This document shows, piece after piece, positions 1 to 63,989 of a stretch of 63,989 nucleotides of DNA. The DNA is from Sarcina sp. DSM 11001 (GTDB lineage: Bacteria; Bacillota; Clostridia; Lachnospirales; Lachnospiraceae), in the NCBI RefSeq assembly GCF_900101015.1, contig NZ_FNFZ01000025.1, positions 1 to 63,989 on the forward strand, given 5' to 3'. The translations under genes and the position numbers were made by a program. The notes below the pieces were generated by a model. It searched no databases, was not told where the DNA came from, and saw nothing but the letters and a program-made list of their open reading frames with translations. The number at the start of each line of letters is the position of its first letter. The first letter of the stretch is position 1.

Positions 1-139
1 GGTCGTTAATGACCTTCTAAATATAAGGAATATATTCAGGGTTGCATTTCTGTCTTGTTCTCATATAAGGTTGGAAATGTGTTCCGGAGCCTGCAGGGCA
101 GGTCCCCGTTTTTGTTTTGCTGCCGTGCTTTTGTCTTGC

Positions 140-345
140 GCGACAACTTCTATAATCTATCACAGCTTTTCGATTCTGTCAACAACTTTTTTTATTTTTT
201 TAAAAGTTTTTTTGATGTGGTTTTTCGAAATCCTTTAATGCGGTTCTTTCGAAGTCCTCATCTTTTCTGACAGTCTCAAGCTGTTCAGCCGCTCTTTTTC
301 AGCAGCGAAACAAATACTATCACACCAAAGCGCCCTGTGCAAGCA
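140..345 (-). promoter_or_regulatory. Tandem strong leftward promoters, rRNA-operon type
   Basis: Two sigma-A-type promoters read leftward. The upstream one has -35 TTGCAC (337-342), a 17-nt spacer and -10 TAGTAT (314-319). The downstream one has -35 TTGACA (177-182), a 17-nt spacer and -10 TAGATT (154-159). Both have the same extended -10 (TGTGA before the hexamer), and A/T tracts lie upstream of each. Two near-identical strong promoters in tandem, followed by an untranslated leader reaching the left edge, is the usual layout ahead of rRNA operons in Bacillota. The rRNA genes themselves are outside the window, so that part is inference. The open frame at 55-270 on the other strand is T-rich and not convincing as a gene. 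Confidence 0.6.
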
Positions 346-459
346 CTTTTTTTGTTTTTTATATTTCCGCACACTATGTGTATTCTTCTTGATTTATCTG
401 ACAAATCAAGCCCGGTAATGTGAGGTTTTCAATTATCTTTTATCTGATAAATCAAGCCC

Positions 460-520
460 GCCCGCGAGTGAAAAATCATCTGTCAATCTTCTGTCACCAG
501 TTGATTTTTCACTCGCGGGC
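460..520. repeat. 19-bp perfect inverted repeat
   Basis: Arms 460-478 and 502-520 are perfectly complementary around a 23-nt loop. The hairpin lies downstream of the leftward aspartate decarboxylase gene (stop at 596) and upstream of the leftward promoters, so it may end transcription of that gene. No clear T-run follows the stem, although the arms contain A5/T5. Just left of it, a short motif reading ATCTGA(C/T)AAATCAAGCCCG occurs twice (about 396-413 and 443-460). Confidence 0.5.
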
Positions 521-595
521 AGGCTCTTAAAAACCAGGGGCATTAGAAGTCCTTTTGCTCTTCCTCAGTCCACAGACAGAAGATGCCTGTCTTGA

Positions 596-2317
596 TCATG
601 CCGCCGGTTCAGCAGCCATTTCTTCTTCGTACTCCTTGTAATACTCGTCCATAAGTTCAATGAGCCTGTCCGCGATCTCAGCATAATCCCCGACATTCAG
701 GTTAGCCAGGGAAATCCGCACCGTGCCCTTCGGTGCGCTGAAACCGGGGCCGTACATCAATACTACGCCCTTTTTTTCAGCCAGATCATTCAGAATATCC
801 AGGTCTGTCCGGTTTTTAGACAGCCATTTTACAAAATCTTTTCCGTAGTGTTTTTTCACAAGAGCACGCAAATTCAGCAGGGTATAGTACTGCGTATTTT
901 GATCCTCGTCGTCAGCAGGCAGATCCAGAGTTTCCATCAGTGTATGATAGCGCTCTTCCACCATTTCATTTGCCAGCTCGATATAAGGATCCTCTTCAGC
1001 ATAAACCAGGTGTGTCAGTGCCATCATATCCATAAATGCCTGGCTCGGTGTAGAAAGGCCGCTGGTATGATACAGACCGATAGCGCGGCTGTCCGCCACG
1101 ACCCGGTCCAGGAATTTTAACTCTTCCGGATCCGGAGTGATAATAGAGTATTCCTTTTTCAGGACAGTCTTGTCCTCCTCTCCCAGTTCTGAGAGCAGAC
1201 GGTCGCAGACGTTTTCCTTATTCATCGCGATCAGGCCGACACGCCATCCTGTCACTCCGTAGAGTTTTGAAAATGAATAAACCAGAATAGTATTGTAGGG
1301 CAGCACACTATAGACGGTCTGGAAATCCTCCGCAAATGTACCATACACATCATCCGTCAAAATGATCAGATCCGGATTCTTCTCCACAACCTGCTTAAGT
1401 CTCTCAAGCGTTCTTTGTGAAAGTGCACGGGATGCGGGGTTGGAAGGATTCACCAGGAAAAAGGCCTTGACTGAAGGGTCCTCCAGCTTGGCCAGTTCCT
1501 CCTCTGAAATGTCCCAGTTGTCTTCCTCCGTGCTGCTTATGTCAATGGACACAAGGCCATAATTTTTTATAGAAGGAATCTCCAGATAGGGGGTAAAAAT
1601 TGGAGTTGCGATCGCGATCTGGTCTCCGGCTTTTAAAAGCCGGTTGTGACTGAGCGCTTCAAAAATATATACCATCGCGGCACTTCCTCCCTCTGTAGGG
1701 AAGATCTGAGTTTCCGCCGCCAGATCAACACCATGGTACAAAGCAGACTGCAGGTAAGCATTTAAAATTGTTTCTGTGCAGGGCAGGCAGCGGCTGGGGG
1801 ATGGATAATAATCTCCAATCACGGCATCCGCCAGTTCCTTCAGGAGCACATCCTTGTCCAGACCAAGTGTATCCGTACAATATTGAATCATATCAATAAG
1901 GAAAGCGTCTGTTTTGTCATCCGGATCCATTGCTTTATCGAACCGTTCTCCAATCCCTTCCTGGATGGCATGTCCAGCCATGCTGCCTTTTGAAAAATCG
2001 TTTTCACATTCTTCAATGGCAAAATTCATAAATCTGGTGAGAGCATACCGGGACTGTGTATTGATCCAGTTGGGATTTCCCCGGCCCGCATCCAGCACCG
2101 GGTATCCCGCTTCATTTTCCGCTGCCATTTCCCGGTGTTTTGCAGTGATCTCAAACGCGCTCACCTCTTTTTGGAGCTCTTCCTCCGCTTCCTGCTGCAG
2201 AGGGAAGGGAATAACCTTCTGATCTGCTTCCTCTGCGGCTGCAGCTGTCCCTGAAACTGTCCCCAGCATGCAAGTCATCAGGATTGCGGCACAAAGTTTT
2301 TTTACCCATTTTTTCAT
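596..2317 (-). CDS. aspD: Aspartate 4-decarboxylase (PLP) with N-terminal signal peptide
   Basis: A 573-aa fold-type I PLP enzyme matching bifunctional aspartate aminotransferase / L-aspartate beta-decarboxylase, which turns aspartate into alanine and CO2. Signature stretches are DAGRGNPNW near the N-terminus, NPSNP (about residue 290) and SFSKLYGVTGWRVG, whose Lys (about 351) would bind PLP. I place the start at 2317 because AAGGAAGG lies just upstream; an in-frame start eight codons earlier has no such site. Unusually, the protein opens with a classic Sec signal: KKWVKK, a hydrophobic core, then an Ala-rich cleavage region around residues 24-29. Family members are normally cytosolic. No aspartate/alanine exchanger is nearby. 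The enzyme assignment is firm; export is read from the N-terminus only. Confidence 0.85.
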   Translation of the reverse strand: MKKWVKKLCAAILMTCMLGTVSGTAAAAEEADQKVIPFPLQQEAEEELQKEVSAFEITAKHREMAAENEAGYPVLDAGRGNPNWINTQSRYALTRFMNFAIEECENDFSKGSMAGHAIQEGIGERFDKAMDPDDKTDAFLIDMIQYCTDTLGLDKDVLLKELADAVIGDYYPSPSRCLPCTETILNAYLQSALYHGVDLAAETQIFPTEGGSAAMVYIFEALSHNRLLKAGDQIAIATPIFTPYLEIPSIKNYGLVSIDISSTEEDNWDISEEELAKLEDPSVKAFFLVNPSNPASRALSQRTLERLKQVVEKNPDLIILTDDVYGTFAEDFQTVYSVLPYNTILVYSFSKLYGVTGWRVGLIAMNKENVCDRLLSELGEEDKTVLKKEYSIITPDPEELKFLDRVVADSRAIGLYHTSGLSTPSQAFMDMMALTHLVYAEEDPYIELANEMVEERYHTLMETLDLPADDEDQNTQYYTLLNLRALVKKHYGKDFVKWLSKNRTDLDILNDLAEKKGVVLMYGPGFSAPKGTVRISLANLNVGDYAEIADRLIELMDEYYKEYEEEMAAEPAA

Positions 2318-2471
2318 TGTTATTTCCTTCCTTCCAAGCAAAAGGCGCCGATGTGGTTATGAAAACCGAGGTGCTTTCGCTCTTTCTGCTATTCTGAATT
2401 CCTGAGGGAGACGAATCGTCCCATATCTCCCCTCCCTGCGCTCTCACTTGTAGAAACCTGCCTGTATAAAC

Positions 2472-3101
2472 TTACTTGCCGTCCGCAAAGTTCGTGAAAC
2501 ATCCTGTTTCCAGTTCAGGATATCCATATTTTTCTTTTGCGTCTGCAAACGCCCTGATCATAAAGGTCATATTCCTGGCGAGGTTTCGCATGGTCTGAAG
2601 TCCTTCCAGGTCTTTCCTTACGTCATCCGCCGTAAATCCGTGCACCTGGTTCCAGTAGGTGCTGGAGGCCACCGGCATACCGCTGATCGTGAAATATTTG
2701 TTCAGCACATCAAATGTCGCCGTATTCCCGCCCCTCCTGCAGCTGACAACAGCGGCGCCGACTTTCATATGCTTGGAGAACGGCGTGCTGTAGAAAAGGC
2801 GGTCCATGAAGGAAAGGATGGTGCCATTAGGGCTTGCATAATAAACAGGGCTGCCCACTACAAGGCCGTCTGCCTTTTCAAATTTCGGAGCAGCCTGATT
2901 TACCAGATCGTCGTCGAAAACACATTTCCCCAGCTTGCCGCACTTGCCGCACGCAATACATCCCCTGATGCTCTTGCTGCCGACATGGATCAGCTCCGTT
3001 TCGATCCCTGATTCCTGGAATACGTTGATCATTTCATTCAAAGCTGTTGCTGTACAGCCATCTGCGTGAGGACTTCCGTTCAATAAAAGGACTTTTGCCA
3101 T
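2472..3101 (-). CDS. Flavodoxin-family NAD(P)H-dependent oxidoreductase
   Basis: A 209-aa protein with the flavodoxin-like FMN-binding N-terminus (KVLLLNGSPH), followed by a Cys-rich segment (GCIACGKCGKLGKC, residues about 47-60) typical of iron-sulfur flavoproteins and related multimeric flavodoxin reductases. VVGSPVYYASPNG and the SCRRGGN segment match the FMN-contacting loops of that family. It probably reduces quinones, nitro-compounds or other electrophiles with NAD(P)H; the substrate cannot be read from the sequence. AAGGAGG precedes the ATG. It is followed on the same strand by aspD, 154 bp away, so co-transcription is possible but not shown. Confidence 0.8.
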   Translation of the reverse strand: MAKVLLLNGSPHADGCTATALNEMINVFQESGIETELIHVGSKSIRGCIACGKCGKLGKCVFDDDLVNQAAPKFEKADGLVVGSPVYYASPNGTILSFMDRLFYSTPFSKHMKVGAAVVSCRRGGNTATFDVLNKYFTISGMPVASSTYWNQVHGFTADDVRKDLEGLQTMRNLARNMTFMIRAFADAKEKYGYPELETGCFTNFADGK

Positions 3102-3244
3102 GTGAACCTCCTTATTCTCTCATTCACCACTTTATTCATTATACCGGCCTGTGCCGGCCGGTTTTCAACCATTACATTATTATCATTGTTATCATTGATT
3201 ATCATTGTCAGAAATGTCTGTCAGTAAACCGGATACCCGACCTC

Positions 3245-3802
3245 TTACATCTGCCTGATACTTTCCATGCTTTTTTGCAGGATCTCTTCCGCGTCGGCTC
3301 CCTCAATATCCAGCCCTACGGCCTGGAACAGCCTTACATCTTCTATTCCGTAATAGCCCTGCGCCAGAGCTTTTACATACCCGAAGCCAAATTCTTCCGG
3401 TGTGTAATCGCCGCCGGCCGTCATCACGTAATAAACCTGCTTTGCTCTGCACAGTCCTTTCGGGATTCCCTCGGGTGTATAGGTAAAGGTGATTCCGCGG
3501 ACATTGATATGTTCAAAGTACTGCTTCAAGGCTGCCGGAAAAGACAGGTCCCAGTACGGCGCGGCGATCACGATCTTGTCAGCTGCCGCGAACTGCTTTG
3601 CGAGAGAAAACGCAGGATTTGAAAAATCTTCTGCCTCGATCAGTTCATCCCGCTTTGTGAGAAAAGCCTCATTTGATACAGGAAAAACAATGTTTTCCAG
3701 ACGAACTTCTGTGAATGGTTCGTCCAGTTTTTCCAGAAGGCATTCCGCCAGTCGTTTTGTTCTGGAATCCCTGCGTACGCAGGCATTGACATAAAGTATC
3801 AT
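3245..3802 (-). CDS. NAD(P)H oxidoreductase, AzoR-like flavodoxin fold
   Basis: A 185-aa protein resembling FMN-dependent NADH-azoreductase: an N-terminal strand and Arg-rich loop (NACVRRDSRTKRLA), the FMN loop APYWDLSFPAALKQYFEHI and the TYTPEGIPKGL segment typical of AzoR. It would reduce azo or quinone compounds using FMN and NADH in the cytoplasm. It lies 143 bp upstream of the iron-sulfur-type flavodoxin reductase on the same strand, so two related flavoenzymes sit side by side. The exact substrate is unknown. Confidence 0.78.
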   Translation of the reverse strand: MILYVNACVRRDSRTKRLAECLLEKLDEPFTEVRLENIVFPVSNEAFLTKRDELIEAEDFSNPAFSLAKQFAAADKIVIAAPYWDLSFPAALKQYFEHINVRGITFTYTPEGIPKGLCRAKQVYYVMTAGGDYTPEEFGFGYVKALAQGYYGIEDVRLFQAVGLDIEGADAEEILQKSMESIRQM

Positions 3803-3836
3803 TTGCGGTCCCTCCCTTCTTTATATATTTACTTCT

Positions 3837-4487
3837 TTATATATTTAGTTCGTCCAGAGTCCTGATCACCCGTGCTCCGTCAAGAACAGCGGGCTCTTTG
3901 CGGGAAATGTAGATCGGGGTGATGCCGAGAAGCCGGGCCGGTTCAATGTCTGATGTCACGGAATCTCCTATAAGTACCGCTTCGTCGGGCTTCACTCCCG
4001 CGATTTCCATTGCTTTTTCAAAGATCAGCCTGTTCGGCTTGCAGGCACGGGCTGTCTCCGCTGAAATGATTCCTGCGGGGTGCAGGTCTTTTACACGCAT
4101 GGATTCTTCCAGAAAACACATGTCATCGTTGGACAGGACATAGACGGGTAGTTTTGTCCTGTCAAAAAAAGGCTTTACATCTTCAAAGAGGGGGGCGTAA
4201 ACCCACACTTTGTGCCATACCTCATGAATGTAGGCAAAATCACCCTTAAGGCCATGTTCCCTGGCGCAGTATTCCAGGATCAGATCGATCTTTTCATCGT
4301 TCAGGAGAAAGGAGTCCCCAAAACTTTTCGCTTCGATTATTTTAATCCTGGTCCAGACAACTTTCAGAATCTCATTTGGATCTTTCAGATCACTGTGGGA
4401 AGCAAAGTATCCGACCAGCTCCCTGGTGTATGGTTCATCCTCCTTGACCATGGTCCCGGTATAATCCATAAAAACAGCTTTGATCAT
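3837..4487 (-). CDS. HAD-superfamily hydrolase
   Basis: A 216-aa haloacid dehalogenase-like phosphatase. Motif I is DYTGT (nucleophile Asp near residue 8), motif II the Ser of VLSNDD, motif III the Lys of ACKPNRLIF, and motif IV GDSVTSDIEPAR. The second Asp usual in motif I (DxD) is Thr here, as in some phosphonatase-like and related members, so the acid/base arrangement may differ. GAAAGGA before 4487 supports this ATG rather than one seven codons upstream. It begins a leftward run of four metabolic genes with short gaps. Substrate unknown. Confidence 0.8.
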   Translation of the reverse strand: MIKAVFMDYTGTMVKEDEPYTRELVGYFASHSDLKDPNEILKVVWTRIKIIEAKSFGDSFLLNDEKIDLILEYCAREHGLKGDFAYIHEVWHKVWVYAPLFEDVKPFFDRTKLPVYVLSNDDMCFLEESMRVKDLHPAGIISAETARACKPNRLIFEKAMEIAGVKPDEAVLIGDSVTSDIEPARLLGITPIYISRKEPAVLDGARVIRTLDELNI

Positions 4488-4684
4488 AGTGTTTCCTTTC
4501 GTTCTCATGCCATTTCCATGCCAGTCATATCCTCAGGAGCTGTAACGAAATAATCTGCGTAGTCTGCACAGTTAATTCTGTTACAATTCCTTACTATAGA
4601 ACTATAACACTTACGGGTTTGATTTTATAGATACTTGTTTGTGGCTGTGTTAAAATGGCTGTGTTAGAAACATGACAGAGCACG

Positions 4685-4808
4685 TTTGTCCAAAACATAA
4701 TAGATCAGGACACATTCATTCAGGCTATTCTTATTCAGGGATCAATCATTCAGAAGATATTAGTTCAAAACATGATAGTTCAGGACATAATGATCCAGGA
4801 CATGATAT
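4685..4808. repeat. Degenerate short direct repeats in a 339-bp gene-free spacer
   Basis: The spacer 4488-4826 separates divergent genes. Its right half is built of decayed copies of a motif like TTCAGGACATAATGATCC (16-18 nt units), ending just before the ribosome binding site of the next gene. No other gene or RNA is recognisable in the spacer. Confidence 0.5.
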
Positions 4809-4826
4809 GAGTACGGAGGAAAAATT

Positions 4827-6884
4827 TTGACCATCGACTATGAAAAGGCAAAAAAACTGGGAGAGCGGGCTTACCGGCACGCACTGGTACGGGGAGAGTA
4901 TCCCTATCTGCCGGCTCTGGAGGATATGGTTCCGGAAGTGGACCGATACCCTGAGATCAGTCTGGGGCTGTTCGAGATCCCGCTGGAACTGTTCGCAGGG
5001 ACACGTACAAGCGGCAGAAAGACTGCCTTTGCGTCCAACTTCATGCCTTTGATGGAGGAAAACACGGAGTTTTCATTCAAATGGAGCGCGCTCTGCGACG
5101 CCCAGGTCGAGGAGGGGATCCGGGAACCTGTCAAAGCCTATGAGTTTATGAACCTCTTCTATGTCGAAGAGGGCAACAAGCGGGTCTCGGTACTGCGCTA
5201 TGTGGGGGCAGTCTCAGTCCCCGCGCAAGTGATCAGGATCCTTCCTCCCAGGGACGATTCTGTCCAGAGCAGAATCTATTATGAATTCCTGGATTTTTTC
5301 AATGTCACGCGCATGTTCGAGATCACCTTCTCGGCACCGGGGCGTTACACCCGGCTGGCGGAGATCCTGGGACAGAATCTCCAGGAGCCATGGCCTGAAG
5401 AACTGCTTGAAAAACTGCACGCAGCATTTATCTCCTTCCGCTCTGCTTATCCGGCCCACCCGGCGCGGACCAGCGGAAAGCTTGTCCAGACCCCTGCCGA
5501 CGCGCTTCTGGTCTATCTGGGTGTTTACAGCCTCGACAGTCTTTTGCGCGAGGACAGAAAGGAGATTGAAAGGCGTCTGACTCTGCTCAGGAAAGAGTTT
5601 CTTGCCGCTTCCCGGTCCGGAGAGATTGCACTGATCGAGAACCGGACAGACGCGGAGGCGGTCCGGAAGGAACATCCGATGGAAAAAGCGGTCCGCCTTG
5701 TGGAAAAAACCGGGGCAGCCAGTGTGGCCGGGGCAGCTCATTTCGCCGGAGCTGTGGCCGGGGCGGCGGCAGGGCTTGCCGCAGGCACAGGCGCGGCGGA
5801 GACCACAGCGGAAGTTACCAGAAAGGCTGTCGAGAACACACTTTCCCGCGTGGTCCCTCAGACTGCGGCGGATACCGGACAGAAAATAATCTCCCCGGCC
5901 CACCCCCTGAGGATCGCTTTTATCCATGAAAACAATATGAAGAACTCCGGCTGGGTCTACGGACATGAGCTTGGCAGAAATCATCTGAAAGAGGCGTTCG
6001 GGAGCCTGGTGGAAACCTTGTGTTTTGAAAACTGCACGGACGACAAGAGCATCCGCGAAGCCTTTGAGACAGCCAAAAAGGAAAACTGCGGGATGATCTT
6101 TACGACATCGCCCGCCCTGGTCCAGCCCTCCCTGCGGTTCGCGGTGGACAATCCCCGCGTGAAGGTACTCTGCTGCAGTCTGAATCAGTCACTCCCCACT
6201 GTCCGTTTTTATTATGGAAAAATGTACGAAGCCAAATATCTGATGGGAGCGCTGGCAGCCAGTCTGACAGACGATCACCGAATCGCCTATACGGCAGGCA
6301 GAAAAGATCCTGCCGCCCTGTCCTCCGTGAACGCCTTTGCCCTCGGCGCCCAGCTCATCGACCCCTACTGCCGCGTCAGCCTCAAATGGACCGGAGAAGA
6401 CAACGCGTCTGTTTCTAAAGAAGACGAAGGAAGATGCGTTCATGTCTTTTCCGACATCGACATGGTCCGGCTGAGCGATGAAAACCGCAGATATGGCCTC
6501 TACCTCAAAGAGAAAGAGGGAGAATTCCGCCGTCTCGCCGCTCCCGTCTGGAACTGGGGATCTTTCTATGAACTCATCGTCCGCAGGATCATGGACGGCA
6601 CTTATGACAATCTCCCCTCACAGCAAAAGGATCTCGCGGTGAATTACTGGATGGGACTCAGCTCCGGGATCATCGATATTGTGTTGTCCGACCACCTGCC
6701 CGCCCCCTCCTACAGGCTTATGGAACTTCTCCGCCGCGGGATCACGGAAGATCGTGTCCATCCCTTTGCCGGAGAACTGCGCGGCAGAGATGGAGCCATA
6801 CATGGAGAAAAGGACTCGTCCCTGACGGCAGCACAAATCATGTCCATGGACTGGCTTGTGGAAAACATTGACGGAGAACTGTGA
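4827..6884 (+). CDS. BMP-family ligand-binding protein with ParB-like N-terminal region
   Basis: A 685-aa protein with two parts. Residues about 100-160 contain FYVEEGNKRVSVLRYVGA, resembling the ParB/sulfiredoxin-like fold; residues about 345-600 match the Bmp/Med/PnrA nucleoside-binding fold (LRIAFIHENN, then GMIFTTSPALVQPS and KYLMGALAASLTDD). An Ala/Gly-rich stretch (about 293-328) links them and could be a flexible or membrane-seeking linker. There is no signal peptide, so this does not look like an ordinary transporter binding protein; it is more likely a cytoplasmic sensor, or is tethered by the Ala-rich segment. Translation starts at TTG, with GGAGG nine nucleotides upstream. No BMP-type permease or ATPase is adjacent. 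Function beyond ligand binding is inference. Confidence 0.65.
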   Translation: MTIDYEKAKKLGERAYRHALVRGEYPYLPALEDMVPEVDRYPEISLGLFEIPLELFAGTRTSGRKTAFASNFMPLMEENTEFSFKWSALCDAQVEEGIREPVKAYEFMNLFYVEEGNKRVSVLRYVGAVSVPAQVIRILPPRDDSVQSRIYYEFLDFFNVTRMFEITFSAPGRYTRLAEILGQNLQEPWPEELLEKLHAAFISFRSAYPAHPARTSGKLVQTPADALLVYLGVYSLDSLLREDRKEIERRLTLLRKEFLAASRSGEIALIENRTDAEAVRKEHPMEKAVRLVEKTGAASVAGAAHFAGAVAGAAAGLAAGTGAAETTAEVTRKAVENTLSRVVPQTAADTGQKIISPAHPLRIAFIHENNMKNSGWVYGHELGRNHLKEAFGSLVETLCFENCTDDKSIREAFETAKKENCGMIFTTSPALVQPSLRFAVDNPRVKVLCCSLNQSLPTVRFYYGKMYEAKYLMGALAASLTDDHRIAYTAGRKDPAALSSVNAFALGAQLIDPYCRVSLKWTGEDNASVSKEDEGRCVHVFSDIDMVRLSDENRRYGLYLKEKEGEFRRLAAPVWNWGSFYELIVRRIMDGTYDNLPSQQKDLAVNYWMGLSSGIIDIVLSDHLPAPSYRLMELLRRGITEDRVHPFAGELRGRDGAIHGEKDSSLTAAQIMSMDWLVENIDGEL

Positions 6885-7042
6885 TGACACCGATAATCTG
6901 AAGGAAAACCACCTTAGAATTGACAGACTAAAAAAGTGATCTGCCCCGGAATCAGCAGATTGCGAAAAAGGATTATCGTGAGAATGGCAGACAAAGGAAA
7001 GGAAACTATCGAGAAACCGGAAGACCGGGGGGGGAAAATGCT

Positions 7043-7633
7043 GTGAAGATACTTGCCATATCGGATATTGAATCCAAGTCCTTGTGGGATTATTATCAGC
7101 CCGAAAAACTTGCGGATGTGGATCTGATCATCTCCTGCGGAGATCTGGCTCCGGCTTATCTGGAGTTTCTGGTGACCATGGCACACTGCCCGCTCCTGTA
7201 TGTGCACGGAAACCATGACGGAGGATACAACAAGACATCCCCGGAAGGATGTACATGTATTGAGGACAGGATCTTCCGGTACCAGGGACTGCGGATCCTG
7301 GGCCTGGGCGGTTCCATGCGCTATAAGGAAGGTCCGTTTATGTACACAGAAAATCAGATGCGTTCCCGCGCCTTTAAAGCCCATCTGAAATCTGTTTTTA
7401 CAGGCGGAATCGACATTCTTGTCACCCATGCTCCCGCCAGAGGATGGGGGGACATGGAAGACCTTCCCCACAGAGGCTTTTCCTGCTTCAACAGTCTGCT
7501 GCGCACAACCAGCCCCCGCTTCATGATCCACGGCCATGTACATAAAGAGTACGGCCATTTCGTTCGGGAAAGAATGCATAAATACGGGACGAAACTCGTC
7601 AATGCCAGCGAGTATGTCTATTTAGAAATATAG
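7043..7633 (+). CDS. Calcineurin-like metallophosphoesterase
   Basis: A 196-aa phosphoesterase with the expected metal ligands in order: D8 in ISDIE, D/GD in SCGDLAP, GNHD (about residue 56), H in LVTHAP and GHVH near the C-terminus. It starts at GTG (7043), preceded by a G-run/GGGGAAAA ribosome site; an ATG four bases earlier opens only a two-codon frame. It lies 158 bp downstream of the BMP/ParB-like gene on the same strand and may be co-transcribed. Substrate (nucleotide, protein or nucleic acid phosphoester) is not evident. Confidence 0.82.
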   Translation: MKILAISDIESKSLWDYYQPEKLADVDLIISCGDLAPAYLEFLVTMAHCPLLYVHGNHDGGYNKTSPEGCTCIEDRIFRYQGLRILGLGGSMRYKEGPFMYTENQMRSRAFKAHLKSVFTGGIDILVTHAPARGWGDMEDLPHRGFSCFNSLLRTTSPRFMIHGHVHKEYGHFVRERMHKYGTKLVNASEYVYLEI

Positions 7634-7803
7634 ACCTGCGCCGCTGCACCGGGAAAGCGCTTCCCCGAGCCGTTTGACCGGGAAACAGGAAACGGATCCC
7701 CAAGCCGCTAAGACAGGGGAATGGGGCAGACCAAAAGAAAACAAGTGTCTCCTTTTAGCCTGCCCCTGGCTCTTTCCAACCTGAGAAAAACACAAAAACA
7801 ACA

Positions 7804-7848
7804 ATGGCGGAGTTCCTGCTGTTCCATGCAGGGGCTCCGCCATTTTTC
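7804..7848. terminator. Bidirectional terminator between convergent genes
   Basis: A 16-bp stem with G-U pairs (arms about 7804-7819 and 7828-7843) is followed by T5 on the plus strand and, leftward, by TTGTTGTTTTTG. It separates the plus-strand phosphoesterase from the minus-strand galT. Confidence 0.75.
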
Positions 7849-7854
7849 CAGTTG

Positions 7855-9411
7855 TCAGAGCAGCGAGGTAAATCTCTCAAATGCCGCGCTGCCATCGGGT
7901 GTGCGTTTAAATACTCCGGCGTCTTCGAGTACATGGGCGAAGACCTCTCCCACTTCCTGACGGAGGATCTGCCGCACGTTCCCGGGGGTCATTTCCGGAT
8001 GTCTGTTCCTGACTTCCTGTGCCCACTGGGCATGGGAAGCTGTAAGGGGGTCAGCCTGAAGATCACTGCCGTCTGTCAGGCCTTTTTCTACAGCGGCCAG
8101 TTCGTCCAGGAGCCGGGCGGGCAGTACTGCCAGACCCATGACTTCGATCAGGCCGATATTTTCTTTTTTAATATGATGCTTTTCCGCGTGGGGATGGAAA
8201 ACTCCCAGGGGATTTTCGGGTGTGGTAATGTTGTTGCGCAGCACCAGATCCAGTTCGTAATCCTCTCCTCTTCTGCGGGCGATGGGAGTGATGGTATTGT
8301 GGGGCTCCCCTTCTGTCTCGTGGAAGACAAAGGCTTCCGGGTCGTCATAGCCGCGCCATTTTTCCAGAATATGGGCAGCGAGCTCAATGATCCGGTTCCT
8401 GTCTGCCGCTTTGAGACGGATCACTGACATGGGCCATTTGACGATGCCCGTCTCCACGTCCTCATAGCCGGGGATGGTAAAGGGCTTCTCGATCTCTGCC
8501 CTCGCCATGGCAAATTCATATCTGCCGCCCTGATAGTGGTCATGGCTGAGTACACTGCCGCCTACGATCGGCAGGTCTGCGTTGGAGCCCACAAAATAAT
8601 GCGGGAACATCGTGATGAAATCCAGCAGACAGCGGAAGGCGTCGGCATCGATGTGCATCGGGATATGCTCTTTGTTAAACACGATGCAGTGCTCGTTGTA
8701 GTAGACATAGGGGCTGTACTGGAGGAAGAAATCCTTTCCGCCCATGACGATCGGAATGATCCTGTGGTTCTGTCTGGCGGGATGGTTCAGGTGTCCCGCA
8801 TAGCCTTCATTCTCGGCGCAGAGCAGGCACTTGGGGTAACCGGTGCTCTTCATTTTGCCCGCTTCCGCGATCGCTTTGGGATCCTTTTCCGGCTTGGAGA
8901 GGTTGATCGTGATGTCAAGGGTGCCGTATTCCGTGTCCACTGTCCACTTTTCGTCCCTGGCGATCCGGTCTCTCCGGATGTAGTTGGTATCACCGGAGAA
9001 GGTATAATACCAGTCGGTCGCCAGCGCAGGGGATTCCTGATACCGTTTCCTGAACCGGGCGATGACCTCCGAAGGACGGGGAACGAGAATTCCCGTCAGG
9101 GCCGTATCCAGCAGATCATAGTAGGTGGCGGATCTGCCTGCGATCACGCCGTGTTCGAAGGCATAGTCGCACAGACGATCCAGGATCTCCTGGATCGGAG
9201 GCAGTTTAATGCCCTCTTCCCCGGCAAGTTCGTCAGGATGAGAATTCTCACCTGCATTTACTGGAGAAAGAGATACAAGACCGTCAAATCCATCCATATG
9301 CAGGACTTCCAGAACACGGTTGGCGGCCCATACCCTGTCCTCTTCACTGATCCAGCACTTCTGCACTGCGTATTCGACCAGCTGGGAGATACACAGTTCC
9401 ATATTCTCCAT
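7855..9411 (-). CDS. galT: UDP-glucose--hexose-1-phosphate uridylyltransferase, class II
   Basis: A 518-aa protein of the low-GC Gram-positive type II GalT family (usual length about 490-520 aa). It transfers UMP from UDP-glucose to galactose-1-phosphate in the Leloir pathway. Family signatures include FPKCLLC-like YPKCLLCAENEGYAGH, HFRLIPI-like NHRIIPI, the GGSVLSHDHYQGGR segment and the C-terminal half of paired beta regions. The start at 9411 has AAGGAGG seven bases upstream; an in-frame codon eight residues earlier overlaps that site. It lies 81 bp downstream of galK on the same strand, and the two form the galactose catabolic operon. galE and galM are absent here. Confidence 0.93.
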   Translation of the reverse strand: MENMELCISQLVEYAVQKCWISEEDRVWAANRVLEVLHMDGFDGLVSLSPVNAGENSHPDELAGEEGIKLPPIQEILDRLCDYAFEHGVIAGRSATYYDLLDTALTGILVPRPSEVIARFRKRYQESPALATDWYYTFSGDTNYIRRDRIARDEKWTVDTEYGTLDITINLSKPEKDPKAIAEAGKMKSTGYPKCLLCAENEGYAGHLNHPARQNHRIIPIVMGGKDFFLQYSPYVYYNEHCIVFNKEHIPMHIDADAFRCLLDFITMFPHYFVGSNADLPIVGGSVLSHDHYQGGRYEFAMARAEIEKPFTIPGYEDVETGIVKWPMSVIRLKAADRNRIIELAAHILEKWRGYDDPEAFVFHETEGEPHNTITPIARRRGEDYELDLVLRNNITTPENPLGVFHPHAEKHHIKKENIGLIEVMGLAVLPARLLDELAAVEKGLTDGSDLQADPLTASHAQWAQEVRNRHPEMTPGNVRQILRQEVGEVFAHVLEDAGVFKRTPDGSAAFERFTSLL

Positions 9412-9492
9412 CAGATCCCTCCTTATTCTATCCACTGTTTAACCACTATTTATCCACGTATTGATCCATGAGCGTGACTCACTTCATCTTTA

Positions 9493-10788
9493 TCATTCCA
9501 CGAGCACACAGCCGCCCACGGGACGGATATAAGTCACTCTGCAGGCGCCGCTGCCCAGAACAGAATCCATGTCGGCCCGGAATCCGTCGACCATGTCGAG
9601 GGGGACGAAAGCCTGGATGGTGCCTGCGAAACCTCCGCCGTGGACCCTGAAGGCGCCTCGTCCTGCCAGATAATGGTCAGCCATGGCCAGCGCCAGGGCG
9701 ACCGGCTGATGGGCAGGATCCCGGTAGGTGTCCACATTCTGCAGATACATATAGGAGGAATGTCCCGATTCAGTGACCAGGTCCAGAAAACGGTCAAATG
9801 CGTTCTCCTCCAGCGCCTTCACCTGCTGCTCTACGCGGCAGCAGTCGGCATAATAGTGGACCGCGCGCATGAGGGCGCGGTCACCCAGCTTTTTCCTGAG
9901 TTCCGGAACCGCTTTATAAAAGTCCTTTTCATCGACTTCAGAGAGTACCTCTTTGCCAAGAGCCTCTGCCACTGACCGCATTTCCGCAGGGACTGCGGCG
10001 TAGTCTGCCGTCAGGTCGGAATGATCCCCGCCTGTGTCGATAATACAGAGGGCATATCCGGCGGACGCAAAGTCATATTGCACCTCGTGGTATTCAGGCG
10101 CTTCTTTCTTGAAAAAGTCAATGGCAACTATTCCGCCCAGCGCGCACCCCATCTGATCCAGGAGTCCGGACGGTTTGCCGAAATAAACGTTCTCGGCATA
10201 CTGGCCGATCCTGGCGATCTCAGCAAGGGAGATCTCATTTTTACAGAAAAGACCGTTGAGCATGACACCCACCAGCACTTCAAAACAGGCTGAGGACGAA
10301 AGTCCCGATCCGCCCGGCACGTCGGAGATAACAAAGGCATCAAAACCGGCAACGGAATACCCCTTTTCCGCGACCGCTGCCAGCATTCCGCGGATGATGG
10401 CTTTGGTCGTGTTTTCTTCTTCCTTCACAGGTGCCAGCGCACTGCAGTCGACAGCTGTCATGCCATATCCCTCGGAAAAGATCCGCACTGTACCGGTCCC
10501 GTTGGGAGCGGCGCAGGCAACGGCATCCAGGTCCACGGACCCGGTGAGCACTTTCCCGCGCTGGTGGTCGGTGTGGTTTCCTCCGATCTCGGTCCGTCCG
10601 GGCGCGGAAAAAATCGCCGCCTCTGTGTTTTCATCCCTGTCGAATTCTTTCATGAATCCATCGGCAACGCAGGTAATCCTGTCGCGGAAGGGCTGCAGCT
10701 GCGCGGCAGGACGACAGTAGATATGGGAAAGCAGCTGATCAAAGCCTCCCTGTGCCAGAGTGTTTTTTATGGAAATAATGGGTCTCAT
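9493..10788 (-). CDS. galK: Galactokinase
   Basis: A 431-aa GHMP kinase that phosphorylates galactose with ATP. Motif 1 reads PGRTEIGGNHTDH (usual GalK form PGRVNLIGEHTDY), the ATP loop is GGSGLSSSA, and the C-terminal GGGFAG motif is present. AAGGAGA precedes the ATG. As first gene of the galKT pair it is transcribed away from the AraC regulator, with about 290 bp of repeat-rich DNA between them. The slightly long N-terminus and the changed motif 1 fit the class seen beside type II GalT in Clostridia. Confidence 0.92.
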   Translation of the reverse strand: MRPIISIKNTLAQGGFDQLLSHIYCRPAAQLQPFRDRITCVADGFMKEFDRDENTEAAIFSAPGRTEIGGNHTDHQRGKVLTGSVDLDAVACAAPNGTGTVRIFSEGYGMTAVDCSALAPVKEEENTTKAIIRGMLAAVAEKGYSVAGFDAFVISDVPGGSGLSSSACFEVLVGVMLNGLFCKNEISLAEIARIGQYAENVYFGKPSGLLDQMGCALGGIVAIDFFKKEAPEYHEVQYDFASAGYALCIIDTGGDHSDLTADYAAVPAEMRSVAEALGKEVLSEVDEKDFYKAVPELRKKLGDRALMRAVHYYADCCRVEQQVKALEENAFDRFLDLVTESGHSSYMYLQNVDTYRDPAHQPVALALAMADHYLAGRGAFRVHGGGFAGTIQAFVPLDMVDGFRADMDSVLGSGACRVTYIRPVGGCVLVE

Positions 10789-10849
10789 GCCTGATTCTCC
10801 TTTTTACAGATATTTAATTTGTATGTCGCAAAGTTTTGTGTGCTTTAAA

Positions 10850-10980
10850 ACACTTTAATCAAAACACTTTGAATTAAATCTCTTTGAATTTAAATCTTTG
10901 AATATAAATCTGTGAATAAAAAATCTGTGAATATAAATACTTTGAATAAAAATTCTGTGAGTAAAAATTCTTTGTAAAGG
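10850..10980. repeat. AT-rich degenerate repeat array upstream of galK
   Basis: Six to eight imperfect copies of a 14-17-nt unit resembling AAATCTTTGAATATA lie between the AraC-family gene and galK. They may be a regulator-binding array or a simple slippage-derived spacer. No sharp promoter could be singled out because the whole tract is AT-rich. Confidence 0.5.
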
Positions 10981-11079
10981 CGCTAAATCTCCCGAATTTT
11001 CAGACATACACCTAAATTATATGATATCCGGGTCCTTCTTAGAATGAATAATCCTGCAGTATATATGGAAATATGACGC

Positions 11080-11922
11080 CTATACCCGATTTTTGTTTCT
11101 CCATTCGCGGGGCGGTATGCCGTAGACCCCCTTAAAAGCCCGGGAAAAATGGAGCTGGTTCTGGTAGCCGACCGAAACGCCGGTCTCTGCCACAGAGAGA
11201 TCCGTTGTCTGCAAAATATCCGCGGCCTTGGCCATTCTGTAAGAAAGAAGGAAACCCTGGGGGGATTGTCCCTCTCTTTCCTTGAATATCTTGCCAAAAT
11301 AACTCCGGTTCAGACCGACGCTTTTTGCGATATCCTCGACAGAAATATCATTCTGATAATTACTTTCTATAAAGGAAATGGCTTCATGGACATAGTAATC
11401 CCTGAGGCTGCTTCCCGAATAGGTGTTGACTTGTCTGTTGGACCGGATGAGGGAGTCAAAAAACAGATAGAGATGCCCGACCAGATGCAGCTGGGATTCC
11501 TCCGGATGTTCTGTGATATACAGGGCTTCCTCTTTTACCTGTTCCCGGTAATCCGGCAGTGAAGCCCTGTAAACAGGAGCATCCAGGGAAAATCCTGCCC
11601 GGTCGATCCCCTCTCTGACGCTCATACCGTCAAATTCGATCCAGACATATTCCCAGGGCTCATCCGCATCGGCGAAATAAGTCGTGACACAGCCCGGGAA
11701 AATGAGGAACCCCTCATTTTCCCGGATCACGTGTTTTTTCAACTCTCCTGATGAATCCGGACACAATAAAGTCCCTTTTCCTTTCAGCACATAATGAAAC
11801 AAAAAATGTTCCCTGGACGCCGGACCAAACAGGTGTCCTGAGGGACATTGCTCATGCCCTGTCTGATACATCCCCAGATCAACAAAATGCCTTCCGGAAT
11901 ATATTTTAAAATTAAACAGCAT
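11080..11922 (-). CDS. AraC-family transcriptional regulator
   Basis: A 280-aa regulator with an N-terminal cupin-like sensing domain (about 1-160, HFLFHYVLKGKG ... FLIFPGCVTTYFAD) and a C-terminal AraC-type double helix-turn-helix (about 180-278; ISVEDIAKSVGLNRSYFGKIFKE and AETGVSVGYQNQLHFSRAFK). This layout is typical of regulators of alpha-galactoside (raffinose/melibiose) use. It lies upstream of galKT on the same strand and divergent from a second AraC gene, so it probably responds to a galactoside and controls neighbouring genes. Confidence 0.87.
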   Translation of the reverse strand: MLFNFKIYSGRHFVDLGMYQTGHEQCPSGHLFGPASREHFLFHYVLKGKGTLLCPDSSGELKKHVIRENEGFLIFPGCVTTYFADADEPWEYVWIEFDGMSVREGIDRAGFSLDAPVYRASLPDYREQVKEEALYITEHPEESQLHLVGHLYLFFDSLIRSNRQVNTYSGSSLRDYYVHEAISFIESNYQNDISVEDIAKSVGLNRSYFGKIFKEREGQSPQGFLLSYRMAKAADILQTTDLSVAETGVSVGYQNQLHFSRAFKGVYGIPPREWRNKNRV

Positions 11923-12184
11923 TTCTCAGGTCCTCACTTTATTGTCCTTGCACTTCCCCGCGGAACAGTGTACAGACACCCCCGTCCCCCCTGTCTATAT
12001 TTCCATATTACATCAAAATATACCAAAATGAGTCTATATTTATCGGTTTAGATTCAAACATTGCAAAATGGCATATAACTACTGGCTGTACGCCATACAA
12101 ATATCGCATATTGGCATATTATAATGGCTCGAAAGGATAAGGAAGAGATATCACTTTTACGATAAGCACGGGCAGGGAGGCAGC
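11923..12184. promoter_or_regulatory. Shared control region between two divergent AraC genes
   Basis: This 262-bp AT-rich region holds two copies of GTCTATATTT (about 11993 and 12031, spaced about 39 bp), repeated GGCATAT/GCCATA half-sites, and TATAAT at about 12118 in rightward orientation. The repeats are plausible AraC-type operator half-sites, but none has been tested here. Confidence 0.4.
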
Positions 12185-13225
12185 ATGAGTGAACAGGTAA
12201 AGCGATATAGGAAAGAGGCAGATAAGCTCTTCAGGGATTTTGCTTCCATACAAAATACACTGGAGGAAATACCTCCTCTGTATCTGGATTACTGCGGCAT
12301 CGAGGAATGCCGTCCGGGCCACAGTTTCGGTCCCCACATCCGGGATGAATTTGCGCTGCACATCATACTGGATGGAAAGGGGGTATTTCATAACGGGAAG
12401 GATCGTTTTGAAATCGGACCGGACAACATGTTCCTCATCTATCCGGGGGATGAGACCTTTTATAAGGCAGATCTGCAGGATCCGTGGTATTACGTCTGGA
12501 TCGGATTTCACGGTGCCAGTGCCGAACGCTTAATGGAGAATATCGGCTTTACAAAAACGAATCCCGTACTTCCTTTTGCCGATGGCAGTTTAGTGCTGGA
12601 GACTGTCCATGCCGCCATGCAGATTGAGACCGATGTCCTGGCGGAAGCTTTTTTCCGCCGTGCCTGCATAAACAGAGTGATCGGACTGATTTTAGACGGT
12701 TCCACCAACCGCAGGCCCCTGGGTATGGTCACGACTCAGGAGGTCTCCTATACAACCTATGCGGCGCGGTATCTGCAGCGTCATTTTTCCGAGCAGGTCC
12801 GGGTGAACAAGCTGGCTGAAAGAATCGGTATCTCCCGCAGCTATCTCGTCCGCCTGTTTCGCGAGCATTATGGTATCTCTCCCCAGGAATACCTGATCCG
12901 TCTCAGAATGGTACATGCATCAGAGTGTCTGCTCCTCACAGACGATTCCATCCACAATATTGCCCTGGAGAGCGGTTACCAGGATCCCCTGGCTTTTTCA
13001 AGATATTTTAAACAGCGTTTCGGTGTCAGCCCCCGCTTGTACCGGGAACAGCACAAACAGGACAGCGTGACACAGAAAGACCCAAATCCTTTTGAATCCG
13101 ACACAGACAGTACATCTGATGAGCCCGCCCCCCATGACGGTCAGAAGGTTCATCACGACGATAAACAGACAGCACGGCTGCCCCGCCATCAAGAAAAAGG
13201 AGTTCACCATGGCAATTGTGTATAA
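12185..13225 (+). CDS. AraC-family transcriptional regulator, upstream of alpha-galactosidase
   Basis: A 346-aa regulator: N-terminal sensing cupin (about 20-150, GHSFGPHIRDEFALHIIL and MFLIYPGDETFYKAD), then an AraC double helix-turn-helix (about 195-295; RVNKLAERIGISRSYLVRLFRE, ALESGYQDPLAFSRYFKQRF). The last 50 residues are a polar, His/Asp-rich tail not needed for the fold. It shares its sensing-domain pattern with the divergent AraC gene, so the pair probably arose by duplication. Its end overlaps the start of the GH36 gene by 17 bp, so the two are probably translationally coupled and co-regulated. Confidence 0.87.
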   Translation: MSEQVKRYRKEADKLFRDFASIQNTLEEIPPLYLDYCGIEECRPGHSFGPHIRDEFALHIILDGKGVFHNGKDRFEIGPDNMFLIYPGDETFYKADLQDPWYYVWIGFHGASAERLMENIGFTKTNPVLPFADGSLVLETVHAAMQIETDVLAEAFFRRACINRVIGLILDGSTNRRPLGMVTTQEVSYTTYAARYLQRHFSEQVRVNKLAERIGISRSYLVRLFREHYGISPQEYLIRLRMVHASECLLLTDDSIHNIALESGYQDPLAFSRYFKQRFGVSPRLYREQHKQDSVTQKDPNPFESDTDSTSDEPAPHDGQKVHHDDKQTARLPRHQEKGVHHGNCV

Positions 13226-15407
13226 CGAAAACAAAAAGACCTTTTCCCTCCATACCGCCAGGACGACCTATCAGCTGAAGATCGGGAATCTCAACTATGT
13301 AAAGCACCTCTACTACGGAGCGACGATCCGGGATGAGGATCTGGTCTATCTGATCCGGCAATATGACCGGGGTTTTTCGGGCAACCCCTATGATTCTCTG
13401 AAGGAGCGCACCTTTTCGCTGGACGCTCAGCCCCAGGAGTTCACGACGCAGCAGCAGGGAGATTTCCGGATCAATTCCATCGAAGTGCAGAATTCTGACG
13501 GCAGCTTCTCCTTCAATGGCAGGTATGTTTCCCACAGGATGTATCATGGTCCCTTTACCCTGCAGGGGCTGCCCACTGCCTTTGCCACAGAAAACGACAC
13601 CGTTGACAGTCTGGAACTGACCATTGAGGATGCGGTAACCAATGTCCAGGTCACACTCCTGTATTCCGTCTTTGAGGAGGCGGACATCATCATGCGCGCA
13701 GCCAGAGTCCATAATGGAGGAAAAGAAACGATCCAGCTCAAGCGGATCATGTCTCTGAACATGGACTACATGAACGGACAGAATCTGGATCTGATCTCCC
13801 TGCCGGGCAGATATGGTCAGGAGAGACAGGTTGAGCGTCAGCCCCTGACTCACCATGTGCACAAGATCCGCAGCGGCCGAGGCATATCCTCTCACCAGCA
13901 GAACCCCTTTATTGCCCTGGCGGAGAGGACGACGACCGAAGATTTCGGTGCCTGCTATGGCTTTGCGCTCATGTATTCGGGAAGCTTTCTGGCAGAGGTC
14001 GAGCTTGACCAGTACGACCAGGCCCGCCTGGTAATGGGCATCAACGACCGCCTGTTCAGCTACCCGGTAGATCCCGGTGAGGACTTTGACACTCCCGCTG
14101 TGCTCATGACCTATACTCACAAGGGTCTGACCCGGATGAGTCAGAACTACCACAACTTTATCCGGAACAATCTGAATAAAAGTAAGTTTGTCCGCGATGT
14201 GAGGCGCCCCGTCCTGATCAACACCTGGGAAGCAGCCTTCTTTGACTTCGACGATGAAAAGCTCATTGAGATCGCAAAAGCTGCCAAAGGAATGGGCGTC
14301 GAAATGATCGTCATGGATGACGGGTGGTTCGGCAAGCGCGACGATGACAACTCCGGCCTGGGCGACTGGTATGTCAATGAAAAGAAGATCAAGTGCGGCC
14401 TCACAGAGCTGGTCCGCCAGATCAATGATCTGGATATGAAATTCGGGATCTGGTTTGAGCCCGAGATGGTCTCCGAGGACTCCGACCTTTTCCGGGCCCA
14501 TCCCGACTGGGCAATGGAGATCCCCGGGCGCAGGGCGGTCCGGAGCCGCAACCAGCTGGCCCTCGATGTGGGCAGAAAAGAAGTCCAGGACTACCTGATC
14601 GAGAGCATCAACCGGATCCTGGACAGCGCCAATATCTATTATGTGAAATGGGACATCAACCGTGCCATCACGGATCTGTGGTCCAACGCGCTCCCGGCGG
14701 AATGCCAGGGAGAGGTCTCTCACCGCTACGTGCTCGGACTTTATCGTGTCATGGACGGCATCATCAAGACCCACCCGGATATCATGTTCGAAGGATGCGC
14801 GGGCGGCGGCGGACGCTTCGATCCCGCCATGCTGACCTATTTTGTCCAGTACTGGAGCTCCGACAACACCAAGCCGCTGGACAACCTCAAACTCCACTAC
14901 GGTTCCTCCTTCCTCTATCCGGTCAGTACTATGGGGGCCCATGTCTCGAAAGCCAGTCCCATGGTCCCCTTCGAGACCAAAGCCGCCATCGCCATGTGCG
15001 GTACCTTCGGATATGAGCTCGACGCGACAAAGCTCAAAAAGAAAGAGATCCGGACCTGCAAAAAGATGAGCGGCCTCTACCACAAGTATTACGACCTCAA
15101 CTTCTTCGGCGATTACTACCGGCTGGCAAACCCCTTTGAGCAGGTCAATCTCGTGGCCTGGGAAAGTGTCGCAAAAGATAAGAGCGAAGCCCTGGTAACC
15201 GTGATCACTGTCAACCTGACTGTCAACGGCCCCCAGGAATACATCAAATGCAAGGGTCTCTCTCCCGACACCCTCTACCGGGTTGAAAGAGATGGCAAAG
15301 CTCTGACCGCAAGCGGAATGGCACTCATGCACGCCGGTCTCCCCATTCCCCGGGAGGTCCCTGAATACACTGCCTTCCTCTATCACTTGACCGCGGTCAA
15401 AGAATGA
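13209..15407 (+). CDS. Alpha-galactosidase, GH36
   Basis: A 732-aa GH36 enzyme that removes terminal alpha-1,6-galactose from melibiose, raffinose and related sugars. The catalytic nucleophile is Asp in VKWDINR (about residue 482) and the acid/base is Asp in WSSDNTKP (about 552); MDDGWFGKR and the GGGGRFDP motif are also typical. There is no signal peptide, so it acts in the cytoplasm on imported sugar. AAGGAG before 13209 fixes the start; the open frame extends 39 codons further upstream into the AraC gene. It probably belongs to the galactoside regulon with the ABC importer that follows. Confidence 0.94.
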   Translation: MAIVYNENKKTFSLHTARTTYQLKIGNLNYVKHLYYGATIRDEDLVYLIRQYDRGFSGNPYDSLKERTFSLDAQPQEFTTQQQGDFRINSIEVQNSDGSFSFNGRYVSHRMYHGPFTLQGLPTAFATENDTVDSLELTIEDAVTNVQVTLLYSVFEEADIIMRAARVHNGGKETIQLKRIMSLNMDYMNGQNLDLISLPGRYGQERQVERQPLTHHVHKIRSGRGISSHQQNPFIALAERTTTEDFGACYGFALMYSGSFLAEVELDQYDQARLVMGINDRLFSYPVDPGEDFDTPAVLMTYTHKGLTRMSQNYHNFIRNNLNKSKFVRDVRRPVLINTWEAAFFDFDDEKLIEIAKAAKGMGVEMIVMDDGWFGKRDDDNSGLGDWYVNEKKIKCGLTELVRQINDLDMKFGIWFEPEMVSEDSDLFRAHPDWAMEIPGRRAVRSRNQLALDVGRKEVQDYLIESINRILDSANIYYVKWDINRAITDLWSNALPAECQGEVSHRYVLGLYRVMDGIIKTHPDIMFEGCAGGGGRFDPAMLTYFVQYWSSDNTKPLDNLKLHYGSSFLYPVSTMGAHVSKASPMVPFETKAAIAMCGTFGYELDATKLKKKEIRTCKKMSGLYHKYYDLNFFGDYYRLANPFEQVNLVAWESVAKDKSEALVTVITVNLTVNGPQEYIKCKGLSPDTLYRVERDGKALTASGMALMHAGLPIPREVPEYTAFLYHLTAVKE

Positions 15408-15410
15408 TGA

Positions 15411-15494
15411 CCTCGTTTTTTCGATTACATGTCGGGTTTTCCGCGAAAAACCCGCGAAAAACGCCTCGAATTTCGATGGGGTCCGTACGGTAAC
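15411..15494 (+). repeat. Dispersed hairpin element, copy 1 (short form)
   Basis: This 84-bp segment just after the alpha-galactosidase stop shares its core with 29176-29367 and 50221-50383: a GTTTT..CGCG / CGCGAAAAAC hairpin, the CGCCTCGA box and the closing GTCCGTACGGTAAC. It lacks the 5' hairpin module of the longer copies. The rest of the 373-bp spacer up to 15780 is AT-rich and probably holds the importer promoter, but I could not place one confidently. Confidence 0.65.
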
Positions 15495-15780
15495 TTAAAC
15501 ATCATTTTCCCATGCCCGGTAAACATGGTTCCATGTACGTAATCGTGAATTATTTGTAAACTTTACGTGAACAAAACTTACTATTTCATGGCATTTTGAC
15601 GAAAAAAGCGCAATTCCATCGGATAAGTGCCTGAAAAACCGCAGATCCGGCTCAGCGGATCTGTTAATCCAAAGGAATCAGGGAAACCATGAGACCTGAT
15701 GATCATTTCACAAAATACCATCTGCTGAAGCATTGGTTTCCGTGACTCCTTCTCATCATGATCAGAAAGGAGAAACTGTT

Positions 15781-17112
15781 ATGATGAAAAAGTTAATGGC
15801 ACTGGCGATGGCGGGCATGATGGCCCTGTCCCTCGCAGCCTGCGGCGGCGGTTCCAGCTCCGCCAGCCCCTCCGGGAACGGCAACTCCGGCGCAGCCCCT
15901 TCCAACAGCCTGACGATCAATATCTGGGATTCCAACCAGCAGGCAGGTCTTCAGGAGATCGTGGACGAATGGTCCGCGGAATCCGGAATCTCGGCCAAGA
16001 TCGAAGTCGTCGACTGGGACAACTACTGGACACTTCTCGAAGCAGGCGCTTCCGGCGGCACTATGCCGGATGTCTTCTGGATGCATTCCAACACGGCACA
16101 GATGTATATGGAAAATGACCTCCTGCTCGACCTCGACGACTATATCGCGAACGATGAGTCCATGGATATGTCCAAGTTCTATCAGGGCATTGTCCAGCTG
16201 TATACCCGCAGCGACGGCAAGGTCTTTGCGCTCCCCAAGGATCACGATACCATCTGCCTTCTGTACAATAAGGCGATCTTCGATCAGTATGGAGTCGATT
16301 ATCCGACAGCAGACTGGACCTGGGAGGACATGTACGAAGCCGCGAAGAAGATCACGGAAGCTTCCAAAGGCGATGTCTATGGCATGGCAATGAACACCTC
16401 CAACAACCAGGACGGCTGGTACAACCTGATTTATGATTACGGCGCAGAAGTCATCACCGAGGATCATAAGGGCACCACGATCGGTTCGCCGGAAGGCAAG
16501 GCCGGTATGGAAATGGTCCGCAAGCTCCTCTCTGTCGGTGCTCCCCAGGCAGTCGTCGCCGAGACCGGCACAGACTCCCTCTTCCAGTCCGGCAAGTGCG
16601 CTATGATCACTCAGGGTTCCTGGATGATCAACAGCTTCTACAAGGCAGAGAACCATGCGGATTATTACTGGGCTCTTCTTCCCTATGCAGATGTAAACGG
16701 AAACGGCCAGTGTGATGACGGCGAGCGCCAGTCCTGCTACAACGGTCTCGGCTGGGCAGCCAGTGCAAGCACCTCCAATCCCGATGCCTGCTACAGCCTG
16801 ATCTCCTATCTCTGCTCTGAGCCCAGCCAGATCAAACAGGCTGAACTGGGTGTCACCATGGCCGGTATGGAAGGCGTCTCCGAAGCTTTCGGCAAAGCCT
16901 TTGAAGGCATGGATGTCTCTCCTTTCATCGAGATGGAGAACTTCAAGCTGTACTTCCGTCCTTACACCAGGAACACCACTGTCTGGGAGGACAAGCTCCA
17001 GCAGGCAGGCGCTTTCCTCGACGCATGGCAGGATCCCTCCGACCCCGCGAAGATGGAACAGGCCTGTGATAACGCGCAGAAGATCATTGAAGACTGCATA
17101 GCGGCAGAATAA
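15781..17112 (+). CDS. Sugar ABC transporter substrate-binding lipoprotein
   Basis: A 443-aa extracellular solute-binding protein (family 1). It has a lipoprotein signal with lipobox LAAC (Cys at residue 21) and a Ser/Gly-rich linker, then the binding domain (INIWDSNQQAG, GGTMPDVFWMHSN, FALPKDHDTICLLYN, ITQGSWMINSFY). AAAGGAG precedes the ATG at 15781; an upstream in-frame start lacks a site. It delivers an oligosaccharide, probably an alpha-galactoside given the neighbours, to the two permeases downstream. The gene begins the importer operon. Confidence 0.92.
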   Translation: MMKKLMALAMAGMMALSLAACGGGSSSASPSGNGNSGAAPSNSLTINIWDSNQQAGLQEIVDEWSAESGISAKIEVVDWDNYWTLLEAGASGGTMPDVFWMHSNTAQMYMENDLLLDLDDYIANDESMDMSKFYQGIVQLYTRSDGKVFALPKDHDTICLLYNKAIFDQYGVDYPTADWTWEDMYEAAKKITEASKGDVYGMAMNTSNNQDGWYNLIYDYGAEVITEDHKGTTIGSPEGKAGMEMVRKLLSVGAPQAVVAETGTDSLFQSGKCAMITQGSWMINSFYKAENHADYYWALLPYADVNGNGQCDDGERQSCYNGLGWAASASTSNPDACYSLISYLCSEPSQIKQAELGVTMAGMEGVSEAFGKAFEGMDVSPFIEMENFKLYFRPYTRNTTVWEDKLQQAGAFLDAWQDPSDPAKMEQACDNAQKIIEDCIAAE

Positions 17113-17234
17113 AAAGCAGAATAAAAATGCTTTAAGCCTTATCAGTTAATAAATCTCAATGAATCTGTGCAGACTGTCCAGAATCTTTATAGAATCTGTA
17201 TAATTCCCTATAAACAAAACTTATGGAGGGAAGC

Positions 17235-18125
17235 ATGAGTAAACAGAAAATGACTGCGAGGGCCAAAGAAGAAGCCCGTTGGGGATGGCTCTTTATCCTC
17301 CCTACGATGATCGGTCTTATCGTCCTCAACTTCTATCCCGTCGTAAACACGATCTATCAGTCGTTCTGCAAAACCGGCGACTTCGGCAAAGGCAATAAGT
17401 TCGTAGGTCTTGCCAACTACACGGCAGTGCTGAGCGCAGGAGAGACCTGGCAGTCCCTTCTCAACACGATCAAATACGCGATCATAGAGGTTCCTTTCGG
17501 AGTCGTGATCGCTCTGGTCCTCGCTGTATTCCTGAACCAGAAACTGAAGGGAACTTCCATCTACCGGACGATCTTCTTCCTCCCCATGGTCTGCGCTCCC
17601 GCAGCGGTAGCCATGGTCTGGAAATGGCTCTACAACCAGCAGTTCGGTCTTTTCAACAACATTTTGCACACTAATATCGCCTGGATCTCGGATCCCAGGA
17701 TCGCCTGGATCTCCATCGGTGTGATCGGCGTCTGGTCCGTGATCGGCTACAACATGGTATTGTTCATCTCCGGTCTGCAGGAGATCCCCGGTGACTATTA
17801 TGAGGCGGCCTCCATTGACGGAGCTACCGGCATCAATCAGTTTTTCAACATCACTGTCCCGCTCCTGTCCCCGACGACCTTCTTCATCGTGCAGACCAGA
17901 CTGATCGGTGCGCTGACGGTCTTCGACCTGATGTTCATGGTCATGGACAAGACCAATGTCGCCCTTGAAAAGGTGCAGTCCATTGTTTACCTTTTCTACA
18001 CCTACGCTTTCACAAACGGCAACAAAGGATATGGCGCGACCATCGTCATCGTCCTTGTCGTTTTCATCATGATCGTAACTTTCATCATGCAGAAAGCGGA
18101 AAAGACGCTCGTGTATCACAACTAA
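17235..18125 (+). CDS. Sugar ABC transporter permease, MalF/UgpA type
   Basis: A 296-aa membrane protein with six predicted helices and the EAA loop (YYEAASIDGATGINQFFNITVPLL), the ATPase contact of CUT1 importers. GGAGG lies directly before 17235, while the in-frame ATG at 17223 overlaps that site. It pairs with the permease that starts 19 bp after its stop. No ATPase gene is in the operon, as is common in Bacillota, where a shared MsmK-type ATPase serves several importers. Confidence 0.92.
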   Translation: MSKQKMTARAKEEARWGWLFILPTMIGLIVLNFYPVVNTIYQSFCKTGDFGKGNKFVGLANYTAVLSAGETWQSLLNTIKYAIIEVPFGVVIALVLAVFLNQKLKGTSIYRTIFFLPMVCAPAAVAMVWKWLYNQQFGLFNNILHTNIAWISDPRIAWISIGVIGVWSVIGYNMVLFISGLQEIPGDYYEAASIDGATGINQFFNITVPLLSPTTFFIVQTRLIGALTVFDLMFMVMDKTNVALEKVQSIVYLFYTYAFTNGNKGYGATIVIVLVVFIMIVTFIMQKAEKTLVYHN

Positions 18126-18144
18126 GGAAAGGGAAAGGTGAAAT

Positions 18145-18984
18145 ATGGATATTCAAACCAGAGATCGCCTGAACAAGGTGATCATGTATGTCATCCTGAC
18201 GATCATGGCTTTTATCATGCTCGTCCCCTTTGTCTGGATGATCCTCACGGCTGTCAAGACTAATCAGGAAGCCATCTCTGTTGCTCCTTTCTACATTTTT
18301 CCTCAGAAAGGCTGGCACTGGGAAAACTTCGCTACTGTCTGGAAGAGCTACAACTTCCTGATCCTGTATAAAAACACGCTGCTGATGATCTTCTTCCGTG
18401 TGGTATGCGCCTGCCTGACTGCCACCATGGCAGGTTATGCCTTCGGGCGGCTGCACTTTCCGGGCAAGAACCTGATGTTCTCCCTGGTCCTCATCCAGAT
18501 GATGATCCCTTCACAGATCTTCATCATCCCCCAGTATCTGATGGTCTCCAAGCTCGGTCTGCTCAATACCACAGCCGGTCTTGTTTTCCCGGGTATCGTC
18601 ACGGCATTCGGCACCTACCTGCTGAAAACAGGATATGAGGGCCTCCCCATGGATCTGGAGGAAGCCGCCGGTCTCGACGGCTGCAACATCGGGCAGAAAT
18701 TCCTCAAGATCATGATGCCCCTGACCCGGTCTTCTATGGTCTCCCTGGGTATCTTCACAGCCCTGTTCGCTTTTAAGGATCTGATGTGGCCGATGATCGT
18801 CTGCACAAACTCCGCGACGACCACCCTGTCCGCAGGTCTGGCCAAGATGCAGGGTCAGTACGGCAGTGATTATCCGTCCATGATGGCTTCCGCCGTTCTG
18901 GCTGTCATCCCCATGATCGTGATCTATATTATCTTCCAGAAACAGTTCGTGGAAGGTATCGCGACCTCCGGCGGTAAGCTGTGA
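18145..18984 (+). CDS. Sugar ABC transporter permease, MalG/UgpE type
   Basis: A 279-aa inner-membrane permease with six helices and the EAA motif (LEEAAGLDGCNIGQKFLKIMMPL). It forms the heteromeric channel with the MalF-type partner upstream (19-bp gap). It closes the three-gene importer operon; a hairpin at 19106-19145 follows. Confidence 0.92.
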   Translation: MDIQTRDRLNKVIMYVILTIMAFIMLVPFVWMILTAVKTNQEAISVAPFYIFPQKGWHWENFATVWKSYNFLILYKNTLLMIFFRVVCACLTATMAGYAFGRLHFPGKNLMFSLVLIQMMIPSQIFIIPQYLMVSKLGLLNTTAGLVFPGIVTAFGTYLLKTGYEGLPMDLEEAAGLDGCNIGQKFLKIMMPLTRSSMVSLGIFTALFAFKDLMWPMIVCTNSATTTLSAGLAKMQGQYGSDYPSMMASAVLAVIPMIVIYIIFQKQFVEGIATSGGKL

Positions 18985-19105
18985 TTCTCGATCTTTGATC
19001 CCGCAGGGGAAAAGCACACCTGAACAGTGTGAAATTATGGTGACTGCCTTGATCCTGCAGGGGAAAGGCCTCAGGCCATACCCTTAGATCCGGAATAAGT
19101 TAAAA

Positions 19106-19145
19106 AGAACAAAACCGGGGCTGTTATAGGTTCCGGTTTTGTTCT
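19106..19145 (+). terminator. Hairpin after the ABC importer operon
   Basis: A 13-bp perfect stem (19106-19118 / 19133-19145) with a 14-nt loop; the 3' arm contains TTTT but no long T-run follows. It probably ends or attenuates importer transcription before the small membrane-protein gene. Two copies of GATC(C)(C/T)GCAGGGGAAA lie in the 300-bp spacer just upstream. Confidence 0.55.
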
Positions 19146-19284
19146 GTTCATCAGCGAATGTAACGATTTTTATTCATCAGTGAATGTTCTATTTTTATTT
19201 GCAACTTTGTAACGCTTTTTATTCTTCATCTTTTCAGATCCACGGCTGCCGGAATAATATTCTGCATCGCAGGGAAACGCGTCT

Positions 19285-19968
19285 ATGTTCAACAGAATCC
19301 GCTCTTTTTTTAAAAGTGAATCCGATAAACTCAAAGGGCTGACCATGAAACAGAAGCTTGGTTATGTCCGCGACTACTACTGGCTCCAGATCTCTCTGGT
19401 CGTGATCGTCCTTACCCTTGGTTCCTTTGTGATCTACCGCGTACGGACCACACTCTCCGACCACTGGTTCTACCTCATGCTCGCCAACACGCGGGAGGAA
19501 GCCGGGACGAACTCCCCGCTCTGGAAGGGATACGTCGATTACAGTGGTTATGACCTGTCGGAAAAGCTGATCGAATTCAATGACGAGGCCTGGTTCGATT
19601 ATGGAAAAAACAAGGCGGCAGGAAATAAATATTACGAGATCTTCGTTGGATTCACCGATGTCGGGATCCTTGACGCAGTGACTATGGAACCTGACAATCT
19701 GACTTCTCTGGGGGAGAGCGGACGGCTCCTGGACCTCAATGCAGACAAATGTTCCCGGATCCGCGAAAAATACAAAGACCGCTTCCTGTACGCCATCCCT
19801 TACGACAAGGAATACAGCACAGATCCGGTTCCTGTCGGAATCGATATCAGCGACAGTATCCTCATGACCAGATATCATCTGTATACGGAAGGGTGCGCGA
19901 TCGGGATCGGGGCGCAGAGCGAACATCTGGAAGCCGTAGAGCTCTTTCTGGACTATATTCTCCAGTAA
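19285..19968 (+). CDS. Small membrane-anchored protein of the galactoside locus
   Basis: A 227-aa protein with a Lys-rich cytoplasmic N-terminus, one transmembrane helix (about 35-53) and a soluble C-terminal domain of about 170 residues outside the membrane. I do not recognise a named family. The tail (PVGIDISDSILMTRYHLY ... AVELFLDYIL) faintly resembles the end of extracellular solute-binding proteins. Position between the importer and the YesL-type gene suggests an accessory role in sugar sensing or uptake. An ATG start is used; the ribosome site is weak (CAGGGAAAC). Confidence 0.6.
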   Translation: MFNRIRSFFKSESDKLKGLTMKQKLGYVRDYYWLQISLVVIVLTLGSFVIYRVRTTLSDHWFYLMLANTREEAGTNSPLWKGYVDYSGYDLSEKLIEFNDEAWFDYGKNKAAGNKYYEIFVGFTDVGILDAVTMEPDNLTSLGESGRLLDLNADKCSRIREKYKDRFLYAIPYDKEYSTDPVPVGIDISDSILMTRYHLYTEGCAIGIGAQSEHLEAVELFLDYILQ

Positions 19969-20026
19969 ACCTCTGTTAAACCGCCGCCCGAGAATCCCCC
20001 TGAAAAAAGAAAGACAGAAACTGACA

Positions 20027-20160
20027 GCCGGATAAAAAAGATCAGACAAAAAAGCCGGATCAAAGAGATCAGATAAAGAAGCCGGATAAAAAAGATCGGA
20101 CAAAAAAGCCGGATTAAAGAAATTGGATAAAAAGCCGGATTAAAGAGATCGGATAAGCAA
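20027..20160 (+). repeat. Tandem array of five 27-bp units upstream of yesL-like gene
   Basis: Five adjacent copies starting GCCGGAT start at 20027, 20054, 20081, 20108 and 20134 (the fourth is 26 bp, the rest 27). Copies 1 and 3 are nearly identical, suggesting duplication of a two-unit block. The array ends 37 bp before the yesL-like ATG. No protein is encoded through it. Confidence 0.85.
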
Positions 20161-20197
20161 CGGTAAAGGAAAAAAAGGATTATAAGAGGATCAGATT

Positions 20198-21019
20198 ATG
20201 AACGAACTGCTCAGCAGTTTTCTCAGCAATGACAGTGCCTTCGGGAAGCTTATGACGCGCTGCGGTGTGGTCATCGGAGCAAATCTCATGTTCGTCCTGT
20301 TCAGTCTGCCTGTGATCACGATCGGAGCGTCCAGCGCTGCCCTCCATTATGTCATGCTCAAGGCCCTGCGTGGAGACGGACAGATCAACCCCTTCAAATG
20401 CTTCTGGCAGGGTTTTCGAAGCAATTTCAGGCAGGCCACCATCGCCTGGCTCCTTATAGCCGCTTTGGCAGTCTTCCTGCTCTTTGACCTGCGGATCTGC
20501 CTCCAGACCGGAATGCCGCTGGAACTGTTAAAATACCCGCTCTACGGCATGCTGCTGGCTGAGGCTATTCTCGCAGTCTGCCTGTTTCCGGTCATGGCCG
20601 CCTTTGAAGACACCCTGCCCCGCCTGCTGCGAAACACCTTTTATTTTGCCATTAAGCGGGCATATGTCCTTCCGGTCCTTTTGTTTTTCAATTTTTTCCC
20701 CCTCTATCTCACCTATACGGATCCCCAGATGATGCCCCTCTATGCCTTTCTCTGGGTCTTCTTCGGATACGGCGCCATCGCCATGCTCAACAGCAGGCTC
20801 CTGCTTCCAGCCATGAAGCCATGGCTTCCCCTGGTCGATGAGTACGGCGATTTCATCCTCACAGAGGAGGGAGAAAAGCAGACTGCCGCAGGGGAAAACC
20901 TGGCGGGCGGGACTGAAGGCTCCAAAGCGGCAGGTCTATACCGGTCCGATACCAATGCGGCAGATGAAGACCGCGCAGCACAAAAGACACTGGAAGACAT
21001 GGAGAGATTGGGAATGTGA
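20198..21019 (+). CDS. YesL family membrane protein (DUF624)
   Basis: A 273-aa protein with about five transmembrane helices in the first 200 residues. The N-terminal region (GVVIGANLMFVLFSLPVITI, then SSAALHYVMLKALRGDG) is diagnostic of YesL/DUF624, found beside oligosaccharide ABC importers and glycosidases in Bacillota. The hydrophilic tail (about 215-273) is Glu/Ala-rich. The molecular function of the family is not established; context suggests a partner of the carbohydrate importer. Confidence 0.85.
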   Translation: MNELLSSFLSNDSAFGKLMTRCGVVIGANLMFVLFSLPVITIGASSAALHYVMLKALRGDGQINPFKCFWQGFRSNFRQATIAWLLIAALAVFLLFDLRICLQTGMPLELLKYPLYGMLLAEAILAVCLFPVMAAFEDTLPRLLRNTFYFAIKRAYVLPVLLFFNFFPLYLTYTDPQMMPLYAFLWVFFGYGAIAMLNSRLLLPAMKPWLPLVDEYGDFILTEEGEKQTAAGENLAGGTEGSKAAGLYRSDTNAADEDRAAQKTLEDMERLGM

Positions 21020-21125
21020 CCATATTTCCACAACCTTTTACATACCCGGACTTGTATGCAGCTCAGAACGTATACAATCAGAAAATGATTTGCTGAATTC
21101 CTTCAGAGGTCCGGATATGTTATAC

Positions 21126-21140
21126 TTGAAACCGGTTTCA
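21126..21140 (+). promoter_or_regulatory. Catabolite-repression (cre/LacI-type) palindrome upstream of second GH36
   Basis: TTGAAACCGGTTTCA fits the CcpA cre consensus WTGNAANCGNWNNCW at every fixed position and contains a perfect 12-bp palindrome. TATACT lies immediately upstream (21121-21126), so bound protein would cover the start of transcription. A dedicated LacI/GalR-family regulator is the alternative reader. It is about 110 bp upstream of the GH36 ATG. Confidence 0.65.
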
Positions 21141-21252
21141 GAATCTCGTTATCGAGTATGCAGCCTGATAACAATGAAACAAAGCACGTTCAGGCAGGCT
21201 AAACTGTGATTGTTAACAGCCATAATATTTACGACAAGAAAAGAGGAAGCAT

Positions 21253-23514
21253 ATGAATATCCGCTATTTCGAGAAAGAAAGAATCTTTAAAATCGACACA
21301 GAACACGTCAGCTATGTGATGGCTGTTATCGATGAAGAGCAGTTTCTGGAACACGTCTACTTCGGGAGACGTCTGCAGGATTCTGATCTGCGTTATCTCC
21401 TCCGGCATCAGGAAGCTCCTTTTCTGCCCTCCACAAACGGCGGGGAGAGGGGCAAGGTCCTGGCCTGTATGAAACATGAACTGCCCGGGGAGCTGGGCGG
21501 CGACCACCGCGATGGAGCCGTCACGGTCCGGAGCGCGGGCGGACACACCGCTTTGCAGCCCTATTATGTTTCCCACAGGATCTACCGGGGAAAAGACAGG
21601 CTCGAAGGGCTTCCCGCCACTTTCGGCCATCCGGAAGAGACAATGACCCTCGAGATCACAATGGAAGATCCGGTCCTGGGCGTACGCTTTCTTTTATCCT
21701 GGTCCATCTTTTCCGACAATGATGCTGTCATGCGCAGCCTCCGCGTCCTCAACTGCAGCGATGCGCCTGTCCGTCTGGAAAAAGCACTCTCCCTTTCTCT
21801 TGATATGGACTGCACCGACCCCGACCAGAAGCCTTTCCGTCTGCTCACCCTGGACGGCATGTGGGTCCGTGAGCGTCATATGAATTACCGCGACATCGGT
21901 TACGGCTTCCAGGGCGTCTCCTCCAACCGGGGCGAGACCTCCCACCATGAGCAGCCCTTCCTGGGCCTGGTCTCCCCCTCAGCGACTCAGCATCAGGGCG
22001 AGGTCTACGGATTCCACCTGGTCTATTCCGGCAACTTCCGCGGCCAGGTCGAACGTGATTCCTACGATACGATCCGCGTGACTCTGGGCATCAACCCGGA
22101 CCGTTTCTCCTTCACACTGCAACCCGGAGAATCCTTCCAGGCACCCGAGGGAGTCATGGTCTATTCCTGCCAGGGGCTGGGCGGCATGACCCACACCTTC
22201 CATGACCTCTATCGGAACCACCTGATCCGCGGGATCTGGAGAGACAAAAAACGTCCCATCCTCATCAATAACTGGGAGGCGACCTATTTTGATTTTGACA
22301 GCGACAAGCTTCTGGACATTGCCCGCGCCGCCCAAAAGGCAGGCATCGAAATGCTGGTCATGGACGACGGCTGGTTCGGCAAGCGCGACCTGGATGTCTC
22401 CGGTCTCGGAGACTGGTTTGTCAATGAAAACAAGATCAAGGGCGGTCTGAAAAAGCTGGTCGACGAAGTCAACGCCCTCGGTATGAAATTCGGCATCTGG
22501 TTTGAACCCGAAATGATCTCTCCCGATTCCGACCTCTACCGGGCTCATCCTGACTGGGCCATCAAGATCCCCGGCCGCACACCGACACAGCTCCGCAACC
22601 AGTATGTCCTCGACCTCTCGCGCAAGGAAGTCCGCGACACCGTTTATGATATGGTCGCCGCTGTCCTGCGCAGCGCCAACATAGAATATGTCAAATGGGA
22701 CATGAACCGCACTCTCACCGACTTCGGCAGCGCCTGCCTGGGAGCGGAAAATCAGGATGAGCTCTGCCACCGCTATGTGCTGGGCCTCTATGAGATGCAG
22801 GGCCGTCTGATCGACGATTTCCCCTATCTGCTCCTCGAAAACTGCTCCGGCGGCGGCGCGCGCTTTGATCCCGGCATGCTCTATTACAGCCCCCAGATCT
22901 GGTGCTCCGACGACACTGACGCCGTCGAGCGCCTGATGATCCAGGAAGGTACCTCCCTCCTGTATCCGCTGTCCACCATGGGCGCCCACGTTTCCGTAGT
23001 TCCCAACCACGTCGTCGGACGCAGCACCAGCTTTGAGACCCGCGGGATCGTCGCCCTGGCCGGCACCTTTGGCTACGAACTGGACATCACAAAGCTCAGC
23101 GAAAAGGACCTGGCCGCCATCCCTCAGCAGATCGCCCTCTACCACAAATACAACGACCTGATCCGCAGGGGTGACTATGTCCGCATCGCCTCCTATCGTG
23201 AAAACCACCTGTATGACTGCTACGCTGTCATTTCCAAGGATAAATCAGAAGCTGTGGTCACCTATGTCCAGGTGCTCAAAGTCCCCGAGGACCGGAGCCG
23301 GATCCTGAGGATCCCCGGACTCGATCCCGACCGTGAATATGCCGTCATCGTCGACCGCACCTCCGACATCATGCCGGAGGAGGATCCTACCATGACCCTT
23401 CCCGTCGGCCCCCGGGCCTGCATGCGCGGAGATGCCCTCATGTACGCCGGACTGCCCATGCCCAACTTCAGGGGAGACTTCCGCTCCGCCCTCATCTACC
23501 TGTCGGAGATCTGA
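21253..23514 (+). CDS. Alpha-galactosidase, GH36 (second copy)
   Basis: A 753-aa GH36 enzyme, divergent from the one at 13209. The nucleophile is Asp in VKWDMNR (about 483) and the acid/base Asp in WCSDDTD (about 553); VMDDGWFGKRD and NCSGGGARFDPG also match. It has no signal peptide. AAGAGGAAGC lies before the ATG. Against the first copy it differs around the +1 subsite (DDTDAVE instead of DNTKPLD), which may reflect a different preferred galactoside. A cre-type palindrome sits upstream, whereas the first enzyme is coupled to an AraC gene, so the two are probably controlled differently. Confidence 0.94.
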   Translation: MNIRYFEKERIFKIDTEHVSYVMAVIDEEQFLEHVYFGRRLQDSDLRYLLRHQEAPFLPSTNGGERGKVLACMKHELPGELGGDHRDGAVTVRSAGGHTALQPYYVSHRIYRGKDRLEGLPATFGHPEETMTLEITMEDPVLGVRFLLSWSIFSDNDAVMRSLRVLNCSDAPVRLEKALSLSLDMDCTDPDQKPFRLLTLDGMWVRERHMNYRDIGYGFQGVSSNRGETSHHEQPFLGLVSPSATQHQGEVYGFHLVYSGNFRGQVERDSYDTIRVTLGINPDRFSFTLQPGESFQAPEGVMVYSCQGLGGMTHTFHDLYRNHLIRGIWRDKKRPILINNWEATYFDFDSDKLLDIARAAQKAGIEMLVMDDGWFGKRDLDVSGLGDWFVNENKIKGGLKKLVDEVNALGMKFGIWFEPEMISPDSDLYRAHPDWAIKIPGRTPTQLRNQYVLDLSRKEVRDTVYDMVAAVLRSANIEYVKWDMNRTLTDFGSACLGAENQDELCHRYVLGLYEMQGRLIDDFPYLLLENCSGGGARFDPGMLYYSPQIWCSDDTDAVERLMIQEGTSLLYPLSTMGAHVSVVPNHVVGRSTSFETRGIVALAGTFGYELDITKLSEKDLAAIPQQIALYHKYNDLIRRGDYVRIASYRENHLYDCYAVISKDKSEAVVTYVQVLKVPEDRSRILRIPGLDPDREYAVIVDRTSDIMPEEDPTMTLPVGPRACMRGDALMYAGLPMPNFRGDFRSALIYLSEI

Positions 23515-23573
23515 CCCTCCCTCCGGAAAACCATGCCCGAACCCGCCGGCAATCCAACTATAATGCATATAAT

Positions 23574-23654
23574 GCCTCCGGCAGGCCATATATAATGCTT
23601 CCGGCGGGCCATATATATTACTTCCGGCGGGCCATATATAATGCCATCTATAAT
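23574..23654. repeat. Tandem 23-bp repeat downstream of GH36
   Basis: Three full 23-bp copies of a unit containing TTCCGGCGGGCCATATATAAT (start 23574, 23597, 23620) plus a partial fourth. They occupy the start of the 478-bp spacer between convergent genes. Confidence 0.8.
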
Positions 23655-23799
23655 GCTGAAACCGGCTGCGGATCCTGTATATCCGCAGCCGATTTCTATA
23701 TTTCTATTATTCTTTTCCAATTCCGTGAAAAGCGGCCGGAAAAATTATGAGGGGCAGTGCTTCAGAGGCGGAGCGCTGCCGCTCCCGGTTGGCAATATT

Positions 23800-23865
23800 T
23801 TATGTGATCAAAAAAGGAAGAGGACGGTTCTTTTCCTCCTCCTGAGAGGAAACAAAGAACCGTCC
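23800..23865 (-). terminator. Terminator for the leftward secreted-protein gene
   Basis: A 12-bp perfect stem (23822-23833 / 23854-23865) with a further short inner stem (TCCTC/GAGGA). Read leftward, CTTCCTTTTTTGATC follows. It lies 128 bp past the stop of the gene at 23993-24796. Confidence 0.65.
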
Positions 23866-23921
23866 CTGTCTCTCCTGTCTCCTTACGTCTGCCTCGGAGT
23901 GGACCGGGGAGCCATCCCCCA

Positions 23922-23995
23922 ATCCGGTCATCTAGTCCGGCCATCCTGTCCGGTCATAGAATCCGGCCGTCTGGTCCGGTCATCCGATCCGGTCA
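23922..23995. repeat. Short tandem repeat, 12-14 bp units
   Basis: Six imperfect copies of a GTCCGGTCATC-like unit abut the 3' end of the gene at 23993. A 122-codon frame runs through it on the plus strand but looks like a by-product of the repeat. Confidence 0.7.
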
Positions 23996-24796
23996 CCTTT
24001 TCTGAATAAAGAGTTTATATCTGCAGTCGGGGTCAGACCATTCTTCATCGCCTGTCTGAATATCAATGAAATAGGCGCGTCCTTTGGACAGGCTGACTAC
24101 CGCGCTCATATAATCGCCGGTAGGATAATAGTCTTTTTTCTTCAGCATTGTATTGCTTCCGTTCACCACTCTTGATCTGATCCAGCCCACCTGGCTCATA
24201 TTCTTCACAACTACTCTGTAATTCCCTGATGATTCGGGAACAAATTTAAAGTAGTCCGCATCGACCGGATAGGTGTGTTTCCCGTAGTAATTCTTGCCGA
24301 CTACTACGCTTTTGGCTGCGGTCATCGTATTCCCTTCCAGATCTTCTGCACCCCAGACCTTAAACTTGACTTTACCCGAGCTTCTGTTTGTGTTTTTGAT
24401 AATAACGTAATACCAGCTGTTTTCTTTCAGTGATTTTTTATAGGTATGTATATAACAATCATTTCCTTTGGTCAGGTTTTTGGTATCCAGGGCAGTGCCG
24501 GCATCCAATCTGTCTGTCCCACGCAAGTATATGTTGATCGGTCTCGCGACACTTACATTGGTAAGCCGCAATTCATAATAGCCTCTGTAGCTGTAAGTTT
24601 TAAATTTAAAAATAGAGTAGTCCTGTGAGCTGCCGATCGTGGTGATATAATCTTTGTTAATATCTATCACCTTTGCATTCCCTCTGCTGCTTCCACCGGT
24701 CACCCTGGTCTCCGCAGCTGAAACCGGGAACACGAAAGTCCCCATGATCAGCACTGCACACAGCACAAGTACCAGTTTTTTCCAGATTCTGTTCAT
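23993..24796 (-). CDS. Secreted protein of unknown function
   Basis: A 267-aa protein with a clear Sec signal peptide (RIWKKLVLVLCAVLIMG ... VSAAE; cleavage near residue 28) and TAGGAGG before the ATG. The mature part is beta-rich, with two halves that look alike: SIFKFKTYSYRGYYELRL and ADYFKFVPESSGNYRVVV. This resembles the bacterial pre-peptidase C-terminal type of beta-sandwich that recurs in secreted clostridial proteins. No catalytic motif is seen; probably an extracellular binding or structural protein. Confidence 0.6.
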   Translation of the reverse strand: MNRIWKKLVLVLCAVLIMGTFVFPVSAAETRVTGGSSRGNAKVIDINKDYITTIGSSQDYSIFKFKTYSYRGYYELRLTNVSVARPINIYLRGTDRLDAGTALDTKNLTKGNDCYIHTYKKSLKENSWYYVIIKNTNRSSGKVKFKVWGAEDLEGNTMTAAKSVVVGKNYYGKHTYPVDADYFKFVPESSGNYRVVVKNMSQVGWIRSRVVNGSNTMLKKKDYYPTGDYMSAVVSLSKGRAYFIDIQTGDEEWSDPDCRYKLFIQKR

Positions 24797-24850
24797 AATA
24801 ACCTCCTAATCTGCGAAAATCTATGAAAATATGTTTCCAGAATCACAAAC

Positions 24851-25357
24851 TCATGTGCGGAAGGTTTTTTCAAAAGCGAGGCGCGGATAATCATCCTCCT
24901 CCACATAAATCGTGCCGCAGTGGACAAATCCCAGCTTCCGAAGCAGGGCCTGCATGACGATATTGTCGCCATGGGTATCCATTCGCAAATGCCCGCACTG
25001 CTCAAATGCCCAGTTTATGCAGAAAGCCCCGATTCCCTTCTCGGACCCGTCCCCGGCGACTCTGTGAATGACGCCGTAAGGACTGTCATCGAGCCATGCA
25101 CCATCCGTGATGATCCGGTAGACCGGCTCGATGTCTTTTCCGTGAATAAAGAAAAAAGTACCGGCGACCTTTCCTTCATCATTGACGCAGACATAACTGT
25201 TTCCGCTCCGGATGTCACGATGGATCAATTTCTCCGGAGGCCAGTTGGTAGGCCCCCACTGGTTGGGGTTCCCATGCTCCGCCATGAACCTCCTCGCGAA
25301 ACTGTAAATCTCCATCATCCGGTCAAAATCCTGTTCCGTTGAATTCCTGATCACCAT
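24851..25357 (-). CDS. GNAT-family N-acetyltransferase
   Basis: A 168-aa protein with the GNAT pattern: N-terminal strand-helix (VIRNSTEQDFDRMMEIYSFA), central strands, a GSEKGIGAFCINWAF segment at the acetyl-CoA pyrophosphate loop and the C-terminal LLRKLGFVHCGTIYV strand. It belongs to a group common in Lachnospiraceae with NQWGPTNWP near residue 32. Substrate unknown. It is 55 bp upstream of the secreted-protein gene on the same strand. Confidence 0.82.
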   Translation of the reverse strand: MVIRNSTEQDFDRMMEIYSFARRFMAEHGNPNQWGPTNWPPEKLIHRDIRSGNSYVCVNDEGKVAGTFFFIHGKDIEPVYRIITDGAWLDDSPYGVIHRVAGDGSEKGIGAFCINWAFEQCGHLRMDTHGDNIVMQALLRKLGFVHCGTIYVEEDDYPRLAFEKTFRT

Positions 25358-25425
25358 ATATCCAATAGCTCCCCTGAAAAGCAGAAATCATTCTTCTACA
25401 TTCATGATTCCGCATACCGGTTTGT

Positions 25426-25926
25426 TTACTTTATCTTACCATACAGACACAAGTCATAAATTCTGCCATCTTTATAAACAGCATTTTTCTGCAGCCCTTC
25501 CTTCACAAAGCCGTTTCTTTCCAAAACACGCTGAGAGGCTGTATTCGGCGCATATACCAGGCCTGTAATGCGAATGATGTCCAGTTCGGCAAAAGCAGCC
25601 TCGCAAATCTGGCGAACTGCCACCGTCATGATTCCCTTAGACCAGAAGTCCGTCAAAAGTAAATAGCCTATTTCACCATCCCTGCAGTACACATCAGCTT
25701 TCTGCTCAACGGAGATATTTCCCGCAACCTTCCCGTCTACAACAATGGCACGGAACAGACCGTCCTTTCCGTCATGTTCGGATACCATCCCCAGCCACCA
25801 ATCCGCCGCTTCTTCTGTATAGGGGTATGGCATCCGGCCAGAAAGGAAGGACCGGTCTGCCTTATTGCATAGATTGATCAGATCCCCTTTCAGATCTTCC
25901 GACCATTTCACAAGCTTTATTTCCAT
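25426..25926 (-). CDS. GNAT-family N-acetyltransferase, RimJ/RimL-like
   Basis: A 166-aa GNAT enzyme of the Acetyltransf_3 type: GEIGYLLLTDFWSKGIMTVAV (strand beta-4 and acetyl-CoA loop) and the closing NTASQRVLERNGFVKEG motif typical of protein or small-molecule acetyltransferases. It is a separate lineage from its neighbour at 24851. Substrate unknown. Confidence 0.87.
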   Translation of the reverse strand: MEIKLVKWSEDLKGDLINLCNKADRSFLSGRMPYPYTEEAADWWLGMVSEHDGKDGLFRAIVVDGKVAGNISVEQKADVYCRDGEIGYLLLTDFWSKGIMTVAVRQICEAAFAELDIIRITGLVYAPNTASQRVLERNGFVKEGLQKNAVYKDGRIYDLCLYGKIK

Positions 25927-26034
25927 TCATTTTCCCTCTTTAAACCTGCTTTGACTGCTCATTGCTCATAATAAGAATACATTATTTACCAATATTTCTA
26001 AACAGATATTCAGCATTTCCAAAGAGCTATTCAT

Positions 26035-26092
26035 GCAATGCCATTTAGCCAGTTGTTCGACATCAATCGAACAACTGGCTAAATGGCATTGC
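26035..26092. repeat. 26-bp perfect inverted repeat with 6-nt loop
   Basis: Arms 26035-26060 and 26067-26092 pair without a mismatch. The hairpin lies between the leftward XRE gene (stop at 26116) and the GNAT gene. No T-run follows on either side, so it is not a standard terminator. It may be a palindromic insertion or a transcript-stabilising hairpin. Confidence 0.85.
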
Positions 26093-26115
26093 GTATGAGC
26101 ATCCTCAGTAAGAGA

Positions 26116-26703
26116 TTATACTGGATTAATTGAAAAAAAGCCATCACGGTTGCAGTAAAAAAAGATCCTTCTGACTCCCCTGATTTTAAACCGTGCTTCG
26201 GCGTTTCCCTCCGGATAGAGTTTCACCATCTGCATTTCATCAGAAGATGCCGCTGCCGCAAAGGAAATATAATGGTCCTTAGTCATGCTGTGATCGATCC
26301 GCACATAATATTCATCTTCTACGCGCTCGATGAAAAGCCTGTGGCGCTCGTCTGCAGGTTCTACTTCTAAAGGTGTGAGCAGGATCCCGTGGCAATGAAT
26401 AGCCGCTTCACCCATGCTGTGTATGGCATTGCCGCACACCGGGCAGACATAGAATCTGGACCGCAGCATATTGGCAGACACATTTGAATTGAAAACAGTA
26501 TTGCCGGAGATCAGTTCCGTTACCGAAATCCTGAACGCCTCTGCGATCGGTTCCAGGAGTGTGATATCCGGATATCCTTTTGCCGTCTCCCATTTCGAGA
26601 CGGTCTTGTCGCTTACCCCGAGTTTTTCCGCCAGCCGGGCCTGGGTCATCCCGCTTTTTTCCCGCAGTTCTCTGATCACTGCACCTGTAACATATTGGTT
26701 CAT
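26116..26703 (-). CDS. XRE-family regulator with superoxide-reductase-like C-terminal domain
   Basis: A 195-aa protein. Residues about 5-65 are a Cro/CI helix-turn-helix (REKSGMTQARLAEKLGVSDK, WETAKGYPD). Residues about 85-110 hold a CPVCGNAIHSMGEAAIHCHG segment, and the rest resembles the desulfoferrodoxin/superoxide reductase fold (HSMTKDHYISF, compare HPMxxxHYI). The full set of iron-ligand histidines is not obvious, so it may sense metal or redox rather than catalyse. The ATG at 26703 has GGAGGTG upstream; 18 further in-frame codons are unlikely to be used. Target genes unknown. Confidence 0.8.
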   Translation of the reverse strand: MNQYVTGAVIRELREKSGMTQARLAEKLGVSDKTVSKWETAKGYPDITLLEPIAEAFRISVTELISGNTVFNSNVSANMLRSRFYVCPVCGNAIHSMGEAAIHCHGILLTPLEVEPADERHRLFIERVEDEYYVRIDHSMTKDHYISFAAAASSDEMQMVKLYPEGNAEARFKIRGVRRIFFYCNRDGFFSINPV

Positions 26704-26892
26704 ATTATTTTTCACCTCCATGTACAGATTGTAGATCAAGGCGGCTGTATGCACCACCTACGGTAAGTAGAGTTCAGGCGGATGTCATTTTTCACTGATC
26801 AGGTCCCATTTCAGGTTTTCAGCCCATTAAACAAGTTTTACTTTTGATTTTGCTCTTCTTCAAAACCTGTTGTGCAGGGCATACCATTCCAT

Positions 26893-27756
26893 TCAAAATA
26901 ATGTCATCTGCTCATATCGCTCCGGCAGCTCATGCATATAGGCAAAACAGGCCTCCGGCGTATGCAGAATACCGTGTTTTTCACATTGGTCATGGAACCA
27001 TGTCATAAGCTCTGCATTGCGGCTGCTGACCACCTCATAACTGTTCCCGTATTTTTCCCTGTATTTCAGTGAAAGCCCCGGGAAATACCTGTCCACCGCC
27101 CGGTAATAGTACTCCCTGTCACCTTCCCGAAGCGTCATGCCCATATTCCAGCAGATGATCCCCTTTACGCCTGCGTCGATACACCAGTCCACAATTGCCT
27201 CCACGTTTTCCTTCGTGTCCGTCAGAAAGGGGAGGATAGGTGTCATCCAGACAACTGTCGGTATACCGGCTCTCTGAAACTCCTTCAGCACCTCATATCT
27301 GTGCCGGGAATTGCAGACATTCGGTTCCAGCTTCCTGCTCAGTCCCTCATCGGCAATCGTCAGCGTCATCTGGACAAGGGCTTTTGCTTTTCTGTTGATA
27401 CTCGTAAAAAGATCCAGGTCTCTGAGGACCCGGTCTGATTTCGTGAGGACTGCTGCTCCGAAGCCGTACCGGTCGATCAGCTCCAGGCAGCGCCGGACGA
27501 TCCTCAGATCCATCTCGCAGGGCTGATAAGGATCGCACATCGATCCGGTTCCGATCATGATCTTTTTTCTCTTCGTCCGCAGGATCTTTTCCAGAAGTTC
27601 CGGGGCATTCTCCTTGACCTCAATATCTTCGAAGGGGTGAGTAAACTGATAGCACCGGCTGCGGGAATCACAATAGACACAGCCATGCATACAGCCGCGG
27701 TATACATTCATTCCATTCTCCCGGTTGAGGAGCGTTTTGGCCTGTACAAAATGCAT
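26893..27756 (-). CDS. SPL-family radical SAM protein
   Basis: A 287-aa protein with the 4Fe-4S motif CMHGCVYCDSRS (CxxxCxxC) near residue 22 and the layout of spore-photoproduct-lyase-like and Rv2578c-like proteins (FVQAKTLLNRE at the start, MIGTGSMCDPYQPCE, LTKSDRVLRDLDL, VVWMTPILPFLTD). The family is widespread, but most members have no assigned reaction; a DNA-repair or nucleic-acid role is possible. It is a single gene in this stretch. Confidence 0.82.
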   Translation of the reverse strand: MHFVQAKTLLNRENGMNVYRGCMHGCVYCDSRSRCYQFTHPFEDIEVKENAPELLEKILRTKRKKIMIGTGSMCDPYQPCEMDLRIVRRCLELIDRYGFGAAVLTKSDRVLRDLDLFTSINRKAKALVQMTLTIADEGLSRKLEPNVCNSRHRYEVLKEFQRAGIPTVVWMTPILPFLTDTKENVEAIVDWCIDAGVKGIICWNMGMTLREGDREYYYRAVDRYFPGLSLKYREKYGNSYEVVSSRNAELMTWFHDQCEKHGILHTPEACFAYMHELPERYEQMTLF

Positions 27757-27777
27757 CTCTTTATTTACTTCCTCTTT

Positions 27778-27861
27778 TTACTTCCTCTTTTTAGGAGCCG
27801 GCAGCTCTTCGTACATCGCTTCCAGCAGTTTCCTCAGGAAATCCATATTCTCAACAGGAGC
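27778..27861 (-). pseudogene. Remnant of a TfoX-like gene (C-terminal 27 codons)
   Basis: Directly after the stop of the gene at 27862, an open frame reads VENMDFLRKLLEAMYEELPA then PKKRK and a stop. This matches the C-terminus of the intact TfoX-like protein at 29541-29864 (VENREFLQELLNAMYDELPA, PKKKK). The first three quarters are missing and there is no start. A 15-bp direct repeat (AAAAAGAGGAAGTAA) closes it. It records a duplication followed by deletion. Confidence 0.75.
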
Positions 27862-28077
27862 TTATCTGATCCTCTCGACAATCAGATCTGCAGATCCCTC
27901 TTCCAGAGAATTGTACTCGTCAAAATGTATGTGGCTTCCCGGGGCCTCTTCCGCAAGAGACGCCAGATGTTTCGCCAGAGAAAGCAAGCCCTCCCGGTTT
28001 GCCCGGATGACCGCAGCTTTTCCATCAACGCTGGTGCTGATTGTAAAGCCTTCCACCCATTTCAGATCCATAGACAT
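27862..28077 (-). CDS. Small protein, possibly Imm32-like
   Basis: A 71-aa protein starting at ATG 28077, with GGGAG six bases upstream; longer versions would overlap the preceding gene. The pattern VIRANREGLLSLAKHLASLA then GSHIHFDEYNSLEEGSADLI resembles small proteins grouped as immunity protein 32. No toxin is adjacent, so an immunity role is only a possibility. It lies 16 bp downstream of the MazG-like gene and is probably co-transcribed. Confidence 0.55.
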   Translation of the reverse strand: MSMDLKWVEGFTISTSVDGKAAVIRANREGLLSLAKHLASLAEEAPGSHIHFDEYNSLEEGSADLIVERIR

Positions 28078-28093
28078 AGGTATCTCCCACTTC

Positions 28094-28414
28094 TCAGAGC
28101 CTGTCATACTTTGCCGCGCTTCCCTTTGATTTCTCAACGGGATACTTTGCCTCGTTCTGGTCCATCTTTCGATTTACGATTTCGTCTTCGTCCAGATCCA
28201 GCTTGTCGAGCAGGTTCCGGCAGTATACGAGCACATCCGCAAGCTCCTCTCCGACATGTTTCAGATCATAATCCGTATCGCTCCACTGAAAACACTCCAG
28301 CAGTTCGTTGGCTTCTATAGAAATGGATTTCGCCAGGTTTGCAGGAGTATGAAACTGATCCCAGTCGCGGTCTTCGGTAAACTGACGTATTCTTCTGATG
28401 GTTTCATCTTTCAT
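28094..28414 (-). CDS. MazG-like nucleotide pyrophosphohydrolase
   Basis: A 106-aa all-alpha NTP pyrophosphohydrolase. The metal-binding pattern is EANELLECF followed by EELADVLVYC (ExxE(x)n ExxD). It belongs to the short single-domain group related to dCTPase/RS21-C6, which turns (d)NTPs into NMP and pyrophosphate for pool clean-up. GAGGAG lies before the ATG. The gene probably forms a pair with the small protein downstream. Confidence 0.88.
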   Translation of the reverse strand: MKDETIRRIRQFTEDRDWDQFHTPANLAKSISIEANELLECFQWSDTDYDLKHVGEELADVLVYCRNLLDKLDLDEDEIVNRKMDQNEAKYPVEKSKGSAAKYDRL

Positions 28415-28492
28415 ATTAATGTACTCCTCCTCCCGGAATCACTCTTTCCTTTTTTCCTTTTATAGTATCTTATAAGATATGTGAGCAGGCGA

Positions 28493-29020
28493 TCATTTGC
28501 AGTATCTGTAAAAATCCCTCACGTCATCAAGCCTTATCTTCCTTCCAATTTTGATCGGGTTCCCGTCTTTGAAGAACAGGCTTTGCTCCCCAAGAATCGT
28601 CCCATGACCCTCCTGGTCGGTCCTTGCCATGTGGATAAGCTGATAACCGTCAAATTCGTGGAGGACCAATTCTATATATCCCTTCAGTGTGATCTCTGTT
28701 TTTTTCAAAAGCCTGATCAGAGCATTTATATCATATTTCTCTTTGTCATATTCATTCTGCCTGATCTTCCATTCTGACGGGTCATTGTTTTCAGCTTTGA
28801 TATTAAATACATAATAGGCAGGAGAAAAAAATTTGTATTCGTCTGCCCTTTTTCCAAAGATCACACAGTGTTCGTACCTGAACACGCTGACTCTTTTAAT
28901 CTTATTGCCGTTAATGAAAAAATAGGCCCTGTAAGCGGGAATGAACCCATTGTCCCGCCTGGCACAGATGTAATACTTTGATCCATTATCATGAGGGGCA
29001 TTTTGGCGAATGCTGAACAT
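28493..29020 (-). CDS. Conserved-looking protein of unknown function
   Basis: A 175-aa soluble protein with no signal or membrane segment. It is rich in aromatic and charged residues (SKYYICARRDNGFIPAYRAYFF near the start; KDGNPIKIGRKIRLDDVRDF near the end). No motif I recognise. GGAG six bases before ATG 29020 favours this start over the GTG twelve bases upstream. It lies 78 bp upstream of the MazG-like gene on the same strand. Confidence 0.55.
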   Translation of the reverse strand: MFSIRQNAPHDNGSKYYICARRDNGFIPAYRAYFFINGNKIKRVSVFRYEHCVIFGKRADEYKFFSPAYYVFNIKAENNDPSEWKIRQNEYDKEKYDINALIRLLKKTEITLKGYIELVLHEFDGYQLIHMARTDQEGHGTILGEQSLFFKDGNPIKIGRKIRLDDVRDFYRYCK

Positions 29021-29175
29021 ATTCATCTCCACTATACTTGGCGGTTTCTACACCTGTTATTCATTAAAAAGGATCCGGCTATTATAAAAACAAAACTTTA
29101 TCAAAAAACCTGAATGCAAAAAAACCGGAGCAGCTAAATCAATCGTAAACTATTCCTATTTTGCATAGCTTTATC

Positions 29176-29367
29176 GTTACTGTCCACGCCCCCTCGAAGG
29201 GCGTGGACATGTAACGCTTGCGCGCGGTGATTCAACAATGCGAAGCTTTGTTATATGCTTCGCTGTGCACAACACACTCTGAGAGTGTGTTTGCGCCGTT
29301 GAACTCGGGTTTTTCGCGAAAAAGCCGCGAAAAACGCCTCGAGTTTCGAGCCGGTCTGTACTGTAAC
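29176..29367. repeat. Dispersed hairpin element, copy 2 (about 190 bp)
   Basis: Ordered modules: an end box CGTTAC-TGTCC, a hairpin with arms 29182-29192 and 29198-29208, a variable middle with smaller palindromes (CACACTC/GAGTGTG), then the conserved AACTCGGGTTTTTCGCG ... CGCGAAAAACGCCTCGAGTT double hairpin, and an end box CTGTACTGTAACG roughly inverse to the first. It lies in the 520-bp spacer between two leftward genes. No protein is encoded; the rest of the spacer shows nothing else. Confidence 0.75.
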
Positions 29368-29540
29368 GCTTTATCCTCTTCGCCCTGCATCCCGGCCGAA
29401 GCCATAGCAGTTTGAAAGAAGAAGCTCGTACGTCTGTATATCCTTTCGATCTTATCAGTCAGCTGAAATCTGTTTTCCTGTCACGTCAAACACAAAAGAT
29501 TCTGAATAGTCCTGGAACGGCCAGACTTCGTTTTCATCGA

Positions 29541-29864
29541 TTATTTCATCCTTTTCTTTTTCTTTGGAGCCGGCAGTTCATCATACATGGCATTCAGCAG
29601 TTCCTGCAGAAACTCCCTATTCTCCACATTGTCCACAAGCAGCATTTCTTTTGCGCCTTCATAGGGCAGTTCCTTATCCGCGTCCGGCATCATCGCCACA
29701 GCAGATTTTGTCGGCTTCACCAGAAAACGGTCATCATAGATACCACCGACGATCCTGCCGCGATAGTAAACAATATATTCACCCATCATCGCATGGCAGG
29801 AAATATCATCCAGCCCGGAAAGCTGGTCCAGTATGAAATTCAGATATCCTTTACTTGATGCCAT
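29541..29864 (-). CDS. TfoX/Sxy N-terminal-domain protein
   Basis: A 107-aa protein matching the TfoX N-terminal domain alone (DISCHAMMGEYIVYYRGRIVGGI and RFLVKPTKSA). In Gammaproteobacteria the domain occurs in competence regulators; stand-alone versions in Bacillota have no proven role. The tail is Lys-rich (APKKKKRMK). ATG 29864 has AAGGAG nine bases upstream; a TTG two codons earlier is too close to it. A C-terminal remnant of a paralogue lies at 27778. Confidence 0.8.
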   Translation of the reverse strand: MASSKGYLNFILDQLSGLDDISCHAMMGEYIVYYRGRIVGGIYDDRFLVKPTKSAVAMMPDADKELPYEGAKEMLLVDNVENREFLQELLNAMYDELPAPKKKKRMK

Positions 29865-29993
29865 ATACAATCGCTCCTTCTTAATCTTCCTTGAAAATAC
29901 TCATATAGTCTCCTTGTTCCATTTCTCCTTGTGGATCAATATTCCGGTAATACAATCCATTTCTCCTTTAATGATACTCCGGATCCTTCTATT

Positions 29994-30032
29994 TTGATCG
30001 TCACTGTTGATCGTCACTGTTGATCGTCACTT
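29994..30032. repeat. Three 13-bp tandem repeats
   Basis: Three copies of TTGATCGTCACTG (the last ending T) end four bases before the stop codon of the WYL gene. Confidence 0.85.
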
Positions 30033-30035
30033 TCG

Positions 30036-31121
30036 TCACTTTCCGGCGGGGTCCCCTCCATAGGCCTCATACGCCTTCCTGTACTCTTCCCGCAGCAGGT
30101 CGCGGAGGGATTGGGGCTGCAGGACCTGTGCCTCGCCGCCGAACCTGTAAAAATACTGCAGGATCTGGTAGGTGGAGCACTCAAAATGGTAATTCCCATT
30201 TTCATCAATCTCAGAAGGGAGGGGTTTCATATACTGGATCGCCTTGTAAAGCTGCTTTCCCTTCTGTGTCAGATGCACGACGCATTCTTCCTTTTCCCCG
30301 ACCAGGAACTGGACGCGGCCGTGCGCGATTTTTTCCTCGATCTCTTTCTTTTCTGAAGAGGACAGGCTTCCGGACCGGATCCCTGACGCAGAGAGGATCC
30401 TGACATCCACAAGGCGTGACAGGCGGAAGGATGCTATGCGCTCATCTGATTTGAGCCCGCCTTTTAGCACGCAGCGGCCGACAAGGTAGTGGAAGATCCC
30501 AGCTTCATTGGGAAGGATACCGTACACGCGAAGGTCCCAGGATGTCTCTTCTCCCCTGGGGTTCCGTGTCGTGATCCGCAGAAGCTTTCCCGCTGCTGCG
30601 GCGGCATCGGCTTGGGAGATCCACTCGTTGAAGTAAAAAGCCTCCCGCTGGTACTGCGTATGAGAAGCGTACTCCTCTATAAGAGCCTTCATATATCTGG
30701 CAGGTTTGTTCCTGTAAAAAGCGGCGTCAGGCCAGTCCGGGTCATAAAAGAGATCGCTGTTCCGGTTGCTCAGCCTGAACAGGACGGATATTCCCTTGGG
30801 GTACGATACCGCCTTCATCTCCAGTTCCTTTCGGACGGGTAAAAGGAGGGCCTTCGTGACGGCCTCCGCCGTCTCGGGATCAAGCCTTTTTTTCTGCATC
30901 CCGAGGTTTTCCAGCTGCAGGAGGATCGTCTGCCTTCTCCTTTCGAGCGTCTGTGAGATGGACGCCCCCGCCTGCGGTGCAAAGCGATACAAAAGCTCGT
31001 TGAAGAACCCGTTCTTCGTCAGCTGCGGGGCGAACTGCTCCCGGTCCGCCTCCAGGATCTCCTGAGCGTGCAGCGATAGATTGACGCGCTGTTTCTGCTC
31101 CGGATTAAGTTCCAATACCAT
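30036..31121 (-). CDS. WYL-domain transcriptional regulator
   Basis: A 361-aa protein. The N-terminal ~80 residues are charged and helical, followed by a WYL-type ligand-sensing region (RGEETSWDLRVYGILPNEAG, FHYLVGRCVLKGG, IASFRLSRLVDVRIL) and a C-terminal extension (QILQYFYRFGGEAQVLQPQSLRDLLREEY). WYL proteins often bind nucleic acid or oligonucleotide-like ligands and control stress and defence genes. The start at 31121 has GGGGGCAGG upstream; a start 11 codons earlier has no site. It is divergent from the 925-aa protein gene, with 1.2 kb of structured DNA between, so it may control that gene. Confidence 0.8.
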   Translation of the reverse strand: MVLELNPEQKQRVNLSLHAQEILEADREQFAPQLTKNGFFNELLYRFAPQAGASISQTLERRRQTILLQLENLGMQKKRLDPETAEAVTKALLLPVRKELEMKAVSYPKGISVLFRLSNRNSDLFYDPDWPDAAFYRNKPARYMKALIEEYASHTQYQREAFYFNEWISQADAAAAAGKLLRITTRNPRGEETSWDLRVYGILPNEAGIFHYLVGRCVLKGGLKSDERIASFRLSRLVDVRILSASGIRSGSLSSSEKKEIEEKIAHGRVQFLVGEKEECVVHLTQKGKQLYKAIQYMKPLPSEIDENGNYHFECSTYQILQYFYRFGGEAQVLQPQSLRDLLREEYRKAYEAYGGDPAGK

Positions 31122-31667
31122 CCCTGACCTGCCCCCTTCTTTCCTGTCAAACATTCGTCTTGCTTACGGTTATGAGCATAGATCACAGACTCACATGCAA
31201 GAAGTTGCGCATGCTGTCGCGTCCTCGATGCTCTCAGCCCGCTCCAAACATTCGGGATTCCGCCTGGCTGCGGACACTTGCTCGTTGTTTATTCGTGTTT
31301 TTTCATCTGTATCATTGTACCATGAAAGGAACAAAAAGCCCATAATAATCCCGTAAAAACCATATAAACAGGAACAATAAAATATTTTTCATGTTCATTT
31401 ACGGTCAATTCCGCAATGAGTATACTGTATAACAGAACAGGGGAGCCGCTCCCCTGAACAAAGCCGCCCAAACCTGCGGCCTTTAACCTTGACAAGTGCA
31501 TACAGGAAGAAAACAGTGACTTACTCCAACGCATATGCTTGATGAGAATATGCGCCCTGAAAACGGCGGGTGCGGGATGCACGCGTGTCCACAGGGTGAA
31601 GCGTACTCAAGTGCCGGAAGATGATCATGTGCTTAAAATGCGCATGTGCTTAAAAGAGCTGAGCAGA

Positions 31668-31940
31668 GAATGGCTGTAAAGGACAGCCATTCCGCCATCC
31701 GAATAAGCCCGCGGGTGGCGGCGATCGACTGCCTTCTGAGAATCTTTGGGAATAACGAGGCGCCGCTTATGGCGCAGCGCCTGAAAGGTTCTCACCCGAT
31801 TCCGCAAAACGCGGAAGATCTCCCACATGGAGGGAGGCCCCGGAAACATCGGGGCGGGGGGGGGCTTGAAGGCCGGGCAGGCGCGGCCGGAGACACGGCC
31901 TGTCCACTGGAGAGGAGCAGGAGGACTTTTTATAATTTCC
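31668..31940 (+). ncRNA. Candidate structured non-coding RNA (strand uncertain)
   Basis: A GC-rich run inside a 1,246-bp gene-free stretch (31122-32367) contains at least six consecutive hairpins: a 10-bp perfect stem at 31668-31692, CCGCCA/TGGCGG (about 31692-31721), a nested AGGCGC/GCGCCT stem (about 31758-31782), TTCCGC/GCGGAA (about 31799-31815), CTCCC/GGGAG, CCCCG/CGGGG (about 31838-31854), and GGCCG/CGGCC. CTTTTTATA follows at about 31926 on the plus strand. Short frames on both strands have no ribosome site or codon pattern worth trusting. An RNA gene is an inference from structure; I do not recognise the family. Confidence 0.4.
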
Positions 31941-32152
31941 TCAGAGGCAGCGAATAAGAACGCTTCCTTTCCAGTCTAAACAATAATCGCTGCCGGAAGA
32001 CGCTGCGATCCTGCCCTTACATGGTTGAGATCCGGCGGCCTGACGCTCTGCGTCTAACCCGACACGGAGTCCCGCCCCTTACACGGCCGGGACCCGGCGA
32101 CGAAACGAACTGCAATTTGTGCAATGTAATTACTACAATTCCTGAGAACAAG

Positions 32153-32325
32153 TAATCAGACAGAAAACCAATGGGCAGACGGTTCTGCGTGGTTTTCCCA
32201 GATGACGTACTTCTATGGTCTATTGTGATTCTTAATGCATCCCTGAGAATGGGACGCAAAAGCCACGCGGATGTTTGTCATCGGATAGTCTGCCCATTGG
32301 TTTTCTGTCTGATTATTTTTTAGAA
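32153..32325 (+). repeat. 27-bp perfect inverted repeat enclosing a folded 109-nt segment
   Basis: Arms 32153-32179 and 32289-32315 are perfect complements. Inside, GCGTGG pairs with CCACGC and TCCCA with TGGGA, so the arms continue as an imperfect stem with an open tip. ATTATTTTTTAG follows on the plus strand, 43 bp before the next ATG. It could be a leader attenuator, a small RNA with its terminator, or a MITE-like insertion with 27-bp terminal repeats. Just upstream (about 32010-32100) an imperfect ~30-nt direct repeat around CCCTTACA(T/C)GG occurs twice. Confidence 0.8.
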
Positions 32326-32367
32326 CAAAACGGAGATTTTTAACAGAACAGATCTAATATAGAAAAA

Positions 32368-35145
32368 ATGGAGCTTTCTTATCATAAGCTTCTTTTAAGC
32401 ACAATGCATATGGTCACCTGCGCAAAAGGGGATCCGGACAGGATCACTGATGAGACTCTTCTGCAGGCTCTGACTGTGAATGAAAACCTGCACGCGCTGG
32501 GCTTCACCCTGCGTCCGCAGGATATCGGGATGCTCGCCGCGAGCAGCTCCATGGAAGGGTTTTACCAGCAGGTTAAGGAGCTCGTCCCCGAAGTGAAGGC
32601 GGAGCCCATGTACCCGGATTTTCCCATCCAGGTGATGGAAATTGATGAGGCGCAGTTCAGACTCCACCAGATGATGCACTATTTTTCCACCTACGGGCTG
32701 GAATGGCTGACCGGACAGAAAGTCAGCAAAGGCTGGCTCCCTAATGTGACTTCCACTCCCAAAACGGAAAGAGACGACCGGCTCCTGGAGGACACGGTCC
32801 TGGAACTTGTATGGGAGGAGGACAGCCGTGGGCTGTGCCTCAGACGCATCCTCGGAAGGCGCGAACGACTGACGATCCCGGAGAAGGAACTTGTACTGAT
32901 GTCCCTTCCGCACGTTTCGGAGGAGACCTTCGACGGTATGAAGATCCTTTTCAAGGAGAATCTGGAGCTTTTATTTCCTGATATTGTCGCGAAAACGCCC
33001 GGGAAAGAGGCGGTCCGGATCCTCGGCCACCTCTGCCAGCACACGGGTGACGTGCTCAACAACGCCGCCATCCTGCTCAAAAAGAACAGGTACCATCTGC
33101 GCACCGCCCAGAAGCGCATGCTGGTACACCTCCTTGAGAGCTATCCCGCATCGGATCTTCGGGGGAACCTGATCCTGTCCAATACAAAGAGGGAACGGAA
33201 TCTGCTGATCCTCCGGCACCTCGACTACAACATCTATTCCCGGAGCGCTGCCCATAAAAAGGCGGTTGCCGACCTGCGGGCGGGATCTCTACACTCCTGG
33301 GAGGGAACGGCAAAGCGGATGCTCACAGGGCATGAGGAAGGCGCGCTGGCCTTTACCGCAAAGCGTCCCGGAGTCGTGCTCCGTATGCTGCAGTGGATCC
33401 TCTCCCTCGGCTACGACGAGGAGGAAATCGCCGGCCTTCTCTGCGCGCAGGCGGAAAAACTCAGCACCCAGATGCTGGTAAAGCTCCTGCATACTGTCCG
33501 TGTCGAAACGGAAGAAGGAATCCGTAAGGAAGAGGAAAAAGCCTTCCGCGAGATTGAAGTTCGCTTCCTCCAGAAAAAAAGGCCGTACATCAACTTACAT
33601 AGCAAGCTCGAAAACGAAGTCAGATGGGAGAGATGGCGCCATCAATCTGCCATGAGTAGGTGCAGGAACCAACTGTCTGCGAACCTCCACGCGTGGTCCG
33701 AACCCGTGCTCTCGCTGAAGTGCCGGAAGGAAATCTCAAAAATCATGGAGAAACTGGAGCAGCAGGCCGGCATTCTTTTGCAGGGTCAGAAAAACAGGGC
33801 GCTGGCGCTCGAAAAGAGCATCCGGAAAATACAGCAGCGAATCCTGTTTCTGGAAGGCACCGTCCGCTCCAATAAGGACGGCAGAGAGGGAACCGGCAGG
33901 TGCGCGGAAAACGCGCAGCGCCTGATTTCCTCTCTGGAATCGGACAAGAGGCGGATGGAGGAAAAACTGTCTGCTGTCCAGGCTGAAATCGACGGACACA
34001 TGCAAATGGCACTCTCCGAAAACAACGTAGAGGAGATTAAAGCGGATATCATAAAAAAATATGATCTGCTCCGGGAGAGGGCAGGTGCTGAGACCCTCGC
34101 CCTGAGCGAAGCCAGTGCCCGAAAGATGGAGGAACTGGAGGCTGCCCACAGGGAAAGGCTGGCACGGATCGAGGAAAAGTACGCTCTTCTCCGGGCTTCG
34201 GCACCCTCCGCCCTTATAGCCATTGAGGAGGAAGAAGTCGCCGAGAAGGTAAAGGCCGCCGCCCGGTTTGAAAGGCGCGTCCGCGCCCTGCACTCCATTC
34301 CCGCGAGGAAACGGATCCTCGAACGGGTCCTCCAGGCACACCTGGAGACCGTCACGACGCCGCTTAAAGGCAGGAAGGTGTGGCTGGATCCCGGTCCCTT
34401 CGACCTCGCCCATTCCCTGATGCAGACCACGGACAAATCGCAGGACGGCACATACGTCCGCAGCGGTTTCGCCTGGCGGATCCCTGAAAAAGCAAGGCGA
34501 GTACGGTTTTTTGTCTACTGGAATGACGAAAGCCGTGTGGATATTGACCTGCACGCCAGCGCAGCGGATTACCCCGTGGGAAAACCGAATCTGCTTTCCT
34601 GGTTCCACGTGGGCTGGAACGCCGGCTTCCGCGAGAGAGGAGTCTGCCATTCCGGCGACATCACCCACAGCGACGCCGCGGAGTACATCGATATCGACCT
34701 CAGTCAAAACCTGCGCTATGTCACCCTGAATGTGGACCTGTTCGACGGACATAATGGATTCCGCGACATCGACGAATGCTTTGTCGGCCTCATGGCTGTC
34801 AAAAAGTACAAAGAGAACGTCCGGCTCTATGACCCTGCGAACTGCTTTTTCACCCACGACCTCATGCAGGATACCCGGTTTTTGAACTACGGCTATATCG
34901 ACGTCCTGAACCGCTATGTCCGTTTCGTGGGAAAGCCCTTTACCAGGGACTTCGCTTCCCATCTGGACAGGGACCACGACGCCAGCTTCTACGTGCAGGA
35001 GTATCTCGACATCCTGTTCAAAGCCCAGGGCGCTGTCCCGGTACAGACGCAGGAAGAGGCCGACCTGGTCCTCACCGTGGGGAAATCCACGATCCCGGGC
35101 GCCATCAGCCTCATCGACAACAATTTCTTCCTGGATGCACAGTAG
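32368..35145 (+). CDS. Large protein with coiled coil and TerD/SCO0854-like C-terminal domain
   Basis: A 925-aa cytoplasmic protein. Residues about 1-400 are helical and repetitive-looking. About 440-660 is a charged coiled coil. About 670-830 is a beta-rich domain (VRFFVYWNDESRVDIDLHAS, CHSGDITHSDAAEYIDIDLS) whose RVDIDL / HSGD / EYIDIDL pattern resembles the TerD-related domain of the MXAN_6230/SCO0854 family linked to stress responses. The expected RING-like Cys cluster is not seen. The last 90 residues are unassigned. No good ribosome site precedes ATG 32368. It is divergent from a WYL regulator and lies behind a hairpin with a T-run, so expression may be tightly controlled. Function unknown. 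Confidence 0.6.
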   Translation: MELSYHKLLLSTMHMVTCAKGDPDRITDETLLQALTVNENLHALGFTLRPQDIGMLAASSSMEGFYQQVKELVPEVKAEPMYPDFPIQVMEIDEAQFRLHQMMHYFSTYGLEWLTGQKVSKGWLPNVTSTPKTERDDRLLEDTVLELVWEEDSRGLCLRRILGRRERLTIPEKELVLMSLPHVSEETFDGMKILFKENLELLFPDIVAKTPGKEAVRILGHLCQHTGDVLNNAAILLKKNRYHLRTAQKRMLVHLLESYPASDLRGNLILSNTKRERNLLILRHLDYNIYSRSAAHKKAVADLRAGSLHSWEGTAKRMLTGHEEGALAFTAKRPGVVLRMLQWILSLGYDEEEIAGLLCAQAEKLSTQMLVKLLHTVRVETEEGIRKEEEKAFREIEVRFLQKKRPYINLHSKLENEVRWERWRHQSAMSRCRNQLSANLHAWSEPVLSLKCRKEISKIMEKLEQQAGILLQGQKNRALALEKSIRKIQQRILFLEGTVRSNKDGREGTGRCAENAQRLISSLESDKRRMEEKLSAVQAEIDGHMQMALSENNVEEIKADIIKKYDLLRERAGAETLALSEASARKMEELEAAHRERLARIEEKYALLRASAPSALIAIEEEEVAEKVKAAARFERRVRALHSIPARKRILERVLQAHLETVTTPLKGRKVWLDPGPFDLAHSLMQTTDKSQDGTYVRSGFAWRIPEKARRVRFFVYWNDESRVDIDLHASAADYPVGKPNLLSWFHVGWNAGFRERGVCHSGDITHSDAAEYIDIDLSQNLRYVTLNVDLFDGHNGFRDIDECFVGLMAVKKYKENVRLYDPANCFFTHDLMQDTRFLNYGYIDVLNRYVRFVGKPFTRDFASHLDRDHDASFYVQEYLDILFKAQGAVPVQTQEEADLVLTVGKSTIPGAISLIDNNFFLDAQ

Positions 35146-35169
35146 GGTTACCCGGCATACCTGACAGTT

Positions 35170-35760
35170 TCAGGTGATGGTAAAGGGGTGGGTCAGGTGA
35201 TTCTGTTTCTGGGTACTGTTTGTTTTTCTCTTTCGCTGTTCAGAAGTATTTCCGGCAGGAGTTTCGTGAGGAATATCGATGCGCTCGACAACCATTTTTC
35301 TCCCGGATCCGGTTATGTAGAAATCATCAGATCCGCCCGGTTCATCCGGTTCAAACAGCTTCAATACTGCCATCGTGATCTCCTGATTGAATCTGCGGGG
35401 ACCGCAGCTCCCTGGATTAAGATACACAGTATCCCTTTCCCTGGAGCAGGAGTAGCGGTGGCTGTGCCCATAAATGACGAGATCGGCGTTGTGCTCCTTC
35501 GGGATATTTCTTTTAATGTGCGTCATGCAGATCTGGAGACCATACAGTTCAAACTGCCGGACAAGAGGGATTTCCCGCGCCCAGTTCCGGTCGTTATTTC
35601 CACGTACAGCATAAATTGTCCTAATATTCTGCAGACGGTCATAAATCTCCGGTGTGGAAATGTCACCGGCGTGCAGAATGACTTCACACCCCTCAAGAAT
35701 AGAGAGAACCTCCGGGCGGAGAAGGTTGTGGGTATCTGAGATTATGGCTATTTTGTGCAT
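35170..35760 (-). CDS. YfcE/MJ0936-type phosphodiesterase
   Basis: A 196-aa metallophosphoesterase with ligands D9 and H11 (ISDTHN), GD in LHAGDIS, GNND (about 55), H in MTHIK and GHSH. The NPGSCGPRR motif is typical of YfcE-like phosphodiesterases. The last 45 residues, after the usual end, are a polar Lys/Gln/Thr-rich extension. It is convergent with the 925-aa gene, only 24 bp from it. Confidence 0.87.
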   Translation of the reverse strand: MHKIAIISDTHNLLRPEVLSILEGCEVILHAGDISTPEIYDRLQNIRTIYAVRGNNDRNWAREIPLVRQFELYGLQICMTHIKRNIPKEHNADLVIYGHSHRYSCSRERDTVYLNPGSCGPRRFNQEITMAVLKLFEPDEPGGSDDFYITGSGRKMVVERIDIPHETPAGNTSEQRKRKTNSTQKQNHLTHPFTIT

Positions 35761-35833
35761 GGCTATAGTGCCTTATCCCTCCAATAACATAGGATGTTAC
35801 AATCTTTTACAGTATGCTCTTTTGTCAGGCTTT

Positions 35834-37720
35834 TTATTGTATTCCGGGATTGTATGCCCTCAGTCTTTGTTTCATATATTCCTTCATTCCCGGGTCTGTA
35901 CAATAGACATAACAGCCTTTCATTCCGCGGGTCATCAGGGTTCTATATGTGTTTTTTATAATCTCGTCAGCTCTTCTCTCTGCCTCTTCAGAGTTCTGTT
36001 TATAAAGCTTTTTGATACCTTTCAAAGACTGGTCAGTTTTGGCACGTTTAGTAAAGTCTGTAACTATATGACCATTTTCAAAACGCAGATCGTCCCCTAT
36101 GATCACTCCAACATAGTCAAATTCAAGTCCTTGTGTGGTATGGATGCAACCCGCCTCGTTGACTGAGTTTTTTCCAATAGCAAATGCCTCACCGGAATCC
36201 AGATTCCAGCTGATTCCAAAATCACCAATCGTAATATCATGAAATCCAGTATCTTTTCGATGCTCTTTCGGCCAGTTCCAGCAATACCCTGCCAGGATTC
36301 TGGCCCGGTTTGCTAATCTGTTTTTCTCGATTATTCTCGTGCGTACTTCCTCCGGTGAGTCAAAGATCTGAAAATCAAAATCCAGGCCTTCCAATGTATA
36401 ATTGGCTGTATTTCGTATTTCAAGAACATCATCCACCCATGCAAGATATCCATTTGAGCCATTACAGCGGAACTGGGAAACCAGTTCCATTTCATAGATC
36501 TCCGAGCCCTCTTCGTCTGCCCATTTTTTGATTTCCTCTACAGATCCGATATCGTCCATGGTGACACGTTGACTCTCATCGATAAAAAATACAGAACAGC
36601 CCGCCGCGTGGATCACCTCTTTAATCTGGTTCTCTCCCATGTTATGAAACATACCGGATTTTTCATTCAACCGATGCGCTTCATCAACCAGCAGAGTGTG
36701 GACCATGTTTTTACCGGCTTCCGTATATGTACCGGAGCCTTTAAACATATTATCAACACTGCTCTTTTTTACTTTTCCTTTCAGCTTTACCTTATAAACA
36801 TCTCTGGGGGCGCTGTTTTTCGAAACATATTGTACAAACTGACCGCGTTGTGTGAGTTCCGCTAATAGTTGAACAGCAATAACACTCTTTCCTGTTCCGG
36901 GACCTCCTGTACAGATGACAGTTCTCTTTTTATGGTCTTTCCAGCACTTTTCAGAAAGCTTAATGATTTCTTCATAGACCACACGCTGTTCATCAATCAT
37001 GATGAATTCTTTATTGCCTTTTATCATTGAAGCAACCGCGTTCTGCAGACTTTTAGAAGGGCGGATTTTTCCATGATCAATGCGATACAGCACTTCTTTA
37101 TTATCGCCTTTTCTCACACATCTCTTTATAAAAGCCCTCAGTCCAGGAATCTGTCCATTTGTAAAAGCCGGTGCCTGACTCGTATAGGCATCATATTGGC
37201 TATCATCAAGAGGGTCATTGTCCTTCCGATAATAATTATGAAGATATGCACAGGGTTCAAGCCTGACATTGTCATCCTGGACAGCGGTATTATAATCAGA
37301 AATCAGCTGAGCATAGGACCAGGCCTGATAAGATGGGTGTACTACCTTTCTTAGTGCATTACCTGTGTACGTTTCCACAAGTGAATCACTTTTGTCGACC
37401 TTTTCAAGCTTACTCCACTGCTTCAGTTCTATAATCACCATTCCGGGATTTCCGTTTTCATCATATCCCGAAATCATAAAGTCCACTCTCTTTGCAGTCT
37501 GAGGAATATTGAATTCGATAGCTATTCCTGCATCAAAAGGAATCTCCGGGTCATTCATAGCCTTGTACATATATTCCATGGAATTGACCCATGACTTGAA
37601 TTCATTCTCCGGTGTATGCCTTCCCATTTTCCGCAGAATGTTGTCCCGGATTTCGTCCGCAATCGTGTCATTTTCTACGCTATAGATAAAATCACTTTTT
37701 ATACCATCATAAACAATCAT
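35834..37720 (-). CDS. DUF2075 nuclease-helicase (PD-(D/E)XK-like plus SF1 ATPase)
   Basis: A 628-aa protein. Residues about 60-105 fit a PD-(D/E)XK nuclease core: Asp80 in KRVDFMI and Glu98/Lys100 in VIIELKQWS. The SF1 helicase/ATPase part has Walker A GGPGTGKS (272-279), Walker B LLVDEAH, QFRCNGSNGYLAWVD, and a late HTTQGLEFDYVGVIIG motif typical of DUF2075 (Schlafen-related) proteins. It probably acts on DNA or RNA, and many relatives sit in defence islands. GAGG eight bases before the ATG fixes the start. It ends a leftward group behind an XRE gene and an unknown gene (21-bp gap). Confidence 0.82.
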   Translation of the reverse strand: MIVYDGIKSDFIYSVENDTIADEIRDNILRKMGRHTPENEFKSWVNSMEYMYKAMNDPEIPFDAGIAIEFNIPQTAKRVDFMISGYDENGNPGMVIIELKQWSKLEKVDKSDSLVETYTGNALRKVVHPSYQAWSYAQLISDYNTAVQDDNVRLEPCAYLHNYYRKDNDPLDDSQYDAYTSQAPAFTNGQIPGLRAFIKRCVRKGDNKEVLYRIDHGKIRPSKSLQNAVASMIKGNKEFIMIDEQRVVYEEIIKLSEKCWKDHKKRTVICTGGPGTGKSVIAVQLLAELTQRGQFVQYVSKNSAPRDVYKVKLKGKVKKSSVDNMFKGSGTYTEAGKNMVHTLLVDEAHRLNEKSGMFHNMGENQIKEVIHAAGCSVFFIDESQRVTMDDIGSVEEIKKWADEEGSEIYEMELVSQFRCNGSNGYLAWVDDVLEIRNTANYTLEGLDFDFQIFDSPEEVRTRIIEKNRLANRARILAGYCWNWPKEHRKDTGFHDITIGDFGISWNLDSGEAFAIGKNSVNEAGCIHTTQGLEFDYVGVIIGDDLRFENGHIVTDFTKRAKTDQSLKGIKKLYKQNSEEAERRADEIIKNTYRTLMTRGMKGCYVYCTDPGMKEYMKQRLRAYNPGIQ

Positions 37721-37741
37721 CTTCAGATCCTCGTCTGCAAA

Positions 37742-38155
37742 CTATTTTCCACAAATATAAACAGCCTTTTCCCATGCATTTTTCAGAGAAGTCTCATGCA
37801 GGGGCGAAAAATGAGTATATAGCCATTCAGGGGAGACCATTTTCATCATTTTCCTGAAGGAAAGCCCTTTTTCATAGTGGGTATACACATACAACTCTGC
37901 CAGCCAGTGCAGGATAATCTGATCCGCCTCTTTCTGTGTGATTTCCAGATTATTTTCCCGGAGAATATCATTGTACACATTGATCGGCTGTTTCAGGACA
38001 TGGTATTCAGAGCCTGCATCTGCTCGAATGCGGCTATCGGTTCTGCTGTAGGCCTCAATTAAATCGAGGGCATTGTATGGTGAATCCGCAAACAAGTCAA
38101 ACAATTGGATCACATGTCTGCGATCCACTTCCCTGATCAATTCATCTTCTCTCAT
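37742..38155 (-). CDS. Protein of unknown function in the XRE/helicase island
   Basis: A 137-aa soluble protein, largely helical. No recognised motif. It begins near the end of an Spx-like remnant and ends 21 bp before the DUF2075 gene, so it is probably co-transcribed with that gene. Paired with a small XRE protein it could be one half of a toxin-antitoxin or defence set, but nothing in the sequence proves this. The ribosome site is weak (AAAGGCTTGAG). Confidence 0.55.
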   Translation of the reverse strand: MREDELIREVDRRHVIQLFDLFADSPYNALDLIEAYSRTDSRIRADAGSEYHVLKQPINVYNDILRENNLEITQKEADQIILHWLAELYVYTHYEKGLSFRKMMKMVSPEWLYTHFSPLHETSLKNAWEKAVYICGK

Positions 38156-38171
38156 GGTATCTCAAGCCTTT

Positions 38172-38276
38172 TTATTTGAGGGCAACAGACTGAAGCTTAA
38201 TCCTTCTTTCCCTGAAATACCTCTCTGCCTTGCGGGTATCCACGGTTTTCTTTGTGCTGAAGATCTGCATATTCAT
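38172..38276 (-). pseudogene. Truncated ArsC/Spx-family gene (34 codons)
   Basis: The frame reads QIFSTKKTVDTRKAERYFRE then RRIKLQSVALK and stops. This is the N-terminal strand-helix-strand of the ArsC/Spx family (typical QIFGTKKCxDTRKAERFFKERRIKFQ). The family Cys after KK is Thr, and the remaining ~80 residues are absent. The start (ATG 38276) still has GGAG nine bases upstream, so a short peptide could be made. Probably a relic left when the XRE/helicase island was rearranged. Confidence 0.7.
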
Positions 38277-38342
38277 TTTGTACTGCTCCAGGGAATACAG
38301 GTTTTTTCCTTGTCTGAAAACAGCTGCTTTCCAGCTGTGAGC

Positions 38343-38540
38343 CTACTCAATCTCAATAATATCTCTCGGCTGACATTTCAGATACTCACAGATCCGGTCA
38401 ATGATTTTATCATTAACCATCCTGCCTTTTCCCATCTTCGATACAGTAACCGGGCTAAGGCCGACGTCATCGACCAGGTTCTGTTTCCGTAATCCGTTCT
38501 CTTGTAACATTTTCCATAAGCCACTATAAGAGACTGTCAT
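38343..38540 (-). CDS. Small XRE/Cro-type DNA-binding protein
   Basis: A 65-aa stand-alone helix-turn-helix protein (MLQENGLRKQNLVDDVGLSP, VTVSKMGKGR, IIDRICEYLKCQPRDIIEI), the length and layout of YozG-like repressors. AAGGAG precedes the ATG. It is the first gene of the leftward island and probably controls its promoter. The helix-2 region is slightly unusual (SKMGKGRMVN). Confidence 0.87.
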   Translation of the reverse strand: MTVSYSGLWKMLQENGLRKQNLVDDVGLSPVTVSKMGKGRMVNDKIIDRICEYLKCQPRDIIEIE

Positions 38541-38960
38541 ACTTTTAACTCCTTCTAAAAAACTATTTTTTGCTGAGCAAGTGCAACAATAAACACTTTT
38601 AACCAGTAAAGTATATCACTTATTTGCCAAATGCTCTACGATTAAATGTAGCTTATTTATTGAACTTTATTGAGGCTTTATTGAAGGATTTGTTAAAACT
38701 TATATTGAAAAAAGCCCATTGCCCGAAAGTAATGAGCGCAGTGGTTTCCCTTGCTTTCGGACGCATTCAGGACCATCCTGGTCACGCCATTTTTTAAAGA
38801 TAATTGATCGTTCAGGCAGGCTGAAATCTTGATTTTTTCAGGTGTAACCTCCACGGGATAATATTCGACTTTTTATACAAAGAATAGTAAAATTACATTA
38901 ATCAAAAAGAGTTCCTGCATCTCCCCGGGCGGGCGGGATCTGAAGGCTTACAAGTGTTAG

Positions 38961-39002
38961 TTTTTATTCTTCTATTTTTATTCTTCTATTTTTATTCTTC
39001 TA
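38961..39002 (+). repeat. Three perfect 14-bp tandem repeats at a ribosome binding site
   Basis: Three identical copies of TTTTTATTCTTCTA run straight into AAGGAGG (39004-39010) of the next gene. The 476-bp spacer 38541-39016 also holds an imperfect hairpin (CCGAAAGTAA ... TTGCTTTCGG, about 38724-38760) and repeated TTTATTGAA words; nothing else is recognised in it. Confidence 0.9.
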
Positions 39003-39016
39003 TAAGGAGGCAGACG

Positions 39017-40159
39017 ATGAAAAAGAGGGTGGCCGTTTGTATCTGCTGTATTGCCATGCTGTGTACTCTTTTCAGGATACAGAGTCCGGTGATGGCACAG
39101 GATGTATCCGCAGAGGGAAATACGCAGCGGGAAACCGGGTCTGAGGAAAGCGCCGAGACCGTGTCAACAGACAGGGTTTTATCAAATGGTCTTTTTTCAG
39201 TGACCATGCCGGAGGATGTCGAGGGGCTGTACGAAGGTATTATTGAAGAAAATAAGATCGTGATCTGTGACAAGAAGTCCCGTGAGGAGAAAGCCGGCGG
39301 GCAGGTATTTGAGATTTCTGCAGAAAAGACCCCCATGGAATACACCAGAAATCCTTCATTGAAAAAGTATGGTGAGCTGACGTCCGGAGACGGAGCTGTC
39401 TATGATATGACACTCAGCCGGCCCACAGATGTGCGGTACACACCTGTGAATGGCGGCAAGCCGGAGTCCTATTCCAGGCTTCAGGAGAAAGCTCAGCAGG
39501 TCATGGATTCCATAGCCAGTGCGGACGGTGGTTCCTATTCCGCGGGTGCGGGAATGAAGGGGGAAGACCTCTATCAGGATGTGTTGAAAAAGTATGTGAC
39601 GGCAGTCACTGAGAGATGGAATGCCGCCCGGCTTGAAGAAGAAGAAATGAGCCCGGCCTACGAGCTGATCGGAAAAATCTATGGCGAAGCTGCTCTTGAC
39701 CATATTTACTACGCATATACTGACCTCACGGGTGAAGGCGTGGAGGAGCTCCTGATCGGTGAGATCCGCGGCGAGGACCGGAAACTGGCAGCTTACGATA
39801 TTTATACAATCGACGATCACAAGCCCTTCCATTCCCTTAGCGGTTGGAATGAGAACTGGTATTATGCCGGAGAGCTCTATTTGATCAATGTGTATAAAGG
39901 CGTAAATGATGAAGAATACTGGTCCGTTCAGGATGAGGATTACACTATAACAAATAGTAAGGCGAAAGGTTTCTCAAATGGTTTTGATACATTCGTGATC
40001 GACCGCAGTAAGAATGAGGACCAGCCCTGGTTTATCTCCGGCTACAATGGGTCCTGGCAGAATGTCACTCAGGAAGAATATGAGGAAAAATTCAACAGAA
40101 GTGTAAAGCTGAAAGAGCTTGAATCCAGGCCTTTGTCGGAACTGTCAGCAGGACAATAA
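39017..40159 (+). CDS. Secreted protein of unknown function
   Basis: A 380-aa protein with a Sec signal peptide (KKRVAVCICCIAMLCTLFRI, cleavage after PVMAQ near residue 29). A first domain (about 55-150) starts LFSVTMPEDVEGLYEG, as in secreted clostridial proteins that open with a beta-sandwich of unknown role. A second part (about 195-370) includes YTDLTGEGVEELLIGEI, a D-x-T/D-x-D-G-like loop that may bind calcium. AAGGAGG and ATG 39017 define the start, 63 bp inside the longer open frame. Confidence 0.7.
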   Translation: MKKRVAVCICCIAMLCTLFRIQSPVMAQDVSAEGNTQRETGSEESAETVSTDRVLSNGLFSVTMPEDVEGLYEGIIEENKIVICDKKSREEKAGGQVFEISAEKTPMEYTRNPSLKKYGELTSGDGAVYDMTLSRPTDVRYTPVNGGKPESYSRLQEKAQQVMDSIASADGGSYSAGAGMKGEDLYQDVLKKYVTAVTERWNAARLEEEEMSPAYELIGKIYGEAALDHIYYAYTDLTGEGVEELLIGEIRGEDRKLAAYDIYTIDDHKPFHSLSGWNENWYYAGELYLINVYKGVNDEEYWSVQDEDYTITNSKAKGFSNGFDTFVIDRSKNEDQPWFISGYNGSWQNVTQEEYEEKFNRSVKLKELESRPLSELSAGQ

Positions 40160-40191
40160 AAAAGGCCAATACAATAAGGCCAATAAAAAAA

Positions 40192-40269
40192 AGGGAGCTG
40201 CGCTCCCTGGAATTTTTCTATGCTCCTGTCCTTTATGATCCGGCCGGATCAGTAGTCCGGCCGGATCAT
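40192..40269. terminator. Terminator pair between convergent genes
   Basis: The first hairpin (7-bp stem 40192-40198 / 40202-40208) is followed by AATTTTTCT on the plus strand. A second, 14-bp perfect palindromic stem (40235-40248 / 40256-40269) follows and serves either direction. They separate the rightward secreted-protein gene from the leftward lipoprotein gene. Confidence 0.75.
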
Positions 40270-40317
40270 GTTACCTTCACTTTTCGAACTGCCTTCAGGA
40301 GTAATCTGTTTTCTGCC

Positions 40318-40950
40318 CTAATCCAGCAGCGATTTATCGATGATCTGGAAGTTTGCCCTGTGGATATAAAGTGCCTTTCCATCAATCATCAATTTTGTAA
40401 ATCTCGGCAGGTCCTCCTCGATCTCCCAATATACTTTTTTTCCTGAAAATGCATAGATCGGGGCTCCCATCTGCGATTTGATGACTACTACCATCGGTTT
40501 ACCGAATTTATTTTTGATACTGTTTATCTTTCCGCTGATCAGGGTCGAATCCATGATCCCGGAGGATGTACTTTCTATTTTGTCCAGGTAAAATTCATGG
40601 TCCGGAGTGAGCCGCGTATCGTAGAAAACACAGGTATCGCCGCAGGAGATCAGCTGCCTGCCGTCAATCGTGATCGTGATCACAGAGCTTAAGGTCTTGG
40701 TCGAATACCATTCATCCGTATTGGAGGCATAGGTCTTTTCCTCGACAATGTTGTTATCAATGTCGATCCTTTTTCCATGGGTTCTCATGGTACGGATCCC
40801 GGTATTGTCAAACGTGTCGATATAGTACTCATTTCCGATGATACTTCCATGGAGATCATGTATCCCGCTTCCCGTCTTTGCACAGCCGGCCAGGGCTGTC
40901 ATCAAAAGCAGCAATACCGCAATTGTAAGAGCTTTTTTCAGCTTCCTCAT
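40318..40950 (-). CDS. Lipoprotein, DUF5052-like
   Basis: A 210-aa lipoprotein with a lipobox (LAGC, Cys at about 23). The mature part has the pattern GNEYYIDTFDNTGIRTMRTHGK, then strands around IDGRQLISCGDTCVFYD, resembling small clostridial lipoproteins grouped as DUF5052. No catalytic residues are recognisable. It sits on the outer face of the membrane. Confidence 0.65.
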   Translation of the reverse strand: MRKLKKALTIAVLLLLMTALAGCAKTGSGIHDLHGSIIGNEYYIDTFDNTGIRTMRTHGKRIDIDNNIVEEKTYASNTDEWYSTKTLSSVITITIDGRQLISCGDTCVFYDTRLTPDHEFYLDKIESTSSGIMDSTLISGKINSIKNKFGKPMVVVIKSQMGAPIYAFSGKKVYWEIEEDLPRFTKLMIDGKALYIHRANFQIIDKSLLD

Positions 40951-41063
40951 AGTCCGCTCCTTCGTTTCATTGGTTTTAAGCAGTCCTGTGACTTGCTTCA
41001 GTCAGAGATTTCTTTATCAGATATTTGTCTGCTGTTTCTGCATCGGTTTTTCTGTTTTTCCGC

Positions 41064-41105
41064 CTGTATTTCTTTGTCTGTATTTCTTTGTCTGTTTTTC
41101 TTTGT
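41064..41105. repeat. Three 14-bp tandem repeats upstream of the lipoprotein gene
   Basis: Three copies of CTGTATTTCTTTGT (the third with one change) are followed by a decayed fourth. They lie between two leftward genes, about 115 bp upstream of the lipoprotein ATG. Confidence 0.8.
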
Positions 41106-41140
41106 CTTTTTTTCTGCGCATGTTATCGGCTGTCAAAATG

Positions 41141-42142
41141 TCAGTCCGCCAGGTGGTACCCGTCCCTTACGTGGCGAAGGTTTGCCTCCATTTCGGCGGC
41201 ATCGGTCCAGCCGGAAAAGGACTGGGCATAAGAAAACCCCTGTGTATATCCAAAGTTAAAGCCCTGAAGGCTTCCATAGCCAGCCGTCAGCACCCCGTCT
41301 GCCGGGATCTTTAAGTCGGTATAGCGGCAGGCTTCGTAACCGGTGAAGACCGTTCCGTCTTTTCGCGTGACGTTTACTTCGTAAGTGTCGTAGAGTACAT
41401 TGTGCTCATAGGAGGTTTCTTCGTCCGAAATGAACAGGTACATCCGGTAAGGGGTATAAGTCAGATCCCGGGCAAGCGATGAGGAAACAATATCGTCCCA
41501 GTCTTCCCGGATGAGGCGTTCGGTGTTGGCGTGGATAGCAGCGAGATTGTCCCCTTCCAGCTGATCAGTTCCTGTCACCCATTCCGTGAGCCCCTCTACT
41601 TTAAACTGTTTTTCGGCAGGTTCAAAGCGCCAGCCTGCAGGGGCTTTTGCCTTCACCGTGACCGTGTCGCCGTTGTACAGACCGGTCTCCGGTATGACCT
41701 CAAACCGGGATTGATCGGCATACTCCGCGGCAGTGCGGTCGGAAATCTGCAGTTCTGCCCTGCCCTCGCCGGACATACCGGAAAACTTAAGGCTCACAGC
41801 AGTGAAAGGATCGGTTGTGCGGGGAAAGGCGAGCTCGTGCATCGGAGAGCCGGGAATGAGTGCATAGATCAGGCATATTCCTGCGATTACGCAAAAAGCG
41901 ATAAACCAGCCCCTGAGACGGCGCTTGCGCTGTCTGTTTCGCTGCAGGTCCCTGATTTCCTCCTCGGCGCGGGCCTTCGCTATACGCCGCTCATATAACC
42001 TCTTCGCGCTCTCATCCTTTTCAATGAGCATTTCATGCCCGCAGTAGGGGCATGCGGCCTTCTTCCCGTCCGCCGACAGTTCCATATTCCCTCCGCAGGA
42101 GGGGCAGACAAGCGACAGTGTCTTCATTTTTACCTGGTTCAT
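41141..42142 (-). CDS. Zinc-ribbon membrane protein of unknown function
   Basis: A 333-aa protein. It begins with a zinc ribbon (CPSCGGN ... CPYCGHE, residues about 13-36), a charged Arg/Glu-rich helix (about 47-78), one transmembrane helix (about 80-97), then an outside domain with GEGRAELQISDRTAAEY and GDTVTVKAKAPAGWRFE segments typical of beta-rich folds. The arrangement suggests an envelope sensor or assembly factor with a cytoplasmic ribbon. No enzyme motif. GGAGG lies 11 bases before the ATG. Confidence 0.65.
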   Translation of the reverse strand: MNQVKMKTLSLVCPSCGGNMELSADGKKAACPYCGHEMLIEKDESAKRLYERRIAKARAEEEIRDLQRNRQRKRRLRGWFIAFCVIAGICLIYALIPGSPMHELAFPRTTDPFTAVSLKFSGMSGEGRAELQISDRTAAEYADQSRFEVIPETGLYNGDTVTVKAKAPAGWRFEPAEKQFKVEGLTEWVTGTDQLEGDNLAAIHANTERLIREDWDDIVSSSLARDLTYTPYRMYLFISDEETSYEHNVLYDTYEVNVTRKDGTVFTGYEACRYTDLKIPADGVLTAGYGSLQGFNFGYTQGFSYAQSFSGWTDAAEMEANLRHVRDGYHLAD

Positions 42143-42197
42143 GTTATTGCAGGCCTCCTGATATGACTGTGATTCTGTAGATTGAGTACCCGCTCAT

Positions 42198-42614
42198 TTA
42201 GGGGTGGTTTCCCGTATCCCGGCACCAGGCGGCTATCTCCGCGATCAGGCTCAATGGAAGCTCTACTGAGCAGGGTATTCGGATCGCCCCTTTGCTGTAT
42301 GGACAGCCTGCCTGATCAAGCTTTTCCGCAAAGTGTTCTACAGCCTCAGGACCGGGATAGAGGCCAATGTGTTTTTTCGCTGCGGCAAAATGAATGATAT
42401 TGTGCCCCTTCCAGTAGGTCGGCATCGACCATGAGATCTTCTCTGTCGCATCCGGCAGTTCACTTTTAAGTACTGACCGGATACTAAGCAGCTGATCCCG
42501 GATGCCTTCGTCCTGAGCAAGGATATATTCATCTACCGTTTCCGGTGCTTTCCCGCAGTAATGGCTCTGGTTCTCTTTTTTAAAGGAACGTCCGCATTTC
42601 GGGCATTTCCACAT
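42198..42614 (-). CDS. DUF1801 (YdhG-like) protein with N-terminal zinc ribbon
   Basis: A 138-aa protein. The first 25 residues are a C-x2-C ... H-x-C knuckle (CPKCGRSFKKENQSHYCG). The rest matches DUF1801/YdhG (EKISWSMPTYWKGHNIIHFA, KKHIGLYPGPEAVEHF), the fold that includes frataxin-like Fra of Bacillus. A role in iron or Fe-S handling is possible but unproven for this group. It lies 55 bp upstream of the zinc-ribbon membrane gene. Confidence 0.8.
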   Translation of the reverse strand: MWKCPKCGRSFKKENQSHYCGKAPETVDEYILAQDEGIRDQLLSIRSVLKSELPDATEKISWSMPTYWKGHNIIHFAAAKKHIGLYPGPEAVEHFAEKLDQAGCPYSKGAIRIPCSVELPLSLIAEIAAWCRDTGNHP

Positions 42615-42662
42615 GTTTTGATACCTCCGTGTGACTCAGTGTGTTCGAATATCTGTAAAGTC

Positions 42663-42775
42663 GGACCAGGGGGGCTGTTCCCTGGTCCATTGTGTCTTTT
42701 TCAGGATATTAATTGGACTGAGGACCCGTTTTCTGGTCCACTATGAACTGACGAAACCGTTCTCTGGTCCACTGC
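42663..42775. repeat. Repeated CTGGTCCA motifs and a small hairpin
   Basis: In this 164-bp spacer a 9-bp hairpin (42663-42671 / 42680-42688) is followed by two copies of GTT(T/C)TCTGGTCCACT spaced 31 bp. Similar GGACAATGGACCAG words occur near 51145-51170. Confidence 0.6.
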
Positions 42776-42778
42776 CCG

Positions 42779-43450
42779 TTACTTCGAAGAGATTCTGGCA
42801 TTCACGCATCGCCCGGTGATGTAGGTCCAGACAAAGTCATACGCATCATCCGGAACGTAAATCATCAGATACTGCAGGAAAGTATTTACCCAGATCAGGT
42901 TCTCGCTTCTTTTTCCCTTGACTGATCTTACTTTTGAAAAATCTGCGCGGTAGGAATTCGGTCTCATCGACAGGCCGGTTCCCGCAATCACTCCTCCGAC
43001 ATTGCCTCCCGCGGCACTTGCCGCAGCCGACGTAGCTGCGATCGCACGTGTGATCTGAGCCTGATCAGTAGTCTGAGAAAATGCGATCCCCTCATTATTC
43101 ATTTCATAGATGAGCATATAGCTTCCTTTAAAAAGCTTATCCACAAGCCAGAAGGAAAACAGAACGATCAATATCACAGCAAGAAAAACAAGCCCCAATA
43201 TACCAAGCGCCCAGAGAGTATTACCGGAGTCTCTTGTCAGAAAGAGCAGGCTAAGGATAATTATCGCGTATGTAATTGCTATAACCTTCAATACAAATTT
43301 GAACATAGAAAGGTTTTGCAGCATTTTCAGACAGTAGATCCAGTCATAGGTTCCGTCTTCTTCCAGGAAGATGACATTGAGTCCCAGTTCCCTTGCCTCT
43401 TCGGATGTCAATGATCCAGGGTCGAGGCTCTCTATATTTTTGATATCCAT
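42779..43450 (-). CDS. Membrane protein of unknown function (two helices)
   Basis: A 223-aa protein with two close transmembrane helices (about 52-72 and 80-104) and cytoplasmic ends. The C-terminal part has a small Ala/Gly-rich stretch (AIAATSAAASAAGGNVGGVI) and beta-type segments like a PH-like domain (FSKVRSVKGKRSENLIWVN). No family assigned. GGGAGG precedes the ATG. Confidence 0.55.
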   Translation of the reverse strand: MDIKNIESLDPGSLTSEEARELGLNVIFLEEDGTYDWIYCLKMLQNLSMFKFVLKVIAITYAIIILSLLFLTRDSGNTLWALGILGLVFLAVILIVLFSFWLVDKLFKGSYMLIYEMNNEGIAFSQTTDQAQITRAIAATSAAASAAGGNVGGVIAGTGLSMRPNSYRADFSKVRSVKGKRSENLIWVNTFLQYLMIYVPDDAYDFVWTYITGRCVNARISSK

Positions 43451-43552
43451 ACCTGATCCTCCCTTTTGGAATCTGTTATTTGGAATCTCTTCTTTGGAAT
43501 CTGTGCTTTAAACCGTAAATATATAATCAAATATAACTGTTTTACACGGCAG

Positions 43553-43651
43553 CTACAAGAGTTTATGGTACAATACTTTTTGTTGAACGCCCGTGTCAGA
43601 ATCATCACCAGAATGCTTTTCGAAACGGGAGAATTACGATTTGCGGTGAGG
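43553..43651 (+). promoter_or_regulatory. Leader upstream of azlC, shared in part with ogt
   Basis: CTACAAG, GAGTTTATG, AATACTTTT(T)GTTG and AGAATCATCACCAG recur in the same order upstream of ogt (50447-50526), which suggests a shared promoter/leader of common origin. TACAAT (43569-43574) may be the -10. A 21-bp direct repeat (43631-43651 and 43660-43680) straddles the azlC start, so the copied GTGAGG supplies its ribosome site. A 64-codon frame in this spacer is not convincing. Confidence 0.45.
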
Positions 43652-43653
43652 TC

Positions 43654-44412
43654 ATGAAAGAATTACGATTTGCAGTGAGGAATACGTTTGCGATCTTCTT
43701 CACTTATCTTTTTATTGGAATAGCCTTCGGCATTCTTATGAGCGATGCGGGGTACGGTGTGCTGCTCTCCACTGCCTCGGCTCTCTTCATTTTTGCCGGA
43801 TCCATGCAGCTTGTCATGGTTCCCATGATGACGTCCGGTGCGTCTCTGATCTCGCTGGCCCTGATGGCTTTTTTCATCAATGCCCGCCATATTTTCTATG
43901 GCATCGGGTTTATAGAAAAATTCCGGAGGATGGGATGGCGCTGTCCCTATATGATCATGGCTTTAACCGATGAAACCTATTCCGTGCTGTGTTCTGTGCA
44001 GTACGAGGAAGGACTGGACGAGGACAAGGCTGCCTTTCTGATCGCTATGCTCGATCACCTCTACTGGGTGTTCGGCTGCTTTATAGGTGCATGTGCGGGA
44101 CAGTTTTTACAATTCGATATGCGCGGAATAGATTTCTCAGCCACCGCCTTCTTTCTGGTCGTCGTTGTCAACCAGTGGCGGGAACATCGTTCCAGGCTTC
44201 CTTTTTTAACTGCAGCTGTCTGTGCTCTGGGTTTCTATCTCCTGCTTGGCAGTGAATATTTCCTGATCCCGACCCTGGTCACCTGTCTTGCGGCACTGAT
44301 CCTGCTCCGTAAACCCATAGAAGAAAAGGAAGGCACACAGGAAGAAAAAGAAGATACACAGGAAGAAAAGGTCAGCACACCGAAAACAAGGGAGGGCATA
44401 AAAAATGAATGA
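43654..44412 (+). CDS. azlC: Branched-chain amino acid exporter large subunit AzlC
   Basis: A 252-aa membrane protein of the AzlC/YgaZ family with about five to seven helices (FAIFFTYLFIGIAFGILM, AGSMQLVMVPMM, NARHIFYGIGFIEKF). With AzlD it exports branched-chain amino acids or analogues. After the last helix comes a cytoplasmic tail of repeated EEKEGTQ/EEKEDTQ units (about 225-245). It overlaps azlD by 8 bp, so the two are translationally coupled. Confidence 0.9.
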   Translation: MKELRFAVRNTFAIFFTYLFIGIAFGILMSDAGYGVLLSTASALFIFAGSMQLVMVPMMTSGASLISLALMAFFINARHIFYGIGFIEKFRRMGWRCPYMIMALTDETYSVLCSVQYEEGLDEDKAAFLIAMLDHLYWVFGCFIGACAGQFLQFDMRGIDFSATAFFLVVVVNQWREHRSRLPFLTAAVCALGFYLLLGSEYFLIPTLVTCLAALILLRKPIEEKEGTQEEKEDTQEEKVSTPKTREGIKNE

Positions 44413-44728
44413 TGCAATCTATCCGATAGCCGTCATAGGTGTCATTGCCCTTGTCACGTGGGCTCTGCGCGCGTTTCCCTTTCTTCTCTTTGGCAGCAGG
44501 CCGCTGCCAAAGACGGTACAGTATCTGGGAAGAGCTCTCCCTCCCGCCATCATGACGGTGCTGGTGATCTACTGCCTCCGGAATACGTCTTTCGGGCAGG
44601 CTCCCTATGGTATTCCGGAGCTTATTGCCTGTGTGCTGGTCGTGATCCTCCAGACCGTGCGCAGGAATATGTATTTATCAATTGTCGCAGGGACCCTATG
44701 CTATATGATCTTAATCAGGGTAATGTGA
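44405..44728 (+). CDS. azlD: Branched-chain amino acid exporter small subunit AzlD
   Basis: A 107-aa protein with three to four helices matching AzlD/YgaH (ALVTWALRAFPFLLFG, LGRALPPAIMTVLVIYCLR). It is the obligate partner of AzlC; its ATG lies inside the last codons of azlC. Confidence 0.9.
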   Translation: MNDAIYPIAVIGVIALVTWALRAFPFLLFGSRPLPKTVQYLGRALPPAIMTVLVIYCLRNTSFGQAPYGIPELIACVLVVILQTVRRNMYLSIVAGTLCYMILIRVM

Positions 44729-44825
44729 CAAGCAGGCTGATCAGCCGATCAGGCCTCCCTTCTCCGGCTGTATTGCCGACGGCAAGGTGTGGGGCGCGGC
44801 TCGGTCGATACGGAGGATTGTATCG

Positions 44826-46124
44826 ATGAACTCTCCTGCCAAAGCAGACGTGGACAGGGTTCCGGAAAGGAGCAAAATGCTTTCAGGTATTTCATTTAAA
44901 AAGACGCCGGCATTTCTGTTGATCATGATGACGGCGCTTTGTGTTTTTTTCGGGCTGATGATTATTTTTTCCGGTCAGACGGATGCTTATGCGGCGGGCA
45001 GCTCCAGGATCGATGCAGAGACCGATTCAAGTGTTGATCAGGCAGACGGATCAGCCATCACCCCTCACAATGCCACGGCTCATCAGATGAGGGGCATATG
45101 GCTTTGCTTTGAAGATTATCCTGCGCTGGGGCTGTCTCTGTCTGTCGATGAGGCGGCCTATCGATCTAATGCGGACAGGTTTCTGACGGAAGCGCAGACC
45201 TTCGGAATCAATACTGTGTTCTTACATGCCAGGGCTTCTGACGATGCCTTCTGGCGGAGCGGGTCCTTCCATGCCTCCAAATATGTGGGAGGGGATGAAA
45301 CCTTACCGGCTGCGGTGGCTTATGATAAATTTGATCCCTTCGGAGTATTTTTAGAGGAGGCGCACAGGTACGGTATTGCGGTCCATGCCTGGCTGAACCC
45401 CTACCGTATCTCTACGGATTATTACCTGGATCCCGGAGATGATGCAAGCACAGAGAGAGTGCTCACTGCAGTGAAGGAACTGCTGGCTTATGAGAGCAAT
45501 GGAGAAAAAGTGGACGGCATCCATTTAGATGATTATTTTTATAATGCCGAAGTTGGATATATCCGGCTTGGACAACCCTCTGACATTTATGTCATCACAG
45601 ATTCAGAAGCAGCTGTGCCGGAGACCGGGAAATACGCTGTCGTGACGCCCGCCGAAAAGAGGGAAAATGTCAACAAAATGGTAAAGGAACTCTGCCGGGT
45701 CGTCCATGAAGCCGGCAGGACCTTCGGAATCAGCCCCGGCGGAAATTATGATAACGATATGAACGACGGCGCGGATATCGATACCTGGCTCTCAGAGGAA
45801 GGGTACATCGACTACATCGTCCCTCAGATCTACTGGTCCAACCAGTATGGAGAGGATGGTGACACGACAATGTACACGGACCGCCTGAATCTCTTCCTTG
45901 AAAAAAGAAAAAACAAGGCTGATTTCTACGTGGGGCTGGCCCTGTATAAGACTGAGGAAGGACGGGCTGCCGGCGATCCCGGATGGAAGATGAAGAGCAC
46001 AAACCTGGCTGAACAGATCGCCGAGTTTGAGAGCAGGGACGCTGACGGATATGTACTGTTTTCCGCCAGATACCTCTTCGAAAGCTGTGCCGCACAGGAA
46101 CTGTTCAATATCAGGGATCATTAG
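44826..46124 (+). CDS. Glycoside hydrolase-like GHL10 (DUF187/YngK-type) secreted protein
   Basis: A 432-aa protein with an N-terminal signal/anchor helix (about 25-47, then TDAYAAG) and a TIM-barrel GHL10 domain (MRGIWLCFEDY; FGINTVFLHARASDDAFWRS; HAWLNPYRIS; DGIHLDDYFY; FGISPGGNYDND; YIVPQIYWSN). Relatives are thought to cleave peptidoglycan or other envelope glycans; the likely acid residues lie in HLDDYFY. GGAGG before ATG 44826 sets the start, 13 codons inside the longer frame. A decayed, internally deleted copy of this gene lies at 51231-51541. Confidence 0.87.
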   Translation: MNSPAKADVDRVPERSKMLSGISFKKTPAFLLIMMTALCVFFGLMIIFSGQTDAYAAGSSRIDAETDSSVDQADGSAITPHNATAHQMRGIWLCFEDYPALGLSLSVDEAAYRSNADRFLTEAQTFGINTVFLHARASDDAFWRSGSFHASKYVGGDETLPAAVAYDKFDPFGVFLEEAHRYGIAVHAWLNPYRISTDYYLDPGDDASTERVLTAVKELLAYESNGEKVDGIHLDDYFYNAEVGYIRLGQPSDIYVITDSEAAVPETGKYAVVTPAEKRENVNKMVKELCRVVHEAGRTFGISPGGNYDNDMNDGADIDTWLSEEGYIDYIVPQIYWSNQYGEDGDTTMYTDRLNLFLEKRKNKADFYVGLALYKTEEGRAAGDPGWKMKSTNLAEQIAEFESRDADGYVLFSARYLFESCAAQELFNIRDH

Positions 46125-46194
46125 ATACCAGAGCCGTCGGGAGATACATCTGCCGACATTTTAAGCATTTCAGCCCTCTTGTCCGAAGTTCTCA

Positions 46195-46283
46195 GTCAGG
46201 CCCCCATATACTGTGATAAAGTCTGCGCGGCGTTGGATACAGTAATCACAATATCGTCAGGCTCCCATATACTGGGATAAAGT
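46195..46283. repeat. Direct repeat of 28 bp
   Basis: A segment containing CCCATATACTG(T/G)GATAAAGT occurs at 46195-46222 and 46256-46283 (61 bp apart, two mismatches) in the spacer between convergent genes. Confidence 0.8.
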
Positions 46284-46322
46284 ACACGCAGCCCTCCGGC
46301 TCACGCCAGGTGAAACGGGAAA

Positions 46323-46361
46323 GCTGGTATTCCCTGAACCAGGGGTTCAGGGAATACCAGC
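46323..46361. terminator. Bidirectional terminator hairpin
   Basis: An 18-bp perfect stem (46323-46340 / 46344-46361) with a 3-nt loop lies between the rightward GHL10 gene and the leftward UbiB-kinase gene. Short T-rich stretches flank it. Confidence 0.75.
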
Positions 46362-46418
46362 TCTTTAGATGTCACGGCAGGGGCTTGAATCTTCATGACC
46401 CAGAACATGCGTGCGGCG

Positions 46419-48533
46419 TCACTTCTTCTTGTGGAATATTCGCTTGATCGCGAAGAGGATCAGGGATATACCCAGGATCAGGATGATCACAGCGATCAGG
46501 GGCATTCCGTTGGGTGTCACCGGTTTGATCTCTGTCTGGCACAGCCTGCACCCGCCGGAAAACAGGACGCAGCCCACGATGACCAGGATCAGATCATTGA
46601 TCTTCTCGTTGAGGTCCGCGAGCAGGTCTTCATAGCCGGTCAGCTCCAGATTGATCTTCAGTCTGCCCTTAATGATATCGGTCAGGGCGTCGGAGATTAC
46701 CTCAGGGATCTTGGAAACCTTCCTTCCGGTATCCAGGACGCCCTTGCCCAGGTTCATGATCTCCTTTTCCAGGCTGAAGGATTTCTTTACGCGGTCCATC
46801 AGCTTGTCGGAGATCAGCTCAAACAGGTTCAGTTCCGGGCAGAGCTGCTCCATAACGCCTTCTATGGTCAGGAAAGAACGTACCAGCATCGTATACCGGC
46901 CCGGCATCACGATGTGGTGTTTGTCCGCAAGGTCGCACACTTCGCCAAGAACCGCCGAAAAGTCGATCTCGTTCAGGCTGGTGACATTCATGTACTTATT
47001 GCTCAGGTATTCCAGATCCTCTCTGAGTTTGGTCCTGTCTGTGTGGGCGGAGCTGGTTCCGATGGCCAGAACCCCGTTGGTCATTCCTTCCACATCGCCG
47101 GTCAGCAGGCCTATAACCAGATCCTGGAGGGCGTTCATATCAGCCTCGGTGATCTGGCCGATCATGCCAAAGTCGATCCATTCGACTTTGCCGTTACTGG
47201 CCATAATATTGCCCTGGTGGGGATCCGCATGGAAAATACCCACGTCAAACACCTGGTGCAGATAGCTCTCCAGAATGTCCCGGCCGGCCTGCACAGGATC
47301 AATCCCCTGCTCGATGAGCTTATCCTTTTTGGCGATGGAACAGCCGTCCACATAGGTCATAGTGAAAATGCGCTCCGTCGTCAGCTCGTCGATGACTGAA
47401 GGGCAAGTGACCTGTCCGCCCGCAAGAATAACATCTTTAAAGAATTTGGTGTTGGCAGCTTCGATCCTGAAATCCAGTTCTTCCTTTGTGACCTTCTCGA
47501 ATTCATTGACGATCGTCACCAGGTCCATGGCGTCCTCGCCGTCCTCGGAAGAAGCCACGCCGCCCACCATGGGCGCCAGTTTCTTTAAAAGGTCAAAGTC
47601 TCTCTGCATCATCTCCGCGATCAGCGGACGCTGTACCTTGGTGACCACCTTCGTGCCGTCAAGAAGCACGCCGTAGTGCACCTGTCCGATAGAGGCGGAT
47701 CCGATGGGTTCATCCTGGAATTCGGAAAAGATCTCTTCGATCTTCTTACCTGTCTCCACCTCGATCACAGCGCGGGCAACAGCCGGATCCAGTTCCTTCA
47801 CATTCTGTCTGAGCTTCTCGAGTTCCTGGCAAAAACTCTCCGGGAATATATCCACACGGCTGGACATGATCTGGCCGATCTTGACGTAAGTAGGACCCAG
47901 GTCCTCCAGTGTTGTCCGGAGCTCTACCGGTGTGATGCCGTTCGCGTAGAAATTATGCTTGGCCAGCACAGAGAGCATCTCCGCGGCGCGCTTTTTTTCC
48001 TTCTTGCCCTTTTCCTTGATATCCTGATGGAGGAGCTTTTCCAGCTCAGGAGTCATCTCCAGAGGCGTATGCTCGAATCCCGCCTTCATTTCCTCCAGTT
48101 CCCTCTGCATATCGTCCTTGCTGCGGGCGGGCGGTTCCGGACTCTGATTCTCTTCTTCTTCCTCAGCTTCTATCCTGGCTCCCCTTTTGATCGTCTCATT
48201 GATGGACTGCAGTTCTTCTTTCAACTCCTCCATCCAGTCTTTTTTTCTGTCCCCTGTGTCATCGGCAGAAGGATCGACGGATGAGGTCTCTGCAGGAACA
48301 GTCTCCGCGGGTTCCTCTGCAGGATTGGCAGCCTCGGTCTCCACGGGCTCTTCTGTAAGGCCTTCGTCCTGAATCTCGGCAGACTCCTCTGCAGGATTGG
48401 CAGCCTCAGTCTCCACGGGCTCTTCTGAAGGATTGACATCCTGAGTCTCCACAGGATTTTCTGTCGGATTTTCATTCTGTACCGGTATAGCATTCTGTCC
48501 CGGATCATGGTTCTTTTTCTTCCTGTTACTCAT
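46419..48533 (-). CDS. ABC1/UbiB-family atypical kinase with acidic repeat N-terminus
   Basis: A 704-aa protein. Residues about 20-90 are Glu/Pro/Ala-rich with a repeated PVETEAANPAEE unit. The UbiB kinase-like domain spans about 200-570 (TYVKIGQIMSSR, IGSASIGQVHYG, KVQRP, HADPHQGNIM, VEWIDFGMIG); the Ala/Gly-rich loop in place of a standard P-loop is a family mark. Two C-terminal transmembrane helices (about 645-695) anchor it. UbiB/COQ8 proteins act in ubiquinone or lipid handling; Clostridia lack ubiquinone, so a lipid or envelope role is more likely. It is third in a leftward operon after the HdeD-like and CmpB-like genes (16-bp gap). Confidence 0.87.
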   Translation of the reverse strand: MSNRKKKNHDPGQNAIPVQNENPTENPVETQDVNPSEEPVETEAANPAEESAEIQDEGLTEEPVETEAANPAEEPAETVPAETSSVDPSADDTGDRKKDWMEELKEELQSINETIKRGARIEAEEEEENQSPEPPARSKDDMQRELEEMKAGFEHTPLEMTPELEKLLHQDIKEKGKKEKKRAAEMLSVLAKHNFYANGITPVELRTTLEDLGPTYVKIGQIMSSRVDIFPESFCQELEKLRQNVKELDPAVARAVIEVETGKKIEEIFSEFQDEPIGSASIGQVHYGVLLDGTKVVTKVQRPLIAEMMQRDFDLLKKLAPMVGGVASSEDGEDAMDLVTIVNEFEKVTKEELDFRIEAANTKFFKDVILAGGQVTCPSVIDELTTERIFTMTYVDGCSIAKKDKLIEQGIDPVQAGRDILESYLHQVFDVGIFHADPHQGNIMASNGKVEWIDFGMIGQITEADMNALQDLVIGLLTGDVEGMTNGVLAIGTSSAHTDRTKLREDLEYLSNKYMNVTSLNEIDFSAVLGEVCDLADKHHIVMPGRYTMLVRSFLTIEGVMEQLCPELNLFELISDKLMDRVKKSFSLEKEIMNLGKGVLDTGRKVSKIPEVISDALTDIIKGRLKINLELTGYEDLLADLNEKINDLILVIVGCVLFSGGCRLCQTEIKPVTPNGMPLIAVIILILGISLILFAIKRIFHKKK

Positions 48534-48549
48534 TTCACATCCTCCTTTC

Positions 48550-49101
48550 TTATTTGTCTTTATGAAGCGGCCACACCAGGATCAGTCGTACAATTCCTGT
48601 GGCTGACGAAAACAGAATGACCCCTCCAATCACCTTGACGAAGGAATGTGCCCTGGGCCACCAGGGATTGTTAAAAATAATGACTCCCGATAAAAACAGC
48701 AGGATACTCAATATGACCAGGAGCCCCCACCATTTCCTTCCTGCACGGCGGGCATATACCCAGGCATATACAAGGCTGTGTACACCGTCAACCATCAGAA
48801 GGATCCCGAACAGGACACTTAAGACCCTCAGGATATTGTCACCTGAAACCAGGATAAAAACGCCCAGAAGGATCAGGAGCAGGGCAACGGTAAACATGAT
48901 ACAGCTGGACAGGTGTTTATCTCCTGCGATAAAATCCCATACCATCACTGTCCCGAGTACCACGATCACATAGCCCAGAATGTTCACGAGCGACGCGTCA
49001 TACTCCGGCGGGATGACCAGCATAAAAAGCCCGAGAACCATCATTACGATCGAAGTTATGATCGTATGCTGTTTCAGTCTGTCAAGAGCCTCAAAAAGCA
49101 T
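48550..49101 (-). CDS. HdeD-like (DUF308) membrane protein
   Basis: A 183-aa protein with six helices in three pairs, typical of DUF308/HdeD (MMVLGLFMLVIP, NILGYVIVVLGTVMVWDF, VLFGILLMVDGVHSLVYAW). HdeD is linked to acid stress in enterobacteria; in Clostridia the role is unknown. AAGGAGG before ATG 49101 sets the start. It is the middle gene of a three-gene membrane operon. Confidence 0.85.
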   Translation of the reverse strand: MLFEALDRLKQHTIITSIVMMVLGLFMLVIPPEYDASLVNILGYVIVVLGTVMVWDFIAGDKHLSSCIMFTVALLLILLGVFILVSGDNILRVLSVLFGILLMVDGVHSLVYAWVYARRAGRKWWGLLVILSILLFLSGVIIFNNPWWPRAHSFVKVIGGVILFSSATGIVRLILVWPLHKDK

Positions 49102-49178
49102 ATAATTATCCTCCTTTTTAAAAATATTTTGCAAATACAAATGCTGTGAACAGTAAATCAGAGAAATATAACCCCGGA

Positions 49179-50066
49179 TCATTCCGTCCCTTTATGCCTT
49201 CCAGTGGGATATTTTACAAAAGCATGGGCTTCCAGACGTCCTTTAAGTCTGTCGATCTCCGCTTTCAGTCCCTTCATCTCATCACTGGCCGTCTGTTCAT
49301 CATAAAGCAGGGCGATCAGGTCTTCCTGTGCTCCGATCAGATCCGCGCGGATCAGGTGTACAGGCTCAAGGCTGGCAGCGACTTTCTCTGCCTGCGCCTC
49401 CAGGTGTTTCTCCGCTTCCTTATGCAGACGTTCCGCTTCTTCCTTCACAGCAGCGAGACGGGCCTGTACGCGCTCGGTCTTATAGACAACATCGGGATAG
49501 GCATCCGCAAAACGGGAGTAGAAATAAGACTTGCTCGTCAGAATATGACGGACTTCCTTGCTGATCTCTTCTGTGTTGTCCGCTTCACTGCTGTCGATAC
49601 CAACCTTGACCAGCTTCAGGACAAAGAAGGAGATCACACAGTCCGCAGCAAAAACCAGCAGAAGGAAGGACAGGACCGCTTCCCTGACTCTCAGCGAAAA
49701 GCTGCCGAGGAAGGGATATAACAGAGCCGGATTGATCAGATGTATGATCACCACACCTGCAAGGCCGAAAAGGATCAGATTTCCGATCCAAACCCTTCCA
49801 TGGAGGTTCATTGGTTTCTGGCTATAGTCCCACCAGCGGGCATGGAAGATCTTTTCCAGGATCAGACTGGTTAAATACTCCACAGCGCCGCAGATCACAA
49901 AGGACAGGGCAAAGGTCATGACAAAGCCGGACTCGATGCTGGTGAGCTTCCCGATGATCGCAGTGATCAGCACTGCTCCGCCTCCATAAATAGGCAATAA
50001 AGGGCCTGTCAGAAAGCCGCGGTTGATAAACCGGTGATACTGCCTGTATTTCAGAATGACCTCCAT
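49179..50066 (-). CDS. CmpB-family (putative ABC transporter) membrane protein; true start probably upstream
   Basis: 295 aa from ATG 50066: about four helices (FINRGFLTGPLLPIYGGGAV; RWWDYSQKPMNLHGRVWIG), then a cytoplasmic coiled coil (about 200-285). The family is called putative ABC transporter protein, but the function is not proven. The homologous protein should start further upstream: the same frame continues as WVNIFLLFFIYGFGGWC, the first helix of the family, back to ACG 50126, where GAGAGG lies eight bases ahead exactly as for a start codon. No ATG, GTG or TTG exists in that stretch before the stop at 50156-50154. Either ACG (or a rare AUU/CUG) is used, or the start was lost by a T-to-C change. 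Confidence 0.75.
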   Translation of the reverse strand: MEVILKYRQYHRFINRGFLTGPLLPIYGGGAVLITAIIGKLTSIESGFVMTFALSFVICGAVEYLTSLILEKIFHARWWDYSQKPMNLHGRVWIGNLILFGLAGVVIIHLINPALLYPFLGSFSLRVREAVLSFLLLVFAADCVISFFVLKLVKVGIDSSEADNTEEISKEVRHILTSKSYFYSRFADAYPDVVYKTERVQARLAAVKEEAERLHKEAEKHLEAQAEKVAASLEPVHLIRADLIGAQEDLIALLYDEQTASDEMKGLKAEIDRLKGRLEAHAFVKYPTGRHKGTE

Positions 50067-50220
50067 GCACCAGCCCCCGAAGCCATAAATGAAAAACAGC
50101 AGAAAAATATTAACCCAATATTCCGTAACAGATTCCTCTCTTTCTAAAGTTTTTTATATGTACCATTATACCGTTAAGATAAATACGAAACCAGTTCATA
50201 TCCTGTTTTTTATCAGTACG

Positions 50221-50383
50221 GCATTTTGTTGCTGCAGTACACGCCCTATCGAGGGCGTGTACTGCAGCTTACGAAAATCCCATTCCAAATCGCTTCGCGA
50301 TGGGATTTTCGCCGTAAAACTCGGGTTTTTCGCGAAAAAGCCGCGAAAAACGCCTCGAGTTTCGAGGGAGTCTATACTGTAAC
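50221..50383. repeat. Dispersed hairpin element, copy 3
   Basis: Three consecutive hairpins: a 17-bp perfect stem (50231-50247 / 50252-50268), an 11-bp perfect stem (50273-50283 / 50300-50310) and the conserved nested stem AAACTCG / CGAGTTT (50317-50323, 50356-50362) around GTTTTTCGCG / CGCGAAAAAC. It ends TATACTGTAAC. The 3' module is almost identical to copy 2 (29176-29367); the 5' hairpin differs in sequence but keeps pairing. It fills most of the 520-bp spacer between the CmpB-like gene and ogt. Confidence 0.8.
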
Positions 50384-50446
50384 ATTTTGTTACAAGATAA
50401 AGAATCTTATTAAATATAAGTTTTGTCAAGATGAGTGTCAAGGCAT

Positions 50447-50526
50447 CTACAAGTGTTTAGAGTTTATGATAGAATACTTTTGTTGGATACTTGTACTTTG
50501 AATACTTGTATAAGAATCATCACCAG
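50447..50526 (+). promoter_or_regulatory. Leader upstream of ogt, related to the azlC leader
   Basis: Blocks shared with 43553-43611 in the same order (CTACAAG, AGAGTTTATG, GAATACTTTTGTTG, AGAATCATCACCAG). The ogt copy has an extra duplicated ATACTTGTA stretch. TAGAAT (50470-50475) could serve as a -10. Confidence 0.4.
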
Positions 50527-50586
50527 GAAGCTCTAAAAAAGATATAATATACTGGCAGAATTTTTCAAAGAATCGGGAGGCCGGAA

Positions 50587-51123
50587 ATGATCTATACCAA
50601 TAATTATGAATCACCTTTGGGAAGCATTTTGCTTGCCGGTGATGAAGAGGGATTAACGGGACTATGGTTTACAGAAGGCAGCAGGTATAGTGGACTCGGG
50701 TTGAAAAAAGATGCCAGTCCACGGGAAATGGACTATTTTGATCAGGCGAAAAAGTGGCTGGATATTTATTTTACCGGCCGTGATCCCGGTTTCTTTCCCA
50801 AAATGCACCTGGTCGGTTCAGATTTCCGCAATCGTGTCGGAGAGATTATGTGCGGCATTCCTTATGGGAAGACGGTCACGTATGGATGGATCGCCGATCA
50901 AATTGCAAAAGAGCGCGGAATTGAAAAGATGTCCGCACAGGCAGTGGGCGGTGCAGTCGGCCATAATCCGATCTCTATCATCGTGCCGTGCCACAGGGTA
51001 GTAGGATCAAACGGAAGCCTGACCGGATACGGCGGAGGAATCATGCGGAAAAAAGCCCTTATGGAACTGGAGGGCATAGATATGAGCCAATTTACAATCC
51101 CGGTAAAGGGTACTGCGCTTTAA
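50587..51123 (+). CDS. ogt: Methylated-DNA--protein-cysteine S-methyltransferase
   Basis: A 178-aa DNA repair protein that transfers methyl groups from O6-alkylguanine to its own Cys. The active site VPCHRVVGSNG (Cys near residue 138) and the helix-turn-helix segment (YGKTVTYGWIADQIA ... MSAQAVGGAVGHNPI) are intact; the recognition Arg position is within GGAVGHNP. CGGGAGG precedes the ATG. It appears to be transcribed alone. Confidence 0.93.
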   Translation: MIYTNNYESPLGSILLAGDEEGLTGLWFTEGSRYSGLGLKKDASPREMDYFDQAKKWLDIYFTGRDPGFFPKMHLVGSDFRNRVGEIMCGIPYGKTVTYGWIADQIAKERGIEKMSAQAVGGAVGHNPISIIVPCHRVVGSNGSLTGYGGGIMRKKALMELEGIDMSQFTIPVKGTAL

Positions 51124-51230
51124 GTATGGTTGCTGAGTTGAATGGACCGGGGGACAATGGACCAGAACAATGAACCATGCCAAAGTTCCCGGATTCATTG
51201 CGGCTGTTTATGATCTCTTACGCTAAAGGA

Positions 51231-51541
51231 GACGCAGACAGGGTTCCGGAAAGGAGCAAATATGCTTTCGGGTAATTCATCAAAAGAGACGCCGGCATTT
51301 CTGTTGATCATGACGGCGGCGCTTTGTATTTTTTCGGGCTGATGGTTATTTTGGCGAGATCCATTTAGATGATTATTTTTACAATACCGGCGATCCCGGG
51401 TAGAGATTGAAAAGCACTAATCTGGCAGACCAGATCGCCGAGCTGGAGAGCAAGGGCGCTGACGGATATGTACTGTTTTGCGCCAAATACCTCTTCGAAA
51501 GCTGCGCCGCGCAGGAACTTTCCAATATCAGGGGCCATTAG
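51231..51541 (+). pseudogene. Internally deleted relic of the GHL10-type gene
   Basis: Three pieces of the gene at 44826-46124 are joined in order: 51231-51352 matches about 44847-44970 (signal region); 51358-51386 matches about 45518-45546 (the catalytic HLDDYFY region); 51386-51541 matches about 45970-46125 (C-terminus with stop). About 990 bp are missing and stop codons interrupt the frame. One junction lies at a short shared word (GCCG), as in small-homology deletion. Resemblance continues about 60 bp past the stop (CCTCTTGTCCGAAGTTCT), so the duplicated block included flanking DNA. This explains the gap between ogt and the next gene. Confidence 0.9.
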
Positions 51542-51619
51542 AAACCTGCGCGGGCAGGAGATGCTTCCACGAACATTTTTGGATTTTAATCCTCTTGTCC
51601 GAAGTTCTTAATCAAATTT

Positions 51620-52726
51620 TCAGTCAATGGGAATTTCGGGCAGAAGGATCCCTTCGCCAAAATCGGGGAGCGTCAGATCCGGCTGTTCAGTTTTCTCATC
51701 GTCCTGATGGGCAGGAACATTTGATTGGTCGTCACCGGGCTCCACCGGAACCTCCTGGTCAACAGGACGTTCACCGTTATCGTTTCCGACTGAGACTGCT
51801 TCGTTTCCGCTCCCGCTGCCGGCAGGGGCAGCAGATTCATTCCCGGTCCCCTTATTTGTTCCCGCATTGGAGCCTCCTGCATTGGAACCGGAATCCCGGC
51901 CAGTTCCGTTACCAGCATTTGGTCCTCCCGCATTGGAACCGGAAACCTGCTTCCTGCCGGAGCCGGAACCATTATTCGTTCCAGATTCTTTATCCGTACC
52001 GGTTCCGGAGCCTTTATCCGCACCGGTTCCAGAGCCCTTTTCCGTGCCGGTTCCAGAGCTTTTACCTGTGCCGGTTCCACTGTCGGAGCCGGAACCGCTG
52101 TTTGTGCCTGACCCCTTGTCCTTTCCGGTATTTGTGCCGGAATCCGCATCACTGTCAGTTCCGGAATCCGTGCTCGTTTTTCTGCCGCTGCCGCCCTCAA
52201 AACCAGTGCCTTCATTCAGATCCGACCCGGTACCTGGCTGTGAACCTGCATCGGGGTCCGCGTCAGTCTCAGTCCCGCTGGCAGTGCCGGAGCCGGAGGA
52301 ATCTGATTTTTTGCTGTTACCGGCATTTGTCCCACCGGTCCTCTCCGTTTCCGTTCCGCTGAAGGGATCTTTACTGGAACCGGGAACATTATTGGAATCA
52401 TTACCGGCACTGTCTCCTGATCCTGTATCAGGATTGGAACCGGCGTCTGTATTCTCATCGGTATTCGCATTAGCGTTTGCGCTCGCTTCATCATCGGGGG
52501 ACACAGAGGACTCCGGTCCGATTTCCACTGCCTGTGTTTCCGCCCAGTTGTCTCTATTCCCGAATTCGGAGTCACCAGCGGTACTCTGCTCTTCTGTTTT
52601 TGCTGGTTCAGAGGAAGATAATCCCGTCCCGGTGTCAGGATGATGAAGAAATACAAATACCAGCAGGATTGCCAGGAGGGTCACGACAACTATGATGACT
52701 GCAGCCAGGGTTCTTCTATTCTTCAT
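51620..52726 (-). CDS. Membrane-anchored Gly/Ser/Thr/Asn-rich low-complexity protein
   Basis: A 368-aa protein: a short basic N-terminus, one transmembrane helix (about 8-27) and an outside part of about 340 residues, mostly Gly, Ser, Thr, Asn and Asp with repeated GSGTGTDK / GSNAGG units (coding repeats around 51880-52140). The last 25 residues (LTLPDFGEGILLPEIPID) are not low-complexity and may be a binding tail. No LPxTG. The gene starts 95 bp after the second precursor peptide of the RiPP locus on the same strand and could be co-transcribed, but a link in function is speculative. Alternative frames through the same DNA are by-products of the repeat. Confidence 0.65.
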   Translation of the reverse strand: MKNRRTLAAVIIVVVTLLAILLVFVFLHHPDTGTGLSSSEPAKTEEQSTAGDSEFGNRDNWAETQAVEIGPESSVSPDDEASANANANTDENTDAGSNPDTGSGDSAGNDSNNVPGSSKDPFSGTETERTGGTNAGNSKKSDSSGSGTASGTETDADPDAGSQPGTGSDLNEGTGFEGGSGRKTSTDSGTDSDADSGTNTGKDKGSGTNSGSGSDSGTGTGKSSGTGTEKGSGTGADKGSGTGTDKESGTNNGSGSGRKQVSGSNAGGPNAGNGTGRDSGSNAGGSNAGTNKGTGNESAAPAGSGSGNEAVSVGNDNGERPVDQEVPVEPGDDQSNVPAHQDDEKTEQPDLTLPDFGEGILLPEIPID

Positions 52727-52820
52727 TAAGGTTCCTCTTTCATGAGTTATAAATATTGCACTCTTCCAATGCTTCCGTTGGATTCCTGCTGCTTGCAGCT
52801 AAATAAAATTAATCAGAATT

Positions 52821-52943
52821 TCAAGAAATGACTATCTCCGGCGTTTCAACTGTTTCAATCCCAGAAGAACAGTATGGGCTGGCGCTGACTACTTCTGATT
52901 CGAACTCAACTATTTCTATCCAGGGGGTTTCATACTTTTCCAT
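52821..52943 (-). CDS. RiPP precursor peptide 2
   Basis: A 40-aa peptide read directly from the minus strand: MEKYETPWIEIVEFESE, then VVSASPYCSSGIETVETPEI and VIS. GGAG lies six bases before ATG 52943; a start four codons earlier has no site. The first 17 residues match precursor 1 (MEKYExPxxEIVEFxSE), and both have their only Cys at residue 25. Conserved leader plus variable core is the hallmark of ribosomally made, modified peptides. It lies 58 bp downstream of the radical SAM gene. The modification (a thioether from Cys25 is likely) is inference. Confidence 0.75.
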   Translation of the reverse strand: MEKYETPWIEIVEFESEVVSASPYCSSGIETVETPEIVIS

Positions 52944-53001
52944 ATTTTTCTCCATTGGTTGTTATTTGTTGTTCTCTCTAATGTTATCTGGTCTTAAAAT
53001 G

Positions 53002-54351
53002 TTATCCGGTCTTAAGCGGTTGACATGCTGATTCAACTTGTTCTTTCACCATTTGCCTGAGTATATAAATATTGCTTTCTGTTCTTGTTATTTTACAATA
53101 ATCATTCCGGTTTGGGCATCTGGAAAAAGGTGTACATTCAGGTAAAATGGGACAATCCCTGCATTTTTCCCTGACATCTCCCACTTCTATAAAGCTGCGT
53201 AAGATATCAGGTCTTGTTGTCCCCCGGAAAATATCCCCGTGAGAAGTTCCGGGTTCACAGTGTAAACAAGTGTATAGCTCACCTCCCGGCGCAATAACAG
53301 CATACCCGGATGGTTGATCAGCCATACAATTATTGACCCGGAAAGATTTTAAAGACGATGTGGTAACATTTCTGAAGCCTGCTCGTTCTATCAACGTTCT
53401 GGATTCAATTATCCTGTTCCAATATGAAAGGAAAGCCGGGCTTTCTCTAAAGGCATGTAAAGGAGCAAAATAAATGAGGATCTTGCTTTTTTCCTTGATC
53501 ACGTTTCCCAAATCGGAAAGGAAATCCGGAATCCGTTCTATGTTCCCTTCATCTACATTACACCGGATTCCGACAGCTACTCCACGGCAAGCGAGTTTTT
53601 CGGCATTCTTCATAACATTCCAATAGGTGTTTTCATATTGGTAATATTTTTTTCTGGCAATATAATCCTCTTCCGCACAGTCCATTGAGACCTGGACCTC
53701 TTCTATATGCCAGTCCTCAATCATCTTACTGACTAACTCATCATTGATCAGGCTTCCATTTGTCACAATTGATGATTTAAACTCTATCCCGTTTTCAGCC
53801 ATCGCCATACAGATAGTGTCAATCACATCTGTACGTAAAAGAGGTTCGCCGCCGAACCAGGAAAAATGAATCCGGGTATTCTTTCTTCTGGTCTCCAGAA
53901 TATATTCTATGGTCCGGTCCACGGTCTCCATGGTCATGGATCTCCGCGGTCGGTTCTTTTCATAGCAATAAACACATCGCGCATTACATCCAAGTGTCGG
54001 CAGGATCATATACCCCGCAAACCCCTTTTTTTTCGCAATAGTTCTCATGAGCTGGTAAATGCTTATGTAGAAAACAACCTCATCCTTTTGTTCAGGTACA
54101 AGAAAATAATCCTCTGCCAGTTTATACAGCTCAGAATCCCCTATGATTCGGGTAAAAGAAAAACTGGAATCCTTGCTCAAAGTGCAGTCTGTCAACAGAC
54201 ACTGTCTGGTCATAGTGTTATATAAGCAGGTCTTCCCATATAATTCAAATGTCAGAACAAATTGAGACAGTCTGTACTGATCAACGGAATTCAACTTCTG
54301 TTTTTTGAGCACTGACCTTATTTTCTCGTCCTGCCCCCATATCTCCTTCAT
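53002..54351 (-). CDS. Radical SAM/SPASM peptide maturase
   Basis: A 449-aa enzyme. An N-terminal ~110 residues may be a peptide-recognition region. The radical SAM core carries CNARCVYC (Cys 122, 126, 129), SWFGGEPLL and the IVTNGSLIND strand. The SPASM end (about 340-430) has many Cys: NNCMAD, YTCLHCEPG, KCRDCPILPEC, RCPNRNDYC, enough for two auxiliary Fe-S clusters. Such proteins install thioether, C-C or related cross-links in short peptides. Precursor genes on both sides make this the maturase of the locus. The ATG has GAGG 11 bases upstream. No peptidase or exporter is in the window. Confidence 0.88.
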   Translation of the reverse strand: MKEIWGQDEKIRSVLKKQKLNSVDQYRLSQFVLTFELYGKTCLYNTMTRQCLLTDCTLSKDSSFSFTRIIGDSELYKLAEDYFLVPEQKDEVVFYISIYQLMRTIAKKKGFAGYMILPTLGCNARCVYCYEKNRPRRSMTMETVDRTIEYILETRRKNTRIHFSWFGGEPLLRTDVIDTICMAMAENGIEFKSSIVTNGSLINDELVSKMIEDWHIEEVQVSMDCAEEDYIARKKYYQYENTYWNVMKNAEKLACRGVAVGIRCNVDEGNIERIPDFLSDLGNVIKEKSKILIYFAPLHAFRESPAFLSYWNRIIESRTLIERAGFRNVTTSSLKSFRVNNCMADQPSGYAVIAPGGELYTCLHCEPGTSHGDIFRGTTRPDILRSFIEVGDVREKCRDCPILPECTPFSRCPNRNDYCKITRTESNIYILRQMVKEQVESACQPLKTG

Positions 54352-54392
54352 GGATTGATTATCCTCTATATCTTTTTATATTTTATATTGTT

Positions 54393-54441
54393 TGAGGCGG
54401 TGCTCCGGTTTTGTTATCAGGTATCAAGGAGCACCGCCTCA
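54393..54441 (-). terminator. Stem-loop between precursor 1 and the maturase gene
   Basis: A 14-bp perfect stem (54393-54406 / 54428-54441) with a 21-nt loop. No T-run follows leftward, so partial termination or stabilisation of the peptide message is more likely than full termination. Such a hairpin lets the peptide be made in excess over its enzyme. Confidence 0.6.
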
Positions 54442-54534
54442 TAAAATAATAATCTTCTCATAAATTAATGCAATGATGGCAACTAAGAAACCAACTGATT
54501 TCACAATAAATGCTTTATGCTATCAGTTTATAGA

Positions 54535-54660
54535 TCAGCCGCCTCCTATTGGTACTGTTTCCGTTTCTGGATCAAGTTGTCCTCCGCATACACTCGCTGT
54601 AACAGCGATTTCAGAATCAAACTCAACAATCTCCATCTCGGGCACTTCATACTTTTCCAT
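54535..54660 (-). CDS. RiPP precursor peptide 1
   Basis: A 41-aa peptide: MEKYEVPEMEIVEFDSE, then IAVTASVCGGQLDPETETVP and IGGG. AAAGGAGG lies ten bases before ATG 54660; a 25-codon longer frame would overlap this site and be unrelated in character. The leader matches precursor 2, and the single Cys25 is aligned. The core ends in Gly-Gly-Gly, while peptide 2 ends in VIS, so the two products would differ. It is first in the leftward cluster, behind its own promoter region. Confidence 0.78.
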   Translation of the reverse strand: MEKYEVPEMEIVEFDSEIAVTASVCGGQLDPETETVPIGGG

Positions 54661-54755
54661 ATAAAGCTGGCCTCCTTTCATGTTGCTTTTTCCCTTATCT
54701 AACTGCATCCTGATAGTAATAAACCGGAACATCATACCTCATATACTTTATCAAA

Positions 54756-54786
54756 ACAGGAGATTTATGATCCTGTAATAATTATA
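54756..54786 (-). promoter_or_regulatory. Probable promoter and operator of the RiPP cluster
   Basis: Leftward TATAAT (54781-54786), then a dyad ACAGGA-9-TCCTGT (54756-54776) covering the expected start of the transcript. A T-rich -35 region lies upstream but no good TTGACA at 17 nt. The dyad could be an operator or a 5' hairpin. Confidence 0.4.
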
Positions 54787-54861
54787 TCCTGCCTATATCG
54801 GAATTAAAACAACAAAATACCGTTTTTGAAAACCTACAGACCAATTACTGATTGATCACCG

Positions 54862-54895
54862 CTGCTGTCACCCCCCTGAGGGTGTGACAGCAGTT
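54862..54895. terminator. Hairpin downstream of the giant Cna-B gene
   Basis: A stem of 10 bp plus a C/G-rich extension (arms about 54862-54875 and 54880-54893) is followed by TTTTT on the plus strand. It lies 60 bp past the giant gene's stop and separates that gene from the RiPP promoter. Confidence 0.6.
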
Positions 54896-54954
54896 TTTCA
54901 TAAGCGGCGATGTTATTACCTGAGCTCTGTTGCAATCCCGTCCTTATCTGTTTT

Positions 54955-57900
54955 TTATTTGATATAGTTAGCTGCAGCTCGATAGTAATTGAACAGAGAT
55001 GTAACAGCTTCCTTCGCTTTCTTCGAATAAGAGCCTTTGGGCGGGTTGAGGATCGTGTTGACATAGGACAGTGCGCAGACGTTTATATCAACATTCTCCT
55101 CTCCGGCTGTAACGTTTATGGTATGCATCTTATTAAGCTCATGGGCAGGTATACTGGGAATGGTCAAAAGATAATAACCATCATCCAGGGGGTCTGCCGC
55201 AATGTCTTTTCCATCCAGTTTCGCGGAGACTTCCGTTCCTTCCTCCGGCTTGACATATATGTAGATCAGCGTGCCGGACTCCAGATTCAGGGAATAGGTC
55301 AGGGCAACTTTGCTGTCGGTTCCTTTTGTCGTACTCAGAGCATAAGCTTTTACTTCCTCGCTGACACTTTGGATCATGTCGGATGTGATCTCGGAGGTCC
55401 CGGGCATTTCCTGAAAATCTGTTCCTATCGTCCAATGACGTATCCCGGACAGGTAGGGCTGTACATAGTGTCCGTAATTGCCCAGGGCTTTCAGAAGCGC
55501 CACGACATCAGGATTGTTGGCAAATATCTTCGAGCACTGGTCAATGTAATTGGATGCCTTGACGACTGTGGTTATGGTTTTTTCACCATTCTCCCCGTAA
55601 TGGTAGGTGCAGGTGATCGGCTCGGCCATCTGGATGGAATTGATGTGGCCGGTAAAACCGTAGTACTGTTTTGTGGTGTCTTTGAATGAACTGTCAAAGT
55701 CCGCTCTCTCCTCCTTTCCGTTGACCGTAAAGACCATATAGCTGTCCTCGTACTTGTCCGGTTTTCCGGGCAGATCCATGTAGACATTCACACCGATTAA
55801 ACCGGTGAGCAGCAGGGCGTAGGTCTTGAAGGTCGGTTCAGTTGACAATGTATTCGTGACATTCATGCCGTCGATCACAGTAGTATAGTTCTTGACAGCG
55901 TCTTCATAGACACTGTAAATGACCGCTTTTCCGTCATTGTTTTTGGGAAGTCCGGTAAAGCTCCATTTCCACTCTCCGTTTTCGTCCGCATTGACGGTCT
56001 CCTGCTGTCCTGTTGCCACTCCGTCAGCCAGGAGACGGATCTTGATGCTCTCAGGACGTGTATTGTTGTAGTTGTCATCATCCACCCAGGTCTTGGTTCC
56101 TTCCAAATCGACCGTCTCCGGTTCATGGGTGAAGGTGATGCGATAATAGTTTCCGGTTTCTCCTTCTGGCGTCAAAGAGGTATTGACCATGGAAACTCCA
56201 TAGGTCCCCGGACCGGGATTTCCGCTCAGAACATCTGTCGCTTCAGGGAAAACGTTGTAATTGATCCTGGTTCCTTCTCTGGTAATAGGAAGATCCGTGA
56301 AGGATCCCTGCCAGCTGTCGGCTTCTCTCAGGGTCAGGGTCTTGCCTGTGACGGCTGTATCACCTTCGTAAAGCTGGATGGTGACTGTCTGCGGACGGAT
56401 GCCGTCCCGGTTGCTGTCATCGTTCCATTTGAGGACTACGTCCACCTGGGTCTTACCAGGTGTGTATGTATTAGTGACATCATATCCGTCCACTTCAGCG
56501 GTATAATCGGGAACAGGATCTTCATGAATACTGTAGTTGATCTCCTTTCCTCCCGCATTTCTGGGAAGTCCGGGGAAGCTCCAACTCCACTGACCATCCC
56601 CATCCGCGCTTACTTCCGCGGCTTTGTCCGCCAGTTCTGTCCCGTCCGCCAGCAGGTGGATGGTGATGTTCCCGGGACGTTTGCCTTCAGCATTATCGTT
56701 ATCCACCCAGGTCTTCTTTCCTGCGATCGTGACTGTCTCCGGTGTATGGGTGTTTTTCAGGAACCGGCCGCCCGTTGTTCCGCTTTCAGGGTCAGCGGCC
56801 TCTGTGACCATTTCAAAAGCGTAGGTGCCCGGACCATCGGTACCGGTCAGCACTTCTGTCTTTTCTTCCGTGACGGAATAGCTGATCTCCCGTCCCTTCT
56901 CGTATTTGGGAAGCTTCGTGAAGCTCCACTTCCAGTCCTGCACTGCGGAGATCTCCGCCGTCCTTCCTTCGACCTCCTCTCCGTCTGCGAGCAGCCGGAC
57001 AATGACCTTGTCCGGACGGATGCCATCCTGATCGTCGGCATCATCCCAAGTCACCGTTCCGGTGAATCTTCGGGTCTGACGGCTGAATGTATTGGTGACA
57101 TTAAAGCCGTTGACCGATCTGTTGTAATCCGTAAGGGGCTCTTCGGAGATCGTGTATACAACTGGAACGGCGTTCCCTTCCTCGTCCTCCTTAGTTCTGG
57201 GAAGACCGGTAAACGTACATGTCCAGTTCCCGTTTTCGTCTGCATTCTGCGGAGTGAGCGTCACAGCCTTGTCTTCGAGTTCCGTACCGTCAGCATAGAG
57301 ATGGATGGTCACACTCTCAGGACGCTGGCCTTCGGCGTCGTCATTGTCCTGCCAGATGACAGAGGCTTCGATATCCTGCTTCGTGGGAGCGTAGGTATTG
57401 GTGATGTCAAGTCCGTCGATGACAGACTGGTATTCCTCTACCGGGTCCTCAGTGACGCTGTACTCGATCTCTCCGCCTGCCCGGTACCGACGTATATCTT
57501 TCAGAACCAGACTCCAGGTATTGCCTGTCCCGCGCGGGATGGTTATCCCTCCTGTTTCACCGGAAGCAGAACCGGCAGGAGTGCCGTCTGCATTGATCTC
57601 GTCTCCATTGGCAAAAAGATGAACGGTGACATTCTCCGGGCGGGCTTTGGCCGCATCGCTGTCATCCTCCCAAATCTTCCGGATCGTGAGATTCATCGTC
57701 TCAGGGGTGTAAGTATTTGTAATCGTCATGCCCGCCGCATCTCCTGAGCCGGCATTGTAGGAAGTCGTGTAGTCAGGCACGGCGTCTTCTTTGACGGAAT
57801 AAATAATCTCGCTTCCGTCTTTGTTGAACCGGGGCAGTTCTTCAAAGGTCCAGTTCCATGCCTGGTCCTGCCCGGCCGTGACTGTCCTGATCTGGTTGTT

Positions 57901-60900
57901 GACTACAATCCCGTCGGCAAGAAGGAGGAGCTTCACGCTTTCGGGGCGGTCACCTGCCGCGTTATCTTCGTCCTCCCAGGCTACTGTGCCCGAGAAAGAT
58001 GTGACGGACGTTTTGAGTGTATTGAGGACAGTCATCCCGTCGGCGCTTGTGAAATAGCCGTCGACTGGCTCCTGCTTCAGGAACCACGTGATCGGACCTC
58101 CATCCGATGCCACAGGTTTTACGTTGAACGTAAAGCTGACCTTCCAGCCGTCTGAAGCTTTTACGGTCTTTTTCATGTTCGGAAGCTTATTACCGTCTTC
58201 GTCCTTCACCGTGGTCATGTCAACGATCTCGCCGTTTGACAGGAGTGCCATCAAAGTCACCGTGACTTCTTTCGGGCGCTTCTTTTCCCGATCGTCCCCG
58301 TCCTCCCAGGTGATCTTTCCGGAAACGCCTTTCTTTCTGGGCGTATGAGTAAGTTTGACGAAGTAGCCGAGAGACTGCTCCCCTAAGATCGAGACCGCAT
58401 AGGTCGACGCCGAATCGCTGCCGTTGATGACGCTGGTCCGCACTACGTCGATCTTGTAGCTCTGTGAGTCATCCAGGTCAGCAAAGGTACCTGCCCAACC
58501 GTCGTTTTCAGTGAGCGTCATTGTTTTGCTGATGCTGCTTCCGTTCGTCAGGCGGATGCCGACGGAATCAGGCCGGATACCGTCCTGGTCATCAATGTCA
58601 TCCCAGACAATGGTCACAGCGGCCTGGGTCTTTCCGGGCGTGTATGTGTAGGTGACATTCATCCCTGAAAACGACGCGGTATAATCTTTGACCGCGTTTG
58701 CGGTGACTGTATACTTCGTCTTACTCAGTTTGCTTTTTCTATAATATTTGGGTACTTTGCTGAATGTATATTTCCAGTCGGGATTCTTGCCGACTGTCAG
58801 CTCTTTGTATTCATCCTTTACGATTTCCCCGTCTGCCAGCAGCTGGACCGTACACTCCTTAGGCCATTTATTCTCCGGGTTTTTGCCGTGGTTCCATGTG
58901 ACCTTGCCGGAGACGTTGATCTTCTTGGTCAGTTCGTCATATACAGCTACACCGATTCCGACAGCAACAATTCCTATACCGACTGCCGCCACGGCCGGGG
59001 CGATCCCGCCGAAGCCTTCTCCTGCTCCCGCACCAGCGCCGCCACCGGCGCCACCGCCGCCGCCGTCACCGCCGCCGCCATCGCCGCCGTCGCCGTCGCC
59101 GTCGCCGTCATCGCCGTCATCATCGGGATCATCGTCATCATCGGGATCATCGTCGTCATCGGGATCATCGTCATCATTATCATTTTGGTTATAGGTGTTG
59201 GTGATGGTATAGTACGTCCCATGATGCATGATCTGTGTGTTATAATGATCCAGATTACCATTCTGGGCGTGCTGTCTGATTGAATAATTGATCTGATGGC
59301 CGTCGGCATTCCTGTCCAGATTGTCAAATGTGAAATCATAGAGCGCTGAATTTGCCTGCCTGGTATCTCTCAGCTGGCCCCCGGCATAAAGCCCGATCTC
59401 CACACTCTGCGGCCTCTCAGCAATATGCTGTTCATCACCGTGCCACAGCACTATTCCGCTGATCGAAATACTCTCGGGCAAATGGGTGTAGGTGATGTTA
59501 AAGCCGTTATTGTTCTGCACTGCGGCGAACTGGTAATGGTTGACATGGTTTTCATTTTCGTTTTCCACAACAGCATAATTGATCTCCTGGCCGTTCCTCA
59601 CTGCGGGAAGCGGCTGGAACTGTCCGTTCCACTGATTGCCATCTCCCTGAAGATGAAGCACGTGCTTGTTTTCATTACCCTGATTACCGCCGTTTCCTGC
59701 TGTCAGAACCACATCAACGCTCAGAGGGCGATGATAATCCTGGTCGTTATTATCCTCCCAGTTGACCGTAACATTATGGGTAACTGTCTGAGGTGTGTGC
59801 TTCAGCGTGACAGTATAGCCATTTGCGGCATCGCCGCCGGTCTCACTGGAATAAGTAAGTTTGCCGTCCTGGCCGGTGATGACATTGTCATTCTGTACCT
59901 GAACCGAATACGGGATGTCCTGGAGCTGGGCGTCCTTTTTATTCAGATTATTGAAGCTGGCCTGGTAATTATTATTCCCGTTCAGCGCCACCGTCTGTCC
60001 GGTGTCCTGACCATTTGCCAGGAGCCTGACTGTGACGGAATCCGGCCGCAGCCCGTCCTCGTTTTCATGGTCATCCCAGTCGGTGACACTAACATTGACG
60101 GAAGTCTTTTCCGGATCATACGTGTTTTTGATCCTGAAGGTCCCCCCGTTTTCTGCATTTTCCACATCTGCCTGGAACTGATAGGAAACCTTAAACGGGG
60201 CTTCTATCGGGTTACCGTTCAAATTGACCTGGAAATCCCCTGTCTGTCCTTCTTCAATGTCATTATGGCCAAAGTCCTCTTCTATCACGCGATAATTATC
60301 ATTGACCCATCCCACGACTTCAAAAGTATTCCGCCATCCAGCGCCGTTTCCTCCCTGATTTTCCGCAGACTCTATCTTTTTCTGCTCTTCATCTTTCCAA
60401 TTTCCATTCTCAAGACGCTGCAGTGTGATGATTACGTAATCAGGATCTGTCTGAGTATTGATACCAAGACCTCCCGCATCCCATTCTTTTACGACCGTAA
60501 AGGTTCTCTTTACCATTCTTTTTGCGTTGATCACGGTCTTGCCGTTTTGATCGACTTCATAGGTGATATAATACTGCTTTCCACTAATTTCCGCCTCGCC
60601 TTCGTCATCAATCACCTGACCGCCCGCCTTTACACGGACACGGTATTTCTTGCCCTCTTCCCAGGGCACGGGGCCTGCCGGCGCTGCCCATTGGTTCTGT
60701 GCGCTCAGTTCCGCGGTGCTGTCCTGTACTTCTGACCAGTTTTCCGCTCCCGCCGGGCTTGACTGGACGATGGCCTGAACAGGGGATTGGGCTTCCCCGT
60801 CTTCCCATTTGATCTCTGTCGGAAAAACGCGTCCCTGCAGTGTTTTCGTGACCGGGAACTCGCCTGCCTGAAACTCCCCGTACGCGCCATAATTCACCTT

Positions 60901-63900
60901 GTATTGGAGATGCAGCGGCGTTCCGTCCTTTCTGGCAGACAGGACAATGATTCCGTTTTCCTCAACCACATTTCCCTGTTCATCAATTTCGCGGACTTGG
61001 TAATCGTCATCATTCCACTGCCCTTTGATTTCAAAAAACTTCCCGTCCTCAGGCTGATTCGGATCTGACTGTTTGACTTTAAACCACTCGCCGTTGTAGC
61101 GATGCTGAAGGATATAAGTTGATCGAACGGGTGTATCGCCATCTGCAAATGTCACCGGCGGCTCTTCTTTCCTGATGTTTCTGATAGAAAAAAACCTGTG
61201 CACTATTCCGCACTGTATTGTTGTCAGGTTATTCTCAATATCTGATCCGTTAATAGCATATTCAACGATATTTTCCACCCCGTTAGCATTTCTGACACAG
61301 AACTTTGCCACAATGTAACCGGTAAGCAGTTCATCTTGAAGGTCTTCTCCGTCTACAGGATTTCCCACATACGTATTTGCGTAGATATACATCCGCTCTC
61401 CGTCCTCGTCAAGCAGATCCACTAAATAGTTTCCTTCATCTCCGTCATCAGGAAGCGGGGCAAAGGCATGTGCCCAATTGTTATTGTTGTTCAATACCGC
61501 ATTTTCCTTCGGTACCCACTGTTTTTCACCTTCTACATATTCGCTGTGGAGGAGCTGAGCTGTCAGACTATCCGGCTTATATCCTGCAGGCGCCCCCAAC
61601 CAGTTAACTCTTACGGAGCACGTCCTCATTCCCAGGTTTACCCTGGTCAATGTGATTGTAGTAGTAAAGTGGCGTACACCACTGGCGTCTTGCCTCTTTG
61701 ATGTTGTCGAGGTGACTCTATAATCATAGCTGACTGGCTCTCCGTTTTTATAGCAGGTAAAATTGCCGGCAGCCTGAGAAACCGGATCTTCATAATCTTC
61801 GACCGAGTCACTGACAATAACAGTACGCCCTTCGTCGTTAATAAACGAACAGCTTATGCGCGCAATTGTATTTTTGTTCCTGGGAACCGTATTATTGTTC
61901 GTATATAAAGTGGTTTCCCAGCCGTTGTCGTTGTTCAGATTCGCTTCGCCGACAGGATCTTCGACCTGAGAATTTTTATCTACTTTACAAATCTTGACAA
62001 CATCAACCAGGACAGGTTTATGGGAAATCCCTTCCTCCTCGTCTTCCCATACCAGTCTTATCTTACAGTCAGCCCTGTCGGCACTGCCTTTGTTTGTGAT
62101 GATCGTTGTGGGATTTAAAGGGTCATAATTGAAAACACTATATTTCACGGCGTAGTTTTCCTGCTTTTCTACCCCGCCTTGCGTGACCGTAAAAGGAACA
62201 AGCGCCCCGTCGTTTTCAACAAGATTTCCGTCTTTATCCCTTTCACGGACCTCCCACCTGTCATCGGCACTTATTTCATTATTTGAAAAAGTACCTTTCC
62301 AATTGTTGGCTTCAGTGAGCTGGATCTCCTCTTTCTCGACCCATCCGCCCTGCTCTTCATCCCACAGTCTGAGGACAGCCGTAACAGGCTTTTCATGATG
62401 GATTCTGCTATCGTCACTTACATTTGCTACATCATCATTTTCCCATTTCAAATCTGCCGAGATAATCAATCTCTGCTTAAACTGATTTGAGACTATGAAC
62501 GTATCTTCCTCTTCATCAAAATCATAATCAACCTCATAGGCGTGCCATGCCGGCTGCCATCCACCAGGGTAATAATTCTCTACCTCGAAAAAACCCGTCT
62601 CTCCACTGGCTGTCAGCAGATTGTCCTTTCCGTCCCTTTCACATACACGGAATTTATCGCCGGCATTGTAAAATGCAGGTTTAAAATTCCCTGTCCATCC
62701 TCCGGCATCGTTAAGCTCCAACACCTCCAAAGTAGTCCAATCGCCGCCTCGCACTTCTTTTTTCTGCAGCTCTACCTTGACCACTGTATCCTCATGGCTG
62801 TTCTCGTCGTCGTTCTCCCAGACTTTTCGGACGGTAAACATCTTCTTCGGTTTCAGTTTATTAGTCAGAATAACACCAAATTCATTTTCAGGATCATGAT
62901 CATCGCTGACCACATAACCGGCCATCACAGTCTCCCCGTCCTTTTCTACCGGGAAGTCTCCGGAATCGCCTTCTTTCAACACTTTGTCTGCATCTTTTCC
63001 GTCCATCTCAAAGATCCAGAAGCTGTCTTTGGTATAAACAGGCGCAAATGTCCCTTTCCAGTCTCCGTTTTTTGTAAGTTCCAGCACCTCAACAGTAGTC
63101 CAGCCTTCGCCGTCCGCTTCCTGCTTCATAAGAGCAGCCCTGACGGTTGTGTTGTCATGACTATATTCGTCATCCTCCCAGACCTTCCGGACGGAATGAA
63201 CTATGCCGGAAGGTTTGTTCGTGATAATAAAGCCATTGGCATTCTGAGGATCCTGATCTATGCTGACCTCATAAAAGGCCATCACGGCTTCCCCGTCTTT
63301 TTTCACGGCAAAGGTCCCGGCGTCCCCGTCATCCAGAAGTTCATTTTCATTGTCTCCATCGAGCTCGCTGACAATAATCTCGCATCCATCCAAAGAGCTG
63401 GCAGGGGAAAAAGTCCCCTTCCAGTTCCCTGCCTCATTCAGTTCAATCGTCTCTACAACCGTCCAGTCTTCGCTGCCGCTCTCTTTCTTTTTCAGCGCTG
63501 CCCTGACCACTGTATCCTGATGGTCAAATACGACATCATCCCAGACCTTCTGCACTGTGAAGGTCCACTGTGTTTCACTTTTAGTCAGGGTGTTGGTAAT
63601 GACAATGCAGCCGGCATCATTACCGCTGTTATCCAGGCTGTAGGTTACGGAATAGGTGTTCCTGACAGATGCTCCTGCTCCTCCGTTTTCCGCATTCTCG
63701 ATATTCACGTTCAGTGCCCCGTCCTGCTCAATGGGCGCACCATCCCCGTCAAGTTCGACGATTCGGTAATTCCAGCTTCTGTTATCTGTCGTCTCCTCGA
63801 CCGGTTCAAAGCTCGCGCGCCAGCTTCCTCCCTTCACCTCCAGGGTCTGGACTTCTGTCCATTCCTGGCCTTCACCTGCCTGTTTCTGGAGCTGGGCACG

Positions 63901-63989
63901 GATGCTTTCCGGATTTTTGCCGGCCTTATTTTCAACCTCCTCCTTCCATTCCTTGCGGACAGAAAATGTCTTTTTGACCAGGGGATCAC
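54955..63989 (-). CDS. Giant Cna-B repeat surface protein (5' end outside window)
   Basis: At least 3,010 residues; the frame is open to the right edge, so start and signal lie outside. About 23 Cna-B-like repeats are visible (typical start xxxVxKxWxDxD..RPxxVxVxLLADG). Repeats nearer the N-terminus are diverged (13 before the middle); the ten after it are regular. In the middle come an Asp-rich tract (about 59110-59185), a Gly/Ala-rich tract (59012-59110) and a hydrophobic segment (about 58937-59010, AVAAVGIGIVAVGIGVAVY). The C-terminus (about 55820-54955) is a two-part domain with KYEDSYMVFTVNGKEE, VALLKALGNYGHYVQPYL and LFNYYRAAANYIK, found at the end of many clostridial extracellular proteins. 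No LPxTG is seen. It probably forms a long adhesin stalk; anchoring is unclear. Confidence 0.85.
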   Translation of the reverse strand, partial: DPLVKKTFSVRKEWKEEVENKAGKNPESIRAQLQKQAGEGQEWTEVQTLEVKGGSWRASFEPVEETTDNRSWNYRIVELDGDGAPIEQDGALNVNIENAENGGAGASVRNTYSVTYSLDNSGNDAGCIVITNTLTKSETQWTFTVQKVWDDVVFDHQDTVVRAALKKKESGSEDWTVVETIELNEAGNWKGTFSPASSLDGCEIIVSELDGDNENELLDDGDAGTFAVKKDGEAVMAFYEVSIDQDPQNANGFIITNKPSGIVHSVRKVWEDDEYSHDNTTVRAALMKQEADGEGWTTVEVLELTKNGDWKGTFAPVYTKDSFWIFEMDGKDADKVLKEGDSGDFPVEKDGETVMAGYVVSDDHDPENEFGVILTNKLKPKKMFTVRKVWENDDENSHEDTVVKVELQKKEVRGGDWTTLEVLELNDAGGWTGNFKPAFYNAGDKFRVCERDGKDNLLTASGETGFFEVENYYPGGWQPAWHAYEVDYDFDEEEDTFIVSNQFKQRLIISADLKWENDDVANVSDDSRIHHEKPVTAVLRLWDEEQGGWVEKEEIQLTEANNWKGTFSNNEISADDRWEVRERDKDGNLVENDGALVPFTVTQGGVEKQENYAVKYSVFNYDPLNPTTIITNKGSADRADCKIRLVWEDEEEGISHKPVLVDVVKICKVDKNSQVEDPVGEANLNNDNGWETTLYTNNNTVPRNKNTIARISCSFINDEGRTVIVSDSVEDYEDPVSQAAGNFTCYKNGEPVSYDYRVTSTTSKRQDASGVRHFTTTITLTRVNLGMRTCSVRVNWLGAPAGYKPDSLTAQLLHSEYVEGEKQWVPKENAVLNNNNNWAHAFAPLPDDGDEGNYLVDLLDEDGERMYIYANTYVGNPVDGEDLQDELLTGYIVAKFCVRNANGVENIVEYAINGSDIENNLTTIQCGIVHRFFSIRNIRKEEPPVTFADGDTPVRSTYILQHRYNGEWFKVKQSDPNQPEDGKFFEIKGQWNDDDYQVREIDEQGNVVEENGIIVLSARKDGTPLHLQYKVNYGAYGEFQAGEFPVTKTLQGRVFPTEIKWEDGEAQSPVQAIVQSSPAGAENWSEVQDSTAELSAQNQWAAPAGPVPWEEGKKYRVRVKAGGQVIDDEGEAEISGKQYYITYEVDQNGKTVINAKRMVKRTFTVVKEWDAGGLGINTQTDPDYVIITLQRLENGNWKDEEQKKIESAENQGGNGAGWRNTFEVVGWVNDNYRVIEEDFGHNDIEEGQTGDFQVNLNGNPIEAPFKVSYQFQADVENAENGGTFRIKNTYDPEKTSVNVSVTDWDDHENEDGLRPDSVTVRLLANGQDTGQTVALNGNNNYQASFNNLNKKDAQLQDIPYSVQVQNDNVITGQDGKLTYSSETGGDAANGYTVTLKHTPQTVTHNVTVNWEDNNDQDYHRPLSVDVVLTAGNGGNQGNENKHVLHLQGDGNQWNGQFQPLPAVRNGQEINYAVVENENENHVNHYQFAAVQNNNGFNITYTHLPESISISGIVLWHGDEQHIAERPQSVEIGLYAGGQLRDTRQANSALYDFTFDNLDRNADGHQINYSIRQHAQNGNLDHYNTQIMHHGTYYTITNTYNQNDNDDDDPDDDDDPDDDDDPDDDGDDGDGDGDGGDGGGGDGGGGGAGGGAGAGAGEGFGGIAPAVAAVGIGIVAVGIGVAVYDELTKKINVSGKVTWNHGKNPENKWPKECTVQLLADGEIVKDEYKELTVGKNPDWKYTFSKVPKYYRKSKLSKTKYTVTANAVKDYTASFSGMNVTYTYTPGKTQAAVTIVWDDIDDQDGIRPDSVGIRLTNGSSISKTMTLTENDGWAGTFADLDDSQSYKIDVVRTSVINGSDSASTYAVSILGEQSLGYFVKLTHTPRKKGVSGKITWEDGDDREKKRPKEVTVTLMALLSNGEIVDMTTVKDEDGNKLPNMKKTVKASDGWKVSFTFNVKPVASDGGPITWFLKQEPVDGYFTSADGMTVLNTLKTSVTSFSGTVAWEDEDNAAGDRPESVKLLLLADGIVVNNQIRTVTAGQDQAWNWTFEELPRFNKDGSEIIYSVKEDAVPDYTTSYNAGSGDAAGMTITNTYTPETMNLTIRKIWEDDSDAAKARPENVTVHLFANGDEINADGTPAGSASGETGGITIPRGTGNTWSLVLKDIRRYRAGGEIEYSVTEDPVEEYQSVIDGLDITNTYAPTKQDIEASVIWQDNDDAEGQRPESVTIHLYADGTELEDKAVTLTPQNADENGNWTCTFTGLPRTKEDEEGNAVPVVYTISEEPLTDYNRSVNGFNVTNTFSRQTRRFTGTVTWDDADDQDGIRPDKVIVRLLADGEEVEGRTAEISAVQDWKWSFTKLPKYEKGREISYSVTEEKTEVLTGTDGPGTYAFEMVTEAADPESGTTGGRFLKNTHTPETVTIAGKKTWVDNDNAEGKRPGNITIHLLADGTELADKAAEVSADGDGQWSWSFPGLPRNAGGKEINYSIHEDPVPDYTAEVDGYDVTNTYTPGKTQVDVVLKWNDDSNRDGIRPQTVTIQLYEGDTAVTGKTLTLREADSWQGSFTDLPITREGTRINYNVFPEATDVLSGNPGPGTYGVSMVNTSLTPEGETGNYYRITFTHEPETVDLEGTKTWVDDDNYNNTRPESIKIRLLADGVATGQQETVNADENGEWKWSFTGLPKNNDGKAVIYSVYEDAVKNYTTVIDGMNVTNTLSTEPTFKTYALLLTGLIGVNVYMDLPGKPDKYEDSYMVFTVNGKEERADFDSSFKDTTKQYYGFTGHINSIQMAEPITCTYHYGENGEKTITTVVKASNYIDQCSKIFANNPDVVALLKALGNYGHYVQPYLSGIRHWTIGTDFQEMPGTSEITSDMIQSVSEEVKAYALSTTKGTDSKVALTYSLNLESGTLIYIYVKPEEGTEVSAKLDGKDIAADPLDDGYYLLTIPSIPAHELNKMHTINVTAGEENVDINVCALSYVNTILNPPKGSYSKKAKEAVTSLFNYYRAAANYIK
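59120..59173. repeat. 18-bp coding tandem repeat (Asp-rich)
   Basis: Three 18-bp copies of TCATCGGGATCATCGTCA (one base change in the second) encode DDDDPD on the minus strand. They make up most of the Asp-rich tract of the giant Cna-B protein. Confidence 0.9.

Follow-up and report, generated by a model that had tools for sequence, protein, structure and literature searches.

The window analyzed here, a stretch of 63,989 nucleotides from Sarcina sp. DSM 11001, contains a gene for a radical SAM/SPASM protein between two tiny open reading frames, and this arrangement raises the question of whether the tiny genes encode peptides that the enzyme modifies and, if so, with the help of which other proteins. 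All three reading frames, proposed in a sequence-only reading of this DNA, were confirmed on the minus strand, in the order precursor 2 (54535-54660), enzyme (53002-54351) and precursor 1 (52821-52943). Precursor 2 is a peptide of 41 aa (MEKYEVPEMEIVEFDSEIAVTASVCGGQLDPETETVPIGGG) with the ribosome site AAAGGAGG upstream, and precursor 1 is a peptide of 40 aa (MEKYETPWIEIVEFESEVVSASPYCSSGIETVETPEIVIS) whose ATG at 52943 is preceded by GGAG, with a possible alternative ATG four codons earlier, at 52955 (44 aa). Both have a leader of the YxxP type and a single Cys, at residue 25; thus, the good ribosome sites and the lone Cys25 reported in the sequence-only reading hold for both precursors. A search of all six frames of the window for ATG reading frames that span 25-90 codons and carry KYxxP close to the start codon gave these two loci only (precursor 1 turns up with both of its starts). 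Furthermore, when six peptides were compared over leader codons 2-13, all 15 of the 15 pairs had more synonymous than nonsynonymous differences, as would be expected if the frames are translated and under selection. We consider that the two tiny genes flanking the enzyme very probably encode peptides that this enzyme modifies.

The enzyme, a protein of 449 aa, matches the Pfam Radical_SAM family (PF04055; 58.8 bits), has a CxxxCxxC motif at residues 122/126/129 and carries additional cysteines (C342, C362, C397, C400, C406, C412 and C419) that are invariant in five enzymes of the clade described below. Its best NCBIfam match is TIGR04463, which is the top family for five enzymes of the clade (95.7-147.9 bits, with 147.9 for the window enzyme), yet these scores are far below the cut-off of 525 bits. 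No cut-off was passed among the best 25 of the 74 NCBIfam models that matched the window enzyme, and likewise none was passed among the matches listed for the four other clade enzymes. The matches also include maturases that carry the names of other products (dynobactin DynA, 68.1 bits; AmcB, 50.8 bits; GrrM/OscB, 46 bits), and the models with scores above these include TIGR04463, Clo7bot, CefB and PapB, the last of which is named a ranthipeptide maturase. By profile comparison, the top-scoring relative of solved structure is 5wgg (71.5 bits), which we take to be the SCIFF maturase CteB, an enzyme that carries its own RRE. We rejected a role as an anaerobic sulfatase maturase or other non-peptide SPASM enzyme, since that match reached 47.1 bits compared to 147.9 bits for the best RiPP maturase in NCBIfam; thus, the grouping with sulfatase maturases that the sequence-only reading had named as its own counterevidence did not appear. 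With a radical SAM core, SPASM-type cysteines and a leader-core reading frame conserved across loci, the system fits among the radical SAM RiPPs.

We surveyed other genomes for this enzyme and obtained matches in 1 of 60 other genomes (relatives) at E 1e-60, in 2 of 391 others from the order at 1e-50 and in 8 of 396 others from the family at 1e-40. Among these last eight, G514 alone contributed to the clade of the window enzyme. That clade has seven members (window, G000:C49, G020, G328, G420, G514:C52 and G514:C94, where G000 is the genome of the window and C numbers are contigs) and 98/100 support in an 18-enzyme tree, in which some rows, including that of G420, are long and in which the G020 row and the two G514 rows differ in composition from the others. 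A leader-bearing short reading frame is present at six of the seven clade loci (at G514:C94 it lies 6.6 kb from the enzyme), so the leader does recur beside homologous enzymes, on which the sequence-only reading had staked its proposal. G328 has no peptide in the 17 kb around its enzyme and two elsewhere in the genome, one on C15 that carries the Cys and a Cys-less one on C7. When equal flanks of ~1.5 kb were compared, a peptide was found at 4/7 clade loci, a PqqD gene at 3/7 and either one at 6/7, compared to 0/7 in each case for distant homologs (P = 0.035, 0.096 and 0.0023), with the proviso that some of these peptides and PqqD proteins were among the rows from which the survey profiles were built. 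An ordinary Cys-rich precursor beside a TIGR04463-type enzyme may suit some of the distant homologs (L044, L045, L048 and L049, judged by eye) and was rejected for the clade. At 12 loci of relatives in viral contigs, local profiles detected no YxxP peptide or PqqD.

The genome of the window holds a single close paralog of the enzyme, on C49 (43% identical; four further matches are weak, E 4.7e-8 or worse), and two like precursors lie directly upstream of it (MEKYEKPIMEIVELNRDVILTSFC... and MEKYDEPQMEIIDIDDSVILTSGRC...). This second locus, together with the first, supports the earlier proposal that a single radical SAM/SPASM enzyme is paired with two precursors of leader-core type. Such a pair was found only at these two loci; the other clade loci with a peptide (G020, G420, G514:C52 and G514:C94) have one each, and thus two per enzyme is not general. 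Two more leader-like peptides occur on C48 and C63 (E 6e-4 and 0.015 with a profile that was built from five peptides, including four of this genome), and these have neither a core Cys nor an enzyme nearby.

The window leader, KYxxPx[M/I]EIVEF in both precursors, conforms to [Y/W]xxPx[hydrophobic], the motif by which free-standing RREs of the PqqD type recognize lasso peptides, PQQ and linear polyphosphorylated peptides (LPP) (Popov et al. 2026, PMC13381572). The leader pattern described in the sequence-only reading is indeed common to both peptides but is not specific to the locus, since the YxxP motif belongs to a wider peptide family. Within the clade, the leaders of G420 (WEDAD) and G514:C94 (YKEAA) are without the Pro. 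A PqqD-type gene is present in all five genomes with a clade enzyme: it adjoins the enzyme in G020, G328 and G514:C94, lies ~2.3 kb away in G420 and 2.6 kb away at G514:C52, and is on another contig than the window in G000, where the only PqqD protein over the Pfam cut-off is encoded on C53. The C53 protein is 71 and 72% identical to the PqqD proteins beside the enzyme in G020 and G328 and 37-38% identical to those of G514:C94 and G420, and it carries N33 and D70, at positions that contact the leader in LppB if equal numbering is assumed (PMC13381572). Among 299 genomes of the family, a peptide match was obtained in 10, a PqqD match in 35 and both in 9, compared to a chance overlap of 1.2 (hypergeometric P = 1.4e-8, or 1.1e-7 for 8/9 without G000); this test ignores kinship, assumes that both surveys covered the same 299 genomes (the totals and the listed handles agree) and uses a PqqD profile in which one row (G372) was found through its peptide. 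The exception is G623, which has a peptide without a PqqD match. We rejected an RRE fused to the enzyme, based on an hhalign comparison of the N-terminal stretch of five enzymes with six PqqD proteins (0.7%), a weak test with thin profiles and no positive control. A different radical SAM protein of this genome (G000:C42:95864-96562, L041) shows a weak resemblance to PqqD at its N terminus (16.7 bits, below cut-off) and is possibly an enzyme with a fused RRE.

On C53, the PqqD gene comes after an HprK-like gene with a P-loop (recognized by eye) and before a signal-peptidase-like gene. The kinase-like protein reached 18.4 of 200 bits against HprK_rel_A and the peptidase-like protein 27.3 of 51.85 bits against signal peptidase I, both below cut-off and both with no Pfam match, such that the names rest on these matches, on the P-loop, on likeness to genes in G384 and G372 and on gene order. 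The location of the PqqD gene on another contig beside likely kinase and peptidase genes suggests that the RRE and the protease may act in trans. The sequence-only reading had noted no transporter or protease nearby; this holds for the window, in which neither was found in the lists of reading frames or in a scan with local profiles. The PqqD-type RRE and the peptidase-like gene are on C53. An NTP_transf_5 protein is encoded on C32, in a locus that looks polysaccharide-like by eye. An exporter in trans, through which the products would presumably leave the cell, was not accepted, since this genome has no close exporter of the LPP type and the best ABC match has only 27% identity. A second HprK-like gene adjoins the Cys-less YxxP peptide on C48 (L020:4415-5606), and a surface protein with the module described below lies one gene away.

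The peptides encoded near a clade enzyme (within 8 kb) differ from their relatives by a Cys located 1-3 residues after a conserved [T/A]S, found in 8 of 8 distinct enzyme-locus peptides compared to 0 of 22 peptides elsewhere (27 peptide loci; Fisher P = 1.7e-7), although kinship between peptides makes this P value and those that follow too small. The two G328 peptides were set aside, after being seen, because the enzyme of that genome is unlinked; when they are counted among the others the contrast is 8/8 to 1/24 (P = 8.6e-7), and when the G514:C94 peptide is moved as well it is 7/7 to 2/25 (P = 1.1e-5). A looser measure, any Cys beyond residue 20, gave 8/8 to 2/21 before G505 was added. We had noticed the rule on the first peptides and recorded it at 7/7 to 0/17; thereafter it agreed for one enzyme-locus peptide (G514:C94), for the G328:C15 peptide and for five controls. 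The rule thus provides a sequence test for the expected substrates of the enzyme, including the G328 peptide that is far from its enzyme. With respect to the earlier suggestion that the enzyme modifies Cys25, the contrast of 8/8 to 0/22 supports a role for the Cys, which is the probable donor of a thioether; to judge from the sequences, a thioether from Cys25 is likely. An acidic residue follows the Cys within 7 residues in 7/8 enzyme-locus cores (the exception is G420), in cores that are acidic anyway, and we saw no conserved acceptor residue in the cores. By analogy with PapB, which joins Cys to Asp or Glu (PMC9413430), the acidic residue after the Cys might suit PapB-like chemistry. On G514:C52, where a clade enzyme and PqqD are encoded nearby, the YxxP-leader precursor (L054:4517-4663) has six Cys.

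The locus also adjoins genes for surface-type proteins, all on the minus strand. Upstream of precursor 2 is a giant Cna-B-type surface protein (54955-63987), whose open frame covers 3010 aa before the window ends and whose stop lies 294 bp upstream of precursor 2; scans of two module pieces yielded a Cna_B match at the edge of the window piece and otherwise no Pfam or NCBIfam match. Its C-terminal module of ~300 aa (about 54958-55869; 293 bits to a module profile in which the window is itself a row) is found on large secreted proteins, in eight genomes (G000, G420, G514, G372, G446, G644, G621 and G617), and recurs beside related peptides; the profile had no match among PDB sequences up to E 0.1. 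Module proteins occur at 10/27 peptide loci, a count that is partly circular because the profile consists of nine C-termini from seven peptide or enzyme loci already seen. Outside this set, the module was found at 3/20 other loci (G621, G617, with two proteins at one locus, and G372:C10) compared to 0/20 control stretches of 20 kb, which were hand-picked places and not random ones, 19 from nine other peptide-bearing genomes and one from G000 (one control had an NTP-transferase match). Seven module proteins are encoded in G000 (including G000:C48:92070-93038), two beside a peptide and five without a peptide in the stretches examined, and there is a broken remnant of the module at the C49 locus (a weak match, E 9e-4). 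In G372, G446 and G621, the genes for the peptide, the module protein and PqqD are grouped with those of the kinase and peptidase type, which ties the surface protein to the machinery. By eye, other peptides (in G623, G368, G505 and on C63) adjoin different surface-type proteins. Downstream of precursor 1, the protein encoded at 51620-52726 has a membrane anchor at its N terminus, contains low-complexity repeats and ends in GILLPEIPID; it has only sub-cut-off Pfam and NCBIfam matches, and proteins that resemble it by eye occur at G000:C48, G446, G372 and G514:C94.

We consider this locus to be a radical SAM variant of YxxP-leader RiPPs, beside a surface-protein gene and probably with its recognition protein in trans. 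Specifically, we think it likely that two ribosomal peptides are modified by one radical SAM/SPASM enzyme around the core Cys, with the aid of the PqqD RRE encoded on C53, and that the leader is removed. The free-standing RRE from C53 would bind the KYxxPx[M/I]EIVEF leader and hand both precursors to an enzyme that appears from the weak hhalign test to have no RRE of its own; the enzyme would then act on the core around the Cys that follows [T/A]S, with Cys25 most likely joined by a thioether to a nearby residue. The signal-peptidase-like protein encoded beside the RRE would then remove the leader, with a cut perhaps close to F-[E/D]-S at residues 14-16: the LPP peptidase LppS requires the RRE and cuts after F-E-T (PMC13381572), and the F-E-S and F-D-S of the window precursors at these residues suggest a similar cut. 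Moreover, the LPP kinase phosphorylates Ser 3 of the core (PMC13381572), and the HprK-type kinase from C53 may phosphorylate a core Ser.

We considered two explanations that would dispense with part of this scheme. The locus might be a self-contained ranthipeptide or sactipeptide bacteriocin system, in which the enzyme uses a leader-binding domain of its own and general proteases process a secreted pair. In favor of this are the solved relative 5wgg, several maturases of Cys peptides among the best NCBIfam models and the two precursors at both loci of this genome. We nevertheless judge it improbable, based on the YxxP type of the leader, the PqqD gene that adjoins the enzyme at three clade loci, the window free of any detected transporter or protease, and the N-terminal comparison that found no RRE in the enzyme (again, a weak test). 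Alternatively, the peptides might be substrates of the kinase and peptidase machinery only, and the enzyme might act on another target, such as the neighboring surface protein. Like peptides do occur without such an enzyme in the stretch examined at 19/27 loci (the two G328 loci are not among the 19), and PqqD is accompanied by likely kinase and peptidase genes on C53. However, this explanation leaves the Cys contrast unaccounted for, and an intact module protein is missing at 4/7 clade loci (G000:C49 has only a remnant, and none was detected at G020, G328 and G514:C52) compared to a peptide at 6/7; we therefore regard it as very unlikely.

A further alternative concerns the chemistry and lies inside the scheme that we favor, with which its probability overlaps: the enzyme might modify the peptides without forming a Cys thioether, by a C-C bond, epimerization or another radical change, in which case the Cys might act as a ligand or take part in a later reaction. 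Each window core has one Cys and the cores share no conserved acceptor, the chemistry of SPASM enzymes is diverse, and the DynA, AmcB and GrrM/OscB models match as well. In contrast, the position of the Cys is the core feature common to the eight enzyme-locus peptides, and the higher-scoring models include TIGR04463, Clo7bot, CefB and the ranthipeptide maturase PapB. Thus, we view a non-thioether product as possible but doubtful, and thioether formation stays in our preferred scheme of a trans-acting RRE and a core modified around the Cys.

This scheme combines features of several known systems, with recognition apparently like that of LPP or PQQ and chemistry presumably like that of a Cys-peptide maturase. 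LPPs (consensus YxxPxVLxHQxIxFETxxS; PMC13381572) share with the window precursors the YxxPx[hydrophobic] leader, followed here by a V-x-F-[E/D]-S stretch that resembles IxFET, and the genome has counterparts of their machinery in the PqqD-type RRE with likely HprK-type kinase and signal-peptidase-like genes on C53 and in NTP_transf_5 on C32. Unlike LPPs, the window precursors flank a gene for a radical SAM/SPASM enzyme, contain Cys in the core and lack the HQ of the consensus, are on another contig than the remaining genes and have no LPP-type exporter that we found; the main text of PMC13381572 uses the word "radical" 0 times. Because the enzyme set that clusters with an LPP precursor (SpI, RRE, HprK-like kinase, NTP transferase and MsbA-like transporter) was absent from the window in scans with local profiles, we do not class the locus as LPP. 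Ranthipeptide and sactipeptide systems (PapB, SCIFF/CteB) likewise pair a radical SAM/SPASM maturase with a short leader-core peptide and a core Cys, and the acidic residues after the Cys recall the PapB linkage (PMC9413430), but the window cores have a single Cys and a YxxP leader, and the PapB model reaches 91 bits (cut-off 340). The distance from six-Cys SCIFF precursors, already pointed out in the sequence-only reading, is evident in the one Cys per core and in a TIGR03974 score of 52.3 bits against a cut-off of 425, and we do not assign the locus to SCIFF. The PQQ system (PqqA/PqqD/PqqE) also combines a radical SAM/SPASM enzyme with a discrete PqqD, and its leader has a lasso-like RRE motif (PMC13381572); in contrast, no PqqE model was among the best 25 of 74 NCBIfam matches of the window enzyme. 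In the literature, judged by titles and the beginnings of abstracts and with few subscription journals covered, we found no radical SAM enzyme with YxxP-leader, LPP-like precursors. The locus would extend a peptide family first published in 2026 by a radical SAM branch. It also suggests how precursor loci scattered over one genome could depend on a single recognition protein, which would make loci that look incomplete understandable.

As for what such peptides do, the role of LPPs is stated as unknown (PMC13381572), and the association with surface proteins gives a concrete starting point for finding their purpose. We suggest, tentatively and as a possibility that we would not yet bet on, that YxxP-leader peptides in this bacterial family are dedicated companions of large secreted proteins, made beside them, matured by shared RRE machinery in trans and attached to or working with them at the cell surface, with the radical SAM branch making a cross-linked Cys version. 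If so, this would be a peptide-maturation system for surface structures and not an antibiotic pathway.

The region between precursor 2 and the enzyme gene contains a strong RNA hairpin on the minus strand (54386-54448) with 21-nt arms that are 90% complementary. The intergenic sequence (54352-54534) folds at -49.6 kcal/mol (z -5.61), and 0 of 200 shuffles folded equally well. There is no T-run after the hairpin on the minus strand, and no Rfam family matched at its gathering score between 51500 and 55200. The hairpin is a possible attenuator or processing site and could set the ratio of precursor to enzyme.

Two other features of the window were noted. Fragments at 51177-51541 resemble the start and the end of a 445-aa gene (44787-46124) and look by eye like a shortened, degenerate duplicate of it. 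Finally, a near-identical translated reading frame (LETRGVFRGFFAKNPSF...) occurs at 50196-50441 of the window and at L052:15138-15422 on C53, and is probably a dispersed DNA repeat.
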